Source: Pseudoxanthomonas sp. YR558 (GTDB lineage: Bacteria > Pseudomonadota > Gammaproteobacteria > Xanthomonadales > Xanthomonadaceae). From it: a stretch of 64,000 nt of DNA. The stretch spans positions 372,001 through 436,000 of the forward strand of contig NZ_FPCI01000002.1 in the NCBI RefSeq assembly GCF_900116385.1, in the 5' to 3' direction. Position 1 is the stretch's first letter. Each line of letters starts with the position of its first letter. Under the pieces are notes generated by a model. It was not told where the DNA came from and made no database searches. It worked only from the letters and a program-made list of their open reading frames with translations. Positions 1 through 64,000 of this stretch are shown here, piece by piece. The translations under genes were made by a program, and so were the position numbers.

Positions 1-368
1 TCTTCGATGAAGCGGGAGCCTGCCAAGCGGTTGATGGTGTTCTTCACCTGGATGCGGTCGCCGTTGTGGCGGGCGACCGAGCGCGCGAGTTCGACGAACT
101 CGGCATCGAAGGCCTGCGCGGCTTCCTTCGCCCGCAGTGCGTCCTGTACGTCCCACATGCGCTCGTTGATTGCGCGAAGTTCATGCATCAGCGGGGCAAG
201 TTCGGCCTGCTGCGCGACCAGCGGCGACCACAACGACTCCAGGCCTTCCCGTTCCACCTGCACATGCGCCCGCTTGCCGGCATCGTCGATGCGCTCGGTC
301 TTGATCTCAAGGATGGAGAGCTTGTCGGCGAGTTCGCCGATGGAAACGGGGATCTGGATGGTGTTCAT
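1..368 (-). CDS. DUF6165 family protein (3' end outside window)
   Basis: The first 122 residues are visible, starting MNTIQIPVSIGELADKLSIL; the C-terminus lies beyond the left edge. This N-terminus (an IPVSxGELxDKLxIL signature followed by alternating charged helices) is that of the small DUF6165 family, which has no known function. It has no signal peptide or membrane segment, so it is probably cytoplasmic. The start has no Shine-Dalgarno sequence; a TAGAAT hexamer lies exactly 6 nt upstream, suggesting a leaderless mRNA. It is divergent from the secreted glycosidase gene that begins 86 bp away. The family call is from memory of the motif; function is unknown. Confidence 0.8.
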   Translation of the reverse strand, partial: MNTIQIPVSIGELADKLSILEIKTERIDDAGKRAHVQVEREGLESLWSPLVAQQAELAPLMHELRAINERMWDVQDALRAKEAAQAFDAEFVELARSVARHNGDRIQVKNTINRLAGSRFIE

Positions 369-374
369 ACGGGC

Positions 375-380
375 ATTCTA
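375..380 (-). promoter_or_regulatory. -10 element for leaderless DUF6165 mRNA
   Basis: TAGAAT on the minus strand, 6 nt before the ATG at 368. Transcription would start at or next to the A of the start codon. No purine-rich ribosome binding site is present. Confidence 0.5.
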
Positions 381-454
381 GCGCTGTGCCTCGTGTGCGG
401 GCAGCGCATGGCATGATGCGGTCCCGCACCCGACCCGGCCGGAGGCCCTCCCGC

Positions 455-1744
455 ATGCTGCAGCGAATCCTCGTGGCGTTGCTCGTTCTCGGCCTGTGCC
501 CGCTCGCGATGGCCGCGCCATCGCAAGTGCGGATCACCCACGAGGACGGCCGCTACGTCATGCGTGTCGACGGGCAGCCCTTCCGCATCAAGGGCGCCGG
601 CATGGCGGGTGCGGGGCCGGCCGTGCTGGCCGCGCGCGGTGGCAATTCGTTCCGTACCTGGGACACCGGCACCGACGTGGCCGACGTGCGGGCCATGCTG
701 GACGAGGCGCAGCGCCACGGGCTCAAGATCGCGATGGGCATCGCGGTGGGCAACGAGCGGCACGGGTTCGATTACGACGATGACGCCGCGGTGGCCGCGC
801 AGCTCGTGCGCATCCGCAAGGAAGTGAACTTGTACAAGGATCACCCGGCGGTGCTGATGTGGGTGGTGGGCAACGAACTGAACCTGCACTACAGCAATCC
901 GAAGGTATGGAATGCGGTGGGCGCGATCACCGACATGATCCATCGCGAAGACCCCAACCACCCGGTGATGACGACGCTGGCGGGCTTCGACAAGCGGCTG
1001 ATCGACTTGTTGAAAGCGCGCGCGCCGTCGCTGGACCTGATCGGCATCCAGCTCTATGGCGACATCGGCGCATTGCCGGAAAAACTCAGCACCAGTGGAT
1101 GGACGGGTCCCTACGTCGTCACCGAGTGGGGCCCCACCGGCCATTGGGAAAGTCCGCTGACGTCGTGGAAAGCGCCGGTGGAGGACGACGCCACGCGCAA
1201 GGCGCAGCTGTTGCAGCAGCGCTACGAGCAGGTGATCGCCGCGGACACGACGCAGGGCCTGGGGTCGTACGTGTTCCTGTGGGGGAACAAGCAGGAGCGC
1301 ACGCCGACGTGGTACGGCCTGTTCCTGCCGGGCGGCGAGAGCACGCCGGCGGTGGATGCGATGGAGTACGTGTGGACCGGCGCCTGGCCTTCCAATCGTG
1401 CGCCGTCGGTGGCGCCGTTGCACCTGGACGGACGCGTGGCCACCGAGAGTGTGACGCTGCAGGCGGGCAAGCCTTACGCCGCGAAGATCGCGGCGCAGGA
1501 CGCGGACGGGGATGCACTGGAGTATCGCTGGGCCGTGTTGCACGAAAGCACGGCCACCACCATCGGCGGCGACCGCGAGGACGTGCCGCCGGCGGTGAAG
1601 ATCGCGCTGCACGGAGACGGCAAGGGCGGGCTGCGCTTCGATGCGCCCAAGAGGCCGGGCGCTTACCGTTTGTTTGTCGAAGTGCTGGACGGGCAGGGAC
1701 ATGCGGCCTACGCCAATCTGCCGTTCCGGGTGGAAGATCGCTGA
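455..1744 (+). CDS. Secreted clan GH-A glycoside hydrolase (GH2-like TIM barrel) with C-terminal Ig-like domain
   Basis: 429 residues. Residues 1-20 form a signal peptide (cleavage after AMA). The TIM barrel shows the two clan GH-A catalytic glutamates: Glu141 in VVGNELN (acid/base) and Glu224 in VTEWGP (nucleophile). This matches the catalytic domain of GH2 enzymes without their N-terminal sugar-binding and immunoglobulin domains. From about residue 315 a beta-rich tail (NRAPSV, then a DADGDALEYRW motif) resembles cadherin/PKD-like modules. The start at 455 was chosen because it gives the signal peptide and follows a GGAGG; the frame stays open upstream. It is probably exported to the periplasm or beyond and acts on a beta-linked glycan; the substrate cannot be read from the sequence. 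Confidence 0.8.
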   Translation: MLQRILVALLVLGLCPLAMAAPSQVRITHEDGRYVMRVDGQPFRIKGAGMAGAGPAVLAARGGNSFRTWDTGTDVADVRAMLDEAQRHGLKIAMGIAVGNERHGFDYDDDAAVAAQLVRIRKEVNLYKDHPAVLMWVVGNELNLHYSNPKVWNAVGAITDMIHREDPNHPVMTTLAGFDKRLIDLLKARAPSLDLIGIQLYGDIGALPEKLSTSGWTGPYVVTEWGPTGHWESPLTSWKAPVEDDATRKAQLLQQRYEQVIAADTTQGLGSYVFLWGNKQERTPTWYGLFLPGGESTPAVDAMEYVWTGAWPSNRAPSVAPLHLDGRVATESVTLQAGKPYAAKIAAQDADGDALEYRWAVLHESTATTIGGDREDVPPAVKIALHGDGKGGLRFDAPKRPGAYRLFVEVLDGQGHAAYANLPFRVEDR

Positions 1745-1819
1745 CGCCGCATTGCGCGTGCTGCCGGACTGCGGTGGAATAGCCCCACGCGCCCGGGGGG
1801 GCGCCTTCAAGGGGATCAC

Positions 1820-2437
1820 ATGCGGAAGTGGATGATGGGCCTGCTGCTGCAGGCCGGCGTGATGGTGGCTGCGTTTGCCCAGGAGCAGGTGCCGTCGCCA
1901 CCGGCACCGCCGGAGACGGGCAACCTGGTCGTGGAGATCAAGCCGTTCACCAGCGAACAGGAGCTGCCGGCCAAGGCGGCGGAACAGTTGAAGAGCGGCG
2001 GACTGGAGTGGGGCGTCCGCGACGGCAAGATGGTGTTCTCGATGGTGGGCAAGCAATTCATCGACTTTCCGCTCAACCACATGACGCGTTACGGCCAGCA
2101 GGAAAGCCTGTCGCTACCGGCCGGCGAATACCGCGTGACCGGCATCGGCCTGGAGATGCACACCAGTTTCAGCGTCAAGAAAGTGCTGGAGCGCGGTGCG
2201 TTCTTCAACGAAGACGTGGTCGTGTTCCGTATCGAACCCGGCAAGACCACCACGGTGTCGATCAACCCCATCATCCGCAAGGACGCGATCTTCGGCAGCA
2301 CCTTCTACGTGCCCACGCTGATGGCGAGCGTGCGGAACGAGGCGGGCGAGACCCCGCCGGTGGCGCTGAACGTGCGCGGCCCCACGTCGATCGCCTGGCC
2401 GCAGTACACGGGGCCGCTGAAATTCGTCGCGAAGTGA
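1820..2437 (+). CDS. Hypothetical exported protein
   Basis: 205 residues. Residues 1-20 are a signal peptide ending AFA-QEQ, followed by a proline-rich linker (VPSPPAPPETG) and a beta-rich domain with no cysteines. I do not recognise the family. A GGGG about 8 nt upstream supports the ATG. It follows the glycosidase gene by 75 bp and precedes another small exported protein by 22 bp, so the three may be one transcription unit, but nothing in the protein itself suggests carbohydrate binding. Likely periplasmic. Confidence 0.6.
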   Translation: MRKWMMGLLLQAGVMVAAFAQEQVPSPPAPPETGNLVVEIKPFTSEQELPAKAAEQLKSGGLEWGVRDGKMVFSMVGKQFIDFPLNHMTRYGQQESLSLPAGEYRVTGIGLEMHTSFSVKKVLERGAFFNEDVVVFRIEPGKTTTVSINPIIRKDAIFGSTFYVPTLMASVRNEAGETPPVALNVRGPTSIAWPQYTGPLKFVAK

Positions 2438-2459
2438 TCGGTCGCCAGCGGACGCTGCG

Positions 2460-2909
2460 ATGAATGTGCTGAAGGCCGGTTTCTTCATCGCGGTGGCCGC
2501 CCTGGCCGTCCTGGCGGCACGCGAATACGTGCCCCGGGACGCCGTTCAGGCGTTGACCGCGCGTGTCACGGGCGGACCTGCCGAAGGCTCCAGTGCCGCC
2601 AGCCAGCATGGTTTTGTCGATATCCCCTTGCCGGATGGCCAGTCCGGGCACCACGTGGTGATCTTCGCGCCGGCGAATTGTCCGTCGGATGCGGCCCAAC
2701 GCGCGGAAGTGCTGGCGCGCCGGCTCGACGATGCCGGCATCCCGTACACGCGCTCGCAGAACGCGAACTTCAGCACGCTGTCTTCCCAGGACGACGCCAA
2801 TCGGGTGATGTCGGTGATGAACGGGCCGATCCCGGTGGTCTTCGTCCGCAAGCGGGCCCGTGCGAATCCGGACGCCGAGGCCGTGGTGGCCGAATATCGC
2901 GGCGGTTGA
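2460..2909 (+). CDS. Hypothetical membrane-anchored or exported protein
   Basis: 149 residues. An N-terminal hydrophobic segment (residues 4-20) ends in LAAREY and is probably a signal anchor. The rest is soluble: residues 60-149 contain HHVVIFAPANCPSD, a helix, and PIPVVFVRKRARANPD, an alternating beta/alpha pattern reminiscent of a thioredoxin-like or glutaredoxin-like fold but with only one cysteine and no CxxC. I do not recognise a named family. It lies 22 bp behind the preceding exported protein gene. Confidence 0.55.
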   Translation: MNVLKAGFFIAVAALAVLAAREYVPRDAVQALTARVTGGPAEGSSAASQHGFVDIPLPDGQSGHHVVIFAPANCPSDAAQRAEVLARRLDDAGIPYTRSQNANFSTLSSQDDANRVMSVMNGPIPVVFVRKRARANPDAEAVVAEYRGG

Positions 2910-2957
2910 CCCCGCAGCGTTCCACCTGCAGGGTCGACCCCGGCTGTTGCGCTGCAG

Positions 2958-2963
2958 CATAAT
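2958..2963 (+). promoter_or_regulatory. -10 element for leaderless MFS transporter mRNA
   Basis: CATAAT ends 6 nt before the ATG at 2970, with a TCGACC (2934-2939) 18 bp further upstream as a possible -35. No Shine-Dalgarno sequence is present, so the mRNA probably begins at the start codon. Confidence 0.5.
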
Positions 2964-2969
2964 GACGGG

Positions 2970-4211
2970 ATGGACGTCGCACCTCCCTCCGCTGCCTTTC
3001 CTTCCGTCGCCGACGCGCTGACGCCCCGCCAGATCGGCCTGATCCTGTTCGCGCTGACGCTGGGCGGCTTCGCCATCGGCACCAGCGAGTTCGCCAGCAT
3101 GGGGCTGATGCCCAACATGGTGGCGTCGCTGGGCGTGACCGAGCCGCAGGTAGGGCACCTGATCAGCGCCTACGCCTTGGGGGTCGTTGTCGGTGCCCCG
3201 CTGTTGGCGATCCTCGGTGCGGGCTGGAAGCGCAAGACGCTGCTGCTCGCGCTGATGGGTTTCTACGTGCTGGGCAACCTGGCCAGCGCACTGGGGCCCA
3301 CCTACGAAAGCCTGCTGGTGTTCCGCTTCATTGCGGGCTTGCCGCATGGCGCTTACTTCGGCGTGGCGGCGTTGACCGCGGTGGCGATCAGTCCCCCGAA
3401 CAAGCGCGGCCGCGCGATCAGCTTGGTGATGCTGGGCCTGACGCTGGCCATCCTCATCGGCAATCCGTTGGCGACCTGGCTGGGCCAAGTGATCGACTGG
3501 CGCTGGGTATTCGCCTTCGTCGCGCTGATCGCGCTGGTGACCGCCACGTTGCTGGCGATCTGGTTGCCGGCAGGCATCGACGGCGCCAAGGCGCATCCGC
3601 TGGACGAACTGCGCGCGTTCAACCGCGTGCAGGTGTGGCAGGCGCTGGGCATCGGCGCGATCGGTTTCGCCGGCATGTTCTGCGTCTTCAGCTACCTGGC
3701 ACCGACGATGCTGGAAGTAACGCGCGTATCGCCGGCATGGATCCCGCTGGGCCTGGCCGGTTTCGGCGTGGGCGGCGTGATCGGCAACTTCGTCGGCGGT
3801 TGGCTGTTCGACCGCATGCAGTTGCGTGGCGTGTGGATCGTGCTCGCGTGGGCGGTGGCGATGCTGCTGCTGTTCCCGCTGATGGCACAGACGTTGCCGA
3901 CGATCCTGCTGGCGACGGTGGGCATTGGCCTGATGGGTGCGCTGGGCCCGATCCTGCAGTCGCACCTGATGGACGTGGCCGGCGAAGCGCAGACGCTCGC
4001 CGCGGCATCCCACCACGCGGCCTTCAACACCGCGAACGCACTCGGCCCGTGGCTGGGCGGCATGGCGATCACCGCCGGCTTCGGGTGGACCTCGACGGGC
4101 TATGTCGGCGCAGCGATGGCGGTGGCAGGTCTGTTGATCTACGCATGGGCGCAGCAGACGTTGCGCGCAGGCGAGACCGCCGATGCCGTTGCTTGCGAGT
4201 CGTCGCGCTGA
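2970..4211 (+). CDS. MFS transporter, DHA1 family (AraJ/arabinose efflux-like)
   Basis: 413 residues with about 12 hydrophobic helices. Helix 1 carries GGFAIGTSEFASMGLMP, the typical TM1 signature of DHA1 exporters (TxEFxxMGLLP), and the helix 2-3 region has the RxxxLxGxPHGAYFG helix 4 signature near residues 112-128. Members are proton-driven exporters of sugars, drugs or other small molecules in the inner membrane. The substrate cannot be deduced. It faces the MscS gene tail to tail (21 bp apart). Expression is probably from a leaderless transcript. Strong family call, weak substrate call. Confidence 0.85.
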   Translation: MDVAPPSAAFPSVADALTPRQIGLILFALTLGGFAIGTSEFASMGLMPNMVASLGVTEPQVGHLISAYALGVVVGAPLLAILGAGWKRKTLLLALMGFYVLGNLASALGPTYESLLVFRFIAGLPHGAYFGVAALTAVAISPPNKRGRAISLVMLGLTLAILIGNPLATWLGQVIDWRWVFAFVALIALVTATLLAIWLPAGIDGAKAHPLDELRAFNRVQVWQALGIGAIGFAGMFCVFSYLAPTMLEVTRVSPAWIPLGLAGFGVGGVIGNFVGGWLFDRMQLRGVWIVLAWAVAMLLLFPLMAQTLPTILLATVGIGLMGALGPILQSHLMDVAGEAQTLAAASHHAAFNTANALGPWLGGMAITAGFGWTSTGYVGAAMAVAGLLIYAWAQQTLRAGETADAVACESSR

Positions 4212-4232
4212 GCGAAGCGCCGACGAGGTTCG

Positions 4233-4811
4233 TTACTCCGGCGAAGAGGCCGCAGGTGGCGAACCCGAGCGCCAGCGGCGCGTGGTGCGCTGGAAGAACT
4301 GGCTGTTGGGGATCTGCAGCACGGTGTCGCCGCGCAGCGCGTCTTCTTCCAGCAGCGTGGTGTAGAGCAGATTGATATCGATCACCCGGCCGCGAAGGCC
4401 GGGCTTGTCGCCGTTCTCGAGTACTTCGATATGGTCGTGCACGCGGAACGGACGGGTGGTCAGGATCAGCACGCTGCAGAAGATGTTCGACAGCACGCTC
4501 CATGCGGCGAAGAAAGCCACGGCAGCAACGGCGGTGAAGCCGGTGAGCGCCGTCCACAACACGCTGCCTGACACGCCAAGCCGGCCCAGCGCGAGCATAA
4601 ACGCCGACATGTAGACCAGCACGCCCAGCAGCCGGCGTGCGCTGACCGCGACCTGTGCCGGGAGGTGGTAGCTGTCGCAGATGCGGCGCACGATGATGCG
4701 CAGCACGCGCAAGAGCAGCCAAGCACCGAGCAGGATCGCCATCGCCTGAGCGATGGGGATGGCGACATTCGCGCCTTCGCGCAGCCAGCCCGCGAGCTGG
4801 GGCCAGCTCAT
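4233..4811 (-). CDS. Small-conductance mechanosensitive channel (MscS family), short form
   Basis: 192 residues, shorter than Escherichia coli MscS (286). Three hydrophobic segments are visible: residues 12-36, 55-75 and 80-105. The third carries the glycine/alanine-rich pore helix (LTGFTAVAAVAFFAAWSVLSN) followed by the conserved RPFRVHDHIEV start of the beta domain and an NSQFF motif near residue 170. The C-terminal alpha/beta portal domain is largely absent (ends RWRSGSPPAASSPE), so the gating vestibule is reduced. The start at 4811 gives a short periplasmic N-terminus; an upstream in-frame start at 4841 exists. Acts in the inner membrane to release osmolytes upon hypo-osmotic shock. Confidence 0.85.
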   Translation of the reverse strand: MSWPQLAGWLREGANVAIPIAQAMAILLGAWLLLRVLRIIVRRICDSYHLPAQVAVSARRLLGVLVYMSAFMLALGRLGVSGSVLWTALTGFTAVAAVAFFAAWSVLSNIFCSVLILTTRPFRVHDHIEVLENGDKPGLRGRVIDINLLYTTLLEEDALRGDTVLQIPNSQFFQRTTRRWRSGSPPAASSPE

Positions 4812-4895
4812 CGGTAGGCCTGCCGGAAAGGGTGCGCGCACGAGACGCCGGTGTAGGTCTTCATGCGGAAAGGGTGACCGCGTACGCCTGCAGGG

Positions 4896-5336
4896 TCAAG
4901 GTTCGAAGGGATGCGCCTTGCCGCACGCGTAGACGTGGTTGTAGTCGCTGGACATGCATTGGTAGAAATCGCGCCGGACGCCCGTGGCGGCTTCGCAGTC
5001 CTGCACGGTGAGTATGCCCAGCAGTGCCTTCAGCGCGGGTGTGGCGGCATCGTAGGCCGCTTGCGTCATGTAGCCGCCGCGCAGGTTCTTCTCGCCCACT
5101 TCCAGCATCGTCTCGACGCCCCAGCGCGCGTTCTCGACGGCCTTGCCGCAGGCGAGCGGAGGCGCCTCTTCCTGCACGCTCGACAGATGTTCCGCGATCG
5201 CCGTGACATCGGCCTGAACCGTGGCAGGCAATGGGCGAGGTGGCGCGTCTTCCCCTGCCCGTGCACCGGACGCAACCACCAGCAGCGCCGAGAGTGAGAG
5301 AAAGAGCAGGCTGCGAAAGGCTTGGCGAGGCGCCAT
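4896..5336 (-). CDS. Hypothetical exported protein
   Basis: 146 residues starting MAPRQAFRSLLF. Residues 1-26 form a signal peptide ending SGARA-GED. The mature part is helical, with four cysteines (LACGK, QDCEA, QCMSS, YACGK) that could form two disulfides in the periplasm. I do not recognise a family. The frame is open for a further 65 codons upstream, but this start gives an obvious signal sequence. It is divergent from the OB-fold exported protein gene at 5530. Confidence 0.6.
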   Translation of the reverse strand: MAPRQAFRSLLFLSLSALLVVASGARAGEDAPPRPLPATVQADVTAIAEHLSSVQEEAPPLACGKAVENARWGVETMLEVGEKNLRGGYMTQAAYDAATPALKALLGILTVQDCEAATGVRRDFYQCMSSDYNHVYACGKAHPFEP

Positions 5337-5529
5337 GGATTTGATGAATGATTGAAACAGGTTGTGGATTGTAGGGCGGAAGGCCGCGGTACGGTGGCCG
5401 GCGCGCGGGCGCTTGTGGAGGTTCTCGCTGCTTGCAAGAATGCACGGGCGCCGGAGCAGGCGCAGGTGCTGGCAGGAAGCGGCACCCGTCGTACCGGATC
5501 GCCAGACACTTCCACTATGTGAGGACCAC

Positions 5530-6366
5530 ATGACCTACAAGCTACTTGCCGCCATCGCGCTCGCATTGTCGAGCGTGGCGCCCGCCGCCCTGGCGGGTGA
5601 ATGCGAGGACAACTTCAGCAAGTCCGGCAGCATCTTCTCCGGCACCGATTTCTCCAGCCGCGTCACCGTTCCCGATCTGTCCGTCAAGGATGCGATGGGC
5701 CAGGTTCGGGGCATCATGATCGGCGAGAAGATGGACGTGATCACCGAAGACGCGGAAACCGGCACGATGCTGGTGGAACAGCGCTCCACCGGCACCACGC
5801 GCGCCATCCCCACCTTGATCGCCATCAGCGGCGAGGGCAACGCGGCGACGGTGCAGATGACGGTGAAGACCGAGAAGGGCCAGATCGCAAAAGCGGACGC
5901 GATGCGCCCTTACATGTGCCAGCTGCTGGCCAAGATCAAGGGCGGCAAGGAAGGCCGCGCCGCCGCCGCGCAGGGCGCGAAGACCCAGAACAACGCGGAC
6001 GTAACGGTGAAGGACGTCTATGTGTTCTCGCGTGAGATCGCACGCGAGGCAAAAGGCAACGCGGTCGCCGTGACGGCGCGCCACAAGGGTCGCCACTATG
6101 CGTTGCGCGGCCGAGTGGATTACGTGCAGGAAGACGGCGAGGACTACAACGTCTCGTTCGAGATCCCGCAGCCCGGTTCTGGGCTGTTGCAGGTGCCGGG
6201 CGACAACGAGCCGCGCGTGGGTGTGGCCTGCCTGTTCAAGCCCAACCAGCTGGCCAACGTGCTGACCTTCCGCAAGGGCGACAAGGTGACGTTCAAGGGC
6301 CAGTTCCTGCGTTACGATGACTTCAAGCGCGTGCTCTGGTTGCAGAACTGCACGCAGACGCGTTGA
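5530..6366 (+). CDS. Exported protein with C-terminal OB-fold (tRNA_anti-like) domain
   Basis: 278 residues. Signal peptide 1-22 (cleavage after ALA-GEC). Residues about 23-140 form a first domain (KDAMGQVRGIMIGEKMDV, then beta strands). Residues about 160-278 show the tRNA_anti-like OB-fold pattern: an ALRGRVDYV strand, CLFKPNQ, then GDKVTFKGQFLRY and a VLWLQNC end strand. This periplasmic OB-fold family is widespread and of unknown role; the name reflects fold, not tRNA binding. A bidirectional terminator follows directly. The start is supported by a GAGGACC a few bases upstream. Confidence 0.7.
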   Translation: MTYKLLAAIALALSSVAPAALAGECEDNFSKSGSIFSGTDFSSRVTVPDLSVKDAMGQVRGIMIGEKMDVITEDAETGTMLVEQRSTGTTRAIPTLIAISGEGNAATVQMTVKTEKGQIAKADAMRPYMCQLLAKIKGGKEGRAAAAQGAKTQNNADVTVKDVYVFSREIAREAKGNAVAVTARHKGRHYALRGRVDYVQEDGEDYNVSFEIPQPGSGLLQVPGDNEPRVGVACLFKPNQLANVLTFRKGDKVTFKGQFLRYDDFKRVLWLQNCTQTR

Positions 6367-6381
6367 CGCGCACACCCTGCG

Positions 6382-6417
6382 AACGAGAAAGGCGCCCGTA
6401 GGGGCGCCTTTCTCGTT
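6382..6417. terminator. Bidirectional intrinsic terminator
   Basis: A 15-bp perfect stem (6382-6396 with 6403-6417, one further C-G pair at 6397/6402) with a GTAG loop and A/T runs on both flanks lies between two convergent genes (ends 6366 and 6430), so it can serve both. Confidence 0.85.
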
Positions 6418-6429
6418 GGGCCACTTGGA

Positions 6430-6852
6430 TTAATTGGCCTGGCGGCGGTAGACGCCCACATTGGTGTAGCGGCGACCGTCGCTCAAGTGGCCATGCATGC
6501 GGATCACCAATGTGTCGTCGTCGACGAGTTCGCGCTCCGACCATTGCACTTCCTGGCCATCGTGCCACGTCGTCGAGTGGAGCTGCGTGGGCGAGACGGA
6601 CTCGAAGCTGAGCGCATCCGCGTGCGGTGTGCTGTGATACGGGTACTGCACACCGTCGGCGCGTCCGTCGAACGCGACGCGGTAGCGTTTGCCGTTGGCA
6701 CTCAGCCATTCCGATGCGATAGATAGTTTCCCGTCCTTTGCGCATGACAGCCTGTAGCGCGCGCTGCGCGGCGGACGCCCGAGTTGGTAGTCGCACTGCT
6801 CGGGAAGCAAGTGCCAAGTACCGACGAAGGCGGAAGCGGCGTGGGTCGTCAT
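6430..6852 (-). CDS. Hypothetical protein, lipocalin/DUF-like small beta protein
   Basis: 140 residues starting MTTHAASAFVGTWHLLPEQC, with an AAGGAG 8 nt upstream that decides the start against longer readings. The sequence alternates short strands (RYRLSCAKDGKLSIASEW, KRYRVAFDGR, TLVIRMHGHL) and opens with an FVGTWxL motif seen in many small lipocalin-like proteins that bind hydrophobic ligands. No signal peptide is visible, so it is probably cytoplasmic. Function unknown; the lipocalin-like fold is an inference from strand pattern only. Confidence 0.6.
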   Translation of the reverse strand: MTTHAASAFVGTWHLLPEQCDYQLGRPPRSARYRLSCAKDGKLSIASEWLSANGKRYRVAFDGRADGVQYPYHSTPHADALSFESVSPTQLHSTTWHDGQEVQWSERELVDDDTLVIRMHGHLSDGRRYTNVGVYRRQAN

Positions 6853-7063
6853 CAGCGCTCCTTGCGCGAGCAGCAATCGAGGGCATCCCCGGGGCCACCA
6901 TGCTAGCGAGGACCCCCGGGGCGCCGGCTGCCAACGTCGTCGCAATTTCACGCACGGACGGGGCGTAGAGCGAGATCCCCTGGCGAATGCCTACCGCAAA
7001 TGTGACGAGGAGTGCGACGTACTGCCCAGCATGGCGCGCACAGGACCTTCAGGCGGTAAGCAC

Positions 7064-7696
7064 TCAACGCGTGCGGGAGGTCAACGCATCGATCAGGCCA
7101 TCGGTAGTGAGGATGGCGTGGGCATAGGTCGGTGCATTGATCTCATGTGCCGCGTGCATCGCGGCCGTGCTGGCCGCAGCGGTGGCGTCACGGACGAGGG
7201 TGACGTGGTAGCCGAGTTCCGAAGCAAACCGACCAGTTGTTTCAATGCAGGTGTTGGCGATCAATCCCACCAGGATGACGTGGGTGATGCGGTGCTGCTT
7301 CAAGAGATAGTCCAGATCGGTGTTGGCGAAGCCGCTGCTGCCCCAGTGCTCCTTGACCATCATGTCGCCGGGCTGGGGGACGAAGTCCGGATGCCATTCG
7401 GCGCCCCAGCTGTCCTTCGCGAACGGCTGTACGCGCGCCGCGCCTAGCTGGTAGGGCGTGGGATGGTCCCAGCCCTTGAAGTCGTCTGGCTCAAAACGAT
7501 GGTGTGGGACGAAGAACACGGGCAACCCTGCCTGACGTACGCAGGCCACGACGGCACGCAGGTGTGCATGCAGGTCGACGCTTCGGGCGACCTCCGCGAC
7601 GAGCGGCCAGAGCTTGCCTCCTTCCGAGAGGAAATCGTTGTACGGATCGATGAAGAGCAGCGCGGTGCGCCCGGCGGGGTATCCCTGCATGGACAT
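7064..7696 (-). CDS. Isochorismatase-like cysteine hydrolase
   Basis: 210 residues. The family's catalytic Asp is in the first strand (LLFIDPYNDF, about residue 17), Lys in the MVKEHWGSSGF segment and the nucleophilic Cys in LIANTCIETTGR. The family hydrolyses amide or vinyl-ether bonds in small molecules (nicotinamide, isochorismate, N-carbamoyl amines, biuret). The long insertion with HHRFEPDDFKGW and the missing PQxDF motif argue against a true nicotinamidase. The start is fixed by AAAGGA upstream; a second ATG lies two codons inside. It stands alone, about 100 bp behind the ECF sigma factor gene on the same strand. Exact substrate unknown. Confidence 0.85.
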   Translation of the reverse strand: MSMQGYPAGRTALLFIDPYNDFLSEGGKLWPLVAEVARSVDLHAHLRAVVACVRQAGLPVFFVPHHRFEPDDFKGWDHPTPYQLGAARVQPFAKDSWGAEWHPDFVPQPGDMMVKEHWGSSGFANTDLDYLLKQHRITHVILVGLIANTCIETTGRFASELGYHVTLVRDATAAASTAAMHAAHEINAPTYAHAILTTDGLIDALTSRTR

Positions 7697-7801
7697 GACG
7701 GCGTCCTTTTGGCGGCGCGGATCATCACCCGCGCCGGGAGCATCGCGCCGTCTGAGCGTCCCGCCTTGCACGGACGTGCGGTCATCCGCCGCCGTCCGTC
7801 G

Positions 7802-8464
7802 TCAGGGTGGCAGGTCCGCGCCGGCATCTCCCAGGTGGCTGAACAGGAAAGCGCGTGCCTTGCGCCAGTCGCGCCGTACGGTGCGTTCGGTGACTTTCAG
7901 AACGCCGGCGATCTCCTGCTCGCTGAGGCCGCCGAAGTAGCGCATTTCCACCACCTGGGCCAGCCGCGGGTCCAGCTTGGCCAGGTCGTTCAGGGCCTCG
8001 TCCAGTATCAGCAATTGCTCCAGACGCGAACCCTGCGCGGGCTCGGTGGTCTCGTCCAATGGCAGCAAGTCCATGCCTTCGCCGCGCTTCTCGGCCAGCG
8101 CTCGACGTACCTCGTCCAGCAGGACGAAGCGCATCGCCCTGGCGATCAACGCGACCAGATGGGCCCGGTTTTCCACGCTGAAGTCGGCACTGGCTAGCTT
8201 CAGCCAAGTCTCGCTGATCAGCGAGGTAGGCGAGCGCATGTGGCCGCGCCGCTGCTGGCGGATCTGGGAGCGGGCGATCTGGTGCAGGTCGCGGTAGAGC
8301 AGCGAATAGATGCGGTTCCAAGCCCCTGCCTGGCCGCTTTCCACCGCACCCAGCAACTGGGTGACGGATTGCTCGTCCACTGCGGGGAGTGGCCCCGCGA
8401 AGGGGGGGATTTGCGGCAACGCCGTCCCCTTCGGGGGGCCGTCTGGGTCTCGCTGTCCCGTCAT
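7802..8464 (-). CDS. ECF sigma factor, TIGR02999-like group
   Basis: 220 residues. The region from about 35 to 110 is sigma2-like (YSLLYRDLHQIARSQIRQQRRG, then SLISETWLKLA and RAHLVALIARAMRFVLLDEVRR), the pattern of the TIGR02999/sigma-70 group often linked to Ser/Thr kinases. Residues 150-205 are sigma4 with helix-turn-helix VEMRYFGGLSEQEIAGVLKV followed by TERTVRRDWRKAR. Relatives are usually controlled through a protein kinase rather than a classical anti-sigma factor, but no kinase is adjacent here; the same-strand downstream gene encodes a cysteine hydrolase. No Shine-Dalgarno sequence is evident before the ATG. Confidence 0.88.
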   Translation of the reverse strand: MTGQRDPDGPPKGTALPQIPPFAGPLPAVDEQSVTQLLGAVESGQAGAWNRIYSLLYRDLHQIARSQIRQQRRGHMRSPTSLISETWLKLASADFSVENRAHLVALIARAMRFVLLDEVRRALAEKRGEGMDLLPLDETTEPAQGSRLEQLLILDEALNDLAKLDPRLAQVVEMRYFGGLSEQEIAGVLKVTERTVRRDWRKARAFLFSHLGDAGADLPP

Positions 8465-8640
8465 GTCCGGACTGCGCCTGTGATCACGATCTCACTCCAT
8501 ATATGACGCGGCGAAAGCCAGTCATGCAAGCCGTAACCGCCACTTCGTGAATGGGGGCCTCCAGCAAGGGACGGGTGGGGGCAGAGGCGGGCAATTGCGG
8601 ACATCGAGGGGTCAGCGCGGAATGTCGACAAGAGGGTGCC

Positions 8641-8745
8641 ATGCGTAGTCTGAAGAAAGTCTGTGGTGTGAGTTTTCTGGATGTCCTGTCGGTGGGGATG
8701 CTGACGCAGGGGATGGTCGTGCGGGGTGATCGTCATGCGGTATGA
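8641..8745 (+). CDS. Possible 34-codon leader ORF overlapping the transposase-domain gene
   Basis: A short frame begins ATGCGTAGTCTGAAG with a GAGGG 5 nt upstream, encodes a basic, hydrophobic 34-residue peptide (MRSLKKVCGVSFLDVL...), and stops inside the start region of the next gene (overlap 8735-8745). The overlap would allow translational coupling. Below usual length limits and not recognised, so this is tentative. Confidence 0.3.
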   Translation: MRSLKKVCGVSFLDVLSVGMLTQGMVVRGDRHAV

Positions 8746-9217
8746 CGCGCCGATGGTCCTGTCGAGGGACGAGCGTGATCCGCATGTGCCGGGCCAGGCA
8801 CCAGTCGCGAGCGTGGGCACTGCGCCTTCGCTGCCGCAAGGCCTAGGACCGCGCGCGATCAGCCAGTGGTCGATCATGCAACGGCTTAGCGCGCAGGAAT
8901 GGCAGATGTTGATGAACGCGCTGCCAGGTCGCGTTGGTGCGCGTGCCCGCCACGGCGGCAATACCCGTCGTTTCATCGAAGCTGTGCTCTGGGTGGCGCA
9001 GACGGGTGCCTATTGGTCCGATCTGCCGCGTGAGTTCGGATCGTGGCATGGCATCTACGTGCGCTTCATCCGTTGGGCACAGGATGGCAACTGGGGCGAA
9101 GTGATCGCGCGTCTGGACCCGCAAGAGCAGCGTTCGCAGGACCTGCAGGCATTGGTGCAGCGCTATCTGCAGCGCAATAACACCAAACACCTCAGTCGGG
9201 TGATGCGGGCCTCATAG
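8735..9217 (+). CDS. Stand-alone IS5-type transposase N-terminal (DUF4096) domain protein
   Basis: 160 residues. From about 45 to 125 it matches the DNA-binding N-terminal domain of IS5-group transposases: RLSAQEWQMLMNALP, NTRRFIEAVLWVAQTGAYWSDLP, then a W-GIYVRFIRWAQDGNW segment. The DDE catalytic domain that should follow is absent and the protein instead ends in a short Gln/Arg-rich helix (LVQRYLQRNNTKHLSRV). No terminal inverted repeats or target duplications are seen nearby. Codon use is like the neighbours, so this may be a domesticated DNA-binding protein rather than fresh IS debris. ATG at 8735 preferred over the GTG at 8726. Confidence 0.7.
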   Translation: MRYDAPMVLSRDERDPHVPGQAPVASVGTAPSLPQGLGPRAISQWSIMQRLSAQEWQMLMNALPGRVGARARHGGNTRRFIEAVLWVAQTGAYWSDLPREFGSWHGIYVRFIRWAQDGNWGEVIARLDPQEQRSQDLQALVQRYLQRNNTKHLSRVMRAS

Positions 9218-9230
9218 CGTCCAGCACGGT

Positions 9231-9450
9231 TGCCCGCTGAAGGCGGGTTCATGAATACGGACGAGAGTGGGCGGCGCCTCTGCCACCACTCTCGTCCGCA
9301 AGCTACCTGCCGGCGATATCCCCCGTCCGGCAGTTAGTGGACCGGCCCCGTCCCCATGGCGCCGGTCCATCGCCTGCTCTGCCCGACACAGGGCAGGCCT
9401 CGCGCCTCGGCGCATGAGGGGGAGGTGCAATGCCTCCCCCTCGTTTTCTT
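9231..9450 (+). ncRNA. Candidate structured RNA: six consecutive stem-loops ending in a terminator
   Basis: This 312-bp gap between genes is filled with hairpins: 9233-9247 (5 bp), 9258-9298 (13 bp perfect), 9307-9333 (7 bp), 9338-9369 (9 bp), 9379-9396 (6 bp) and the terminator stem 9416-9442. Such dense, evenly spaced stems up to a U-tract are unlike ordinary intergenic DNA in this window. It could be the 3' untranslated region of the transposase-domain gene, a processed sRNA or a separate transcript; no dedicated promoter is obvious. No known RNA family is recognised. Confidence 0.4.
9416..9450 (+). terminator. Intrinsic terminator
   Basis: A 10-bp perfect stem (9416-9425 with 9433-9442) with a 7-nt loop is followed by GTTTTCTT on the plus strand. 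It ends the structured segment downstream of the transposase-domain gene. Confidence 0.75.
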
Positions 9451-9529
9451 GGTGACCCTCACGTGATGATGTGCTCGGCTTAACATCGACCGGCCTACGC
9501 TGGCGCTCCCGATCCTCCAGGAGCTGCAC

Positions 9530-9742
9530 ATGAGCACGCATGTCTTCACCGCACAGGATGCTTCCGGTCGACGCTGCCGGATCCAGCTCATCCGCAACGA
9601 CGAAGCCGCTCAAGCCTCTCACGCAGCGACGGATACCCGCCCGATCTACGTGCTGGAAGATGGAAGCCACGTGCGTCGGATCGACAACGACACCTTCCAG
9701 GTCATCGGCACAGGTGCTTACGTCACCCGCGTGACCGATTGA
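9530..9742 (+). CDS. Small hypothetical protein
   Basis: 70 residues, MSTHVFTAQDASGRRCRIQL..., with a well-placed CCAGGAG upstream. The pattern of short strands (RPIYVLEDGSHVRRIDNDTFQVI) suggests a small beta-rich domain ending just at the stop. No signal peptide or membrane segment. I recall similar 70-residue proteins in related bacteria but know no function. It faces apt tail to tail 21 bp apart. Confidence 0.65.
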   Translation: MSTHVFTAQDASGRRCRIQLIRNDEAAQASHAATDTRPIYVLEDGSHVRRIDNDTFQVIGTGAYVTRVTD

Positions 9743-9763
9743 AGCTGCGGATGATGGAGCGCG

Positions 9764-10279
9764 TCAGTAGTTGACCGACGCTTCGAGGGGGGCGGAGTGC
9801 GTCCAGCCGGCGCGTGCGCCGAGGAAGCCCAGCTCCACCAGCACCGCTGTGCCTACAACCTCCGCCCCTTGTTGTTCGACAAGTTGCACTGCCGCTTTCA
9901 ACGTGCCACCGGTCGCCAGCACGTCGTCCACGACGATGACGCGCGCCGCGGAGGGAAGCGCATCGACGTGGATTTCCAGCCTGTCGCGGCCGTACTCCAG
10001 CCCGTAGTCCAGCGATAGCGTATGCGCCGGCAACTTGCCTGGCTTGCGCACGGGTACGAAACCCACACCCAGTTCGCGGGCAACCGCGGCGCCGAGGATG
10101 AAGCCGCGCGCCTCCACGCCGACGACCGCATCGATCGCAACGCCGCGCCAGGGCTCGGCCATCACGCCGATCGCCTCGGCGAACGCGTCGCCGTCGGCCA
10201 GCACCGGCGTGATGTCCTTGAACAGGATGCCGGGTTTCGGGAAATCGGGGATGTCGCGGATCAGGTCGGTCCAGGCCAT
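9764..10279 (-). CDS. apt: Adenine phosphoribosyltransferase
   Basis: 171 residues, full family length. The enzyme makes AMP from adenine and PRPP in purine salvage, in the cytoplasm. Visible signatures: the N-terminal [19 protein letters not shown] hood, [11 protein letters not shown] (residues 54-63), the RKPGKLP flexible loop and the PRPP-binding [13 protein letters not shown] loop (about 114-126). Stop and start are unambiguous. A TAGGAT hexamer about 30 bp upstream is a possible -10. Divergent from the DUF1993 gene. Confidence 0.97.
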
Positions 10280-10417
10280 GGTGCGGCGATTCGGGAAGCA
10301 GGGGCGGTGATCCTAGCGCAGCAGGCCCGGCATGGGATGCACTCTCCCGTCACGGGCGGCTAATCAGCGTGAACATACGCCGCTATTCTCGCGCTCCACA
10401 CTTCCCGGGAGTTTTCC

Positions 10418-10936
10418 ATGAGCACCACTCTGACGATGCACCGCGCGTCCGTCCCCGTCCTCCTGCGCGCGCTGAAGAACCTACGACACGTGCTGGAGAA
10501 GGGCGAAGCCCACGCGCGCGAGAAGGGCTACGAACCGGCCATCCTGCTGCAATCGCGCCTGGCACCCGACATGCTGCCGCTGGTGCGCCAGGTGCAGATC
10601 GCCACGGACACCGCGAAGTTCGCCGTGGCGCGCCTCTCGGCCACGGAGTCGCCGCGCTTCGACGATGTCGAAACCACTTTCGACGAACTGTATGCCCGTC
10701 TCGATGCGGTGTCCGATTATCTGCGCACCTTCGATGAAGCCGCTCTACAGGGCAGTGAAGACCGTACGATCACGCTGACCACGCGCACGCGCGGCGAACT
10801 CATGTTCGATGGCCGCGGTTACCTGTTCGGCTTCGTGCTGCCCAACGTGTTCTTCCACGTCACCACGGCGTACGCGATCCTGCGCCACAACGGCGTCACG
10901 CTCGGCAAGCTGGACTACCTGGGTCCCGACGCCTGA
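10418..10936 (+). CDS. DUF1993 domain-containing protein
   Basis: 172 residues, all-helical, matching DUF1993: an N-terminal helix with LLRALKNLRHVLEKGEAHA, a PDMLPLVRQVQIATDTAK helix, a DELYARLDAVSDYLRTF helix and a C-terminal FFHVTTAYAILRHNGV helix ending with G..DYLG. The DinB-like four-helix arrangement suggests a metal-dependent small-molecule enzyme fold, but activity is unknown. GGGAG lies 8 nt before the ATG and a TATTCT -10-like element at 10384-10389. Confidence 0.85.
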   Translation: MSTTLTMHRASVPVLLRALKNLRHVLEKGEAHAREKGYEPAILLQSRLAPDMLPLVRQVQIATDTAKFAVARLSATESPRFDDVETTFDELYARLDAVSDYLRTFDEAALQGSEDRTITLTTRTRGELMFDGRGYLFGFVLPNVFFHVTTAYAILRHNGVTLGKLDYLGPDA

Positions 10937-11174
10937 GATTCCCTCGCCGGGGCGGCGTGTCCGCTCCGGCCGCTGCCCGGCGTTGGACAGGAAGAGCCGC
11001 GCGATCCCTGCCGCGCGGCGGCTTCCCTGGGGAGCCGGTTTCCCGGCGGCGACGGAGTGCTGCGCGTGTCACGGCATGCGACACGGCCCTCCGATACTGT
11101 CGTCCGGGCCTCCACGCCATGCGACACCCGTCGCATGCGCGGACGCCGGGACCACATCAGCGAGGGAAGCAGCG

Positions 11175-12914
11175 ATGGCGACCGCATTACGGATCCTCTG
11201 CGTGCACGGCGTGGGCCAGCATCCGCCCGAGGGCGCCTGGCAACAGAGCTGGGAAGACGCGATCCACGATGCCTGCCGGCAGATCGATGCCGAGCGTGCG
11301 ATCGACATCCATTACTGCCACTACGACGACATCTTCGCCCAGCACAGGGTGAGCCTGGGCGACACGCTGGAAGCCCTGGCGCGTCTTCTGGCCAATGGCA
11401 TCACGGCACCGTTCCGGCGCGCACGCGGTGACGACTCGCGCCTGCGCCATACCGCCGGCATGGTGGTGAAGTGGGTCGAGAGCGCCGCCTTCCGCAAGCA
11501 GACGCGCGACCGGCTGGTCCAGCGCATCGAGGCGGTGAAGCCGCACGTCGTGCTCGGCCACAGCCTCGGCTCGCTGGTCTGCTACGACACCTTCACCCAC
11601 GAAGACACCCGCGCCACCGCCAACGGCCGCTATTTCGTCTCGCTGGGTTCGCAGATCGGCAATCCGTTCGTGCGCGGCGAGTACCAGGCCGGCCGCCTCA
11701 GCGCGATCGAGAAGGCGCGCTTCTGGTACCACCTCTACAACCGCTTCGACTCGGTGTTCACCGCGCGCGTGGCCATCACCGCCGACAACTTCCGCCAGGT
11801 GGACACGCACTTCGACATCCCCGGCAACGCCGACCACGCCGCCGAGGAGTATCTGCGCCATCCGCAGGCGGTCAGCACGTTCTGGTTCGACGTGCTCAAC
11901 GACGAAACCACGCGCATCACTCGCGCGCTGCGCGAGCAGCGGCCGGTGGCAGCGCGCGTGGCCACGCCGCCGAAGCGCGCGCTGCTGATCGGCATCAACG
12001 AGTATCCCGATCCCGACCAGCGCCTGGCCGGCTGCGTCAACGATGTGTTCCTGATGAGCGCCATGCTGCAGGAACAGGGATTCGATGCCGGCGACATCCG
12101 CGTAGTGCTGGACGAGCGCGCCACCGCCGACGGCATCCGCGAGCGCGTGGACTGGCTGCTCGATGGCGTGCGCCCCGGCGACCAGCGCATCCTCTACTAC
12201 AGCGGCCACGGCGCGCAGTTGCCCACGTATGGCCTGGGCGATCGGGTCGACCGCATGGACGAGACCCTGGTCCCCTACGATTTCGACTGGACCGAGGACA
12301 CTGCGCTCACCGACGACTGGCTGTTCGAACGCTACGTGCAGCTGCCCTACGACGTGGACTTCAGCATCATCCTGGATTGCTGCCACTCGGGCGGCATGTC
12401 CAAGGGCGGGCCGGCGCGTATGCGCGGGCTCAATCCGCCGGACGACATTCGCCATCGCACGATGAAGTGGAACGCGGCGCGCGAGATGTGGGTGCCGCGC
12501 GAGCTGGAAGTCGCCGAACGCAAGCAACTCGCCGTCGACCAGAGCACGATGCCGCTGGGCGACATGAGCGGACGGTTGGGATACGCGCTGCCGGTGCGCA
12601 CGCTGCGACTGTCGCAAGCGCGCCAGCTGCGCAAGCGGCTGGGCCACAAGGGTCCCTACATGCCGTTGCTGGTGTACGCATGCCAGGAGGGCGAATTCGC
12701 CTACGAGTACGAACACGGCGCCATCCAGCATGGCGCGTTCACCTACGCGCTGGTGAAGAACTGGCGGAAGATGCTGCGCGGTGGCGCCGGTGACCGTCGC
12801 CGCCTGAAGGTCAGCGACCTGGTGAAGTACACCTCGGAGGAGCTGCGCGAACTGGAATACGACCAGACCGCCGCACTCGCCGGGCCGGAGATCCGCTTGG
12901 CGCGCTGGATGTAG
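11175..12914 (+). CDS. Alpha/beta-hydrolase fused to a caspase-like (C14) protease
   Basis: 579 residues, two enzyme modules. Residues 1 to about 250 form an alpha/beta-hydrolase: the HGVGQHPP oxyanion turn (11-18) and GHSLGS nucleophile elbow (Ser130). Residues about 266-579 form a caspase-fold protease: RALLIGINEYP (first strand), a CVNDV segment, YYSGHG with catalytic His345 and DCCHSGG with catalytic Cys403. A long insertion after Cys403 and VYACQEGEFAYE, with HGAFTYALVKNW late, is typical of bacterial metacaspase-type proteins. The ATG follows GAGGGAAGC. No signal peptide: cytoplasmic. It could be a regulated lipase/esterase, a stress effector or a processing protease; the partner and trigger are unknown. 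It ends 6 bp before the convergent ECF42 gene. Confidence 0.85.
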   Translation: MATALRILCVHGVGQHPPEGAWQQSWEDAIHDACRQIDAERAIDIHYCHYDDIFAQHRVSLGDTLEALARLLANGITAPFRRARGDDSRLRHTAGMVVKWVESAAFRKQTRDRLVQRIEAVKPHVVLGHSLGSLVCYDTFTHEDTRATANGRYFVSLGSQIGNPFVRGEYQAGRLSAIEKARFWYHLYNRFDSVFTARVAITADNFRQVDTHFDIPGNADHAAEEYLRHPQAVSTFWFDVLNDETTRITRALREQRPVAARVATPPKRALLIGINEYPDPDQRLAGCVNDVFLMSAMLQEQGFDAGDIRVVLDERATADGIRERVDWLLDGVRPGDQRILYYSGHGAQLPTYGLGDRVDRMDETLVPYDFDWTEDTALTDDWLFERYVQLPYDVDFSIILDCCHSGGMSKGGPARMRGLNPPDDIRHRTMKWNAAREMWVPRELEVAERKQLAVDQSTMPLGDMSGRLGYALPVRTLRLSQARQLRKRLGHKGPYMPLLVYACQEGEFAYEYEHGAIQHGAFTYALVKNWRKMLRGGAGDRRRLKVSDLVKYTSEELRELEYDQTAALAGPEIRLARWM

Positions 12915-12920
12915 CTGGCG

Positions 12921-14189
12921 TCAGCCCGCCGCGGCGCATTCGCGCGCGCGCGCCAGCAGCAAGGCCTGCTCGCGCGCGTTGCGCGTCATCGCGGCGGCGC
13001 GTTCGAATTCGGCGCGCGCCTCGTCGTGCCGCGCCAGCTTGAACAGCAGGTCGCCGCGCACGCTCGGCAGCAGGTGGTAATGCTTCATCGCCGGATCGTC
13101 CTGCAGCCGGTCCACCAGCGGCAACGCGCTCGCCGGACCGGTCGCCATCGACACCGCCACCGCGCGGTTCAGTTCGACCACCGGCGATGGGTTCACCTGC
13201 GCCAGCGCGGCGTACAGCGTGGCGATGCGCACCCAGTCGGTGGCATCGGCCGTGCGTGCGCGGGCATGGCACGCGGCGATCGCGGCCTGCAGCGCATACG
13301 GGCCAAACGCGCCACCCAGCTGCTCCGCGCGCGCCAGCGCATCCAGTCCGCGCCGGATCAGCAGCTGGTCCCAACGGCTGCGGTCCTGGTCGAGCAGCAG
13401 CACGGCCTCGCCGTCCTTGCCCACGCGCGCATGCAGGCGCGAGGCCTGGATTTCCATCAGCGCGACAAGACCGTGGACCTCCGGCTCGGCCGGCGTCAGT
13501 GCGGCGAGCATGCGGCCCAACCGCAGCGCTTCCTCGCACAACGCGGGTCGTACCCAGTCGTCGCCGCTGGTGGCCGAATAGCCTTCGTTGAATACCAGGT
13601 AGACCACGCCCAGCACGCTGGCCAACCGCTCCTGCAATGCGTCGCCGCGCGGCACCTCGAAGGCCACGTCGGCCTCCGCCAGCGTGCGCTTGGCGCGCAC
13701 GATGCGCTGCGCCACGGTCGGCTCCGCCGCCAGGAACGCGCGCGCGATCTCGTCCGTGGTCAGGCCGCACAGCAGGCGCAGCGTCAACGCCACGCGCGCT
13801 TCCATCGACAGCACCGGATGGCACGAAACGAACACCAGCCGCAGCAGGTCGTCGTCGATGTCGTGGTCGAGCGCATCCTCGTCGCGGCTGCGGCGCTCGT
13901 CCTGGATGTCTTCCAGCTCGCGCGCGAGTTCCTCGTGCTTGCGGTCCAGCAGCTGCAGGCGGCGCAGGCGGTCGATCGCGCGGCGCTTGGCGGTGGTCAT
14001 CAGCCACGCCCCCGGATTGTCCGGCACGCCGTCACGGGGCCAGGTCTCCAGCGCGGCGACCAGCGCGTCCTGCGCCAGTTCTTCGGCCAGGTCCAGGTCG
14101 CGCAGCATGCGGGCGAGGCCGGCGATCACGCGCGCCGATTCGATGCGCCAGACGGCGTCGATCGCGCGATGGGTGGGGGATGTCGACAT
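12921..14189 (-). CDS. ECF42-type RNA polymerase sigma factor with C-terminal DUF6596 extension
   Basis: 422 residues. Sigma2 spans about 10-80 (LARMLRDLDLAEELAQDALVAAL, then PGAWLMTTAKRRAIDRLRR) and sigma4 about 110-170 (LTLRLLCGLTTDEIARAFLAAEPTVAQRIVRAKRTL). The long helical extension (about 180-422, with YLVFNEGYSA and PSPVVELNRAVAV) is the hallmark of this group, where it has TPR-like character and takes the regulator's role. ECF42 genes usually sit beside DGPF/YCII or VOC proteins, and a VOC gene is indeed directly upstream. Start at 14189; 14198 is an in-frame alternative. Confidence 0.9.
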   Translation of the reverse strand: MSTSPTHRAIDAVWRIESARVIAGLARMLRDLDLAEELAQDALVAALETWPRDGVPDNPGAWLMTTAKRRAIDRLRRLQLLDRKHEELARELEDIQDERRSRDEDALDHDIDDDLLRLVFVSCHPVLSMEARVALTLRLLCGLTTDEIARAFLAAEPTVAQRIVRAKRTLAEADVAFEVPRGDALQERLASVLGVVYLVFNEGYSATSGDDWVRPALCEEALRLGRMLAALTPAEPEVHGLVALMEIQASRLHARVGKDGEAVLLLDQDRSRWDQLLIRRGLDALARAEQLGGAFGPYALQAAIAACHARARTADATDWVRIATLYAALAQVNPSPVVELNRAVAVSMATGPASALPLVDRLQDDPAMKHYHLLPSVRGDLLFKLARHDEARAEFERAAAMTRNAREQALLLARARECAAAG

Positions 14190-14280
14190 GGCGCGCATCA
14201 GACCACGGCGCCGCGGCCGGTGAAAGCCGCAACGCAGCGAACAGGGGCGTCACCGTGTCCATCACGTGCGCCCCGCGCCA

Positions 14281-14694
14281 TCACGCATCCTTTTCGCAGT
14301 TGATCATCCACGGCACGCCGAACTTGTCGACCAGCATGCCGAAGCGCACCGCCCAGAACGTCTGCGTCAGCGGCATGGTCACCTGGCCGCCGTCGGACAG
14401 CGCGCCGAAGATGCGTTCGGCATCCTTGATGCTGTCGACCGACAACGACACCGAGCAGCCCTTCACGCCTTCGTACGGATACGCCGGATGGTTGTCCGAG
14501 CCCATCAGCACGGTCTGCCCGAACATCACGTGCGTGTGCATGATCTTCTGCTTGTAGTCGGCCGGGATGTCCTCGCAGCCCTCGGTGCCGTCGAAGCGCA
14601 TCATCGGCCCCAGCTCGCCGCCGGTGGCTTGCGCATAGAAGGTGAAGGCGGCTTCGCAGTCGCCGTTGAGGATCAGGTAGGGATTGACGTTCAT
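14281..14694 (-). CDS. VOC family protein (PhnB-like)
   Basis: 137 residues. PhnB-like VOC protein: starts MNVNPYLILNGDCEAAFTFY, then MHTHVMFGQTVLMGSD and a QTFWAVRFGMLVDKFGVPWMINCE C-terminal half, matching the 3-demethylubiquinone methyltransferase-like/PhnB subgroup of glyoxalase-fold proteins. Such proteins have paired beta-alpha-beta-beta-beta modules; the substrate is unknown. AAGGAG lies upstream of the start. Located directly upstream of the ECF42-type sigma factor gene on the same strand, the standard arrangement for that regulator. Confidence 0.88.
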   Translation of the reverse strand: MNVNPYLILNGDCEAAFTFYAQATGGELGPMMRFDGTEGCEDIPADYKQKIMHTHVMFGQTVLMGSDNHPAYPYEGVKGCSVSLSVDSIKDAERIFGALSDGGQVTMPLTQTFWAVRFGMLVDKFGVPWMINCEKDA

Positions 14695-14813
14695 GATGGG
14701 CTCCTTGGGTGGTCGGGTGCAGGTCCCGCACGGCCTGCTCGTGTTCTCCGACGAACCGGCAGGGCCGGAATCGACAACGTCGGAGATGAAGATGCATCCG
14801 GTCCGCGCGTCCG

Positions 14814-15200
14814 TCAGCGGACGGCGTCGCCGGGATCGGCCGCCGCCGCGGCGATGGCCTCGCGCTGGCGCCGGGTCAGCTTGGCCAGGGCATGGCGGTA
14901 GGACCACGCCACCAGGTCCTTGAGGTAGGCGCCGGGCACCGAGGACACCTCCACCACGGTCACCCAGCGGTGCTTGCCCAGCCAGCGCGCCGGCTTGATG
15001 CCGGGCTGGTCGGTCAGCTCCAGGAAGCGCTCCGGCGCCACCTTGAAGCTGAAGCGCCACCGCTCCGGCTCGCTGGTCTTGAAGTAGGCGAAACGCTTCC
15101 CGCCCACCTCGTACACCAGGATGTTCGAGGGCTCCCCGTACAGCGTTTCCACGCTGCCCGGCAGGGCACGGCAATGGCGTTTGAGGGAGGCGACATCCAT
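14814..15200 (-). CDS. MmcQ/YjbR family protein
   Basis: 128 residues, of typical YjbR length. The CyaY-like DNA-binding-type fold is indicated by ALPGSVETLYGEPSNILVYEVGGKRFAYF, RWRFSFKVAPERFLEL and GIKPARWLGKHRWVTV with the C-terminal LVAWSYRHALAKLTRRQR helix. Cytoplasmic; biochemical role uncertain. No Shine-Dalgarno sequence, but a TAGCAT hexamer lies 7 nt before the ATG, so it is likely leaderless. Upstream of the ECF42/VOC pair on the same strand, with 119 bp between. Confidence 0.88.
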   Translation of the reverse strand: MDVASLKRHCRALPGSVETLYGEPSNILVYEVGGKRFAYFKTSEPERWRFSFKVAPERFLELTDQPGIKPARWLGKHRWVTVVEVSSVPGAYLKDLVAWSYRHALAKLTRRQREAIAAAAADPGDAVR

Positions 15201-15207
15201 GCAGGGG

Positions 15208-15213
15208 ATGCTA
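15208..15213 (-). promoter_or_regulatory. -10 element for leaderless mmcQ/yjbR mRNA
   Basis: TAGCAT on the minus strand, 7 nt before the start codon of the YjbR-family gene; no ribosome binding site is present. Confidence 0.4.
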
Positions 15214-15359
15214 GCGCCGCGAAGGCGCGCGTGGTGTGCAGCTGGGGTGGGTCGAGGGCGGGGGCTGTCCTCGGTCGAACGCGATCGGCTTGGCGCTGTC
15301 TTCGTTCACTGCGGCTACAGTGCCGGGTAGAACGTCCATGCGACATCCAGGAGTTTCCG

Positions 15360-15755
15360 ATGAGCAATCCCTCCGCCTTCACCCGCCTCGCCAAGAAAGC
15401 CTCCACGTTCACCGGCCGCCCCGCGTGTTTCGCGCTCGCGCTGGGGACGATCGTGGTGTGGGCGGTCACCGGGCCACTGTTCGGTTTCAGCGATACCTGG
15501 CAGCTGGTCATCAATACCGGCACGACGATCATCACCTTCCTGATGGTGTTCCTGATCCAGAACACGCAGAACCGCGATACCGAGGCGATGCAGATCAAGC
15601 TGGATGAACTGATCCGCGTCTCGCGCAGCGCCAACAACGCACTGCTGGACCTGGAGGAACTGGAAGAGAAGGAACTCGACGACCTGCGCGCGCATTACGA
15701 AGACATGGCGCGGCAGGCGCGCGAGGTGCAGCAGGGGAAGGCGAAGCGGGGATAG
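15360..15755 (+). CDS. Low-affinity iron permease family protein
   Basis: 131 residues. Matches the low-affinity Fe/Cu permease family: an N-terminal FTRLAKKASTFTGRPACFALAL segment, two membrane helices (about 22-42 and 52-72, with WAVTGPLFGFSDTWQLVINTGTTIITFLMVFLIQNTQNRD) and a charged cytoplasmic coiled tail (DEL..LEELEEKELDDLRAHYEDMA). Inner membrane. Bacterial members are named after fungal Fet4, and iron transport is not firmly established for them. The last 40 codons are repeated at 96% identity behind the next gene, see the repeats at 15634 and 16496. Confidence 0.85.
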   Translation: MSNPSAFTRLAKKASTFTGRPACFALALGTIVVWAVTGPLFGFSDTWQLVINTGTTIITFLMVFLIQNTQNRDTEAMQIKLDELIRVSRSANNALLDLEELEEKELDDLRAHYEDMARQAREVQQGKAKRG

Positions 15756-15760
15756 CGGGG
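15634..15760 (+). repeat. 127-bp direct repeat, copy 1 (3' end of the permease gene)
   Basis: Copy 1 covers the end of the permease gene and 5 bp past its stop. It aligns without gaps to 16496-16622 (offset 862) with five differences, at 15641, 15659, 15667, 15713 and 15722. Four are synonymous and one changes Glu to Ala. Confidence 0.9.
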
Positions 15761-15844
15761 ATAGCACCGCAATCGGAGACCTATTGGCGGCCCCGAACCT
15801 TCAGGCGCGTGCAACTACAATTCACGATGGGTCAGTCAAGAGCT

Positions 15845-15873
15845 TTGACTGCGAAGATTCCGGAAAATAATGA
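15845..15873 (+). promoter_or_regulatory. Sigma70-type promoter of the lipoprotein gene
   Basis: TTGACT (15845-15850), a 17-bp spacer and TAATGA (15868-15873). The -35 is inside a small dyad (AGTCAA at 15834-15839 and TTGACT). It lies in the A+T-richer insert and fits the lipoprotein gene that starts 55 bp downstream. Confidence 0.6.
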
Positions 15874-15928
15874 GTTGGGATATCGGAATTGCACCGGTAG
15901 CCGACTCGATTGAGGAGGGGTGAGGCAA

Positions 15929-16480
15929 ATGTTTCTTGGTCGTCTATGTTCTATGTTAATGGTTCTGACTGTGCTGGCCGGTTGCAGAGTGGGTCCGCAG
16001 AATGAAACTGGATCCCGCGCGGGCTTGCCTGCGTGGGCGCAATGTCAGGCGAGCAATTCGGAACATGATCCTTGCCAGGCTTCGATGTATTCGCTGGTCA
16101 CATCGCCGAGTTCGTACGACGGGATGTATGTCGAGTTCATCGGATACTTTGATTCCAGAGGGTCGCGGCTACTGTTCGTGAGTCGTGACGCTGCCGCCAG
16201 TTCTGACTACTTGTCATCGCTACTCATGGAGTCGACATTCGATGATCCAGCTGGCTACTACCAAGTAGACGCCAAGTTTGCTCACGACGTGCAGGACAGT
16301 GGCCTTGCGTCTGGCGTGCAGCGGCAGGTCGGACGCTTGACAAGTATTCGGCTGACCCGTGTTGGCACATCCATAGACACACTTTCAGAGAAGTGCGGTG
16401 ATGACTCGTGTGAGGCCTACTTCATAAATGGAGTCGCACCCGCAGTGCGTGAAAAGGCTCTCGCCCCGCCGCCCCAATAG
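15929..16480 (+). CDS. Hypothetical lipoprotein on a lower-GC insert
   Basis: 183 residues. Start chosen at the ATG 8 nt after a strong GAGGAGGGG. The signal sequence ends in a lipobox (VLAGC) about residue 19, so the protein is probably lipid-anchored. The mature part has WAQCQASNSEHDPCQASMYSL and later EKCGDDSCEAYFINGVAP, two cysteine pairs probably disulfide-bonded; the YVEFIGYFDS strand suggests an OB-like beta barrel. I do not recognise the family. Codon use (many A/T third positions) clearly differs from the neighbours, and the gene sits between two copies of the permease 3' end, both signs of acquisition. Confidence 0.7.
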   Translation: MFLGRLCSMLMVLTVLAGCRVGPQNETGSRAGLPAWAQCQASNSEHDPCQASMYSLVTSPSSYDGMYVEFIGYFDSRGSRLLFVSRDAAASSDYLSSLLMESTFDDPAGYYQVDAKFAHDVQDSGLASGVQRQVGRLTSIRLTRVGTSIDTLSEKCGDDSCEAYFINGVAPAVREKALAPPPQ

Positions 16481-16495
16481 CCCGGTGGAATGAGG

Positions 16496-16622
16496 ACAAC
16501 GCGCTGCTGGACCTGGAGGAGCTGGAAGCGAAGGAACTCGACGACCTGCGCGCGCATTACGAAGACATGGCGCGACAGGCGCGTGAGGTGCAGCAGGGGA
16601 AGGCGAAGCGGGGATAGCGGGG
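16496..16622 (+). pseudogene. 127-bp direct repeat, copy 2: orphan 3' end of an iron permease gene
   Basis: The segment reads in frame as the last 40 codons of the permease (from DNALLDLEELEAKELDD to the same TAG) but has no 5' part: it begins 15 bp after the stop codon of the lipoprotein gene. Differences from copy 1 are mostly synonymous, so both descended from functional coding sequences. Its downstream flank runs straight into a fragment of the acetyltransferase 3' end, so this is probably the original junction. Confidence 0.85.
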
Positions 16623-16625
16623 CAC

Positions 16626-16662
16626 GCCATCCCTACACCCACCGCCTCTCCATCCGGTAGTT
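16626..16662. repeat. 37-bp direct repeat, copy A (orphan 3' end of the acetyltransferase gene)
   Basis: Matches 16787-16823 with a single difference (offset 161). It contains the reverse complement of the last nine codons plus stop of the GNAT gene, but is cut off from that gene by the palindromic element. Confidence 0.85.
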
Positions 16663-16773
16663 CGTAGGCTGGGATGGAGCAACGCGGAATCCCAGCGTCG
16701 CGATGTGTGGTGGTTCATGGCGCGTCATCGTCCATGGACGCGGGGATTGCGCTCCGCTTCATCCCAGCCTACG
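16663..16773. repeat. Intergenic palindromic element
   Basis: An imperfect inverted repeat: the left arm from CGTAGGCTGGGATG at 16663 and the right arm ending CATCCCAGCCTACG at 16773 pair over about 30 bp with a few mismatches around an unpaired middle. It looks like a REP/MITE-type non-autonomous element. It lies between the two 37-bp copies of the acetyltransferase 3' end. Confidence 0.75.
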
Positions 16774-16786
16774 GAGGCCCAGCGGC

Positions 16787-16823
16787 GCCATCCCTACACC
16801 CACCGCTTCTCCATCCGGTAGTT
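16787..16823. repeat. 37-bp direct repeat, copy B (true 3' end of the acetyltransferase gene)
   Basis: The active copy, covering the last nine codons and stop of the GNAT gene on the minus strand plus 7 bp beyond. It encodes NYRMEKRWV, while copy A would encode Arg for the Lys. Confidence 0.85.
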
Positions 16824-17264
16824 GTGGATGTCCACGCCGTCCATCACGAGGTCGTTGCGGCCGAGCAGGGTGAAGCCGCGGCGTTCGAACAGGGGACGGG
16901 CGAGTTCGCTGGCTTCGACGAAGATCCGACGCAGGCCGCGGCGCCGGGCATGCGCCTCGATGGCGGCATACAGCTGCGAGCCCACGTGCAGGCCTTCGGC
17001 TTCCGGCGCGGTGTAGAGCATGTCGAGGTGGCCGTCGGCCTCCAGGTCGGCGAACCCGAGCACCGGGCCCGCATCATCCTGCGCCACCACCACGTAGCGT
17101 CCGTCGCCGCAGCGCGCCGCGGTTTCAGCGACATCGGCGGTGGCTGCCCACACTGCGACCTGCTCGGGCGTGTACGCGCGCGGCCCGTAGTGGCGTACCG
17201 AGCGCGCGTACAGCGCGGTCAGCGCGGCGGCATCGGTGGGGCAGTAGGGGCGGAGGGTGGGCAT
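16794..17264 (-). CDS. GNAT family N-acetyltransferase
   Basis: 156 residues. GNAT fold: LRPYCPTDAAALTALYARSV (beta1-alpha1), YVVVAQDDAGPVLGFADLEADGHLDMLYTAPEAEGLHVGSQLYAAIEAHARRRG spread over strands 2-4 and the acetyl-CoA loop (the G-V-GS-L pattern), ending with ARPLFERRGFTLLGR. The acceptor is unknown; ElaA/YafP-like small-molecule or peptide acetyltransferases are similar. The six-unit repeat array lies immediately upstream of its start, and no clear promoter or ribosome binding site is seen between the array and the ATG. Confidence 0.88.
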   Translation of the reverse strand: MPTLRPYCPTDAAALTALYARSVRHYGPRAYTPEQVAVWAATADVAETAARCGDGRYVVVAQDDAGPVLGFADLEADGHLDMLYTAPEAEGLHVGSQLYAAIEAHARRRGLRRIFVEASELARPLFERRGFTLLGRNDLVMDGVDIHNYRMEKRWV

Positions 17265-17268
17265 GACC

Positions 17269-17520
17269 CGTTCTTCTCACACTAAGGGTGTCGCGAGGAC
17301 CAAAAAGGTCCGTTCTTCTCTCACTAAGAATGTCGCGAGGCCGAAGAAGGTCCTCTCTTCTCTCACTAAGAGTGTCGCGAGGACCGAAAAGGTCCGTTCT
17401 TCTCACACTAAGGGTATCGCGAGGCCGAAAAAGGTCCTCTCTTCTCTCACTAACGGTGTCGCGAGGACCAAAAAGGTCCGTTCTGCTCTCACTAAGGATG
17501 TCGCGTCAGGCAAAAAGCCT
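17269..17520. repeat. Six tandem 42-bp repeats with conserved hairpins
   Basis: Units begin at 17269, 17311, 17353, 17395, 17437 and 17479 with no gaps. Each holds a T/C-rich tract, TCACTAAG, TGTCGCGA and a small hairpin around an A-rich loop. Hairpins alternate between GGACC-GGTCC (units 1, 3, 5) and GAGGCC-GGTCCTC (units 2, 4), so the real period is an 84-bp dimer; unit 6 has AGGC-GCCT, a changed but still paired stem. The unit length is a multiple of three, so both strands stay open, but the peptides look arbitrary. It lies between the end of the TIGR01777 gene and the start of the acetyltransferase gene, both on the minus strand. Confidence 0.92.
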
Positions 17521-17534
17521 CTCGGACATGCCGG

Positions 17535-18434
17535 TCACTGCACCGGGCCGCGCAGCAGATCGCCCAGTGCCTCGTCCAGCGTGGGGAAGCGGAAGGTGAA
17601 GCCCTCCGCCAGCGCGTGCGCGGGCAACACGCGTTGGCCGGTCAGCAGCAGCTGGGCCATGTCGCCGAAGCCCAGGCGCAGGGCGAAGGCGGGGGTCGGG
17701 AGGATCGCCGGCCGGTTCAGCGCCGCGCCCAGCGAGCGGGCGAAATCGCGGTTGGTCACCGGCGTGGGTGCGGTGCCGTTGTAGGCGCCGCCGGCCTGGT
17801 CGCGTTCCAGCAACCACTGCAGCATCCCCACCAGATCGTCGCGGTGGATCCAGCTCATCCATTGCCGCCCATCGCCCATCGGTCCGCCGGCACCCAGCCG
17901 GAACGGCGGCAGCATCTTCGCCAGCGCGCCGCCGTCGGCACCCAGCACGATGCCCGTGCGCACGCGGCAGGTGCGCACGTCCAGGCCTTCGGCCTGCATC
18001 GCCTCGGTTTCCCAGTCGCGGCACAGCTGGGCGGCGAAGTCGTCGCCGGGCGCGGCGGATTCGTCCAGCGCTTCGTCGCCGCGCGGGCCGTAGTAGCCGA
18101 TGGCCGAACCGGAGACCAGCACGCGCGGGCGCACCGATTGCCGCGCCATCCAGGCCACCAGTGCCTGCGTGGTGCCCAGGCGGGATGCGCGGAACGTGGC
18201 CTTGCGTGCGGCATTCCAGCGCCCGGCCATCAGCGGCTCGCCGGCCAGGTTGACCACGGCCTCCACGTCGCGCGCGTCCTCCAGCGCGGCCAGGACGCGC
18301 ACCGCGGCGGGCAGCTGCGCGCGGGCGCGCACGGGGTCGCGCGTCAGTACGCTGAGGGTGTGGCCGGCCTGCAGCAGCGCGGCGCAGAGCGCCTGGCCGA
18401 TGAAGCCGGTACCGCCGGTGATCAGGACATGCAT
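17535..18434 (-). CDS. TIGR01777 family NAD(P)-binding epimerase-like protein
   Basis: 299 residues, the usual length of this YfcH-like family. Rossmann motif GGTGFIG (residues 7-13) at the N-terminus, then VNLAGEPLMAGRWNAARK, SRLGTTQALV, VSGSAIGYYGPRGDEALDE (the family's characteristic segment in place of the SDR YxxxK) and GAGGPMGDGRQWMSWIHRDD. The C-terminal domain DUF1731 is seen in LNRPAILPTPAFALRLGFGDMAQLLL. Function unresolved; related proteins affect cell division or lipid metabolism in some species. Start placed at 18434, since the Rossmann strand begins there; an upstream in-frame ATG at 18470 is less likely. Confidence 0.9.
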   Translation of the reverse strand: MHVLITGGTGFIGQALCAALLQAGHTLSVLTRDPVRARAQLPAAVRVLAALEDARDVEAVVNLAGEPLMAGRWNAARKATFRASRLGTTQALVAWMARQSVRPRVLVSGSAIGYYGPRGDEALDESAAPGDDFAAQLCRDWETEAMQAEGLDVRTCRVRTGIVLGADGGALAKMLPPFRLGAGGPMGDGRQWMSWIHRDDLVGMLQWLLERDQAGGAYNGTAPTPVTNRDFARSLGAALNRPAILPTPAFALRLGFGDMAQLLLTGQRVLPAHALAEGFTFRFPTLDEALGDLLRGPVQ

Positions 18435-18537
18435 GCGCGGGCTCGCCAAGGACCGAGGAAGCTTACGCACCGGCGCGTGTTGCGGATGTGGAACGGACCG
18501 TGGGCGGCGATCGACGGCCGGCCGGCGGGGGCGCGCC

Positions 18538-18543
18538 TACACT
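18538..18543 (+). promoter_or_regulatory. -10 element for leaderless alpha/beta hydrolase mRNA
   Basis: TACACT lies 6 nt before the ATG at 18550 and directly abuts the other candidate ATG at 18544. The spacing supports 18550 as the translated start of a leaderless mRNA. Confidence 0.45.
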
Positions 18544-18549
18544 ATGCCC

Positions 18550-19248
18550 ATGGCTTCCCTTCCCCTGGTCCTGCTGCCCGGCCTGCTGTGCGACGCGCGC
18601 CTGTGGCGCGATCCCGCGGCCGCGCTGGCCGACCTCGCCCCGGTCCACCCCGCCGACCTGACCCTCGACGACAGCGTCGCCGGCATGGCCGCGCGCGTGC
18701 TGGCGACGGCGCCGCCGGTGTTTGCGCTGGCCGGCCTGTCGATGGGCGGCTATGTGGCCTTCGAGATCCTGCGCCAGGCGCCGCAGCGCGTGGCGCGGCT
18801 GGCGCTGCTGGATACCAGCGCACGCACCGATCCGCCGAAGCGGCTCGCCGTGCGCAAGGCCGGCCTGGCGCTGGCCGAATCCGGGCGCTTCGCCGGCGTC
18901 ACCCGCAAGCTGCTGCCGCAGTTGGTGCACGAAAGCCGGGTGGAGAGCGAGGTGGGCGAGGAGGTGATGGCGATGGCGCAGCGGGTCGGCCGCGATGCCT
19001 TCCTGCGCCAGCAGCGCGCCATCATCGACCGCCCCGATTCGCTGCCGCTGCTGCCCACCATCGCCGTGCCCACGCTGGTCGGCGTGGGCGAGGACGACCG
19101 CATGACCCTGCCGGAAGAGGCCCGCCTGCTGCACCAGGGCATCGCCGGCGCGCGCCTGCATGTGTTCGCGCGCTGCGGCCACCTGCCGCCGATGGAAGTG
19201 CCGCAGGAAACCACCGCGATGCTGCGCGACTGGCTGCAGGCGCCATGA
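18550..19248 (+). CDS. Alpha/beta hydrolase
   Basis: 232 residues. Canonical fold: LLPGLLCDARLW (oxyanion), LAGLSMGGYVAFE with the nucleophilic Ser around residue 67, PTLVGVGEDDRMTLPE with the acid Asp, and RCGHLPPMEVPQE with the catalytic His. Probably a cytoplasmic esterase or C-C hydrolase; the substrate cannot be named. ATG 18550 chosen over 18544 because it fits a leaderless promoter. Confidence 0.85.
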   Translation: MASLPLVLLPGLLCDARLWRDPAAALADLAPVHPADLTLDDSVAGMAARVLATAPPVFALAGLSMGGYVAFEILRQAPQRVARLALLDTSARTDPPKRLAVRKAGLALAESGRFAGVTRKLLPQLVHESRVESEVGEEVMAMAQRVGRDAFLRQQRAIIDRPDSLPLLPTIAVPTLVGVGEDDRMTLPEEARLLHQGIAGARLHVFARCGHLPPMEVPQETTAMLRDWLQAP

Positions 19249-19342
19249 CGCGGCCGGCGCGCACGCGCATCCACGCCGTCGCCACGCGCGGCCGCGACAA
19301 TGGCGCATCCTTTTCTTTTTCGTTGAACGCACGGGAGTACAC

Positions 19343-20248
19343 ATGGAACTGGCGATGATCGGGCTCGGGCGCATGGGCGCCAACATGGCCGAACGGCTGG
19401 TGCGCGGCGGGCATACGGTGCGCGGCTACGATCCGGGCGAGGCGGCGCGCCAGCAGGCCGAGGCGCGCGGGATCGTGCCGCACGCGAACCTGCAGAACGC
19501 CGTGTCCGCCTTGCCCGCGCCGCGCGTGGTGTGGCTGATGGTGCCGGCCGGGCAGGTGGTGGACGACACGATCGCGCAGCTGCGTCCGCTGCTGGCGGCC
19601 GGCGACACCGTGATCGACGGCGGCAATTCCAACTACAAGGACACCCAGCGTCGCGGCGCGCAGCTGGCCGAGGCCGGCATCCACTACATCGACTGCGGCA
19701 CCAGCGGCGGTGTGTGGGGCCTGGCCGAGGGCTACAGCCTGATGATCGGCGGCGACGCCGACGCGGTCGCGCGCCTGCAGCCGGTGTTCGCCACCCTCGC
19801 GCCGACGCCGGACACCGGCTGGGGCCGCGTGGGTCCGGGCGGTGCGGGCCACTTCGCCAAGATGATCCACAACGGCATCGAGTACGGAATGATGCAGGCC
19901 TACGCCGAGGGCTTCGCCATCCTCAAGCACAAGGAGGCGATGGACTTCGACCTCGGTGCGCTGGCCGAGATCTGGCGCCACGGCAGCGTGGTGCGGTCGT
20001 GGTTGCTCGACCTCACCGCCGATGCGCTGAAGAAGAATCCGCAGATGGCCGGCATCGCGCCGTACGTCGCCGATTCGGGCGAAGGCCGCTGGACGGTGGC
20101 CGAGGCCATCGACCTCAACGTGTCCGCGCCGGTCATCACGATGTCGCTGCTGGAACGCCTGCGCTCGCGTGACGACGATTCCTACGCCGACAAGTTGCTG
20201 GCCGCGATGCGCAACGAATTCGGCGGGCATGCGGTGAAGCAAAGCTAG
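19343..20248 (+). CDS. gnd: 6-phosphogluconate dehydrogenase, NAD+-type short form (decarboxylating)
   Basis: 301 residues, the short form (about 300) rather than the 470-residue NADP-type enzyme. Rossmann start IGLGRMGANMAERL with GxGxMG, then MVPAGQVVDDTI, IDGGNSNYKDTQRR, the substrate-binding CGTSGGVWGLAEGYSLMIGG and the catalytic Lys/Asn region VGPGGAGHFAKMIHNGIEYGMMQ. Converts 6-phosphogluconate to ribulose 5-phosphate plus CO2 in the pentose phosphate pathway. ACGGGAG lies upstream. Short forms usually prefer NAD+; that is family knowledge, not read from this sequence. Confidence 0.92.
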   Translation: MELAMIGLGRMGANMAERLVRGGHTVRGYDPGEAARQQAEARGIVPHANLQNAVSALPAPRVVWLMVPAGQVVDDTIAQLRPLLAAGDTVIDGGNSNYKDTQRRGAQLAEAGIHYIDCGTSGGVWGLAEGYSLMIGGDADAVARLQPVFATLAPTPDTGWGRVGPGGAGHFAKMIHNGIEYGMMQAYAEGFAILKHKEAMDFDLGALAEIWRHGSVVRSWLLDLTADALKKNPQMAGIAPYVADSGEGRWTVAEAIDLNVSAPVITMSLLERLRSRDDDSYADKLLAAMRNEFGGHAVKQS

Positions 20249-20344
20249 TCGCGCGGGTCAGGACCGGTTAACGCAGCGGGCGCGCGGCTCACCCGGTCTT
20301 ATCGCGCGCATCGCTAGGCTGGCGCCCTCGACTGGAGGACCTCG

Positions 20345-21022
20345 ATGAAGATCCTGATGGTGCTGACCTCGCACGACCGCCTCGGCGACACCGGCCACAA
20401 GACCGGCTTCTGGCTGGAGGAGTTCGCTGCGCCGTACTACGTCTTCAAGGACGCCGGCGCGCAGCTGTGGCTGGCCTCGCCGAAGGGCGGCCAGCCGCCG
20501 CTGGACCCGAAGAGCGATGCGCCCGATGCGCAGACCGCGGCCACCGTGCGCTTCAACGAGGATGCCGAGGCGCTGTCGGCGCTGGCCACCACGCATCGTT
20601 TGAAGGACGTGCTGGACGAAAGCTTCGATGCGGTGTTCTTCCCCGGCGGCCATGGGCCGCTGTGGGACCTGGCCGAGGATGCGGATGCCATCCGCCTGAT
20701 CGAACAGACGTTCTCCGCCGGCAAGCCGGTCGCGGCGGTGTGCCACGGGCCGGCCGTGTTCCGTCACACGCGTGGCGCGCTCGGCGAGCCGCTGGTGAAG
20801 GACAAGCGTGTCACCGGTTTCTCCAACGAGGAGGAAGCCGCGGTCGGCTTGACCGAGGTGGTGCCGTTCTCGCTGGAGGACGTGCTGAAGAAGAACGGCG
20901 CCCGCTACGAGCGCGGCCCGCTGTGGCAGTCGTACGTGGTCACCGACGGCATGCTGGTGACGGGTCAGAACCCGGCCTCGTCCGAGGCGGCGGCGGAAGA
21001 CGTCCTGCGCCTGCTTCGCTGA
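20345..21022 (+). CDS. DJ-1/PfpI family protein, HchA-like
   Basis: 225 residues. DJ-1/PfpI fold with the nucleophilic Cys in AAVCHGPAVF, the acidic partner region FFPGGHGPLWDL and the family's TGFSNEEEAAVGLTEVVPFSLED lid. It matches the group annotated as type 1 glutamine amidotransferase domain or glyoxalase III-like (Hsp31) proteins, which degrade methylglyoxal and may repair glycated molecules. Cytoplasmic. A GGAGG precedes the ATG and a TAGGCT -10 is seen at 20315-20320. A second family member with signal peptide and TPR repeats lies at 62051. Confidence 0.88.
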   Translation: MKILMVLTSHDRLGDTGHKTGFWLEEFAAPYYVFKDAGAQLWLASPKGGQPPLDPKSDAPDAQTAATVRFNEDAEALSALATTHRLKDVLDESFDAVFFPGGHGPLWDLAEDADAIRLIEQTFSAGKPVAAVCHGPAVFRHTRGALGEPLVKDKRVTGFSNEEEAAVGLTEVVPFSLEDVLKKNGARYERGPLWQSYVVTDGMLVTGQNPASSEAAAEDVLRLLR

Positions 21023-21080
21023 CGCGTTCACGGCCGCTTACCGCCGCGCGCGTAGCGTGGCATTCGCAAGGAGGTGACCG

Positions 21081-21368
21081 ATGAACCAGGCACCCGCGCA
21101 TCTGTACACCCGCCAGGACGACATCGCCCGCATGGAGGCGCTGGTCCTGCAGTTGCCCGACGAAGCGGTGGTGGAACTGCACCTCGCCGACGGCGGATCG
21201 ATCACCGGCGTGGTCACCACGCGGCCCAGCGTGCAGGTCTTCCGCGACGGCGACGGCCACGAAGGTTTCAACGCGGTGGTCCGCATCGACGACCGCAAGC
21301 GCCCGGACGTCACCCACTACCTGTGGCTGGACCGGATCGCGTCGGTGACGGCGCTGGGGTCGGCCTGA
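21081..21368 (+). CDS. DUF3247 family protein
   Basis: 95 residues. A small Sm/LSm-like beta protein ([42 protein letters not shown], then LWLDRI) of the DUF3247 family, which I know mainly from xanthomonads. It has a near-consensus AAGGAGGTGA ribosome binding site. Its stop overlaps the next start by one base (TGATG), so the two are translated in one unit. Function unknown. Confidence 0.85.
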
Positions 21369-21562
21369 TGCCGCAGCTGCCCACCAGCGACATCGACTGC
21401 CCGTACTGCGGCGAGACGATCACGCTGGTGGTCGACGATTCGGCCGGCGACCAGCAGTACGTCGAGGACTGCCACGTCTGCTGCAAGCCGATCGAAGTGC
21501 GCGTGAGCGTCTACGAGGACGGCGGCATCGACGTGGTCGCCTGGGGACAGGACGAGGCCTGA
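21368..21562 (+). CDS. CPXCG-motif cysteine-rich protein
   Basis: 64 residues with CPYCG at residues 11-15 and CHVCCKP in the middle: two CxxC knuckles that probably bind one zinc ion. The pattern ([28 protein letters not shown]) defines a small family of unknown function often beside enzymes of membrane or redox metabolism. Overlaps the DUF3247 gene by one base. Confidence 0.88.
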
Positions 21563-21625
21563 GCCGTTGACGCGGCGTTCGCGCGTGCGTGCCTAGGCTC
21601 GCCGCCATCGTCCGGAGCGCGTGCC

Positions 21626-22936
21626 ATGTCGCCGATCCGCTGTCTGCTGCCGCTGGTGTTGCTGGGCTGCCTGTCCTGCACGGGGCACGCGCAATCGCCC
21701 GCGGAGACCGGCCCGCAGCCGACGCTGCCGGCGCCGGAAAAGCGCTGGATTCCCACCGTCAACGTCGCGCCGGCGGTGGGCTGGCCGAACGGCACTGCAC
21801 CCACCCCCGCGCCGGGTTTGGACGTGACCGCGTTCGCGCGCGGACTGGATCATCCGCGCTGGTTGTACGTGTTGCCGAATGGCGACGTGCTGGTCGCCGA
21901 GACCAACGCGCCGCCGAAGCCGGCCGAAAAGAAAGGCCTGCGCACGTGGTTCATGAAGCGCACGATGAAGAAGGCCGGCGCGGCGACGCCCAGCGCCAAC
22001 CGCATCACCCTGCTGCGCGATGCCGACGGCGATGGCGCCGCCGAACTGCGCACGGCGTTCCTCACCGATCTCTCTTCGCCGTTCGGCATGGCCCTCGTCG
22101 GCGAGCGGCTGTACATCGCCAATGCCGATGCCATCGTCAGCGTGCCGTACCGCGTGGGGCAGACCGCGAGCGATGCGACGCCGGTGAAGCTGGTCGACCT
22201 GCCCGGTGGGCCGCTCAACCACCACTGGACCAAGAGCCTGCTGGCGAGCGCCGATGGGCGGCATCTCTATGTCGGCGTGGGCTCCAACAGCAACGTCGGC
22301 GAGAACGGCCTGGCGATGGAAGCCGATCGCGCGGCCATCCTGCAGGTCGACGTGGCGAGCGGCGCGCGCCGCGTGTTCGCGTCGGGCCTGCGCAATCCGG
22401 TCGGCCTGGCCTGGGAGCCGAAGCGCGGCGCGCTGTGGACCGTCGTCAACGAGCGCGACGAGCTCGGTGATGCGCTGGTGCCGGACTACCTGACCTCAGT
22501 GCGCGAAGGCGCGTTCTATGGATGGCCGTACAGCTACTACGGCCAGCATGTGGATACGCGCGTACAGCCGCCACGTCCGGATCGGGTCGCGTCGGCGATT
22601 GCGCCGGACTATGCGCTGGGCGCGCACGTCGCCGCACTGGGGCTGGCCTTCCACGATGGCGCGGGCTGGCCGGCAGCGCTGCAGGGCGGCGCCTTGATCG
22701 GCGAGCACGGATCGTGGAACCGGCGCGCGCCGGCCGGCTACAGGCTGGTGTTCGTGCGCTTCGCCGACGGACGTCCGCAGGGCGCGCCGGTCGACGTGCT
22801 GACCGGCTTCCTCGATGCCGACGGCAACGCGCGCGGCCGCCCGGTGGGGGTGGCCGTGGACGTGCGCGGCGGCGTGCTGCTGGCCGACGATGTCGGCAAC
22901 GTGGTCTGGCGGGTGGCGCCGGCCCGGAGGCCGTAA
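21626..22936 (+). CDS. Sorbosone dehydrogenase family (PQQ-type beta-propeller) protein, exported
   Basis: 436 residues. Signal peptide at 1-23, with two cysteines near its end (LGCLSC) that could also serve as a lipobox. The body is a glucose/sorbosone dehydrogenase-type beta-propeller: [87 protein letters not shown] and [12 protein letters not shown]. Such enzymes oxidise sugars or aldoses in the periplasm with PQQ, but many homologues lack proven activity. A TAGGCT -10-like element lies at 21594-21599. Confidence 0.85.
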
Positions 22937-23002
22937 CGCGCGCATCGCGGCGGGTCGGCGTATGCTCGGCCCCGGTCCGACAACCAACCCTGGGGAGGGG
23001 AG

Positions 23003-23446
23003 ATGAACACGACCACCACCGTTGTACCCAAGCGCTCGCTCGGTTTCTGGATCATCGGCCTGTTCGCGCTGGTCTGGAACCTGATCGGCGTGGCCATGTG
23101 GTACATGCAGGTCAACATGTCCGCCGAACAGTTGGCGGCGATGACCGAGGCCCAGCGCCAGGTCTACGAGGCCACGCCCGGCTGGCTCAATATCGCCTTC
23201 GCGGTGGCGGTGTTCGCCGGCGTGTTGGGTGCGCTGGGATTGCTGTTGAAGAAGCGCTGGGCAGGGACCCTGTTCCTGCTGTCGCTGATCGCCCTGCTGG
23301 TGCAGATGATCGGCGCCTACGTGGTGACACCGGCGTGGGCCGCCTATGGTCCCGTGGGACTGGTGATGCCGGCGGTATTGCTGGTGATCGCGCTGTTCCT
23401 GCTGTGGTACGCCAACAAGGCGCAGGCGCGCGGCTGGCTGTCCTGA
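23003..23446 (+). CDS. Hypothetical four-helix membrane protein
   Basis: 147 residues with four hydrophobic helices: about 14-35, 62-80, 87-108 and 114-136. Between the first two lies a soluble loop with MSAEQLAAMTEAQRQVYEATPGW, which recurs in a sugar-transporter-neighbour family of small inner-membrane proteins. Function unknown. A strong GGGGAGGGG precedes the ATG and an intrinsic terminator follows. Confidence 0.75.
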   Translation: MNTTTTVVPKRSLGFWIIGLFALVWNLIGVAMWYMQVNMSAEQLAAMTEAQRQVYEATPGWLNIAFAVAVFAGVLGALGLLLKKRWAGTLFLLSLIALLVQMIGAYVVTPAWAAYGPVGLVMPAVLLVIALFLLWYANKAQARGWLS

Positions 23447-23462
23447 GCGTCGCTCGATAAAG

Positions 23463-23493
23463 AAAAAGCCGCCGGGAAACCGGCGGCTTTTTT
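23463..23493. terminator. Intrinsic terminator
   Basis: A 13-bp perfect stem (23463-23475 with 23480-23492) with a GAAA loop, A5 on the left and T6 on the right, 16 bp after the membrane protein gene. It could act in both directions. Confidence 0.88.
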
Positions 23494-23510
23494 CATGCCG
23501 AGAGGAGCTT

Positions 23511-23600
23511 CGTAGGGTGGGCCCTGGCCCACCATCACCCTCAATGCCATCCATCGCGGGCGATCCGGCACGGCGGCGGTGGGCCAAGGCCCACCCTACG
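23511..23600. repeat. Intergenic palindromic element (GTAGGGTGGGCC type)
   Basis: The left arm (from CGTAGGGTGGGCC at 23511) and the right arm (ending GGCCCACCCTACG at 23600) are inverted; each arm is itself self-complementary (GGTGGGCC..GGCCCACC). Fills the gap between the terminator and the convergent ABC transporter gene. Resembles a dispersed REP-like family. Confidence 0.8.
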
Positions 23601-23607
23601 TCCATCG

Positions 23608-25455
23608 TTATGCCTCGACGTCTTCCAGGTCCACGCCGATGAAACCGCCGGACTGGCGGCGCCACAGCGCGGCGTAAAGACCGTCCTGCTGGAGCAGTTC
23701 CTCGTGGCTGCCGCTTTCGATCACGCGGCCGCCGTCCATCACGATCAGGCGGTCGAGCACGGCAATGGTGGACAGGCGGTGCGCGATGGCGATGACGGTC
23801 TTGCCTTCCATGAGCGCGTAGAGCTGTTCCTGGATGGCGGCCTCGACTTCCGAATCCAGCGCGGAGGTCGCTTCGTCCAGCACCAGAATCGGCGCGTCCT
23901 TCAGCAGCACGCGCGCGATCGCCACGCGCTGGCGCTGGCCGCCGGAGAGCTTCACGCCGCGCTCGCCCACCTGGGTGTCGTAGCCGCTGCGGCCCTTGGC
24001 ATCGGTGAGCCCGCGGATGAATTCGTCGGCATGCGCGCGCTCGGAGGCCTGCAGCAGTTCCTCTTCCGTCGCGTCGGGCCGGCCGTAGCGGATGTTGTCG
24101 CGGATCGAGCGGTGCAGCAGCGAGGTGTCCTGGGTGACCATGCCGATGTTCCGGCGCAGCGATTCCTGGGTGACGTGCGCCACGTCCTGGCCGTCGATCA
24201 GGATGCGTCCGCCTTCCACGTCGTAGAAGCGCAGCAGCAGGTTCACCAGCGTCGACTTGCCGGCACCGGAGCGGCCGACGATGCCGACCTTCTCGCCTGG
24301 CTGGATCACCAGCGACAGGTCGTCAATCACCTTGGCCTCGCGGCCGTAGTGGAACTTCACGTGGTCGAAGCGGATCTCGCCATGCGCGACGTCCAAGTCC
24401 TTCGCGTCCTTGGTGTCGGCGATGGCCAGCGGCTGCGCCAGCGTGCCCATGCCGTCCTCGACGGTGCCGATGTTCTCGAACAGCCCGGCGACTTCCCACA
24501 GGATCCAGTCCGACATCGAGCGGATGCGCATCACCAGGGCGATGGCCACGGCGATCGCGCCCATCGAGATCGACGACTGCAGCCAGGCCCAGATCGCCAC
24601 ACCGGCCACGCTGGCCAGCAGGAACGCATTGAGCGTGTGCAGGCTGACGGTCAGCTGGGTGACCAGCCGCATCTGCGCATGCACGGTGACCATGAATTCG
24701 TCCATGGCGCCGCGGGCGTAGTCCTGTTCGCGCATGGTGTGGGCGAACAGCTTGATGGTCTGGATGTTGGTATAGCTGTCGACGATGCGGCCGGTCATCT
24801 GCGCGCGCGCATCCGACTGCGCCATCGACACCTTCTGCAGGCGCGGCACGAAGTGGAACACCAGCAGCAGGTAGCTGACCAGCCAGACCACCAGCGGCAG
24901 CACCAGCCACACGTCGGCCTGCGCCACCAGCACCACCGTGCCGACGAAGTAGACGACGACGTAGACGAACACGTCCATCAGCTTCATCACCGTCTCGCGG
25001 ATCGACAACGCGGTCTGCATGACCTTCTGCGAAATGCGGCCGGCGAACTCATCCTGGAAGAAGCCCACGCTCTGCCGCAGCAGATAACGGTGCGACAGCC
25101 AGCGGGCGATCATCGGGTAGTTGCCGAAGATGGTCTGGTGGATGATCAGCGACTGCACCAGCACCAGCAGCGGGTAGGCCACCAGCACCAGCACGCCCAT
25201 CCACAGCAGCTTCTGGCCATGCACCTGCAGGAAGCTGTCGCGGCCGGTGCTGCCCATCCAGTCGACCAGCTGGCCCATGTAGTCGAAGAAGGTGATCTCC
25301 AGCGCGGAGATCACGCCGGTCAGCACCGACATCGCCACCAGCCACGGCAGCAGCGGCCGCGAGTAGTGCAGCAGGAACGGCAGCAGCTTCCGCGGCGGCG
25401 TGCTCGGCTCGCCCTTCGGATACGGATTGATGCGGGTTTCGAAGAATCGGAACAT
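23608..25455 (-). CDS. ABC exporter, fused permease and ATPase (MsbA/LmrA type)
   Basis: 615 residues. The membrane domain covers about 25-320 with six hydrophobic helices. The ATPase domain has Walker A GRSGAGKST (about 403-411), Q-loop MVTQDTSLL, signature LSGGQRQR, Walker B ILVLDEATSALDSE and the switch His in IAHRLST. Homodimeric half-transporter exporting lipids or drugs from the inner membrane. The N-terminus (MFRFFETRINPYPKGEP) is typical of a subgroup in proteobacteria with unassigned substrate. It follows the FMN reductase gene by 52 bp on the same strand and may be co-expressed with it. Confidence 0.95.
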   Translation of the reverse strand: MFRFFETRINPYPKGEPSTPPRKLLPFLLHYSRPLLPWLVAMSVLTGVISALEITFFDYMGQLVDWMGSTGRDSFLQVHGQKLLWMGVLVLVAYPLLVLVQSLIIHQTIFGNYPMIARWLSHRYLLRQSVGFFQDEFAGRISQKVMQTALSIRETVMKLMDVFVYVVVYFVGTVVLVAQADVWLVLPLVVWLVSYLLLVFHFVPRLQKVSMAQSDARAQMTGRIVDSYTNIQTIKLFAHTMREQDYARGAMDEFMVTVHAQMRLVTQLTVSLHTLNAFLLASVAGVAIWAWLQSSISMGAIAVAIALVMRIRSMSDWILWEVAGLFENIGTVEDGMGTLAQPLAIADTKDAKDLDVAHGEIRFDHVKFHYGREAKVIDDLSLVIQPGEKVGIVGRSGAGKSTLVNLLLRFYDVEGGRILIDGQDVAHVTQESLRRNIGMVTQDTSLLHRSIRDNIRYGRPDATEEELLQASERAHADEFIRGLTDAKGRSGYDTQVGERGVKLSGGQRQRVAIARVLLKDAPILVLDEATSALDSEVEAAIQEQLYALMEGKTVIAIAHRLSTIAVLDRLIVMDGGRVIESGSHEELLQQDGLYAALWRRQSGGFIGVDLEDVEA

Positions 25456-25507
25456 CGGGTCGGTCCATCGTGGGCGCGCATCGGCGCGCCGGGGAAAACG
25501 TACCGGC

Positions 25508-26080
25508 TCAGCCGGCGGGATAGGGCCAGGCCGCGCGCGCCTGGCGGAGCGCGTGGCCGTACCAGGCGAGCTGGTCCAGCATGCGGCGGGCGGCGCGTTC
25601 GCTGGCGTCGCCTTCGTGCGGCCTGCCTCCGGTGTCGAAACGGTCCCACGCCTGGCTGAAATACACGCCATCGCGGATCGGCACCGCGTGCAGGCCGGAG
25701 AACACCTGCCGCAACTGTTCCGCCGCGCGGACGCCGCCGCTGTGGCCCCCATAGGCGACGAACGCGACCGGTTTGGCCTGCCAGTGGGCCTGGACCGAAT
25801 CGATCACGAATTTCAACGCGGATGGATAGCCATGATTGTACTCCGGCACCACCACCACGAAGGCGTCGGCGCGCCAGACGCGTTGTTGCAGATTCACCAG
25901 GTCGGCACTCGGTGCGCCGCCGTGGCGGTGCGGAAGATCGAGCAGGGCGGGATCGATGGCGTCGACGGTGTAGTCGCGCCGCGAGGCCAGCTGCGTGCGC
26001 AACCAGTCGGCGACGGTGTCGCAGAAACGGCCTTCGCGCGTGCTGCCATACAGCAGGGCCAGGTGGAGAGGGTCGGACAT
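25508..26080 (-). CDS. NADPH-dependent FMN reductase family protein
   Basis: 190 residues. Flavodoxin-like: LLYGSTREGRFCDTVADWL (the phosphate-binding GSxRxGR loop), VVVVPEYNHGYPSALKFVIDS and KPVAFVAYGGHSGGVRAAEQLRQ. These enzymes reduce FMN, quinones or azo compounds with NADPH, protecting from redox cyclers. Its promoter region carries a SoxR-type dyad between over-spaced -35 and -10 elements, and soxR is divergent, so it is probably a SoxR target. The downstream ABC exporter may be the second gene of the unit. Confidence 0.93.
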   Translation of the reverse strand: MSDPLHLALLYGSTREGRFCDTVADWLRTQLASRRDYTVDAIDPALLDLPHRHGGAPSADLVNLQQRVWRADAFVVVVPEYNHGYPSALKFVIDSVQAHWQAKPVAFVAYGGHSGGVRAAEQLRQVFSGLHAVPIRDGVYFSQAWDRFDTGGRPHEGDASERAARRMLDQLAWYGHALRQARAAWPYPAG

Positions 26081-26111
26081 GGACGCTGCGCTTGCCAGGA
26101 CGGGGAAACGC

Positions 26112-26142
26112 AGGGTAGAACCTCAACCATTCTTGAGGTCAA
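26112..26142 (-). promoter_or_regulatory. SoxR-type over-spaced promoter with dyad operator
   Basis: On the minus strand TTGACC (-35, 26142-26137) and TACCCT (-10, 26117-26112) are 19 bp apart. Centred in the spacer is the dyad CCTCAA-N6-TTGAGG (26121-26138), matching the known SoxR box CCTCAAG..CTTGAGG. MerR-family activators work by untwisting such long spacers. It lies 32 bp upstream of the FMN reductase gene and just upstream of divergent soxR, so it may also affect soxR. Confidence 0.85.
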
Positions 26143-26148
26143 TGCACC

Positions 26149-26625
26149 ATGCCCGGAAAACAGCATTCCCCCCAGCATCCTCCCATCGAAACGGAGCTCA
26201 CCGTCGGCCAGGTGGCCGCGCGCGCGGGCGTCGCCATCTCCACGCTGCACTTCTACGAATCCAAGGGCCTGATCCACAGTTGGCGCAACGCCGGCAACCA
26301 GCGCCGCTATCCGCGCGAAGTGTTGCGCCGCGTGGCGGTCATCAAGGTGGCGCAGCGCACCGGCATTCCGCTGGCAGAGATCCAGGCCGCGCTGTCGTCG
26401 CTGCCGGAGAACCGCACGCCGACCGCCGCCGACTGGAAGAAACTCTCCGCGCGCTGGCACGCCGCGCTCGATGCGCGGATCGCCAGCCTCACCCGCCTGC
26501 GCGACCAGCTCGACGGCTGCATCGGCTGCGGCTGCCTGTCGTTGAAGGCCTGCCCGCTGCGTAATCCGTGGGACGAACTGGGCGAGGACGGGCCGGGTGC
26601 GCGGTTGCTGGAAGCGGAGGGCTGA
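26149..26625 (+). CDS. soxR: Redox-sensitive transcriptional activator SoxR
   Basis: 158 residues. MerR-type winged helix at about 16-85 ([26 protein letters not shown], then [27 protein letters not shown]). A dimerisation helix leads to the [2Fe-2S] cluster cysteines C124, C127, C129 and C135 in the [12 protein letters not shown] motif. SoxR senses redox-cycling drugs by cluster oxidation and activates promoters with 19-20 bp spacers. It is divergent from an FMN reductase gene whose promoter has the matching operator, and a related site lies before the RND operon at 37141. Non-enteric SoxR regulates transporters and reductases directly, without SoxS. Confidence 0.96.
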
Positions 26626-26629
26626 CGCG

Positions 26630-27220
26630 ATGGATCTGGCGCTCTTCGACTTCGACGGCACGCTGACCACGCGCGAGACGTTTCCGGATTTCATGCGCTA
26701 CGCCGTCGCGCGGCCGCGGCTGCTGGTCGGCGGCGTGCTGCTGGCACCGGTGGTGTTCGGCTATCGCCGGGGTTGGATAGCCGGCAATCCAACCCGCGCC
26801 AGCATCGTGCAGGTGGGATTGCGCGGTGTGGATGCCTCGCGCCTGCGTGTGCAGGGCGAAGCTTTCGCGCGCGAGGTGCTGCCGGACGTGCTGCGTCCGG
26901 AGGCGATGGCGCGCCTGGCGTGGCACCGCGAGCGCGGCGATCGCATCGTCGTGGTGTCGGGTGGGCTGGATGTCTATCTCGCGCCGTGGTGCGCAACGCA
27001 AGGCGTCGAACTGCTGTGTTCGGTGTTGGCCGAACGCAATGGGCGCATCACCGGCTATGCCGGGGCGCAATGCGTCGGTGAGGAGAAGGTGCGCCGGGTG
27101 CGCGCGCTGTGCGACCCGCAGGCCTACGCCGCTATTCACGCTTACGGCGATACGCACGAAGACAACGCCATGCTGGCGATGGCGCATCACCGGACCTATC
27201 GCGGGCATTCCGTGGCCTGA
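26630..27220 (+). CDS. HAD-IB family phosphatase
   Basis: 196 residues. HAD motif I DFDGTLT (residues 7-13), motif II VVSGG and motif III/IV AYGDTHEDNAML. Member of the phosphoserine-phosphatase-like HAD-IB group, with the family's capping helix region at about 45-90. Substrate unknown; it may dephosphorylate a sugar phosphate or lipid headgroup. Begins 4 bp after soxR, so both may be on one transcript. Confidence 0.88.
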   Translation: MDLALFDFDGTLTTRETFPDFMRYAVARPRLLVGGVLLAPVVFGYRRGWIAGNPTRASIVQVGLRGVDASRLRVQGEAFAREVLPDVLRPEAMARLAWHRERGDRIVVVSGGLDVYLAPWCATQGVELLCSVLAERNGRITGYAGAQCVGEEKVRRVRALCDPQAYAAIHAYGDTHEDNAMLAMAHHRTYRGHSVA

Positions 27221-27234
27221 CGGCTCTGCTTTTT

Positions 27235-27367
27235 TGTAGGAGCGACGTCAGTCGCGACCGCAAACCTCGCATGTCGTGGCGCTTTCTCCGTGCGAACCAC
27301 CTACGCATCCATCCTGATCGTTCCACAGAGCGGCGGGCGTGCGGTCGCGACTGACGTCGCTCCTACA
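27235..27367. repeat. Palindromic element with 27-bp perfect arms (GTAGGAGCGACGT family, copy 1)
   Basis: Arms 27235-27261 and 27341-27367 are perfect inverted repeats around a 79-bp unpaired middle. The same core, with TAAG for TCAG, recurs at 29631-29742. It sits between the HAD and oxidoreductase genes (convergent) and could form a long stem or terminate both. Confidence 0.85.
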
Positions 27368-27376
27368 GAGAAGCGG

Positions 27377-28417
27377 TCAGTCCACGGGAAGGCTGCGCTG
27401 TTCCTCGCTGCTTTGCGCCCCCAGCTCGATCAGCCGCATGACGTCCAGCGCCTGCTGCGGCGTGACCGGCGGTGCGGTGCCCTGCAGGACGGCATCGCGG
27501 AACGCGGCGTAGTAGCGGCGATAGTCGCCTGCCTCGGCATGGGCGACTTCCGCGACCAGCCGTCCCTCGCGCTCGCGCACGAGTTCGCCCGCGCGCGTGT
27601 CCACGCCCCAGCCCGGCGCGCCGGGTACCACGCCCGCGCGCAGTTGGTCCTCCTGCACATCCAGCCCGTGCTTGAGGTAGCTGCCGCGCGTACCGTGCAC
27701 GGCGAAGCGCAACCCATTCCCCGCCACCAGCGTGCCCGCATGCAGGTGCACGCGGTGGGTGGGATAGCGCAGGGTCGCGTGGGCGTAGTCCGGCGCCTGC
27801 GCACCGTCGCGCAGCCGCGCTATGTCGGCGCTGATCGCCTCCGGCAGCCCGAACAGCTGCACCGCCTGGTCGATCAGGTGCGGCCCCAGGTCATACCAGA
27901 GGCCGCCGCCGGGCGCGTCGTGTTCGCGCCAACGGTCCTGCACGACGGGGCGGAAACGGTCGAAGTGCGAATGGAATTCCGCCACGCGGCCGAGCGTGCC
28001 GTCGCCGACCAGGCGCTGCACGGTCAGGAAGTCCGCATCCCAGCGACGGTTCTGGAACACGCTGACGAGGCGGCCCGCACGGCGGGCGGCTTCGATGACA
28101 TCGCGCGCTTCCGCCAACGTCACCGTGAACGGCTTGTCGACAACCACGTGCTTGCCGCGTTCCAGCGCGGCGATCGCCAGCGGCGCGTGTGAGGCATTGG
28201 GCGATGCGATCACCACCACGTCGACGGCAGGATCGGCGAAGGCCGCATCGGCGTCACCGACCACCTGCACATCAGGCCAGTCCGCGTGCACCTTGCCGGC
28301 GTCGCGCGAGACGACGGTGTGCAGGGCGAAACCAGGCGTCGCCTCGATCAGTGGCGCATGGAACACCCTGCCGACGAAGCCGTAGCCGATGAGGGCGACG
28401 CGAAGGGGAGTGATCAT
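27377..28417 (-). CDS. Gfo/Idh/MocA family oxidoreductase
   Basis: 346 residues. Rossmann domain with ALIGYGFVGRVFHAPL at the N-terminus, then VIASPNASHAPLAIAALERGKHVVVDKPFTVT, with the Lys-Pro active motif. The C-terminal alpha/beta domain has GGGLWYDLGPHLIDQAVQLFG, the conserved DxGxHxxD pattern. NAD(P)-dependent dehydrogenases of cyclic polyols, sugars or related molecules; exact substrate unknown. A TAAGAT -10 lies about 38 bp upstream of the start. Confidence 0.92.
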   Translation of the reverse strand: MITPLRVALIGYGFVGRVFHAPLIEATPGFALHTVVSRDAGKVHADWPDVQVVGDADAAFADPAVDVVVIASPNASHAPLAIAALERGKHVVVDKPFTVTLAEARDVIEAARRAGRLVSVFQNRRWDADFLTVQRLVGDGTLGRVAEFHSHFDRFRPVVQDRWREHDAPGGGLWYDLGPHLIDQAVQLFGLPEAISADIARLRDGAQAPDYAHATLRYPTHRVHLHAGTLVAGNGLRFAVHGTRGSYLKHGLDVQEDQLRAGVVPGAPGWGVDTRAGELVREREGRLVAEVAHAEAGDYRRYYAAFRDAVLQGTAPPVTPQQALDVMRLIELGAQSSEEQRSLPVD

Positions 28418-28589
28418 GCGAAGGCGTGCGAAGAGAAGGTGAGGACATCTTAGGCGCTTCGCGCATGTTGATCACGCGTGCACGTGCATGAACCCCGCGC
28501 AACACGTAACTGAATGCCACGGTCTCTTTCACGTGCGCTGTACGGCGGCGCACGGAGACTGGCATCGCGATACGAAAAGGAGGAACTCC

Positions 28590-28946
28590 ATGAAGACTGC
28601 CAACCATCGTTCGTTGCTGACCGCCGCCCTCGCGACGGCGTTGTTGTTCTCCGCCGGCCATGCGCTCGCGGACAATCCGCCACCGAACGAGCCCGAGGAG
28701 AATACGCAGAACGACTCCTCGCAGCCCGTGGGCGATGCCTGGATCACCACCAAGGTGAAGGCCGACCTGTTGGCCACCGAGAACGTTTCGGGCCTCGATA
28801 TCAAGGTCGAAACCGTTGATGGCGTGGTGACCCTGACCGGCGCCGTCGCCAACCAGGCGCAGAAGGACAAGGCGGTCGCGGTCGCCAAGCAAATCAAGGG
28901 CGTGACCCGCGTCGATGCCAGCGGCCTGACGCTCGCCTCGAAGTAA
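28590..28946 (+). CDS. BON domain-containing exported protein
   Basis: 118 residues. Signal peptide 1-27 (ALA-DNP), a Pro/Glu/Asn-rich linker, then one BON domain (about 48-118): DAWITTKVKADLLATENVSGLDIKVETVDGVVTLTG...ITRVDAS. BON domains bind phospholipids and occur in stress-induced periplasmic proteins such as OsmY. Very good AAAAGGAGG ribosome binding site. Single-BON form, shorter than OsmY (two domains). Confidence 0.9.
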   Translation: MKTANHRSLLTAALATALLFSAGHALADNPPPNEPEENTQNDSSQPVGDAWITTKVKADLLATENVSGLDIKVETVDGVVTLTGAVANQAQKDKAVAVAKQIKGVTRVDASGLTLASK

Positions 28947-29067
28947 TCCCCCGACAGGGTGTGGCACGGAGCGGGCGTATCCCAACGTAGGATGCGCCCG
29001 CTCCTTCATGAAGGGCGCGGCGCGCCGCGCGCAGCAAGGCTGTCCATCCGTTTCAAGGAGCGAACCC

Positions 29068-29616
29068 ATGAACCGTCTTTCCGTGATGCGCGGTGTGTTG
29101 GCCGTGTCGCTCGTCCTCGGCGGCGCCGTAGCCCATGCCGCCGAGCCGGTAACCTCGGTCCCGCAACTCGATATCTCCCGCTACGCGGGCCAGTGGTACG
29201 AGATCGCGCATCTGCCGATGTCGTTCCAGAAGCAGTGCGTGGGCGACATCACCGCACGCTACTCACTCGATGCCCCCGGCAAGGTCGGCGTGCTCAACGC
29301 GTGCAAGACGAAGGACGGCGGCACCGACCAGGCGCAGGGCACCGCGCGGCCGGTGCAGGGCCATCCTGGCCGCCTCGAGGTGCGCTTCGCGCCGGAATGG
29401 CTGTCGTGGCTGCCCTGGGTATGGGCCGACTACTGGGTGATCGCACTCGACCCCGGTTACCAGTGGGCTGTCGTGGGCGAGCCGGATCGCGACTACCTAT
29501 GGATCCTGTCGCGCGAACCGTCGATGGATCGCACCCAGTTCGAACAGCTCAAGGCGAAAGCCGAGGCCATGGGATACGACCTGTCGCCGCTGATCGTGGC
29601 GGCGCCGCTGCGGTAG
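29068..29616 (+). CDS. blc: Bacterial lipocalin (Blc-type)
   Basis: 182 residues. A signal peptide (about 1-24, ending AHA) without a lipobox Cys, so it is exported but not obviously lipid-anchored, unlike Escherichia coli Blc. Lipocalin signature GQWYEIAHLPMSFQKQC near residue 43, then GDITARYS, YWVIALDPGYQWAVVGEPDRDYLWILSR, the family's barrel-closing segment. Binds fatty acids or lysophospholipids in the envelope. Ribosome binding site AAGGAG. Confidence 0.92.
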   Translation: MNRLSVMRGVLAVSLVLGGAVAHAAEPVTSVPQLDISRYAGQWYEIAHLPMSFQKQCVGDITARYSLDAPGKVGVLNACKTKDGGTDQAQGTARPVQGHPGRLEVRFAPEWLSWLPWVWADYWVIALDPGYQWAVVGEPDRDYLWILSREPSMDRTQFEQLKAKAEAMGYDLSPLIVAAPLR

Positions 29617-29630
29617 CGGTACTGCCTGTA

Positions 29631-29742
29631 TAGGAGCGACGTAAGTCGCGACCGAAACAACGCAACCACCCGGATCAGGAAGCATGCATTCGGCCGCAGT
29701 ATCGGCCGTTGTGGCGTGCGGTCGCGACTTACGTCGCTCCTA
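29631..29742. repeat. Palindromic element (GTAGGAGCGACGT family, copy 2)
   Basis: Perfect 24-bp arms, 29631-29654 and 29719-29742, sharing the core TAGGAGCGACGT..GTCGCGACCG with copy 1 at 27235 but with TAAG in place of TCAG. Lies between blc and pagL, which are convergent. Confidence 0.85.
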
Positions 29743-29759
29743 CAAGGGTGGCGCGGCGC

Positions 29760-30278
29760 TCAGAACCGCTGCGTGTAGCGGAACTGCAGGAAGTTCTCGC
29801 CCGGGTTCGGATTCTTGATCCGGCCGTTGGAGAAATGCTGGAATCGCAGCGACCACTCGTGCTGCTGGTCGGCGCCGAAACGCTTGCCTAGGGCGATGTG
29901 GTCGCCGAAGTTGAAGGTGGTGCTGAATTCCTTCTTCCGGGTGTCGTACTTGGGGAAGATGACGTTCAGGCCGATGCCGCCCTCGACGAACCAGCCGTTG
30001 TCCCAGCCGTTCGGGCGCCAGCGCAGCGCGGGGGTCACGCCCACCTGCGTGCTGTTCTGGCTGTCGCTGTGCCAGCGTGCGACTTCGCCCTGCCACTGAC
30101 CGCTGATGTGACCGTAGCGGTACTGCTTCTCCCACTGCCAATCGCGGCTCATGCCGACGGTCAGCGATTGCGCGTCCTCGGCGACACCGCCCTGCACGTA
30201 CCACGCGCTACGCGGCTCGGCGGCGAAGGCCTGTGTTGTTGCGGCGGCCAGCAGCAACCCGAACACCGGGCGGAGCAC
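29760..30278 (-). CDS. pagL: Lipid A 3-O-deacylase (PagL-like)
   Basis: 172 residues, the same size as Pseudomonas aeruginosa PagL. Signal peptide (VFGLLLAAATTQAFA), then an 8-stranded outer-membrane barrel. The family's C-terminal catalytic motif is visible: FQHFSNGRIKNPNPGENFLQ, with the His-x-Ser pair and Glu of the triad, and the C-terminal Phe. It removes the 3-hydroxyacyl chain from lipid A in the outer membrane. The frame is open to 30404, but an intrinsic terminator for the upstream operon lies at 30360-30390, so the GTG at 30278, which directly gives the signal peptide, was chosen; GTG 30344 is an alternative. Confidence 0.85.
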   Translation of the reverse strand: MLRPVFGLLLAAATTQAFAAEPRSAWYVQGGVAEDAQSLTVGMSRDWQWEKQYRYGHISGQWQGEVARWHSDSQNSTQVGVTPALRWRPNGWDNGWFVEGGIGLNVIFPKYDTRKKEFSTTFNFGDHIALGKRFGADQQHEWSLRFQHFSNGRIKNPNPGENFLQFRYTQRF

Positions 30279-30359
30279 GGAGCGGCGGAGAAGGGGCGAG
30301 GGGATCGAAGCAGGGTTTGCAGCGTTACGGTGTGCAGCGGACACGGATGACACTCGGAA

Positions 30360-30390
30360 GGAGAAAAGGGGCCGCGCCCGGGGGCGCGGC
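30360..30390 (-). terminator. Intrinsic terminator of the RND efflux operon
   Basis: Read on the minus strand, a 9-bp GC-rich inverted repeat (30371-30379 with 30382-30390) is followed by CCCTTTTCTCC, 39 bp after the outer-membrane factor gene stop. It separates the operon from pagL. Confidence 0.75.
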
Positions 30391-30428
30391 ATTCGCTGGA
30401 TCATCGGGGAAGGTGCGTGATGGCCGAT

Positions 30429-31837
30429 TCAAGGCTGCACGGCGAGGGCAGCCGCTACGTCTTGCTCGCCCCAGCCACCCAGCGACTTGTAGATCGCCAC
30501 TACCCCGACATTGACGCCGGCCTCGGCTTGCGCAAGCGCATCATCCGCAGCGAGCTGCGTGCGCTGGGCGTCCAGCAGGGTGAGGAAGTCCGACGAGCCG
30601 GCACGATACCGGACTTCGGCCAGCTCTGCTGCACGGCGCGCGGCAACGGATTGTTCCAGCCGGAATTTCAGCTGGGCCTGCTGCTTGGCATAGGACAGCA
30701 GTGCGTTTTCCGTATCTTCCAGCGCGCCCAGCACGGTCTTCTCGTACTGCGCGGCCACGCCGTCGGCCTGGGCTTCGCTCGCGCGCAGGCGTGCACGCAC
30801 GCTGCCCATGTCGAACGCGGCCCAGCTGATCGAGGGCGTTACCTGCCAGGCACGATTGTCGCCGTTGAACAGGTTGCCCCAGCCGCCGGACAGGAAACCG
30901 ACGAAGCCGCGCAAACTCACCCGCGGGAACAAGTCTGCAGTGGCGACGCCCACGCGCGCCGTGGCTGCGGCCAGGCGACGTTCGGCGGCGCGCACGTCCG
31001 GCCGCTGGCGCAGCAGCTCGGTGGTGTCGCCGATCGGCAAGGCCTTGGCGAATGCCGGGGCCTCGCGCGGGGCGAGCAGGGCATCGAGTTCACCGGGGCG
31101 CTTGCCGACCAGCACCGCGAGGCGATGGCGCGACTGCCCTTCGGCGGTCTCCAGCAGCGGCACCTCGGCCTCGACCGCCTTCACGCGGGCGAGGCTGCTC
31201 TGCACGTCCAGTTGGCTACCGGCGCCGAGGTCGAAGCGCGACTCGGTCAGGCGCTGGGTCTCGCCCAGGCTGACCAGGATCCGCCGTGCGACGTCCAACC
31301 GCTTCTGCGTACCGCGCAACTCGAAATAGTTGCGCGCTACTTCCGCGGCCACGGTCACCTGCGCCGCCTGCAGATCATTGCGCTGCGCCTGCAGGTCCGC
31401 ATGCGCGGCCTCGGCACTGCGGCGCACGCGACCGAACAGGTCCAGTTCCCAGGCCGCGTCGAAGCCGGCCGAGTAGCTGTCGGTCTCCACACGGCCCTGG
31501 CCCTCGACGGGCTGCTTGGTGCGGGTGCCTTCCACGCCGGCGGTCACGTGCGGCGCCAGGTCCCAGCGCCGTTCGGAGAACACCGCGCGGGCTTCGTCCA
31601 CGCGCGAGACCGCGATGCGCACATCGGGGTTGGCGAGCAGCGATTCGCGTACCAGCTGGTCGAGCACCGGGTCGTCGAACTGGCTCCACCACGCGGCGAC
31701 CGGATGGTCGGCCACGTATTCGGCGGCGCCCGCGTGTTGCAGCGTGGCGGGCGCGGTCTGCGGCGCCACGTAGTCGGGACCCACGGTGACGCAACCGGCC
31801 AGCACCACCGACGCGACGGCGATGACGAGCGGACGGA

Positions 31838-31844
<7 letters not shown>
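30429..31844 (-). CDS. RND efflux outer-membrane factor (NodT/OprM family lipoprotein)
   Basis: 471 residues. Lipoprotein signal (VIAVASVVLAGCVTVGPDY, lipobox LAGC near residue 18, then the family's VGPDYxxP). Two tandem OEP repeats follow: WWSQFDDPVLDQLV...ANYF-type helices and an LxxQRPDVRAAERRLAAATARVGVATADLFPRVSL segment that is diagnostic. Forms the trimeric channel through the outer membrane for the RND pump encoded upstream. Starts within the preceding SDR gene (overlap of 7 bp, ATGGTGA), indicating translational coupling. Confidence 0.94.
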
Positions 31845-32587
<743 letters not shown>

Positions 32588-32618
32588 GGCATGACCTCGT
32601 GGGAGTTGGGGGATTGGA

Positions 32619-35600
32619 TCAGGGGTGCGTCGTCGCCGTGTCGGCGACGGGCGCGTGGGAAACCAGCGGACGATTGGCCAGCTTGCGCAGGGCCACGTAG
32701 AAAACAGGCGTCAGGAACAGGCCGAACAGGGTGACGCCCAGCATGCCGGCGAACACCGTGATGCCGGTGACGGAGCGCACCTCGGCGCCCGCGCCGCTGG
32801 ACAGCACCAGCGGCACGGTGCCGGCGATGAACGCCACCGACGTCATGATGATCGGACGCAGGCGCAAGCGACAGGATTCCAGTGCGGATTCGATGATGCC
32901 CTTGCCCTGCAGCTCCAGCTCGCGGGCGAACTCGACGATCAGGATGGCGTTCTTGCACGCCAGGCCCATCAGCACCACCAGGCCCACCTGCACGAACACG
33001 TTGTTGTCGCCGCCCACCAGCCACACGCCGGCCAGCGCGGACAGCAGCGTCATCGGCACGATCAGGATCACCGCCAGCGGCAGCGTCCAGCTTTCGTACA
33101 GCGCGGCCAGCACCAGGAAGGCCAGCAGGACGGCCAGCGGGAACACCACCAGCGCGGCCTTGCCCTGGGTCGCCTGCTGGTAGCTCAGGTCGCTCCAGTC
33201 GATGCCCATGCCGGTCGGCAGCACCTGCTGCGCCAGTTCGGTGACCTTGGCCATCGCCTCGCCCGACGACAGGATGCGCGGGTCGGCTTCACCCAGCAGG
33301 TCGGCGGCCGGATAGCCATTGAAGCGGATCACCGGATCGGGGCCGTAGGTCTGCTTGATGTTCACCATGCTGCCGATCGGCACCATCTCGCCGTTGGCGT
33401 TGCGGGTACGCAGGTTGGCGATGTCCTCGACGTTGTCGCGGAACGGACCGTCGGCCTGCGCGATCACCTGCCAGGTACGGCCGAACATGTTGAAGTCGTT
33501 GACGTAGGCCGAACCCAGGTAGGTCTGCAGCGTGTCGAACAGCTCGGTCAGCGGCACGCCCTGCGCCTTGGCCTTCACGCGGTCGACTTCGGCGTCCAGC
33601 TGCGGCACGTTGGCCTGGTAGCTGCTGATCGGGAAGCCCAGGCCCGGCGTCTGCGACGCCGCACCCTGGAAGGCCTGCACCGCGCTCTGCAGTTCACCGT
33701 AGCCCAGGCGCGTGCGGTCCTCGATGAAGAGCGACCAGCCCGAGCCGTTGCCCAGTCCCTGGATCGGCGGCGGCATGAAGGCGAAGGTGAAGCCCTCCTG
33801 GATGCCGGCGAACTTCTGGTTCAGTTCCGCGGTGATGTCTTCGGCGCTGCGCGAGCGCTCGTTGAACGGCTTCAGGGTGAAGAACACCACGCCGTTGTTC
33901 GGCGTATTGGTGAACTGCAGCGGGTTCAAGCCGGGGAACGCGACCTCGTGCTCGACGCCTTCCACCTGCATGGCGATGGCGGCCATCTTCTTCAGGGTGG
34001 CGTCGGTGCGCTCGATCGAGGCGCCTTCGGGCATCTTCACGCCGGCGATCAGGTACTGCTTGTCCTGCACCGGGATGAAGCCGGCCGGCACTGCGCGGAA
34101 CACCAGGGCTGCGCCCACCAGCAGCACGGCGTACACCACGAACACCGCGCCGCGACGGCCCAGCGTGCGGCCCACTGCGCCTTCATAGCGCTCGGAGTTG
34201 CGCTTGAAGAAGCGGTTGAACGGACGGAACAGCCAGCCGAACAGGCCATCGATCACGCGCGACAGGCGATCCTTCGGCGCGTCGTGCGGCTTCAGCAGCT
34301 TGGCGGCCAGCGCCGGCGACAGGGTCAGCGAATTGATCGCCGAGATCACCGTGGAGATGGCGATGGTCACCGCGAACTGCTTGTAGAACTGACCGGTGAC
34401 ACCGGTCAGGAAGGCCATCGGCACGAACACCGCGCATAGCACCAGCGCGATCGCGATGATCGGCCCGGAGACTTCCTTCATCGCCAGGTGCGCGGCTTCG
34501 AGCGGGGTCGCACCATGTTCGATGTGGCGCTCCACGTTCTCGACCACCACGATGGCGTCGTCCACCACGATGCCGATCGCCAACACCAGGCCGAACAGGG
34601 TCAGCGTGTTGATCGAATAGCCCAGCAGGTGGAGGACGGCGAACGTACCCACCACCGACACCGGCACCGCCAGCAGCGGGATGATCGAGGCGCGCCAGGT
34701 CTGCAGGAACAGGATCACCACCAGCACCACCAGCAGGGTGGCTTCCAGCAGCGTGGTGATCACCGACTTGATCGAGTCGCGCACGAATACGGTGGTGTCG
34801 TAGATCGACTGGATCTCGACGCCCGGCGGCAGGGTCGGACGGATGTCGTCCATCTTCGCCACCACGGCATCGCGGATCTCGAGCGCGTTCGCGCCCGGCG
34901 CCTGGAAGATGCCGATCGCCGAGGCGTTCTTGCCGTCCAGGCGCGCGCGCAGCGTGTAGTCGCCGGCGGCCAGCTCGATGCGGGCCACGTCGGCCAGGCG
35001 CACGATCTCGCCATCGGTGCCGCTCTTCAGCACGATGTTGCCGAATTCCTCGACGGTCTCCAGGCGGCCCTTGGCGTTGATCGGCAGCAGGAAGTCGCTG
35101 CCGTTCGGCATCGGTTCCGCGCCCAGCTGGCCGGCCGAGACCTGCACGTTCTGCTCGCGCACGGCGCGCAGTACGTCGCTGGCCGTCATGCCGCGCGAGG
35201 CGACCTTGTCGGGGTCCAGCCACAGGCGCATGGCGTAGTCGCCGCCGCCGAACTGCTGCGCGTCGCCGACGCCGGGGATGCGCGCCAGTTCGTCCTTCAC
35301 GTGCAGGCGCATGTAGTTGCGCAGGTACAGCGAGTCGTACTTGCCGTCCTTGGAGGTCAGGTGGACCACCATCAGGAAGACCGGCGACTGCTTCTGCGTG
35401 GTCACGCCCTGCCGGCGCACGTCTTCGGGCAGGCGTGCCTGTGCCTGCGCCACGCGGTTCTGCACGCGCACGGCGGCCTCGTCCGGGTCGGTGCCCGGCT
35501 TGAAGGTCACGGTCAGCGAGAGCACGCCGTCGGAGCCGGCGACGGACTTGATGTACATCATGTCCTCGACGCCGTTGATCGCTTCCTCGAGCGGCGTGGC

Positions 35601-35789
35601 GACGGTTTCGGCGATCACCTTCGGGTTGGCGCCGGGATACACCGTGCGCACGACGACCGAGGGCGGCACCACTTCGGGGTACTCGCCGATCGGCAGCAGC
35701 GGGATCGAGATCAGGCCGGCGGCGAAGATCACGATCGACAGCACGGCGGCGAAGATCGGCCGGTCGATGAAGAATCTTGAGAAGTCCAT
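32619..35789 (-). CDS. Multidrug efflux RND pump (MexF/OqxB-like, HAE1 family)
   Basis: 1056 residues. Closest to MexF: starts MDFSRFFIDRPIFAAVLSIV, with PLLPIGEYPEVVPPSVVVRTVYPGANP, and the TM4 proton-relay pair in GIVVDDAIVVVENVERH near residue 407. Two halves with six helices each plus periplasmic porter/funnel domains. Uses the proton gradient to export drugs such as chloramphenicol, quinolones and trimethoprim in relatives. Inner-membrane trimer joined to the adaptor upstream and the outer-membrane factor downstream. The annotated substrates are family knowledge. Confidence 0.96.
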   Translation of the reverse strand: MDFSRFFIDRPIFAAVLSIVIFAAGLISIPLLPIGEYPEVVPPSVVVRTVYPGANPKVIAETVATPLEEAINGVEDMMYIKSVAGSDGVLSLTVTFKPGTDPDEAAVRVQNRVAQAQARLPEDVRRQGVTTQKQSPVFLMVVHLTSKDGKYDSLYLRNYMRLHVKDELARIPGVGDAQQFGGGDYAMRLWLDPDKVASRGMTASDVLRAVREQNVQVSAGQLGAEPMPNGSDFLLPINAKGRLETVEEFGNIVLKSGTDGEIVRLADVARIELAAGDYTLRARLDGKNASAIGIFQAPGANALEIRDAVVAKMDDIRPTLPPGVEIQSIYDTTVFVRDSIKSVITTLLEATLLVVLVVILFLQTWRASIIPLLAVPVSVVGTFAVLHLLGYSINTLTLFGLVLAIGIVVDDAIVVVENVERHIEHGATPLEAAHLAMKEVSGPIIAIALVLCAVFVPMAFLTGVTGQFYKQFAVTIAISTVISAINSLTLSPALAAKLLKPHDAPKDRLSRVIDGLFGWLFRPFNRFFKRNSERYEGAVGRTLGRRGAVFVVYAVLLVGAALVFRAVPAGFIPVQDKQYLIAGVKMPEGASIERTDATLKKMAAIAMQVEGVEHEVAFPGLNPLQFTNTPNNGVVFFTLKPFNERSRSAEDITAELNQKFAGIQEGFTFAFMPPPIQGLGNGSGWSLFIEDRTRLGYGELQSAVQAFQGAASQTPGLGFPISSYQANVPQLDAEVDRVKAKAQGVPLTELFDTLQTYLGSAYVNDFNMFGRTWQVIAQADGPFRDNVEDIANLRTRNANGEMVPIGSMVNIKQTYGPDPVIRFNGYPAADLLGEADPRILSSGEAMAKVTELAQQVLPTGMGIDWSDLSYQQATQGKAALVVFPLAVLLAFLVLAALYESWTLPLAVILIVPMTLLSALAGVWLVGGDNNVFVQVGLVVLMGLACKNAILIVEFARELELQGKGIIESALESCRLRLRPIIMTSVAFIAGTVPLVLSSGAGAEVRSVTGITVFAGMLGVTLFGLFLTPVFYVALRKLANRPLVSHAPVADTATTHP

Positions 35790-35879
35790 GGGTGGATTTC
35801 CTGGAAAGAAGAAAGAGCGTCCCCGCCACCTGCCGCGTCAGCGGCAGGCGTGGGTTCCATCATTGCGGTGCGGGTGGCG

Positions 35880-37088
35880 TCAGTTCTTGGCGACGGCCTG
35901 GGTCGGTGCGGGCGCCTGCGCGCCCATCGCGACGGCCTTGGCGTCCACCGGCATGCCGGGGAAGAACACCTTCTGCACGCCGCTGACGATCACGCGGTCG
36001 CCGGCGGCCAGGCCCTTCTCGACGATGCGCAGGCCGTCGGCCATGCGGCCGATCTGCACGTCGCGGCGCTGCGCCTTGCCTTCCTTGTCGACCACGTAGA
36101 CGTACTTGCGGTCCTGGTCGGTCAGCACGGCCTTGTCGTCGACCAGCGCGGCCTTGAACTCGCCGCTGCCCAGCAGGCGCACGCGGGCGTACAGGCCGGG
36201 GGTGAAGACACGGTCGGCGTTGTCGAGTACGGCGCGGGCGCGGATGGTGCCCGTGCTGCGGTCGACCTGGTTGTCGAGGAAGTCGACCACGCCTGCATGC
36301 GGGAAGTCGGTTTCGTCGGCCAGCGCGACCTGCACCGGCACCTTGCCATCGCGTTCGCTCGGGCGTTCGCCGTTGCGCGCCATCTCGGCGTAACGCAGGA
36401 ACGCGCGCTCGTCGGCGTCGAAGTGCACGTGCACCTTGTCCAGCGAGACCACCGTGGTCAGCACGCTGGCGGCATCGCCGGCGCTGACCAGGTTGCCGGC
36501 GGTGACCAATGCGCGGCCGGCACGGCCGTCGATCGGTGCGCGCACCTGGGTCCATTCCAGGTTGAGGCGGGCGCTTTCCACCGCGGCCTGCGCGGCCGCG
36601 ACGTTCGCCTGCGCCTGATCGGCGTTGGCGCGGCGTTGTTCGTACTCCTCGGTGGACAGCGCCTGCAGGTCGGCCAGGCGCTTGGCGCGCGAGGCTTCGC
36701 TGCGGCCGAGTTCGGCCTGGGTGCGGGCGCGGGCCAACTCGGCCTGCGCGCGCGCCAGTTCGGCACGGTAGCTGCGGGCGTCGATGGTGAAGAGCACGTC
36801 GCCCTTCTTCACTTCCTGGCCTTCGGTGTAGGTGACGCGGTCGATGTAGCCGGAAACGCGCGGACGCAGGTCGACATGCTCGATGGCTTCGACGCGGCCG
36901 CTGAATTCGTCCCACTGGCTGACGGTCTTGACCGGCACGGCGGCGACGCTGACCTGCGGCGGGGGCGGCGCGCCGTTCTCGGCGGCCTGGCCGCTGCAGC
37001 CGGCCAGCACGGCGAGGGCGAGGGCACTGAAGGCCCCCAGCGCCAGCAGGCGTCGCGAACCCGAGGAGAAGGAGATGTTCGTGTTCAT
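35880..37088 (-). CDS. RND efflux periplasmic adaptor (membrane fusion protein)
   Basis: 402 residues, first gene of the operon. Lipoprotein signal (ALALAVLAGCSGQ, lipobox Cys about residue 31). Domains: lipoyl half (DLRPRVSGYIDRVTYTEGQEVKKGDVLFTID), an alpha-hairpin with coiled-coil helices (ARAQAELARARTQAELGRSE...), the second lipoyl half (RAPIDGRAGRALVTAGNLVS) and a beta-barrel/proximal domain. It links the pump to the outer-membrane channel. A SoxR-like over-spaced promoter lies 50 bp upstream. Confidence 0.95.
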   Translation of the reverse strand: MNTNISFSSGSRRLLALGAFSALALAVLAGCSGQAAENGAPPPPQVSVAAVPVKTVSQWDEFSGRVEAIEHVDLRPRVSGYIDRVTYTEGQEVKKGDVLFTIDARSYRAELARAQAELARARTQAELGRSEASRAKRLADLQALSTEEYEQRRANADQAQANVAAAQAAVESARLNLEWTQVRAPIDGRAGRALVTAGNLVSAGDAASVLTTVVSLDKVHVHFDADERAFLRYAEMARNGERPSERDGKVPVQVALADETDFPHAGVVDFLDNQVDRSTGTIRARAVLDNADRVFTPGLYARVRLLGSGEFKAALVDDKAVLTDQDRKYVYVVDKEGKAQRRDVQIGRMADGLRIVEKGLAAGDRVIVSGVQKVFFPGMPVDAKAVAMGAQAPAPTQAVAKN

Positions 37089-37131
37089 GGGTGGTGGTCT
37101 CGTGGGGGAGAGGTGGTAGGAAAGGAAGACT

Positions 37132-37162
37132 AGGTTGCAACCTGAAGCTTGCTTGAGGTCAA
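37132..37162 (-). promoter_or_regulatory. Candidate SoxR-regulated promoter of the RND operon
   Basis: Minus strand: TTGACC (37162-37157), 19 bp, CAACCT (37137-37132). The dyad CCTGAAGCTTGCTTGAGG (37141-37158) agrees with the SoxR consensus in 14 of 18 positions and sits at the same place relative to the -35 as at 26121. The -10 is weak, as expected for an activator-dependent promoter. Confidence 0.65.
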
Positions 37163-37218
37163 GCGGCGGATCGGCAGGTCATGGCGCGAGGACGAAGCAG
37201 GGCGGTATGGCGTGACAG

Positions 37219-38025
37219 TCAGGCCGAGGCGCGTCCGTTGCGCTTCGCGCCCGCGACCGCGAACAAAGCCTCTTCGAAATCGCAGGCCACGATGCGCTCC
37301 GGCGGCTGCGCATCCTTCGCGGTCCAGGTGACGATCGATTGCGAGCGCTTGTCGGTGCGTGTCAGCAGCGATACCGCGCTGCGCCCGACCGCCAGCGCAT
37401 CCGGCCATTCGGCACAGGCGTTGACCGCGTTTTCAGGCGTGCACACCGGCTTGTCGACCGACAACAGCTGCACGCGCACGCCCAGTGCCTGCGCTTCTTC
37501 GTGCAGTACCTGCGCCAGCATCCGCATCGCCGCGCCGGTCACCGAGGCGTGGCCGTAACCGGACCATCCGCGCTCGGCGTAAGGGCCGCCGATCAGCACG
37601 TAGTTGGCGGTGTGTTGACCCTCGGCGAGCAGCGGCAGCAGATGGCGGGCGGCCGCCAGGTGCGGAATCAGGTCGGCTTCCAGCTTTTCGAGCAGGAAGC
37701 TCGCCGGACGGTCCAGCAGCCGGCCGCTCTGCAGCGGCGTGCCCATGCTGGCGAACACCGCGCGCAACGGGCGGCCGCGCTCGCGGACTTGTTCGGCCAG
37801 GCGCGCGGCATCGCGGTCGTCGAGGATGCACGGCGCATGCAGCAGGTCGAGCCCGGGTTCGTCGTCGAAGTGCTCGGCGAGCGCGCTCATGCGCGGGCCT
37901 TCGCGGCCCACCGCCAGCACGGGGCTGCCGGCTTCGAGCAGCGCGCCGACCACGCCGAAACCGACGTTGCCGCCTGCGCCGAGCACCAGCGCGCCAGGGG
38001 TCAGGCTGTCGCGGCTGAGGCTCAT
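37219..38025 (-). CDS. SDR-like NAD(P)-binding oxidoreductase
   Basis: 268 residues. Rossmann start GALVLGAGGNVGFGVVGALLEAG (GxGGNxG) and a later NYVLIGGPYAERGWSGYGHASVTGAAMRML segment, where the Tyr of GYGHASV could play the SDR catalytic role though the usual YxxxK Lys is absent. This suggests an atypical SDR. Its ATG overlaps the stop of the upstream small gene (ATGA). Located upstream of the RND operon with about 130 bp between and divergent from a LysR regulator, which may control it. Confidence 0.78.
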   Translation of the reverse strand: MSLSRDSLTPGALVLGAGGNVGFGVVGALLEAGSPVLAVGREGPRMSALAEHFDDEPGLDLLHAPCILDDRDAARLAEQVRERGRPLRAVFASMGTPLQSGRLLDRPASFLLEKLEADLIPHLAAARHLLPLLAEGQHTANYVLIGGPYAERGWSGYGHASVTGAAMRMLAQVLHEEAQALGVRVQLLSVDKPVCTPENAVNACAEWPDALAVGRSAVSLLTRTDKRSQSIVTWTAKDAQPPERIVACDFEEALFAVAGAKRNGRASA

Positions 38026-38465
38026 TGCGGGCTCCGCATGCGCAGCGGCATGACGCGCGCGCTGGTGCCGGTCGTCTTCACCCGCAGGCGCGAACGTTCG
38101 CCGTTGGCGAACGCGCGCGGCGCGGTGAACTCGCGGAACCCCATCGCCTTGCCGGCGAAGAGCGCGCGCGAAACCGGCCGACCCGTCGCGGGGGAGGGTG
38201 ACGACGGGGCGGCCGATGCGCGGAAGACGCGGGCGACCAGACGCACGCTGGCGTCGAGCCAGCGCTGCGCGGCACGGAGAAGGGAACGGGGCATGCCGTG
38301 CAGTGTGGTGGCGCGCTGCGCATCGCCGATATCCGAATCCTGCTCGGCGCTTGCACGATCCTGCGCGGCCGCGACGAACGACTGGCAGCGGCCCAGGCGC
38401 AGCGGCGCCGCTTGATCGGACGCCGAGCCGTTCGTCGGACGGCGATGGGCAACTGTCCCGCTCAT
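38022..38465 (-). CDS. Hypothetical basic protein coupled to the SDR gene
   Basis: 147 residues if read from 38465; a later ATG at 38294 would give 90 residues. Its stop overlaps the start of the SDR gene (ATGA), and codon third positions are G/C-rich like real genes here. The C-terminal part (GFREFTAPRAFANGERSRLRVKTTGTSARVMPLRMRS) looks like a small soluble domain; I recognise no family. The ATG at 38465 abuts a dyad at 38466-38497. Reality of the N-terminal third is uncertain. Confidence 0.45.
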   Translation of the reverse strand: MSGTVAHRRPTNGSASDQAAPLRLGRCQSFVAAAQDRASAEQDSDIGDAQRATTLHGMPRSLLRAAQRWLDASVRLVARVFRASAAPSSPSPATGRPVSRALFAGKAMGFREFTAPRAFANGERSRLRVKTTGTSARVMPLRMRSPQ

Positions 38466-38497
38466 GGGATGAATACTCCCGCGACGGGGATAATCCC
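38466..38497. promoter_or_regulatory. Dyad sites upstream of the small gene/SDR pair
   Basis: GGGATGAATACTCCC (38466-38480) and GGGGATAATCCC (38486-38497) are two related GGG-AT-CCC palindromes, directly before the minus-strand gene. A third copy, GGGGAATAATCATCCC, lies at 38763-38778 before the LysR gene. Candidate operators of the divergent LysR regulator. The remaining DNA of the gap (38498-38744) shows no supportable gene. Confidence 0.45.
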
Positions 38498-38744
38498 ATC
38501 TGCCGAGGCCAGCCGGGCCAGACGGCGGCCAGCGCTAACGACGCCTCCCCGCTGCGAACGGGGCGCCACCACCGGACCGGCGACTTCCTGCCGGATCAGG
38601 TGCTTGGAGCGGCGAAACGCTTGATAGGACGGGGCCTCCTGAGAGGCGGTCGGGTGGTCCAGAATCTGGAAGAGGCGGGCGAGCAACATGGCGAGGGAAC
38701 CCGTGCTGGGACGATGGGTGGCACGTTACGCCCCCAATGAGGAC

Positions 38745-38778
38745 TTGATTAGTCCTGATTTAGGGGAATAATCATCCC
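38745..38778 (+). promoter_or_regulatory. Promoter and operator of the LysR gene
   Basis: TTGATT (38745-38750), 18 bp, TAATCA (38769-38774). The -10 is inside the palindrome GGGGAATAATCATCCC (38763-38778), so the regulator may repress its own gene. Confidence 0.5.
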
Positions 38779-38819
38779 GTCAGCGGGCTAATGCCCCGCA
38801 TCCCCCTGGAGCCAGACCG

Positions 38820-39851
38820 ATGAGCCACGACCTCAACGACACCCTGATCTTCGTCAAAGTGGTGGAGCAGGGCAGCTTCGTTGCCGCCGCCCAATCGCTG
38901 CGCCTGCCCAAGACCACGGTCAGCCGCAAAGTGCAGGAACTGGAGACGCGCCTGGGCGCGCAGCTGCTGCACCGGACCACGCGCAAGCTGGGCCTGACCG
39001 AAGCCGGCAACGTCTACTACGAACACTGCCAGCGCATCGCTCGCGAACTCAACGAAGCCGCGAGCGCCGTGAGCCAGTTGCATGCGGGTCCGCGCGGCTG
39101 GCTGCGCTTCACCGCGCCGTATTCGATCGGCATCGACAAGATCGCGCCGCTGCTGGGCGAGTTCCACGCGCAGTATCCTGAGATCCGCGTGGAGATGATC
39201 CTCGCCAACGACACGTTGGATCTGATCTCCGGCGAGATCGACGTGGCGTTGCGCATCGGCAACCTGCCCGATTCCAACCTGGTCGCGCGTCGCCTGAGCA
39301 CGCTGCGCACGCAGGTCTACGCCAGCCCGAAATACCTGGCGCGCTACGGCGAACCGCTGCATCCGAACGACCTGCAGCACCACCGCGTGCTCGCCATGCA
39401 GAAGCACCGTCGCGGCAACGGCTTCGCGCTGACGCTGCGCGATGCGAACGGCGAGCAGGACTATCCGATCAATCCCATCCTGGTGGCCAACGATCCGGCC
39501 GCGCTGAAGGGCGCGCTGCTCTGCGGCGAAGGCCTGATGGTCGGCGCGGACGTGATGGTGAAGCCGTACCTGGAGCAGGGCCATCTGCAGCGCGTGCTGG
39601 CGGGCTGGACCGGGCCGGAATTCGAGTTCAACGCGGTGTTCCCGCGCGGGCATGTGCAGTCGCCGAAGGTGCGCGCGTTTGTCGACTTCCTGGTCGAGCG
39701 GATGAAGTTCGACGTCGACTACATGATGGAGCACTGCCCGGTGTACCTGAAGCAGCAGGCCGAGGCGCGTGCGGCAGCCGAAGCCACGCCGGAAGTGGAA
39801 GCCGAAGCGGCGGCCGTAGGGCGCAAGGTGCTGGCCGACGTGCTGAGCTGA
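38820..39851 (+). CDS. LysR family transcriptional regulator
   Basis: 343 residues, longer than the usual 300 because of an Ala/Glu-rich tail (RAAAEATPEVEAEAAA). N-terminal helix-turn-helix FVKVVEQGSFVAAAQSLRLPKTTVSRKVQELETRLGAQLLHRTTRKLGLTEAG is the CrgA/DmlR-type pattern. The effector domain follows (WLRFTAPYSIGIDKIAPLL...ALRIGNLPDSNLVARRL). Divergent from the small gene/SDR pair, beyond which lies the RND operon; it may act like MexT of MexEF-OprN, but here the nearest divergent target is the SDR pair. Binding sites are proposed at the two dyads in the intergenic region. Confidence 0.93.
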   Translation: MSHDLNDTLIFVKVVEQGSFVAAAQSLRLPKTTVSRKVQELETRLGAQLLHRTTRKLGLTEAGNVYYEHCQRIARELNEAASAVSQLHAGPRGWLRFTAPYSIGIDKIAPLLGEFHAQYPEIRVEMILANDTLDLISGEIDVALRIGNLPDSNLVARRLSTLRTQVYASPKYLARYGEPLHPNDLQHHRVLAMQKHRRGNGFALTLRDANGEQDYPINPILVANDPAALKGALLCGEGLMVGADVMVKPYLEQGHLQRVLAGWTGPEFEFNAVFPRGHVQSPKVRAFVDFLVERMKFDVDYMMEHCPVYLKQQAEARAAAEATPEVEAEAAAVGRKVLADVLS

Positions 39852-39990
39852 CGGGTTCGCCCGGCTAACGATTCCCGAACGCTTGTCCGTGCGCCCCCCG
39901 CTACCATGGGGGCGCACCGCCGGAGCTCGGCTGTCGTGCCAGGGACGGACCTTCGCACCACGTTCGCCACCAGAACCAGGAAGCCGCACG

Positions 39991-40542
39991 ATGAAGAAGC
40001 TGATCGCCACCCCGATGGTGCTGTGGCTGGCGGCGTGTACGCCGTCGACGCCGGAACCCGCGCGTGCGCCTGTCGCGGCCGCTCCGACCGCCGCGTCCGC
40101 CGATACGTCGTCGCCCGCACCGGCTGCCGTCCCCGCAACGCAGGTCGCGGCCGTCGTCGACGATCCCTCTGCCGTGAACCAGTCCATCGACGAGGTGCTC
40201 GGCGACCACGTCCGCTACGAAACGGTGATCCGCCAGTTGCAACAATCGGTTGCTGCGCGCGATGCGCCTGCGGTGGCCGCGCTGGTCGACTATCCCTTCA
40301 CCACGGTCCGCGATGGCGAGCCGCTGAAGGTCGCCGATGCCGAGGCCTTCGTGCGCGAGTACGACCGCATCGTCACGCCGGCCATCGCCGATGCGATCAC
40401 GAAGCAGAAGTACTCGCAGCTGATGGTCAACTACAAGGGCGTGATGTTCGGCAACGGCGAAGCCTGGGTGAACGGCATCTGCCGCGACAACGCCTGCAAG
40501 GACGTCGACGTGCGGGTGGTGGCGTTGCAACCCGGTACCTGA
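39991..40542 (+). CDS. Hypothetical lipoprotein
   Basis: 183 residues. Lipobox VLWLAAC (Cys about residue 16), a long Ala/Pro/Thr linker to about residue 65, then a helical domain (VRYETVIRQLQQSVAARDAPAVAALVDYPFTTVRDGEPLKVADAEAFVREYDRIV) resembling DUF4440/NTF2-like cysteine-free domains, ending with NDNACKDVDVRVVALQ. It may sit at the outer membrane. Function unknown. A strong bidirectional terminator follows 14 bp later. Confidence 0.7.
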   Translation: MKKLIATPMVLWLAACTPSTPEPARAPVAAAPTAASADTSSPAPAAVPATQVAAVVDDPSAVNQSIDEVLGDHVRYETVIRQLQQSVAARDAPAVAALVDYPFTTVRDGEPLKVADAEAFVREYDRIVTPAIADAITKQKYSQLMVNYKGVMFGNGEAWVNGICRDNACKDVDVRVVALQPGT

Positions 40543-40556
40543 TGCGCGGGAAAAAG

Positions 40557-40582
40557 AAAAAGGCGGCCGAGGCCGCCTTTTT
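40557..40582. terminator. Bidirectional intrinsic terminator
   Basis: A 12-bp perfect inverted repeat (40557-40568 with 40571-40582) with A5 and T5 ends, between the convergent lipoprotein and hppA genes. Confidence 0.85.
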
Positions 40583-40603
40583 CGTTGCCGCAGGAAGGTC
40601 AGG

Positions 40604-43027
<2,424 letters not shown>

Positions 43028-43280
43028 GACCCCTCCCAAGGTTGATGGATGTCGTCCAGCGAAGCGCATGAACTTGCAACCCAATCCTGGTGGAGCCTGT
43101 TGAACGATTGAGCGCACTCGACCGCTGCGATGCCCTGCAGCACGAAACCCGTGTTCAGACAATTCCCTGGAGCTGGCCCGAGTATGACCGGATGGCGTGC
43201 ACACCGCCATATGTGACGGATGGGTTCAGCCGCCCCATGCCAGCCTTGCGGTCCACGTCCCGTTTTGTTCCGGAGTCTCC

Positions 43281-43799
43281 ATGCGTCCCAGTGTCGCAGC
43301 CCCGCTGCTTGCCGCCTGCCTGCTCGCATCCGCGGCCCACGCCGCCGATCCGGCGCCGGAGATCCAGCGTCCCGCTGCGAAGGCGCAGGCGACCGGCGTG
43401 GTGCACAGCCTGCGCCAGATTCCGGAAGCCTGTGCACGCCTGGAGGGCGCGTTCACCGGTGATGCGGCGCAGCCGTATCGCTACTCGCCTGTCCGCACCA
43501 GCCCGCAATGCCAGCCGCGCGCGCGCTTCGTCGATTTCGACAAGGCCAAGCCTTCGGTCGCCGCCGGCTGGAAACTCAATGACGTGATCCGCGTGCCGAA
43601 TGCGTCGTGCCCGTCGCAGCAGGCCGTGGTGCGCGTGTGGCGCAAGCCGGGCAGCGCGGCCCCGCCTGCAGCCGATGGACAAGGCCAGTCGCGCATCTAC
43701 CTGCAGGAAGCAAAGCAGCAGGCCGCGGGCGCGGCGCAGGCGGCTTCGCTGACGTTGTTCGCAGCGAAGCTGGACGTCGAAGGCAAGGCCTGCCGCTAG
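43281..43799 (+). CDS. Hypothetical exported protein
   Basis: 172 residues. Signal peptide 1-21 (AHA-ADP). Mature part has HSLRQIPEACARLEGAFTGDAAQPYRYSPVRTSPQCQPRARFVDF, with paired cysteines, then a C-terminal ASLTLFAAKLDVEGKACR strand. No family recognised. Its last four bases overlap the end of the convergent NTF2-like gene. Probably periplasmic. Confidence 0.65.
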   Translation: MRPSVAAPLLAACLLASAAHAADPAPEIQRPAAKAQATGVVHSLRQIPEACARLEGAFTGDAAQPYRYSPVRTSPQCQPRARFVDFDKAKPSVAAGWKLNDVIRVPNASCPSQQAVVRVWRKPGSAAPPAADGQGQSRIYLQEAKQQAAGAAQAASLTLFAAKLDVEGKACR

Positions 43800-44164
43800 G
43801 GGTTGGTTTGCGTGCCCTGGTGGTAGTGCAGTTGCCAACCCAGGGCGGTGCGTCGCCATACCGACATGCGCAATGCGGCATGGACCTGTGCGCCGTCGCC
43901 GTCGGTACCGTGCGAGGCGAAGTGCAGCAACGCCACGTCGTCCGCGAGCCGTTCCAGACGATGGTCGTAGGCAACGACGTGCGGTAATGAAGAACGGTCG
44001 GAGAGGAAATCGATGACCGTCTGGCGTGTGTAGCGCGTGCCGCTGCGGCCGACTTCGTGAAAATCCGGGTGCAGCAGGCGCTCCAGCCGGGCGCGCGTGC
44101 AGGTTGCGCCGGGGTGGTGGAGTTCGGTTTCGAGGGCCGTCAGGTCGGCGAGAAGATCGTCCAT
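43796..44164 (-). CDS. NTF2-like protein (DUF4440)
   Basis: 122 residues. SnoaL/NTF2-like cone fold: LADLTALETELHHPGATCTRARLERLLHPDFHEVGRSGTRYTRQTVIDFLSD, then DHRLERLADDVALLHFASHG and ALRMSVWRRTALGWQLHYHQGT. Cytoplasmic. Small family members bind or modify diverse small molecules; function unknown. Leaderless: a TAGCAT hexamer ends 6 nt before the ATG. Confidence 0.85.
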   Translation of the reverse strand: MDDLLADLTALETELHHPGATCTRARLERLLHPDFHEVGRSGTRYTRQTVIDFLSDRSSLPHVVAYDHRLERLADDVALLHFASHGTDGDGAQVHAALRMSVWRRTALGWQLHYHQGTQTNP

Positions 44165-44170
44165 CGCGCC

Positions 44171-44176
44171 ATGCTA
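44171..44176 (-). promoter_or_regulatory. -10 element for leaderless NTF2-like gene mRNA
   Basis: TAGCAT on the minus strand, 6 nt before the ATG at 44164, no ribosome binding site. Confidence 0.45.
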
Positions 44177-44196
44177 GCGCGATGGGACGCGGGTCA

Positions 44197-44328
44197 TCAG
44201 GACGTGGCGCGCACGGCAGGGTTCCCAGCGTCCTTCTGCGCAAGGTATTGCCCGAATCGGTAACCGGCGCCCGCGATGGCGAGACCGACGGCGACGGCAA
44301 GCAGACCGACGAGCACTTTGCGGAACAT
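44197..44328 (-). CDS. Small membrane protein
   Basis: 43 residues: MFRKVLVGLLAVAVGLAIAG then AGYRFGQYLAQKDAGNP. A single membrane helix with a positive N-terminus and a polar C-terminus, preceded by an AGGAA 8-9 nt upstream. I recall near-identical small proteins in related genera but know no function. Possibly an envelope-stress or transporter accessory peptide. Stop overlaps nothing; the next gene upstream is 71 bp away on the same strand. Confidence 0.55.
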   Translation of the reverse strand: MFRKVLVGLLAVAVGLAIAGAGYRFGQYLAQKDAGNPAVRATS

Positions 44329-44399
44329 GGCGTAATTCCTGTGACGTAGCGACGACGTCCACGCTAGCAGCGTCACCGTCGCTGTGACGGTGCCTGAAG

Positions 44400-44792
44400 T
44401 CACCCTGCCAGAAGCACTGCCCCGCGTTCGTCCAGCAGTGCGCGCAGCACCGACCGGTGGCAATGGGCCTCATCCTCGCAATAGCAACCCACCGAGAAAT
44501 CGCTGCCGTGCGACAGCGCGGCCAACAGGTCCAGCATGCGCGCGGTGTCGGGTGCGGCCATCTCGGCGCGGTACTTTTTCACGAAGACCGCCCACGCCTT
44601 GGGCGTGGCGGCGTCCTGGGCTTCCTTCACCAGCTCGGCGCTTGGCGCGAGCGCGGGATACCAGACGTCGTACCAGTCCTGCGAGGCGAACTCGGATTTC
44701 GGTACGCCGCGCGGTGGTCGGCGCACCGTGCCGATACGCAGGCCTTCGTCCTTCGCGCGCGGGCTGCCGAGCCGGACGATGCGGATGCCCAT
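44400..44792 (-). CDS. DUF488 family protein
   Basis: 130 residues, the DUF488 length. N-terminal IRIVRLGSPRAKDEGLRIGTVRRPPRGVPKSEFASQDWYDVW, a helix with KAWAVFVKKYRAEMA, and a C-terminal SVGCYCEDEAHCHRSVLRALLDERGA motif, where the CYCxxxxHCHR segment probably is the active or metal-binding site. Function unknown. It begins 7 bp downstream of the pfp stop codon with a GGGAGGG site, so it is the second gene of a pfp operon. Confidence 0.88.
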   Translation of the reverse strand: MGIRIVRLGSPRAKDEGLRIGTVRRPPRGVPKSEFASQDWYDVWYPALAPSAELVKEAQDAATPKAWAVFVKKYRAEMAAPDTARMLDLLAALSHGSDFSVGCYCEDEAHCHRSVLRALLDERGAVLLAG

Positions 44793-44799
44793 CCGGCGG

Positions 44800-46056
44800 T
44801 CAGCCCTCCCAGGCCGGCAGCTTCTTCTTCACTGCGACGTTTTTCAGCGCGACGTATTTGGGCAGGCCGTCGGTGCCGTAAGGCGGATAGGCTTCGCCGC
44901 GGATCAGCGGTTGCAGATAGGCGCGCGCCTTGTCGGTGATGCCGTAGCCGTCCTTGCGGATGAAGTTGGGCGGGAACTTCTTCTCGTGGTTCGCTACCTT
45001 CGACAGCGGCGCGGCCTCGATCTTCCAGCGGAACGGCGCATCGGACGTGCGCACGATCACCGGCATCACCGCGTTCTGTCCCTTCAGGGCGAACTGCACG
45101 GCGGCCTTGCCGACGGCTTTCGCCTGTTCCCAATCGGTCTTCGAGGCGATGTGGCGCGCCGAACGCTGCAGGTAGTCGGGCAGGGTCCAGTGCACCTTCA
45201 GGCCCAGCTGATCCTTCACGCGCCCGGCCAGGTACGACGCAACGCCGCCCAGCTGGGTGTGGCCGAACGAATCCTTGCCGCCGCCGGCATCGGCGACGAA
45301 GCGCCCATCGGCGTGCTGGATGCCTTCGCTCGCGACCACGACGCACCAACCCACGCGGTCGACGACCTTCTTCACCTGCGCCAGGAACTGCGTCTCGTCG
45401 TAAGCACGTTCTGGGAACAGGATGATGTGCGGCGCCTCGTCCGGCGACTGCCCGGCCAGGCCGGCGGCCGCCGCCAGCCAGCCCGCATGGCGACCCATGG
45501 CCTCGTAGACGAACACCTTGGTGGAGGTTTCCGCCATCGCGGCCACGTCCAGCGCGGCTTCGCGCACGGAGACGGCCGTGTACTTCGCCGCCGAACCGAA
45601 GCCCGGGCAGGTGTCGGTGACGGCGAGGTCGTTGTCCACCGTCTTCGGCACGCCGATGCAGGTCAGCGGGTAGTCGAAGGCCTGGGCCAGCTGCGAGACC
45701 TTCCAGGCGGTGTCGGCGGAGTCGTTGCCGCCGTTGTAGAGGAAGTAGCGCACGTCGTGCGCTTTCAGCACGGCCAGCAGGCGCTCGTACTTGGCCCGGT
45801 CGGCCTCCAGGGATTTCAGCTTGACGCGGCAGCTGCCGAAGGCGCCGCCGGGTGTATGGGCCAGGGCGCGGATGGCCGCGGCCGACTCCTTGCTGGTGTC
45901 GATCAGCTCTTCGCGCAGGGCGCCGAGGATGCCGTTGCGCGCAGCCAAGACCTTGATTTTCCGGGCTCGCGCTTCGGTGATGACCGCCGAGGCCGACGCG
46001 TTGATGACGGCCGTGACGCCGCCGGACTGCGCATAAAGTAGGGTGCCAGACGCCAT
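44800..46056 (-). CDS. pfp: Pyrophosphate-dependent 6-phosphofructokinase
   Basis: 418 residues. PFK fold of the PPi-type: LLYAQSGGVTAVIN at the N-terminus, FLYNGGNDSADTAWK (Asp instead of the ATP-type Gly at the phosphodonor site) and IGVPKTVDNDLAVTDTCPGFGSAAKY (the Lys-Thr-Val-Asp-Asn-Asp signature with catalytic Asp), then EAMGRHAGWLAA. It makes fructose 1,6-bisphosphate using PPi, reversibly, so it can work in glycolysis and gluconeogenesis. The H+-PPase gene lies 1.8 kb away, suggesting that PPi use is a theme of this region. Divergent from adk. Confidence 0.95.
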   Translation of the reverse strand: MASGTLLYAQSGGVTAVINASASAVITEARARKIKVLAARNGILGALREELIDTSKESAAAIRALAHTPGGAFGSCRVKLKSLEADRAKYERLLAVLKAHDVRYFLYNGGNDSADTAWKVSQLAQAFDYPLTCIGVPKTVDNDLAVTDTCPGFGSAAKYTAVSVREAALDVAAMAETSTKVFVYEAMGRHAGWLAAAAGLAGQSPDEAPHIILFPERAYDETQFLAQVKKVVDRVGWCVVVASEGIQHADGRFVADAGGGKDSFGHTQLGGVASYLAGRVKDQLGLKVHWTLPDYLQRSARHIASKTDWEQAKAVGKAAVQFALKGQNAVMPVIVRTSDAPFRWKIEAAPLSKVANHEKKFPPNFIRKDGYGITDKARAYLQPLIRGEAYPPYGTDGLPKYVALKNVAVKKKLPAWEG

Positions 46057-46177
46057 GTGGGGTTCGTTCCGGGGTGCGGGGATGCGGTAAGCTTCACACA
46101 GATGACGCGGTGCAGCGCGGCGCCCGGCGCCAGGCGCGACCCACCGCCCGCAGGATTCCAGTTTCGGGAGTTACAGC

Positions 46178-46756
46178 ATGCGATTGGTTCTACTGGGCCC
46201 ACCCGGGTCGGGCAAGGGCACTCAGGCAGCGCGCCTGAAGGACTACCTGCAGGTACCGCACATTTCCACCGGCGACCTGCTGCGCGCCGAAGTGGCCGCC
46301 GGCAGTCCGTTGGGCCTTCAAGCCAAGGAAGTGATGGCACGCGGCGAGCTGGTCAGCGACGACATCCTGCTCGGCATGCTGGAAGACCGGTTCTCCCGCG
46401 ACGACACCAAGGCCGGCTTCATCCTCGACGGCTATCCGCGCAATCTGGTGCAGGCTGCCGCGCTTGGCCAGCTGCTGGCCAAGCTGGGGCAGAAGTTCGA
46501 CTTCGCCGTGCAGCTGGAAGTGCCCACGGAACTGCTGGTGGAGCGCATCGCCGGCCGCGCCAAGGCCGAAGGCCGCGCCGACGACAATCCGGAATCGGTC
46601 CGCAAGCGCCTGCAGATCTATACCGATCAGACGGCGCCGGTCATCGATTTCTACCGCCAGCAGGGCGAATTGACCGTCGTCGACGGTGTCGGCTCGCTGG
46701 ACGACGTCTTCACCCGGATCACCGAATCGATCGCGCCGGAGAAGGCCGTCGGCTGA
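46178..46756 (+). CDS. adk: Adenylate kinase
   Basis: 192 residues, a short-LID type lacking the 27-residue LID insertion. P-loop GPPGSGKGTQ (7-16), STGDLLR, the AMP-binding GFILDGYPRN, and the short linker RAKAEGRADDNPESVRKRL in place of the zinc LID. Converts ATP + AMP into 2 ADP. Cytoplasmic. GGGAG lies upstream. Followed by a strong terminator. Confidence 0.97.
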   Translation: MRLVLLGPPGSGKGTQAARLKDYLQVPHISTGDLLRAEVAAGSPLGLQAKEVMARGELVSDDILLGMLEDRFSRDDTKAGFILDGYPRNLVQAAALGQLLAKLGQKFDFAVQLEVPTELLVERIAGRAKAEGRADDNPESVRKRLQIYTDQTAPVIDFYRQQGELTVVDGVGSLDDVFTRITESIAPEKAVG

Positions 46757-46780
46757 GGTCGACGGCGTCGTTCGGACAAA

Positions 46781-46808
46781 AAAACGCCCCGGCTAGCCGG
46801 GGCGTTTT
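46781..46808. terminator. Intrinsic terminator after adk
   Basis: 12-bp perfect stem (46781-46792 with 46797-46808) with a CTAG loop; A-rich upstream, T4 downstream. It can also end the convergent protease gene. Confidence 0.88.
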
Positions 46809-46829
46809 CGTTGGCGCATGCGTTGCCGG

Positions 46830-48014
46830 TCAGGGCGTCGTCGAGAGCGTCAAGCCGTACGCCTGCAGCAGCGGATTTAGCGGCTGGAAATAGCTAGTTG
46901 CCAGCTGCGCCTGCTTGCCCTTGCAGCTGTAGTTGCCGCCAGAGAGCACGCCCTGGCCCTGGCCGGCGGTGGTGATGAAGGAGCCACCCGAGTCGCCGCC
47001 CTCGGCGCAGACTTTCACCTGCGTCATGCCGTTGACGGTGCCGTCGGCGCCATAGCTGACCGAGACGTTCTTGGCTTCGATCACACCGCACTTCCAGCCC
47101 GTGGTGCGACCGGAGCGGCATACCGCCGCACCCACCGGCGCTTCGGCGCTGCCGCGCACCGCGACATCGCCCGAGCCATAACCGCTGACCGACGGCAGCA
47201 GGGTATGCGCCGCATCCACCTGCACCCAGGCGCGGTCGGTGTTGGGGAAGTTGGAGGCCTGGAACGTACCGATGCGGCTCAGCGAGCGCTTGACCAGCAC
47301 GTTGGCGCCATCGCCGGCGTCGCCGCAGTGGCCCGCGGTGGCGAAACCCTTCGCGCCGTTGCGCGTGACCGAGAAGCCGACCGAGCAGTAGTACGCGCCG
47401 GTGGCGGTGGTGGAGAGGTACTCGCTGCCTCCCTGCAGCGTGGCCAGCGGGCGCGGCGCATCGGCCATGGACTGGAAACGGAGCGTGGAAGCATCCGCGC
47501 CGCTCGCGGCGATGAAATTGACCGCTGCCTGGTCGGCACCCGGGGCGACATTGACGGTCACACTGTTGGTCTTCACGTCGACGTACCAACCATAGACACC
47601 GGACGGCGCGCGACCGCCCTGCGCCAGCACGTCGTCCAGCCGCGCCTTGGCGTTGCCCAGTGCGTCGAGGTTATGGCGCACCTGCCGCACCTCGGCACCG
47701 GTGACCGAGCGCGCACCGGCGGACGTGGTGGCCACCACCCAGCGGAAATCGCCCGACGGGGAGCGCTCGATCCAACTGCCGGCGAAATTGCGGCCCTGGG
47801 CCTGCGCCGCGGTCCGTTCCTGCTGCGCATTGAGCCGCTCGACCTTCAGGTATTGGCCGAGTTGCTGCTCGGACAGGCCGAGGTCACGCTTCATCGCGGA
47901 TTTCAGTGCGGCGTCGACGTCGGCGGCCATCGCCGGGCCGATGGCCAGTGCGAGGGTGGCGGCGAGGGCGAGCCGGGCCGAAGCGGGACGTACCAGGGAA
48001 ACGATCTGACGCAT
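46830..48014 (-). CDS. Secreted alpha-lytic-type serine protease (S1E) with pro-region
   Basis: 394 residues. Signal peptide 1-30, pro-region about 31-193 that serves as a folding catalyst in this family (WIERSPSGDFRWVVAT, LDDVLAQGGRAPSGVYGWYVD), and a chymotrypsin-fold mature enzyme from about 194. Catalytic triad: His229 (ATAGHCG), Asp260 (NTDRAWV) and Ser342 (EGGDSGGSF). Cysteines 210/230, 299/309 and 336/364 match the three disulfides of alpha-lytic protease. Secreted, probably by the type II pathway, to digest proteins or lyse other microbes. The substrate preference (small residues) is inferred from homology. Confidence 0.93.
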   Translation of the reverse strand: MRQIVSLVRPASARLALAATLALAIGPAMAADVDAALKSAMKRDLGLSEQQLGQYLKVERLNAQQERTAAQAQGRNFAGSWIERSPSGDFRWVVATTSAGARSVTGAEVRQVRHNLDALGNAKARLDDVLAQGGRAPSGVYGWYVDVKTNSVTVNVAPGADQAAVNFIAASGADASTLRFQSMADAPRPLATLQGGSEYLSTTATGAYYCSVGFSVTRNGAKGFATAGHCGDAGDGANVLVKRSLSRIGTFQASNFPNTDRAWVQVDAAHTLLPSVSGYGSGDVAVRGSAEAPVGAAVCRSGRTTGWKCGVIEAKNVSVSYGADGTVNGMTQVKVCAEGGDSGGSFITTAGQGQGVLSGGNYSCKGKQAQLATSYFQPLNPLLQAYGLTLSTTP

Positions 48015-48199
48015 GCCGGTGCTCCTGAAATGGATAGGGTGGCGCGGTCCGCACCGGTGGCTGCCTGGGGATGTCGCGGGGGCGCATCCTTGGGGTCGCG
48101 GAACCGCGCGCCGAACGTATCACTTCCCGCGCATGTGGATTGTGAGTTGAAGGCGCGGTCTGTAACGTCCGGTACGCGTTCACACCCGGAGCCCTTCCC

Positions 48200-49909
48200 G
48201 TGAAGAAGATCGCCTGCCTGCTGTTGGCTTGCCTGATGGTGTCGCCTGCCTGGGCAAAAAAAGATTTCTTGCGCACACAGGGCACACAGATCGTCGATGC
48301 CCGTGGCAAACCGGTGATCCTGCGCGGCATGGGCCTGGGCGGATGGATGCTCCAGGAAGGCTACATGCTGGACATCGACGGGGTCGGCACGCAGCGCAGC
48401 ATCCACGCGCGCATCGCGGAGCTGATCGGGCCGGAGAAAGCCGATGCCTTTTATCAGGCATGGCGAGACAACCACACCACCAAGGCCGACATCGACGCGA
48501 TGGGGCGCTGGGGCTTCAACTCCGTGCGCTTGCCGATGCACTACGCGCTGTACACGCTACCGGTGGATCAGGAGCCGGTGGCGGGACGGCAAACCTGGGT
48601 CGATGAAGGCTTCCGCCGCACCGACGAACTGCTGGCCTGGGCCAAGGCCAACGACCTGTACCTGATCCTCGATCTGCATGCCGCACCGGGCGGGCAAGGC
48701 AACGACAACAACATCGCCGACCGCGACCCCACGAAACCTTCGCTGTGGGACGACCCGCGCCACCAGGACAAGATGGTGGCGCTATGGAAGAAGCTGGCGC
48801 AGCGCTACAAGGACGAGCCGTACATCGCCGCCTACGACATCATCAACGAACCGAACTGGGGATTCGCCGACAAGGCCGATGCCAACGGTTGCAAGGAAAA
48901 CCGCAACGCGCCGCTGAAGGACCTGCTGGTCCGCACCACGCGTGCGATCCGCGAGGTGGACACGCGCCACATCATCGTCATCGAGGGGAACTGTTGGGGC
49001 AACAACTACCGCGGGGTGCTCGACGACGGGCCGTGGGACGACAACCTGGTGATCAGCTTCCACAAATACTGGAACGTCACCACGCCCGACAGCATCGCGG
49101 ACATGCTCGCGTTGCGCGACAAGCACCGCATGCCCCTGTGGTTGGGCGAGACTGGCGAGAATTCCAACGACTGGTTCGCGCGCACCGTGGCGCTGGTCGA
49201 AGGCGAGGGTATCGGCTGGGCGTGGTGGCCGCTGAAGAAGATTCGCTACAACAATCCGCTGCAGGTCGTGCCCAACGACGGCTACCGCACGGTGCTGGCG
49301 TACTGGAAGGGAGAGGGTCCGAAACCGTCGGCGGAAGTGGCAGAGGCCGCTCTGATGCGGTTCGCTTCCCACGATGTCCGCCATGAGAACAACGTCCAGC
49401 ACCCCGACGTGATCGATGCGCTGTTCCGCGCGCCGCATTCGGACCAGGCGGTGCCGTTCAAGGCGCACACGATCGGCGAGGCAGGTGGCACGATCGCCGC
49501 CGTCGACTTCGACATGGGCCGCGACGGCGTGGCATACCACGACCTGACGCCGGCCAACCACCACATCTCCGACGGCGGCGAGCGGGTGGTGTGGAATCCG
49601 GCGATGACCTATCGCAACGACGGCGTCGATCTTGGCAAGGGCCCCGAGGGCCGCCTTCATGTCGCCGGTCTGCAAAAGGGAGAGTGGCTGAAGTACACCT
49701 TCGAGGTGCCCGCGGGCGGACGCTACCGGTTGGCCCTGGAGGGGCGTGGCGACGGCCGGGTGTCGCTGGTGCTCAATGGCGTGTCGGTCGAGGCGGTCGG
49801 CCGAGCACGCGGTTTCCGCGCGCTGGCGCTGGCGCCCGGCCGCAACACGCTGGTGGTGAAGGCCGAGGCGGGCAGCATCGACCTGGAAACGCTGCGCTTT
49901 TCCCGCTGA
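48200..49909 (+). CDS. Secreted GH5 glycoside hydrolase with C-terminal CBM-like domain
   Basis: 569 residues. Signal peptide 1-19 (AWA). GH5 TIM barrel at about 25-370: LRGMGLGGWMLQEGYM, SVRLPMHYALY, ILDLHAAPGGQGNDNN, YDIINEPN with acid/base Glu217 and WLGETGENSNDW with nucleophile Glu317. From about 410 a beta-sandwich (AHTIGEAGGTIAAVDFDMGRDGVAYHD; WLKYTFEVPAGGRYRLALEGRGDGRVSLVLNG) resembles CBM6/35 carbohydrate-binding modules, often calcium-dependent. Likely acts on beta-glucans or other polysaccharides outside the cell; divergent from the protease gene. Confidence 0.9.
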   Translation: MKKIACLLLACLMVSPAWAKKDFLRTQGTQIVDARGKPVILRGMGLGGWMLQEGYMLDIDGVGTQRSIHARIAELIGPEKADAFYQAWRDNHTTKADIDAMGRWGFNSVRLPMHYALYTLPVDQEPVAGRQTWVDEGFRRTDELLAWAKANDLYLILDLHAAPGGQGNDNNIADRDPTKPSLWDDPRHQDKMVALWKKLAQRYKDEPYIAAYDIINEPNWGFADKADANGCKENRNAPLKDLLVRTTRAIREVDTRHIIVIEGNCWGNNYRGVLDDGPWDDNLVISFHKYWNVTTPDSIADMLALRDKHRMPLWLGETGENSNDWFARTVALVEGEGIGWAWWPLKKIRYNNPLQVVPNDGYRTVLAYWKGEGPKPSAEVAEAALMRFASHDVRHENNVQHPDVIDALFRAPHSDQAVPFKAHTIGEAGGTIAAVDFDMGRDGVAYHDLTPANHHISDGGERVVWNPAMTYRNDGVDLGKGPEGRLHVAGLQKGEWLKYTFEVPAGGRYRLALEGRGDGRVSLVLNGVSVEAVGRARGFRALALAPGRNTLVVKAEAGSIDLETLRFSR

Positions 49910-49994
49910 ACCGCCATCACGCCCTCGTCGTGGAACGGGTGCCTAAGCGGGCGCGCTCGGCTAAAGTTCGCGGACTCATTCCGGAAGCGCAGTC

Positions 49995-51353
49995 TTGAAG
50001 ATCCACATCCTCGGCATCGCCGGCACCTTCATGGGCGGCGTGGCCGCTCTGGCCCGCGAACTCGGCCATACCGTCGAAGGCAGCGACCAGGCCATCTACC
50101 CGCCCATGTCGACCCAGCTCGAGAAGCTCGGCATCGCGCTGGCGCAGGGTTACCAGCCGCAGAACATCGCGCCGGATTGCGACGAGATCGTGATCGGCAA
50201 TGCCCTCTCGCGCGGCAACCAGGCGGTTGAAGCGGTACTGGACCAGGGCCGGCGCTACATCTCCGGCGCGCAATGGCTGTCCGAGCGCGTGCTGCCCGGG
50301 CGAGACACGCTCGCCGTGGCTGGCACGCATGGCAAGACCACCACCACGACCATCCTGACCTATCTGCTGGAAGCGGCCGGTCGTTCGCCGGGCTTCCTGG
50401 TCGGCGGCGTCGCCGAGGACTTCGGCGTGTCCGCGCGCATCGGCGGCGGCCGCGAATTCGTCGTCGAGGCGGACGAGTACGACACGGCGTTCTTCGACAA
50501 GCGCAGCAAGTTCGTCCACTACCGTCCGCTGGTCGCCATCCTCAACAATCTGGAGTACGACCACGCCGATATCTTCCCGGACGTGGCCGCGATCCAGCGC
50601 CAGTTCCACCACCTCGTGCGCACGGTGCCGCGCCGCGGTCGCCTGATCGTCAACGGCGAGGACGCGCGCTTGGCGGAGGTGCTGGCGATGGGGTGCTGGA
50701 CGCCGGTCGAACGCTTCGGCTTCGACGCCTCGCTGGAATGGAGCGCGCGCTTGATCCGCGACGACGGCAGCGCATTCGCCGTGCGCCACAATGGCGTGGA
50801 GATCGGTGAAGTGCATTGGCCGATGCTGGGCCGGCACAACGTGCTCAACGGCCTAGCGGCACTGGCCGCGTGCAACGCCGTCGGCGTGGATATCGCCACG
50901 GTGCTGCCTTCGCTGGCGGCGTTCCGCAGCGTGAAGCGTCGGTTGGAAGTGATCGGCCAGCATGACGGCATCACGCTCTACGACGACTTCGCCCACCACC
51001 CCACCGCGATCCATGCGACGTTGGAAGGGTTGCGCGCACGCGTCGGCGCCGCGCGCATCGTGGTGGCGATGGAGCCGCGCAGCAATTCGATGCGCTCCGG
51101 TGCGCATGCCGATGCGCTGGCGCCCTCGCTCGACATCGCCGATGCGGTGGTGTTCCTGCACCGTCCGGAACTGGCGTGGGATGCGGCGAAGGTCGTCGCC
51201 GCCATCCGCGGCGATGCTCGTACCGTGCCGGACGCCGATGCGCTGATCGCGGCATTGCGCGAAATCGTACGCCCCGGCGACCACGTGGTCTTCATGTCGA
51301 ATGGCGGGTTCGATGGTGCGCCGCGGCGGTTCCTGGCGGCGCTGGCTACCTGA
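49995..51353 (+). CDS. mpl: UDP-N-acetylmuramate:L-alanyl-gamma-D-glutamyl-meso-diaminopimelate ligase
   Basis: 452 residues. Mur ligase family, Mpl subgroup: KIHILGIAGTFMGGVAALARELGH at the N-terminus, SDQAIYPPMSTQLEKLGI, the ATP-binding GTHGKTTTTTIL (about 111) and the second domain with VEADEYDTAFFDKRSKFVHYRP and DDFAHHPTAIHATLEGLR. Mpl joins the recovered tripeptide to UDP-MurNAc in peptidoglycan recycling. A TTG start at 49995 is the only sensible one, matching the family's N-terminus exactly. Confidence 0.96.
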   Translation: MKIHILGIAGTFMGGVAALARELGHTVEGSDQAIYPPMSTQLEKLGIALAQGYQPQNIAPDCDEIVIGNALSRGNQAVEAVLDQGRRYISGAQWLSERVLPGRDTLAVAGTHGKTTTTTILTYLLEAAGRSPGFLVGGVAEDFGVSARIGGGREFVVEADEYDTAFFDKRSKFVHYRPLVAILNNLEYDHADIFPDVAAIQRQFHHLVRTVPRRGRLIVNGEDARLAEVLAMGCWTPVERFGFDASLEWSARLIRDDGSAFAVRHNGVEIGEVHWPMLGRHNVLNGLAALAACNAVGVDIATVLPSLAAFRSVKRRLEVIGQHDGITLYDDFAHHPTAIHATLEGLRARVGAARIVVAMEPRSNSMRSGAHADALAPSLDIADAVVFLHRPELAWDAAKVVAAIRGDARTVPDADALIAALREIVRPGDHVVFMSNGGFDGAPRRFLAALAT

Positions 51354-51642
51354 GGAGCGCCTTCACGCATGTAGTCTTGGTTTCACCTCACAACCAGGCG
51401 AAATGAAAGGGGCATAGCTGCCTGTTGCAGCGCTATGGGATCGTTCACGGCGCTTGTGCATGGGGTTCGACTCCGCGGCATTGCGAGGCTTCTGGCTGCA
51501 TGCGTCGGCGTACGGAATCGGCGCCCTGCTCGCTGGCCGGTTGGCTGAGGTCCCTACGTGGCAAGCAGCCGGATTCCGAATGACTAGAGTGGGCGCACGC
51601 GCGGCGATGCCGCGTCCTTCGTCCATTCCCAGGAGATGCTGC

Positions 51643-53028
51643 ATGAACCGACTTGCCCAGGCCCTTGGACTCGCCCTCGCAACACTCGCGTGCACCGGTG
51701 CGGCGCACGCCGCCACCTACGTAGTGACCGCGAACAGCAACAGTTTCGACAACCAGCTCGCCGGCCGTATCGAGGCCGCCGGCGGCCGCATCGTGGCGCG
51801 CCTGCCGCAGATCGGCGTGGCGATCGTGGAATCCGACAACCCGGCGTTCGGCACGAATGCAGGCCGCATTCCCGCGGTGCGCTCGGCCGTCGCCGACGTC
51901 GCGATCCAGTACGACCTGCCGGCCGCGGCGGAAGAGGTCACCGCCGACTATGCGAACCCGCCCGCATCCGGCGACAACGACAGCTTCTTCGACTTCCAGT
52001 GGGGCCACGCGGCCATCGATGCAGCAGGTGCCTGGAACGCGGGTTACCGGGGGCGCGGCGCGACCGTCGCGGTGTTGGATTCCGGCGTGTACTGCGCGCA
52101 CCTGGACATCATCCCCAACCTCAACACCGCCAAATCCGCATCGTTCGTGGCTGGCCAGACCTACTGCAACACCAGTGGCAGTACGCACGGCACGCACGTG
52201 ATGGGCACCATCGGCGCAGCGGACAACGGCATCGGCACGATCGGCGTCGCACCCGAAGCGGAGCTGATCGCGGTGAAGGTGCTGGATCCGGTCACGGGCA
52301 GCGGCTCGTTCGCGGCCATCATCCAAGGCATTGTGCACGCCGCCGACGCCGGCGCGGACGTCATCAACATGAGCCTGGGCGTCAACGGCGGCCTGCCGGT
52401 GGGCGGCAGCGAAGTGGCGGAGCTCGTCAACGCGACCGCGCGCGCCGTGCGGTACGCCAACAAGCAGAATGCCACTGTGGTCGCGTCGGCCGGCAACGAC
52501 GGTCGCGACCTGGACCATGACAGCGGCCGCGTCTGCGATACCGACGGCACGTGCACCACGGTGAACCTGCGCTCGTTCCCGGGCCAGCTGCCTGGCGTCA
52601 TCACCGTCAGCGCCTTGGGTCCGTTGGCCTGGCTCAAGAATCCCACCGGCACCGACTTCGACATCCGCGCCAGCTACAGCAACTATGGACAGTCGGCGAT
52701 CCATTTCGGCGCGCCGGGCGGCAACTACGATTATCCCGGCACCGAGAACTGCACGTTCAAGGGCATCGCGCGTCCGTGCTGGGTGTGGGACATGGTCTTC
52801 AGTACGACCTCGGGCACGGCGAGCTATGGCTGGTCCGCCGGCACCAGCATGGCCGCACCGCATGTTTCCGGCGTCGCGGCGCTGATCATCGGCAAGCATG
52901 GCGGCGAACTCTCGCCGGCGGCCGTGGAGCGCATCCTGCGCGCATCGGCGGACGATCTCGGCAAGCCGGGCAATGATCCGACGTTCGGTGCAGGGCGCGT
53001 GAACGCAAGCCGCGCCGTCACGCAGTGA
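51643..53028 (+). CDS. Secreted subtilisin-like serine protease (S8 family)
   Basis: 461 residues. Signal peptide 1-23 (AHA-ATY), a short pro-region (TYVVTANSNSFDNQLAGRIEAAGG, inhibitor_I9-like) to about 110, then the protease. Catalytic triad Asp146 (AVLDSGVY), His182 (GSTHGTHVMG) and Ser402 (GTSMAAPHVSG), oxyanion Asn285 (ASAGNDG). Cysteines 151, 175, 298, 304, 370 and 379 could form disulfides. It lacks an obvious C-terminal P-domain or PPC extension, ending soon after the catalytic core. Likely exported and involved in protein degradation outside the cell. Confidence 0.93.
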   Translation: MNRLAQALGLALATLACTGAAHAATYVVTANSNSFDNQLAGRIEAAGGRIVARLPQIGVAIVESDNPAFGTNAGRIPAVRSAVADVAIQYDLPAAAEEVTADYANPPASGDNDSFFDFQWGHAAIDAAGAWNAGYRGRGATVAVLDSGVYCAHLDIIPNLNTAKSASFVAGQTYCNTSGSTHGTHVMGTIGAADNGIGTIGVAPEAELIAVKVLDPVTGSGSFAAIIQGIVHAADAGADVINMSLGVNGGLPVGGSEVAELVNATARAVRYANKQNATVVASAGNDGRDLDHDSGRVCDTDGTCTTVNLRSFPGQLPGVITVSALGPLAWLKNPTGTDFDIRASYSNYGQSAIHFGAPGGNYDYPGTENCTFKGIARPCWVWDMVFSTTSGTASYGWSAGTSMAAPHVSGVAALIIGKHGGELSPAAVERILRASADDLGKPGNDPTFGAGRVNASRAVTQ

Positions 53029-53116
53029 TGCGCTGAGTTCCGCGCAAGACGCGAGGGCCATGCCGGTGACGGCGTGGCCCTTCTTCTTCTGCTTCCCCGC
53101 GTGGAACATCGGCCAT

Positions 53117-53122
53117 TAAACT
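53117..53122 (+). promoter_or_regulatory. -10 element for leaderless LON-domain gene mRNA
   Basis: TAAACT, 6 nt before the ATG at 53129, no ribosome binding site. Confidence 0.45.
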
Positions 53123-53128
53123 GTCCGC

Positions 53129-53707
53129 ATGCGATCACTGGAATCCCTTCCGCTGTTCCCGCTGCAGCAGGTGCTGCTGCCTGGTGCTGCTATGGACCTA
53201 CGCGTCTTCGAGCGGCGCTATCTCGACCTGGTGCGGGATTGCGGCCGGTCGGGCGGCGGATTCGGTGTCTGCCTGATCCTGGAAGGAAGTGAGGTCGGTG
53301 CGCCGGCCACGCCGGCGGCCTATGGCACCGAGGCGATGATCGAGGACTTCGACATGGGGGCGGACGGTCTTCTGTCCCTGCGCGTGCGGGGACATCGTCG
53401 CTTCCACGTGCATCGCACTCGTGTGCGCGACAATGGCTTGGTGTTGGCCGATGTCGAGTGGCTGGCTGCCGATCACGATGAGGCGTTGCGACCCGAGCAC
53501 GCGCTGCTGGGCACCTTGCTGCAGACCATGATGGAAAAGACCGGCACCGACATGAGCAAGCTGCCGTCGCGCATCTTCGAACATGCCGCCTGGGTCGGTT
53601 GGCGGCTCGCCCAGGTGTTGCCGATCACGCCGGAGCAGCGCGTCAGCGTGCTCCAGGAAGACGATCCCCACGCGCGCCTGCAACACCTGCTCAACTGGAT
53701 CGATTGA
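53129..53707 (+). CDS. LON peptidase substrate-binding domain protein
   Basis: 192 residues. Only the N-terminal substrate-binding (LAN) domain of Lon protease: LPLFPLQQVLLPGAAMDLRVFERRYLDLVRDC, FGVCLI, GTEAMIEDFDMGADGLLSLRVRGHRRFHV and a C-terminal helical half. No ATPase or protease domain. Such stand-alone proteins are common in proteobacteria and may modulate proteolysis or bind peptides; role unknown. Cytoplasmic. Leaderless start. Confidence 0.92.
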   Translation: MRSLESLPLFPLQQVLLPGAAMDLRVFERRYLDLVRDCGRSGGGFGVCLILEGSEVGAPATPAAYGTEAMIEDFDMGADGLLSLRVRGHRRFHVHRTRVRDNGLVLADVEWLAADHDEALRPEHALLGTLLQTMMEKTGTDMSKLPSRIFEHAAWVGWRLAQVLPITPEQRVSVLQEDDPHARLQHLLNWID

Positions 53708-53715
53708 CCCGGCGC

Positions 53716-55722
53716 TCAGCGCGCTGCGTCGACATCGGTGGTGCAGATCCGCAGGACGGGCAGGCCGGAATCCGGATGTGGCGCGATGGCGTGATCCAGG
53801 TCCCTGGTGACCTGGCTGACCGCATCCAGCGCCGTGCGGGCTTCGCGCAGCGGCCGCCACAGGCGCACCAGGTTGAATGCGCGTTGCTGCTGCAACACCT
53901 GAGCGCTGCCGATCCACAGGGGCACATTGCCGGGCTGGAGGCGCGTATCCGCCGGCCACAGACGCAGCACGAAGACTTCGCCCGGCTGGTCGCCCGCGCG
54001 CACCATCAACAGGCTTTCTGCACGCGTGTCCAGCGTCGCGGGCAGCACGGGTTGTTCGTTGTCGGGCGAGTCGCTATCGAGCAGGTTCAGCGCTTCTTGC
54101 CAGCCCGCCTGCGACTGCTCGCGCCAGCCCTGCGCAGTGAGTGCGGCCTTCAGCGGCGCCAGCGGTCCGGCGACCTGGACGTCCAGCGGCCAGCGCTGTT
54201 CGTCGTCGAACTCGTTGCGACGCGCGGGCAGCGTCTGCCAGTCGCGCTGCCACCAGTCCTGCAGAGCCAGCGTGCGTTCGATCACCGGCGTCTGGAACTG
54301 CGCCAGCATGTGCTCCACGTTGCGCGGTGCATGCCAAAGGCCCGCGATCACGAAAGCGCCGTAGAACAGCCAGGCGATCGGTTTGATCCAGAACGAACGC
54401 ACCATGCGGCGGCGGTAGGCGATGCCGAGCACCAGCAGCCACACGAGCCCGAACAGCATGCCGCCGATCACGTCGCTGAGCCAGTGCGCGCCCAGGTAGA
54501 TGCGCGCAAACCCGATCAGCGCTACCACGATGCCCGACACCAGGTAGGGCCACACACGCGTGCGCCCCGGCAACTCGCGCGCGATCAGCACGGCGAAGAA
54601 GCCGAAGGTGATCGTCGACATCGTGACCGCGATCGAGGGGAAGCCGAAGCCGCTGCTGACCGAGGGCGGCTTCGGAATATCCACCGATGCGCCGAGCCAT
54701 GCTGTCAGCGCCAGGCCGAACGCCAGCGCCGCCACCCAGTGGGCCGCGGCCATCCAGCGCTTGCGCCAGGCCAGGTAGGCCAGCACCAGCAGCGAGGCCG
54801 GCGCGAGCACCTGTTCGTCACCGAACGACGCGATCGCGGCGAGTGGGTAGTCCGCGAGGGGGTTGCGCAATGCGCGCATCAGGTCGTAGACCATCACGTC
54901 CATCGCCAGCGGTTCGCCGTGGCCGATGACGATCACCAGAAACGCGAACCACACCCAGACGATGGCCAGCAACAGGATCGCCAGCAGCGCCAGTGGCACG
55001 GATTCGCGACGACCCGGATCGAAGACCGCCGCGGTGTAGCGCCCCAGCACGGGATGCGCATGCGACCACGCCAGTGCGCGCGCCAGCAGCGCATCGGCGT
55101 GCGCCGCGAACCAGCGGTAGGTGTACAGCACCAGTGCCCAGGCGACCGCCAGCACGACGACCAGCAGGCCCAGCACTAGCGCCAGCCTGCCCGCGACGGC
55201 GGCGACGGCATCGTAGGCATGGCCCAGCACCCAGCCCGGCAGCAGGAAGGACACCGCCCAGGCCAAGCATGCTGCCGCGCTCGCCATGCCGTAGCGGCGC
55301 AGCGGCATCCGCGAGATGCCGGCGACCGCCGGCACGAAGGGACGGATCGGGCCGACGAAGCGCGCCACGAAGATGCTCTTCCATGCATTGCGGCGGAACA
55401 GCAGTTCGCCCCGGTCCAGCAATTGCGGGTAGCGACGGAACGGCCACACCGTACGCAACTGCTGGCCCCAGCGATGGCCGACCCAGTAACTGGTCGCATC
55501 GCCGATCAGGGCGCCCAGCATCGCGCAGGCTACGGCGTACGGGCCGGAGATTTCTCCCAGCCCGATCAGCACGCCCACCGCGAACAGCAGCGGCAGCGCC
55601 GGCACGATGGCGCCGAGGATGATCACCGCGTCGCAGAAGGCGATGGCGAAGATCACCAGCCCCGCGGCCACGGGATGCGCGCTGATCCAGGCCAGCAGGG
55701 AGTCGAACCAGGTGGAATCCAT
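53716..55722 (-). CDS. DedA-PAP2-LssY fusion membrane protein
   Basis: 668 residues in three parts. Residues 1-200: DedA/SNARE-associated domain with FVARFVGPIRPFVP (118-131). Residues about 240-440: PAP2-type membrane phosphatase, with Lys351, motif 3 ARIYLGAHWLSD (Arg407, His413, Asp417). Residues about 480-668: LssY C-terminal soluble domain. The canonical PAP2 motif PSGH is PSIA here (362-365), so the proton-donor His is missing and catalysis is in doubt. DedA proteins act on lipid flipping; PAP2 proteins dephosphorylate undecaprenyl-PP or phosphatidic acid. The promoter is TATAAT, 6 nt from the ATG, leaderless. Confidence 0.88.
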   Translation of the reverse strand: MDSTWFDSLLAWISAHPVAAGLVIFAIAFCDAVIILGAIVPALPLLFAVGVLIGLGEISGPYAVACAMLGALIGDATSYWVGHRWGQQLRTVWPFRRYPQLLDRGELLFRRNAWKSIFVARFVGPIRPFVPAVAGISRMPLRRYGMASAAACLAWAVSFLLPGWVLGHAYDAVAAVAGRLALVLGLLVVVLAVAWALVLYTYRWFAAHADALLARALAWSHAHPVLGRYTAAVFDPGRRESVPLALLAILLLAIVWVWFAFLVIVIGHGEPLAMDVMVYDLMRALRNPLADYPLAAIASFGDEQVLAPASLLVLAYLAWRKRWMAAAHWVAALAFGLALTAWLGASVDIPKPPSVSSGFGFPSIAVTMSTITFGFFAVLIARELPGRTRVWPYLVSGIVVALIGFARIYLGAHWLSDVIGGMLFGLVWLLVLGIAYRRRMVRSFWIKPIAWLFYGAFVIAGLWHAPRNVEHMLAQFQTPVIERTLALQDWWQRDWQTLPARRNEFDDEQRWPLDVQVAGPLAPLKAALTAQGWREQSQAGWQEALNLLDSDSPDNEQPVLPATLDTRAESLLMVRAGDQPGEVFVLRLWPADTRLQPGNVPLWIGSAQVLQQQRAFNLVRLWRPLREARTALDAVSQVTRDLDHAIAPHPDSGLPVLRICTTDVDAAR

Positions 55723-55728
55723 CGGCGG

Positions 55729-55734
55729 ATTATA
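55729..55734 (-). promoter_or_regulatory. Perfect -10 (TATAAT), leaderless DedA-PAP2 gene
   Basis: TATAAT on the minus strand, 6 nt before the ATG at 55722. Part of a head-to-head pair with 55774-55779. Confidence 0.55.
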
Positions 55735-55773
55735 GGCGGCGGTCGCTGACCGGCACCCCCTCCCTTCGGACGG

Positions 55774-55779
55774 TAGAAT
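55774..55779 (+). promoter_or_regulatory. -10 element for leaderless RIO-like kinase mRNA
   Basis: TAGAAT, 6 nt before the GTG at 55786. This spacing supports the GTG as the true start; a nearby ATG (55778) is out of frame. Confidence 0.5.
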
Positions 55780-55785
55780 GACCAG

Positions 55786-56448
55786 GTGGACTTGCGCTCG
55801 CCTTCCGAAATCGCTGCACTCAAGGCCGATAGCTTCGGGCGCATCTCGCTGATGCAGGGGCCGGATGGCCCATTCGTGCGCCGTGATCTCGCGCACGTGC
55901 CGCTGTGGCTCAGGCTGCCCGCCTGGTGGCTGGCGCGCCGCGAAGCGTTGGCGCTGCGCAAGGTCGCCGGCATGGCCGACGTGCCACAGCTGCGGGACTG
56001 GACCGGTCGCCGGCTCGACCGCAGCTACATGGAGGGCGCGGCGATGTACCAACGGCCGCCCCGCGGCGACCTTGCCTATTTCCGCGCCGCGCACCGGCTG
56101 CTCAAGCAGTTGCATCGCCGCGGCATCGCCCACAACGACCTGGCGAAGGAAGCGAACTGGCTGGTCCTGGAAGATGGCCGCCCGGCGATCATCGATTTCC
56201 AGCTCGCCACCCGCGGCCACCCGCGCTCGCGCTGGATGCGCCTGCTGGCGCGCCAGGACCTGCGCCATCTACTCAAGCACAAGCGCATGTACTGCGGCGC
56301 CTCGCTCACGCCTGTCGAGAAGCGCGTGCTCAAGCGCACCTCCTGGCTGCGCGATCTGTGGTTCCGCACTGGCAAGCCGGTGTATCGCTTCATCACCCGC
56401 AAGGTGTTGAAGTGGGAAGACAACGAAGGGCAGGGGCCGAAGCCGTGA
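55786..56448 (+). CDS. RIO-like protein kinase
   Basis: 220 residues. Kinase catalytic loop HNDLAKEANW (His116, Asp118, Asn124) and metal-binding IDFQLA (Asp137, in place of DFG) match the RIO/lipopolysaccharide kinase superfamily. The N-lobe is very short, and at the expected ATP-anchoring Lys there is Arg (FVRRDL, residues 30-35). The C-terminus is rich in Lys/Arg helices. May phosphorylate a sugar, a lipid or a protein, or be a pseudokinase. Starts with GTG, divergent from the DedA-PAP2 gene: the two leaderless promoters are head to head about 40 bp apart. Confidence 0.78.
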   Translation: MDLRSPSEIAALKADSFGRISLMQGPDGPFVRRDLAHVPLWLRLPAWWLARREALALRKVAGMADVPQLRDWTGRRLDRSYMEGAAMYQRPPRGDLAYFRAAHRLLKQLHRRGIAHNDLAKEANWLVLEDGRPAIIDFQLATRGHPRSRWMRLLARQDLRHLLKHKRMYCGASLTPVEKRVLKRTSWLRDLWFRTGKPVYRFITRKVLKWEDNEGQGPKP

Positions 56449-56488
56449 GCGGATCCGCATCCACCCGATCTTTTCCTCGGAGCACGCT

Positions 56489-57310
56489 ATGACCTCGCTG
56501 GCCGGCAAGACCCTCTTCATCACCGGCGCCTCGCGCGGCATCGGCCTGGCCATCGCGCTGCGTGCGGCGCGCGACGGCGCCAACGTGGCCATCGCCGCCA
56601 AGTCGTCGGTGCCCAATCCCAAACTGCCCGGCACCATCCACACCGCGGCCGAGGCGGTGAACGCGGCCGGTGGGCGCGGACTGGCGCTGAAGTGCGACAT
56701 CCGCGAAGAGGACGAGGTGAAGGCCGCGATGGCCGCCACCGCCGATGCCTTCGGCGGCATCGACATCCTGGTCAACAACGCCAGCGCGATCTGGCTGGCC
56801 GGTGCGTTGGACACGCCGATGAAGCGCTTCGACCTGATGCAGCAGGTGAACGCGCGCGGCAGCTTCCTGTGCGCGCAGGCCGCGCTTCCTTACCTCAAGC
56901 AGGCGGCCAATCCGCATATCCTGACGCTGGCGCCGACGCCATCGCTGGATCCGAAATGGTGGGCGCCGCACACCGGCTACACGCTGGCGAAGATGGGCAT
57001 GAGCTTCGTGACGCTGGGCCTGGCCGGCGAATTCGGTCCGCAGGGCATTGCCGTCAACGCATTGTGGCCGCGCACCATCATCGCCACCGACGCGCTGAAC
57101 ATGATCCCGGGCGTGGAAATCCCGCGCTGCCGCACGCCACAGATTGTGGCCGATGCCGCGCACGCCGTGCTGGTGCGCGAGGCGCGCGGTTTCCACGGGA
57201 ACTTCCTGATTGACGAAGAGGTACTGCGCGGGACCGGCATCACCGATTTCTCGGGCTATGCCGTCGATGCCTCGCAGCCGCTGCTGCCCGACCTGTTCGT
57301 CGACCCCTGA
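56489..57310 (+). CDS. SDR family oxidoreductase (HSDL2/short-chain dehydrogenase-like)
   Basis: 273 residues. SDR: TGASRGIGLAIALRAARDGANVAIAAKSSVPNPKLPGTIHTAAEAV (the insert with PNPKLPGTIH is characteristic of the HSDL2-like group), NNASAIWL, then catalytic YTLAKMGM. The usual Ser before the Tyr is replaced by LAPTPSL, typical of this group. Probably acts on a fatty acyl or steroid-like substrate. First gene of a run with DoxX, VOC, isochorismatase-like and argD genes on the same strand. Confidence 0.93.
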   Translation: MTSLAGKTLFITGASRGIGLAIALRAARDGANVAIAAKSSVPNPKLPGTIHTAAEAVNAAGGRGLALKCDIREEDEVKAAMAATADAFGGIDILVNNASAIWLAGALDTPMKRFDLMQQVNARGSFLCAQAALPYLKQAANPHILTLAPTPSLDPKWWAPHTGYTLAKMGMSFVTLGLAGEFGPQGIAVNALWPRTIIATDALNMIPGVEIPRCRTPQIVADAAHAVLVREARGFHGNFLIDEEVLRGTGITDFSGYAVDASQPLLPDLFVDP

Positions 57311-57345
57311 CGCACCCATCTCTCTTCTCCCCACCCGGAGCCACG

Positions 57346-57753
57346 ATGATGTCGTCCGCCGAACTTCCTGCACGCCAGGCATTGGCCTTCATCCGCATCG
57401 CACTGGCCACGCTGCTCTTCGTCCATGGCGTGGCACGCGTGTGGGCCGACGGAGTGACGCCCTTCGGCGGTTTCCTGGAGGGACAGGGAATTCCGTTCGG
57501 GCTTGCGATCGCGTGGTTCGTCACGGCATTCGAGCTCGTCGCTGCGCCCGTATTCGCGGCAGGTCGATGGGTCACCGCCATCGCGCTGGTGTTCGCTGCG
57601 ATCTATGCGTGCGGTATCTGGCTGGTGCATGCGCCGGCAGGCTGGTTCGTCGTCGGGCTGGGGCGCAACGGTGCCGAGTACAGTGTGCTGATTCTGGTCT
57701 GTCTGCTGGCCAACGCGTGGGCACACCGCCCGCGCGCCTCCCCTACGAAATGA
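57346..57753 (+). CDS. DoxX family membrane protein
   Basis: 135 residues with four hydrophobic helices (about 12-32, 48-68, 73-93, 108-127), beginning RIALATLLFVHGVARVW, the DoxX pattern. DoxX family proteins are small inner-membrane proteins linked to quinone reduction or thiol stress; the exact function here is unknown. CCGGAG precedes the ATG; a second ATG follows directly. Confidence 0.85.
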   Translation: MMSSAELPARQALAFIRIALATLLFVHGVARVWADGVTPFGGFLEGQGIPFGLAIAWFVTAFELVAAPVFAAGRWVTAIALVFAAIYACGIWLVHAPAGWFVVGLGRNGAEYSVLILVCLLANAWAHRPRASPTK

Positions 57754-57760
57754 GATCGCG

Positions 57761-58198
57761 ATGAAATACCTGCACGCCATGATCCGCGTCCACGACCTGG
57801 ACGCCACCGGCCGTTTCCTCACCGAAGGCCTGGGCCTGGCCGAAACCCGCCGCATGGAAAGCCCGCAGGGCCGCTTCACGCTGGTGTACTTCGGTGCACC
57901 GGCCAACCCCGAGGCCGAGGTCGAACTGACCTACAACTGGCCACCGGAAGACGGTGCGCCAGCCGAGGATTACGGCAGCGCACGCAACTTCGGCCACCTG
58001 GCATTCGAAGTGGACGACATCTACGCCCTCTGCACGCACTTGCAGTCGCAGGGCATCACCATCAACCGCCCGCCGCGCGACGGCCGCATGGCTTTCGTGC
58101 GCACGCCGGACCTGATCTCGATCGAGTTGCTGCAGAAGGGTGCGGCATTGCCGCCGCAGGAGCCTTGGCTTTCGATGGCGAATACGGGAAGCTGGTAA
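57761..58198 (+). CDS. VOC family protein (lactoylglutathione lyase-like)
   Basis: 145 residues. Glyoxalase I-type: KYLHAMIRVHDLDATGRFLTEGLGLAETRRMESPQGRFTLVYFG, EVELTYNWP, NFGHLAFEVDDI and PDLISIELLQKG, where the metal ligands His, Glu, His, Glu lie at the expected places. Lactoylglutathione lyase converts the methylglyoxal-glutathione hemithioacetal to S-lactoylglutathione. It begins 7 bp after the DoxX gene. Confidence 0.88.
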   Translation: MKYLHAMIRVHDLDATGRFLTEGLGLAETRRMESPQGRFTLVYFGAPANPEAEVELTYNWPPEDGAPAEDYGSARNFGHLAFEVDDIYALCTHLQSQGITINRPPRDGRMAFVRTPDLISIELLQKGAALPPQEPWLSMANTGSW

Positions 58199-58223
58199 GG
58201 CATTCGAACAAGGAGCACCGCTG

Positions 58224-58754
58224 ATGAACCTCGCCCTGATCGTGATCGACGTGCAACGTGGCCTGTTCGAGCCGGCGCCGGCCGACGCCGACGCCGTCAT
58301 CGAGCGCATCAACGCGCTGTCGGCGAAGGCGAGGCAGGCAGGCGCGCCGGTGATCTTCGTGCAGCACGAGCGGGCCGACGACCTGGCACCCGAGTCCGAA
58401 GGCTGGGCGCTGCATCCTGCGCTGGCGGTGGAGCAGGGCGACCACCGCCTCCGCAAGGCCACGCCGGATTCCTTCCTGCGCACGGGCCTGGACGAAGTGC
58501 TGTCGTTCTGCGGCGTGGAGGCCGTGGTGCTCTGCGGCTACGCCACCGAATTCTGCGTGGACACCACCACGCGCAGCGCCGCGGCGCACGGCTACCACGT
58601 GCTGTTGGCGTCGGATGCGCACACGACCCACGACAAGCCGCACGCGGATGCCGGCCGGATCCGCGAACACCACAACGCCACGCTGCCGGCCATCCGCAGT
58701 TTCGGCGTCGGCATCCGCGCAGTGCCGGCCGCCGAGATCGCCTTCGCCGCCTGA
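58224..58754 (+). CDS. Isochorismatase-like cysteine hydrolase
   Basis: 176 residues. Catalytic Asp in IVIDVQRGLF (residue 9), Lys in LRKATPDSF and the nucleophilic Cys in GYATEFCVDTTTRSAAAHG. This is the more typical form of the family than the gene at 7064. AGGAG upstream fixes the start. Possibly hydrolyses an N-carbamoyl or amide compound; substrate unknown. It lies in the same direction as argD, 80 bp upstream. Confidence 0.9.
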   Translation: MNLALIVIDVQRGLFEPAPADADAVIERINALSAKARQAGAPVIFVQHERADDLAPESEGWALHPALAVEQGDHRLRKATPDSFLRTGLDEVLSFCGVEAVVLCGYATEFCVDTTTRSAAAHGYHVLLASDAHTTHDKPHADAGRIREHHNATLPAIRSFGVGIRAVPAAEIAFAA

Positions 58755-58834
58755 GGCCCGTGCTGCGGCGCCCGCTGGCGCCGCTTCCCCGATCGGCGAC
58801 AATACGCCGCCATCTCCGCTGCCGAACCGCCGCC

Positions 58835-60067
58835 ATGAGCGCCACGACATCCGCCGACCTGCTGGCCAACGGCCAGCGCTACTACCTGCCGGTGTACCGC
58901 CCGCGCGAGGTCATCCTGGAGCGCGGCCAGGGCGCACGCGTCTGGGACAGCGAGGGCCGGGAATACTTGGACCTCTCCGCCGGCATCGCGGTCTGCGGAT
59001 TGGGACACAACGACCCCGACCTGGTCGCCGCACTCACCGAACAGGCCGGCAAGCTCTGGCATACCAGCAACGTGTTCTACAGCGAGCCGCCGCTGCGCCT
59101 GGCCGAGGAACTCGTCACCGCCTCACGGTTCGCCGAGCGGGTGTTCCTGTGCAACTCCGGCGCGGAAGCCAACGAAGCGGCGATCAAGCTGGTGCGCAAG
59201 TGGGCGGCCTCGCAGGGCCGGCCCTCCGACCAGCGCGTGATCGTGACCTTCCGGGGCAGCTTCCATGGCCGCACGCTGGCCACCGTGACCGCGACCGCGC
59301 AGCCGAAATACCAGGAAGGCTACGAGCCGTTGCCCGGCGGCTTCCGCTATGTCGACTTCAACGACCTGACCCAGCTCGAGATCGCGATGTCCTGCGGCGA
59401 TGTGGCCGCGGTGATGCTGGAGCCGGTACAGGGCGAGGGCGGCGTGATGCCGGCCGCGCCGAGCTTCCTCAGCGCGGTGCGCGCGCTGTGCGACCACTAC
59501 GGCGCATTGCTGGTGCTGGACGAGATCCAGGCCGGCATGGGCCGTACCGGCACGTTATTCGCGCATTGGCAGGACGGCGTGGTGCCTGACATCGTCACCC
59601 TGGCGAAGGCGCTGGGCGGCGGCTTTCCGGTTGGCGCGATGCTGGCCGGCCCGAAGGTCGCGCAGGCGATGCAGTTCGGCGCGCACGGCACCACGTTCGG
59701 CGGCAATCCGCTGGCCGCGGCGGTGGCGCGCGTGGCGCTGCGCAAACTGGCATCCACGCAGATCGCCAACAACGTGGCGCGCCAGTCGGCAGCGCTGCGC
59801 AAGGGACTCGATGCGATCAACGCCGAACTCGGCTTGTTCGCGCAGGTACGCGGCCGTGGCCTGATGCTGGGCGCCGTGCTCAACACGAAGTACGCGGGCC
59901 GTGCAGGCGAAGTGCTGGATCTCGCCGCCGCACAGGGCCTGCTCATGCTGCAGGCCGGGCCTGACGTGCTGCGCTTCGTGCCGGCGCTGAACATCACCGA
60001 CGAAGAAGTGGGTGAAGGACTGAAACGCCTGCACGCCGCGCTCAGGGCGTTCGCGACGGCGAGCTGA
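58835..60067 (+). CDS. argD: Acetylornithine aminotransferase
   Basis: 410 residues. PLP class III aminotransferase with the PLP-binding Lys258 in VTLAKALGGG, Asp229 in VLDEIQAGMGRTG and the NSGAEANEAAIKLVRK segment at 107-122. Uses 2-oxoglutarate/glutamate with N-acetylornithine in arginine synthesis; some homologues also act in lysine synthesis. ATG at 58835 fits the start of the fold. The last 26 bp overlap the convergent histidine kinase gene. Confidence 0.92.
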   Translation: MSATTSADLLANGQRYYLPVYRPREVILERGQGARVWDSEGREYLDLSAGIAVCGLGHNDPDLVAALTEQAGKLWHTSNVFYSEPPLRLAEELVTASRFAERVFLCNSGAEANEAAIKLVRKWAASQGRPSDQRVIVTFRGSFHGRTLATVTATAQPKYQEGYEPLPGGFRYVDFNDLTQLEIAMSCGDVAAVMLEPVQGEGGVMPAAPSFLSAVRALCDHYGALLVLDEIQAGMGRTGTLFAHWQDGVVPDIVTLAKALGGGFPVGAMLAGPKVAQAMQFGAHGTTFGGNPLAAAVARVALRKLASTQIANNVARQSAALRKGLDAINAELGLFAQVRGRGLMLGAVLNTKYAGRAGEVLDLAAAQGLLMLQAGPDVLRFVPALNITDEEVGEGLKRLHAALRAFATAS

Positions 60068-61361
60068 GCGATCCGGGAGCGTCCTGGCGGAGACGAAGGC
60101 GGGCGGTGCTGCCGTCCGCGTTGCCTTCGAATCGCAGGTCGATGGTGTGCCGTTCGCACAGCCGTCGCACGATCGACAGGCCGAGCCCGAAGCCGGTGCT
60201 GTCCTGGCCTTTCATGAAGGGCGCGAAATCGCCCTCGCGGACCGCGTGTCCGGGATTGCTGATGCAGAGGGTGTCGCCGTCGGCCACGATGACGACGTCG
60301 CCTTCGCGGGTGTGCGCGAACGCATTCCCGATCAGGTTGGCCAACAGCACCTGCAGCACGGGTACCGTCAGCGTGCTGGTGAGATCCGCGGGTACCTCGA
60401 CCGCCACCTGTACGTGCTTGCCTTCCAGTAGGGGCGACTGCTCCACCACGACGCGCTCCAGCACCGGGAGCACACGCGTGACCGGTGTCGACGCCGTTGG
60501 CGGCGCGGGCTGTTCGCGCGCCAGCGCAAGCAGCAGGGCGACGGTTTGCTCCAGGTGCGAGGCGGACTGCCCGATATGTTCGACGCTGGCGCGCGCGTCG
60601 ACACTCAGCGTCGTGTCGGCGGAAAGGCGCTCGCTGGCGGCACGGATCACGGTCAGTGGCGTGCGCAGTTCGTGGCTCGCGTCGCGGGTGAATTCGCGTT
60701 CGCGATCGATGAAGGCGCGGACGCGGGCGATCAGGTCGTCCAGGCGACGTGCGAGGAGCCCGACCTCATCGTCGGGGAAGCCGGCAGCGAAGTGCGGCGG
60801 CAGTCGCTCCGGCGTCGCTTCGCCGACGGCGTCCGCCAATCGCGAGAGTGGTGCCGTCGTCCGTCGCGCCAGCCAACCGCCGAGGAGCAGCGCAAGCGCC
60901 ACGGCGATGGCGCCGGTCCAGGCCAGTAGCTGCAGCATCTCCCCACGCATCGGCCGCACCGCGAGCAGGCCGCTGACTTCGGCGACCAGCCAGGCCCGCG
61001 TGGCCGGCGCGGGTGGATCCAGCGCAAGCAGGTGGTAGTGGCGTCCGTCCGCGCCGGCGAACTCCCTTCGCGCGGGTTCCTCGCGCAACACGCGGCCGAT
61101 CCCGTCGGGAAGATCATCGCGCCGCTCGACCACGCTCATGAAGCCGTTGCGCGGCGGAGACCAGCGTCCGTGCGCGGCGTAGTGATCCCGTTGCGTCGCG
61201 GCCTCGCGCTCGAGCAGCGTGTCGAACAGCTGGTCCTCGACCGTGTAGACGAAGAGCAGCGTGTAAAGACCGAACAGCGCGGCCAGGACCAGCGTGAACG
61301 CCGCGAACACCAGCATCATGCGGTTGCGTAGTCGCCGGCGTGGCACGAGCGATGCGCTCAT
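60042..61361 (-). CDS. Sensor histidine kinase
   Basis: 439 residues. Two membrane helices (about 15-38 and 146-163) frame a periplasmic sensor of about 105 residues. A HAMP-like linker (ARRTTAPLSRLADAV), the dimerisation domain with phospho-acceptor His230 (RDASHELRTPL) and the ATPase domain (NLIGNAFAHT, GFGLGLSIVRRL; the N and G boxes) follow. It autophosphorylates and passes the phosphate to the regulator encoded just upstream, whose stop overlaps the kinase start by four bases. The sensed signal is unknown; a PfpI-TPR gene precedes the pair. Confidence 0.95.
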   Translation of the reverse strand: MSASLVPRRRLRNRMMLVFAAFTLVLAALFGLYTLLFVYTVEDQLFDTLLEREAATQRDHYAAHGRWSPPRNGFMSVVERRDDLPDGIGRVLREEPARREFAGADGRHYHLLALDPPAPATRAWLVAEVSGLLAVRPMRGEMLQLLAWTGAIAVALALLLGGWLARRTTAPLSRLADAVGEATPERLPPHFAAGFPDDEVGLLARRLDDLIARVRAFIDREREFTRDASHELRTPLTVIRAASERLSADTTLSVDARASVEHIGQSASHLEQTVALLLALAREQPAPPTASTPVTRVLPVLERVVVEQSPLLEGKHVQVAVEVPADLTSTLTVPVLQVLLANLIGNAFAHTREGDVVIVADGDTLCISNPGHAVREGDFAPFMKGQDSTGFGLGLSIVRRLCERHTIDLRFEGNADGSTARLRLRQDAPGSLSSPSRTP

Positions 61362-62047
61362 GCGTCGGCTTCCAGCCGGAATCCCACGCCATGCACGGTT
61401 TTCAGCATCGGCGTGGCAAACGGCTTGTCCAGCGCCTGACGGAGCAGGTAGAGATGCGTGCGCAGCGGATCCGACTCCGGCGGCGCATCACCCCATAGGC
61501 GCTGGATCAATTCGCTGCGCGTCAAAGTCCGTGGCCACGCCTCGGCCAGGGCGAGCAAGATCTGGTACGCCGTCTGGTGCAGGTCGAGCGGGAGCTCGTG
61601 TCGTGTTGCCAGTGCGTGCCGACGATCGATGCGCAGCGTGCCGATCCGCACGACGTGAGTCTCGCCACTGCGGTGTCGCTGCGTGAGCGCCTGGCAGCGG
61701 GCGATCAGCTCCGCGCCCGCGAACGGCTTGACCAGATAGTCGTCGGCGCCGGCACGGAAGCCTTGCAGCTTGTCCTCCAACGCGTCGCGTGCGGTCAGCA
61801 TCAGTACCGGGACGTGGCGATCGGCCTGCGCTCGCAGGCGCTCGCACAGGCGCAGGCCATCGAGTGCGGGCAAGCCCACGTCGAGCACCAGCACGTCGGG
61901 CGGCGCGTCGAGCGCCATCTGCAATCCGCTGAGGCCATCCGAAGCGAACTCGACGGTCATGCCGGCATCGGTGAAGAGGTGTTGCAACTGCACCCGCAGC
62001 GGCGCGTTGTCTTCGATCACCAGGATGCGGGTCGCAGGTGCCGTCAT
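61358..62047 (-). CDS. Response regulator, OmpR family
   Basis: 229 residues. Receiver with phospho-acceptor Asp56 (LVLDVGLPALDG) and Lys in DYLVKPF; C-terminal winged helix (LTRSELIQRLWGDAPPESDPLRTHLYLLRQALDKP...VHGVGFRL) for DNA binding. Partner of the adjacent histidine kinase. Target genes unknown; neighbour genes are natural candidates. It starts 3 nt downstream of the PfpI-TPR stop. Confidence 0.95.
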   Translation of the reverse strand: MTAPATRILVIEDNAPLRVQLQHLFTDAGMTVEFASDGLSGLQMALDAPPDVLVLDVGLPALDGLRLCERLRAQADRHVPVLMLTARDALEDKLQGFRAGADDYLVKPFAGAELIARCQALTQRHRSGETHVVRIGTLRIDRRHALATRHELPLDLHQTAYQILLALAEAWPRTLTRSELIQRLWGDAPPESDPLRTHLYLLRQALDKPFATPMLKTVHGVGFRLEADA

Positions 62048-62050
62048 CGT

Positions 62051-63175
62051 TCAACCATCGATGCGTTGCAGGAGGGCCTTAGCTTCGGCCATGTCCGGCT
62101 TGCCCGCCAGCACCTGCTGCACCAGCGATTTCGCCTGTTCCCGTTCGCCCAGGCGGAGATGGGCCTCGGCGGCACCGAGCTTCAGCTGCGGCTGCGCCAT
62201 GTAGGGCATCGCCAACTGCATCAGGGTCAGTGCATGCCGCAGGTCATCGTCGCCACCCGCCGCCTGCGCCTGGTAGTAGCCCAGCAGCCCCAGCAGGTCC
62301 ACGTGGTAGCGCTCGCGATCCTGCGCCAGCGCATCCGCTGCGCCACGTACATCGCCGCTGCGGGCCCGGGCCGCGAGCGCCATCGTCAGCTCGTCGCGCC
62401 ACGGCGTGCGCGCGACGGGCGTGCGGCCGGTCGCGCGCACGATGGCGTCGGCGACGCCGGGCGTGGAGTAGGGGTTCTGCCCGGTGACCAGGCGCCCGTC
62501 CACGACGACCTTCGCCATCATCAGCGGTGCTTCCTGCCACCGCACCCCGCGCCCGCGCAACGCATCCTCGAGCTGCCACGGGAACTCCTTCGCCCAGCGC
62601 TTGCCGAACACGGCTTCCTCTTCATTCGTGAAGCCGGTCATCGCCTTGCCTGCAACCAGCGATGTGCCGTCGCCGAGCTTCACGTCCACCAGCGCGGCGG
62701 GCCCATGACAGACCGCGCCGATCACAGCGCCCTGCATGTAGGCTTCGGCCAGTAGCGCCGCCAGCGCGTTGTCGCGCGGCAGATCGAACATCGCGCCCTT
62801 GCCGCCGACGACGTAAATCGCCGCGTAATCCGCCGCCTTCACCTCGCGCGTCGAACGCGTCGCCGCCAGCGTACGCATGGCCTCCGCATCGCCCAGCAAC
62901 GCTGCGTTGAAAGGTTCCTGTGCGTTGTACTTGTCGGCTTCCACGGCACCGCCCTGCGGACTGGCGACGTCCACCTTCAGTCCATTGGCCTTGAAGATCA
63001 GCCAGGCTTGCGACAGCTCGTCGAATTCGTAGCCGGGGCGGGTCTCGCCCTGGTCGCGGCCTTCGCCGCTGACAACGATCAGCACCTTGTCCGGCATGGC
63101 GGCGTGCGCGGGCATTGCCGCGGCGAAGCAAAGCAGTGCGCCCAGTCGGCGCAGGGCGTTGGGAATCAGGGGCAT
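62051..63175 (-). CDS. Exported DJ-1/PfpI-like protein with C-terminal TPR-like region
   Basis: 374 residues. A signal peptide (about 1-25, ending HAA) exports it. Residues 28-240 are a DJ-1/PfpI domain: KVLIVVSGEGRDQGETRPGYEFDELSQAWLIFKANG, the Cys in VIGAVCHGPAALVDV and the MTGFTNEEEAVFGKRW segment. The rest (about 255-374) is helical with TPR-like spacing. It starts the operon that continues with a response regulator and histidine kinase. It could act on envelope glyoxals or serve as a sensing partner for the kinase. Confidence 0.85.
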   Translation of the reverse strand: MPLIPNALRRLGALLCFAAAMPAHAAMPDKVLIVVSGEGRDQGETRPGYEFDELSQAWLIFKANGLKVDVASPQGGAVEADKYNAQEPFNAALLGDAEAMRTLAATRSTREVKAADYAAIYVVGGKGAMFDLPRDNALAALLAEAYMQGAVIGAVCHGPAALVDVKLGDGTSLVAGKAMTGFTNEEEAVFGKRWAKEFPWQLEDALRGRGVRWQEAPLMMAKVVVDGRLVTGQNPYSTPGVADAIVRATGRTPVARTPWRDELTMALAARARSGDVRGAADALAQDRERYHVDLLGLLGYYQAQAAGGDDDLRHALTLMQLAMPYMAQPQLKLGAAEAHLRLGEREQAKSLVQQVLAGKPDMAEAKALLQRIDG

Positions 63176-63241
63176 GGGACGGGTCTCCGAGGGAAGGCCG
63201 CCAGTCTCCTGCGCCCGGATCAACCAAGCTTCAAACGCGCG

Positions 63242-63871
63242 CTACCAGCCCGTCTGCGGGCCGAACACGTAACGCTTCAGCGCCTTGCCGAAGCTGCGCG
63301 CATCGGTGACGGTTTCGGCATGCAGCCCGGCGTCGCGCGCGCCCTGCACGTTGGTGAACTTGTCGTCGACGAACAGCGTGCTGCCGGCATCCCAGCCCAG
63401 CACGTCGAGCGCACGCGTGAACGTCGCCGGGGCAGGCTTGCGCATCTGCAGTCCGCCGCTGGTCAGCACGCGGCCTTCGATCCTGGACGCCATCGGCGCG
63501 ACGATGCGAGGGATCGCGTGCGTCATCATCACGCCGTTGTTGGTCAGCACGCCCAGGGAAAGGGCGGGGTGCAGCGCTGCGATGCGCTCCAGCACGCCGT
63601 CGATGGCCGTGCTGCCCGCCATGCGCGAACGCAGCCAGGTGTCTTCATCCACCATCACCCCCAGTCCCTCGCCCAGTCGGCCGAGATAGGCGGCGGTGTC
63701 GATCGCACCGCTGTCGTATTCGGTTTCCAGGCCCGAGACGAACAACACCTCGCGCACCCGTTCGGAGGCGCAACCCGCATGCGCGGCGAGGTGCGCGATG
63801 CGCACCTCGTGACGGTAGTGGGCCAGGACGCCGTCGAAATCGAACAGCACCTGGTGGATGCGGGGCTTCAT
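63242..63871 (-). CDS. HAD family hydrolase
   Basis: 209 residues. Motif I DFDGVLA (residues 10-16), motif II VLTNNG, Lys in [18 protein letters not shown] and motif [17 protein letters not shown] subgroup related to phosphoglycolate-type phosphatases or epoxide-hydrolase-like HADs. Its ATG overlaps the hemL stop by four bases (ATGA), so the two are co-translated. Substrate unknown. Confidence 0.88.
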
Positions 63872-64000
63872 CCCGCGGCGACGACCTTGAAGGCCTCGCG
63901 GGCGGCGGCGATCGTCGCGTCAATGACGTCGGGCGTGTGTGCGCTGGACATGAAGCCGGCTTCGAACGCCGACGGCGCCAGGTACACGCCGCGTTCCAGC
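63868..64000 (-). CDS. hemL: Glutamate-1-semialdehyde 2,1-aminomutase (3' end only)
   Basis: Only the last 43 residues are in the window: [21 protein letters not shown], then [20 protein letters not shown] and stop. The [18 protein letters not shown] stretch is the well-conserved C-terminal end of HemL, which makes 5-aminolevulinate in tetrapyrrole synthesis. The rest of the gene lies beyond the right edge. Confidence 0.9.

Follow-up and report, generated by a model that had tools for sequence, protein, structure and literature searches.

A double scar of gene capture at an iron permease/acetyltransferase junction in Pseudoxanthomonas

The orphan immunity gene arrays of the Vibrio cholerae T6SS have been attributed, in the account given in PMC5361080, to a process that resembles homology-facilitated illegitimate recombination. 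In E. coli, as reported in PMC3240628, circularised DNA that integrated by single crossing-over gave rise to partial duplications of lacZ, 109–950 bp long in 14 sequenced clones, and the 127-bp duplication that we describe here falls inside that range. Homology-facilitated illegitimate recombination in its classical form, as set out in the same report, predicts a deletion in the recipient, whereas our locus carries a duplication and no deletion, which does not fit the classical process. The locus lies in a 64,000-nucleotide stretch of a Pseudoxanthomonas genome (hereafter the window) and carries a double scar of gene capture, both real and unusual. A lipoprotein gene is enclosed by two copies (P1 and P2) of the 3' end of an iron permease gene, and a REPIN is enclosed by two copies (G1 and G2) of the 3' end of the convergent acetyltransferase gene, in the order P1-lipoprotein-P2-CA-G1-REPIN-G2 (Table 1). 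Gene capture at this locus is well supported by the lines of evidence below.

Table 1. Features of the permease/acetyltransferase junction, in window positions
Feature	Position	Strand	Basis
Permease, low-affinity iron permease family (PF04120), intact	15360..15755	+	Pfam E 3e-54; 3' end is P1
P1, first copy of permease 3' end plus 5 bp	15634..15760	+	127-bp repeat, 96%
Promoter-like TTGACT-N17-TAATGA, ahead of lipoprotein gene	15845..15873	+	sequence; consensus match only
Lipoprotein gene, 183 aa from ATG, lipobox LAGC, Cys19; orphan, immunity-type candidate	15929..16480	+	ORF and homologues
P2, orphan second copy of permease 3' end	16496..16622	+	127-bp repeat
P2-CA-G1 empty-site core, 167 bp, uninterrupted permease/acetyltransferase junction	16496..16662	.	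relatives' arrangement
G1, orphan copy of acetyltransferase 3' end (final 30 bp of gene and 8 bp past it)	16625..16662	-	one difference, Lys to Arg
REPIN, two GTAG-headed palindromes in inverted orientation	16663..16773	.	inverted repeat
G2, acetyltransferase's own 3' end	16786..16823	-	38-bp repeat
GNAT acetyltransferase gene, convergent with permease	16794..17264	-	Pfam PF13673 E 1e-16

P1 consists of the final 122 bp of the permease gene, whose stop codon ends at 15755, and 5 bp beyond it. It recurs without gaps 862 bp downstream as P2, with 122 of 127 positions identical; coordinates, length and spacing are exactly those of the first-pass annotation of this DNA, and its count of five differences, four of them synonymous, was reproduced as well. 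The differing positions in P1 are 15641, 15659, 15667, 15713 and 15722, and the sole nonsynonymous one (15667/16529) exchanges Glu for Ala. The pair was found with E 2e-53 in a repeat search of the window, and a 400-kb sample of the same genome contained no direct repeat of at least 100 bp and at least 90% identity within 12 kb; on these two grounds a chance origin of the 127-bp repeat was ruled out. Listed at E ≤1e-3 and within 20 kb, leaving aside starts at 17.2–17.6 kb (a tandem array), the other repeats of the window were the adjacent 38-bp pair G1/G2 and four short direct or inverted ones at 27–30 kb. The array itself (17268–17505, 42-bp period, 5.7 copies) stands between the GNAT and epimerase genes, and repeats spaced in multiples of 42 bp were also seen downstream of the permease in G001, G022, G008 and G015. 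The short direct and inverted repeats at 27210–29745 (29–53 bp) are without the palindrome head of the window REPIN.

The insert between the permease copies (15761–16495, 735 bp) has a GC content of 55.1% against 67.6% for the window, and the lipoprotein gene, the only ORF of at least 60 aa lying wholly inside it, has a GC3 of 0.58. These values, together with the motif that starts at 15845, bear out the earlier description of an A/T-richer lipoprotein gene behind a TTGACT-N17-TAATGA sequence. The insert had also been proposed to be foreign, and this agrees with its distribution. Its DNA gave only two partial matches, of 31–34 bases, in 37 other Pseudoxanthomonas genomes; no close homologue of the protein was found in the same 37, two of which (G030 and G036) have remote ones, and in a family sample of 394 other genomes the best match reaches 32%. 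Among 5.8 billion proteins we found seven homologues at 54–98% identity and one more by profile. The 98% homologue, P0001, is encoded on a contig of 240,897 bases, and the longest contig behind P0002–P0008 has 24,846 bases (P0005). Searches for the lipoprotein in viral contigs and in genome_contigs, which like the plasmid search may omit records very near the window's genome, produced 23 and 31 pattern matches, none of them confirmed, and plasmids gave no match.

The lipoprotein matches no Pfam family above cut-off, no NCBIfam family and no PADLOC entry, and its AlphaFold model has a mean pLDDT of 46.9. When 11 sequences were aligned (the window protein, P0007 and nine of 13 remote homologues, G173, G433, G126 and G093 being left out), Cys19, C39, C49, G65, F83 and D87 proved invariant. 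With a LAGC lipobox and a Cys19 that is present in 11 of 11 aligned sequences, the protein is predicted to be exported, as an orphan immunity lipoprotein would be. We regard it as a horizontally acquired orphan, possibly of immunity type.

What the junction looks like without this insert is visible in relatives. Permease matches were found in 23 of 61 genomes, the window's own genome included, and in a tree of 13 genomes the nearest is G020, 95% identical over three nearby genes. The acetyltransferase is kept downstream of the permease in nine of the 20 relatives' loci fetched, and at four of these nine (L035, L040, L041 and L042) the two genes are directly convergent with 28–85 bp between match ends, which is the empty site that had been predicted: the gene arrangement is that of P2-CA-G1, with a different spacer. 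Another four have about 1 kb between permease and GNAT, which in G021 is a hydrolase-like gene according to Pfam and in the other three looks alike by eye. The remaining one, G022, has REPINs and a Y1 transposase gene at this place; in G020 the same elements follow the permease, with no GNAT match. Judging from these empty, ~1-kb and REPIN/Y1 states, the junction is a place where cargo comes and goes.

The repeat of the permease 3' end is absent from all 20 relatives' permease loci and from all 79 loci of another set, where the remaining matches (L063, L094 and L117) measure 21–32 bp after a trivial match caused by a 20-bp overlap of query and subject had been discounted. Three loci (L063, L064 and L065) belong to both sets, and an 80th, L099, was dropped for having no downstream sequence. 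Conservation of the arrangement across the genus, which the first-pass annotation had named as a sign of an old local duplication, is ruled out by these counts, and among the loci compared the duplication is seen in its own genome only. No strain with the permease and lipoprotein genes but without the second copy was found among the genomes compared.

Integrative elements typically restore the 3' end of the gene into which they insert. The locus might accordingly be the remnant of a site-specific element whose attachment site was the permease 3' end, restored on integration, and a cargo that differs by species (the hydrolase-like gene, REPINs with Y1 transposase, the lipoprotein) is compatible with this. 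However, the 735-bp insert holds a single ORF of at least 60 aa, no integrase was recognised among five proteins scanned at the locus, and the permease end is repeated at none of the 20 relatives' loci, and we consider such an origin very improbable.

The synonymous differences between P1 and P2 had been taken to show that both copies evolved in working permease genes, an argument that turns out to be weak. At least four synonymous changes out of five would have a probability of 0.012–0.042 if all five were neutral and arose after the duplication. Parsimony on the nearest relatives (G020, G014 and G001) assigns the changes at 15641 and 15659, both synonymous, to P1 and the other three, one of them nonsynonymous, to P2, with the uncertainty that the P1 bases at these two positions are also found in some more distant relatives. 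For P2 alone, two synonymous changes out of three have a probability of 0.14–0.25 and are unremarkable for a free copy. On the orphan side, P2 and G1 have four derived changes between them, of which two are nonsynonymous, as expected of a local duplicate decaying neutrally; the working copies have two derived changes. The synonymous-site pattern, the P2 changes and the Lys to Arg change of G1 do not separate import from local decay.

P1 and P2 are more alike than either copy is to any of 24 relatives' permease loci, the best of which match at 110/118 (G017) and at 114/124 and 113/124 (the sister species G020). The donor, if there was one, was therefore probably close, although the stretch is short. 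The likeness suggests either a close donor or a local duplication, and is not strong evidence for a stretch of this length. Under local duplication, foreign DNA would have been caught at a staggered break, the filling-in of overhangs doubling 127 bp here and 38 bp in another event, after which the orphan copies decayed. The genome has a match to Ku, the two permease copies are closer to each other than to any relative compared, and the orphan side has gathered more derived changes and both of the nonsynonymous ones, all of which would fit. On the other hand, a stagger of 127 nt is long, four synonymous changes in five are unusual for neutral divergence after duplication (though the three in P2 are not), and the 400-kb sample has no similar duplication of at least 100 bp at 90%. 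We think it unlikely that the repeat arose in this way.

The 38-bp duplication of the convergent GNAT gene end and the REPIN within it were missed in the first-pass annotation. The repeat starts two bases (CA) after P2, and its copies have one difference (97%). The enclosed element is a REPIN in that its GTAG-headed palindromes are inverted and its family flanks RAYT-type (Y1 transposase) genes in G020 and G022. These transposase genes score 21.8 and 23.2 bits, near the Pfam cut-off of 23. Against the same locus of G020 and G022 the window REPIN gives six matches of 112–119 bp at 81–87% and one of 110 bp at 75%, and shorter or inverted weaker matches are also present there. A pattern of the palindrome with 2 mismatches allowed occurs in 13 of 38 genomes (25 times in G020, 17 in G022 and 13 in G014). 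The scan of the window's own genome returned four matches, two in the REPIN itself and two isolated sites with 2 mismatches, and the REPIN is the only paired element of its family that was found in this way; one of the isolated sites has a 36-bp match to a single palindrome, at C1:1277970. A literature search on RAYT, REP and Pseudoxanthomonas found no paper on the subject, judged by title. Transposition of the REPIN as the cause of the 38-bp duplication is not favoured, as known IS200/IS605 members, in the description of PMC2817692, make no larger target duplications. Either the REPIN was imported, or it is a relic from a time when the locus was already occupied.

If it is a relic, both scars could have a single cause. 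The ancestor would have been an occupied permease-lipoprotein-REPIN-acetyltransferase locus, and the 167-bp P2-CA-G1 core a fragment of an empty allele inserted between lipoprotein gene and REPIN. One illegitimate insertion would then yield both duplications, with the outer joints at 16495/16496 and 16662/16663 coming from the same event, and P2 and G1 are indeed contiguous, with a clean empty-site junction between them. An occupied ancestor is plausible, since the sister species and G022 carry REPINs with Y1 transposase at this locus. Removal of the core would also bring the lipoprotein stop to 15 bp before the REPIN, a common position for such an element. Such an insertion would nevertheless have to be short and non-homologous despite homology on both sides and would need a separate clean insertion of the lipoprotein gene, while the adjacency of P2 and G1 is equally expected if the host core simply stayed in place. 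We consider this alternative unlikely.

The explanation that we prefer is an insertion-duplication, in which one-sided homologous recombination at the end of the permease gene brought in the foreign lipoprotein gene via a close strain, and in which a second event, or the other half of the donor, accounts for the REPIN; we would give this account an even chance of being correct. The arrangement is that of an insertion-duplication: cargo between direct 127-bp copies, an empty site at four loci and no repeat at 20. The starting state would have been an empty permease/acetyltransferase junction, P-CA-G. A piece of DNA from a close strain, in which a lipoprotein gene, foreign in its ultimate origin, stood behind a permease 3' end, would have recombined homologously at the 127-bp permease end and been joined without homology on its other side; in the simplest form, a circularised fragment would have integrated by single crossing-over. 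The permease would have stayed intact, the lipoprotein gene and its promoter-like site would have been gained, and the host's permease end would have been orphaned as P2. The REPIN, together with the 38-bp duplication at the end of the acetyltransferase gene, would have come from a further event of this kind or from the remaining half of the same donor after it had broken. The genome matches ComEC and Ku, which makes DNA uptake and end-joining possible, ComEC being widespread (10 of 14 control genomes).

In this account the donor is hypothetical and the mode of crossing-over is what we infer from the arrangement. The integration of a donor segment that was first proposed for the left scar survives in part: the foreign insert, the empty sites and the non-conserved arrangement speak for it, while its synonymous-site argument does not carry and it leaves the 38-bp duplication unexplained. 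As for the right scar, a second event, the other half of the donor and the insertion of an empty-allele fragment cannot be told apart on present strains.

The remote homologues of the lipoprotein gene give a possible hint of where it came from before it reached this junction. They were found in 12 of 394 other family genomes sampled (G030 and G036 belonging to the same genus) and in one further genome of the order, 13 loci in all. At six of the 13 an RHS-type gene, confirmed by Pfam, lies upstream on the same strand: overlapping the homologue in G030, 6 bp away in G189, 0.2 kb in G093, 2 kb in G036, where the homologue belongs to an array of lipoprotein-like genes, 2.3 kb in G124 and 3.3 kb in G217. 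The homologue matches of G036, G217 and G093 are weak (E 2e-4 to 1e-3), three of the seven loci with E ≤1e-5 are RHS-linked, and the homology to the RHS-linked lipoproteins is remote, 19–30% over the alignment. No RHS gene was seen within the stretch read at the other seven loci (G234, G431, G069, G378, G173, G433 and G126), as judged by motif scan and ORF starts; one ORF beside the G378 homologue and one beside that of G431 were put to Pfam, with no match. The G433 match is near a contig end, and that of G126, within an ORF of 400 aa, seems spurious. RHS repeats are present somewhere in every one of the 13 genomes, so some adjacency is expected by chance; taking 15 RHS genes per 4 Mb, we estimate it at about 1% for each locus.

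The homologue of G124, whose match runs across one stop, lies between two 846-bp copies (90% identical) of one region, and a 251-bp part of this region is found again within the RHS ORF upstream. This would be the same picture as at the window locus, with a different anchor gene. In the sequence of this RHS locus (L170) the duplication and the homologue span 4225–7558, and the third, partial copy is at 2444–2694. In G036 (L178, 6514–9076) four small lipoprotein-like ORFs form an array directly 3' of the RHS gene. The G069 homologue is an integron cassette between repeats that we take to be attC-like, and the whole 10.5 kb of that locus (L174) is an integron-like cassette array with 17 near-identical repeats of this kind. 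An integron cassette was rejected for the window lipoprotein: attC sites bear the motifs GTTRRRY and RYYYAAC, and neither occurs in 15701–16640. The neighbours of the window gene are the permease, GNAT, YjbR and epimerase genes, with no adjacent cognate toxin gene, and the three RHS_repeat matches of its own genome are ~271 kb away or on another contig. The lipoprotein possibly stems from Rhs (polymorphic toxin) loci as an orphan immunity-type protein, an immunity role being our hypothesis from this context.

A broader scenario, which we put forward as speculative and rather doubtful, is that mobile cysteine-bearing lipoproteins, immunity genes in Rhs arrays and integron cassettes, also spread to ordinary loci by one-sided homologous insertion. 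The locus would then be the fossil of one molecule integrated in two halves, the lipoprotein gene at the permease end and the REPIN at the acetyltransferase end, with the 167-bp empty site intact between them. If gene capture proceeded as we propose, it would show that a conserved gene end can serve putative orphan immunity genes as an anchor at sites distant from toxin loci. An intact empty site enclosed by duplicated 3' ends also offers a readable scar by which such captures might be spotted in other genomes. As the lipoprotein has no counterpart in NCBIfam or PADLOC and no Pfam match above cut-off, its family would be a defined new target for testing.

Compared with the systems described so far, the locus shares with the V. 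cholerae T6SS arrays, as presented in PMC5361080, a homology anchor on part of a gene, a non-homologous cargo and a recipient 3' end shifted downstream. There the anchor is an effector gene, whereas here it is a permease that has stayed intact, and next to it is another duplication, which encloses a REPIN. The single crossing-over described for E. coli (PMC3240628) likewise leaves foreign DNA flanked by a partial duplication of a homologous gene end, but concerns laboratory conjugation and a small non-replicative plasmid, while the event at our locus is read from sequence. As in the REP/RAYT systems with GTAG-type REPs covered by PMC2817692 and PMC3733652, the window has GTAG-headed palindromes in an inverted pair, of a family that stands beside Y1 transposase genes in G020 and G022; unlike them, it has a single REPIN, no transposase gene at the locus and a flanking 38-bp duplication. 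Rhs polymorphic toxin loci with orphan immunity genes, in the accounts of PMC10539506 and PMC3482391, resemble the setting of some remote homologues, which lie downstream of RHS genes and once between RHS-derived duplicates, whereas the window lipoprotein has no nearby RHS gene. The class of process is known. What is new lies in the permease as anchor, in the empty site nested between the scars and in the lipoprotein family.
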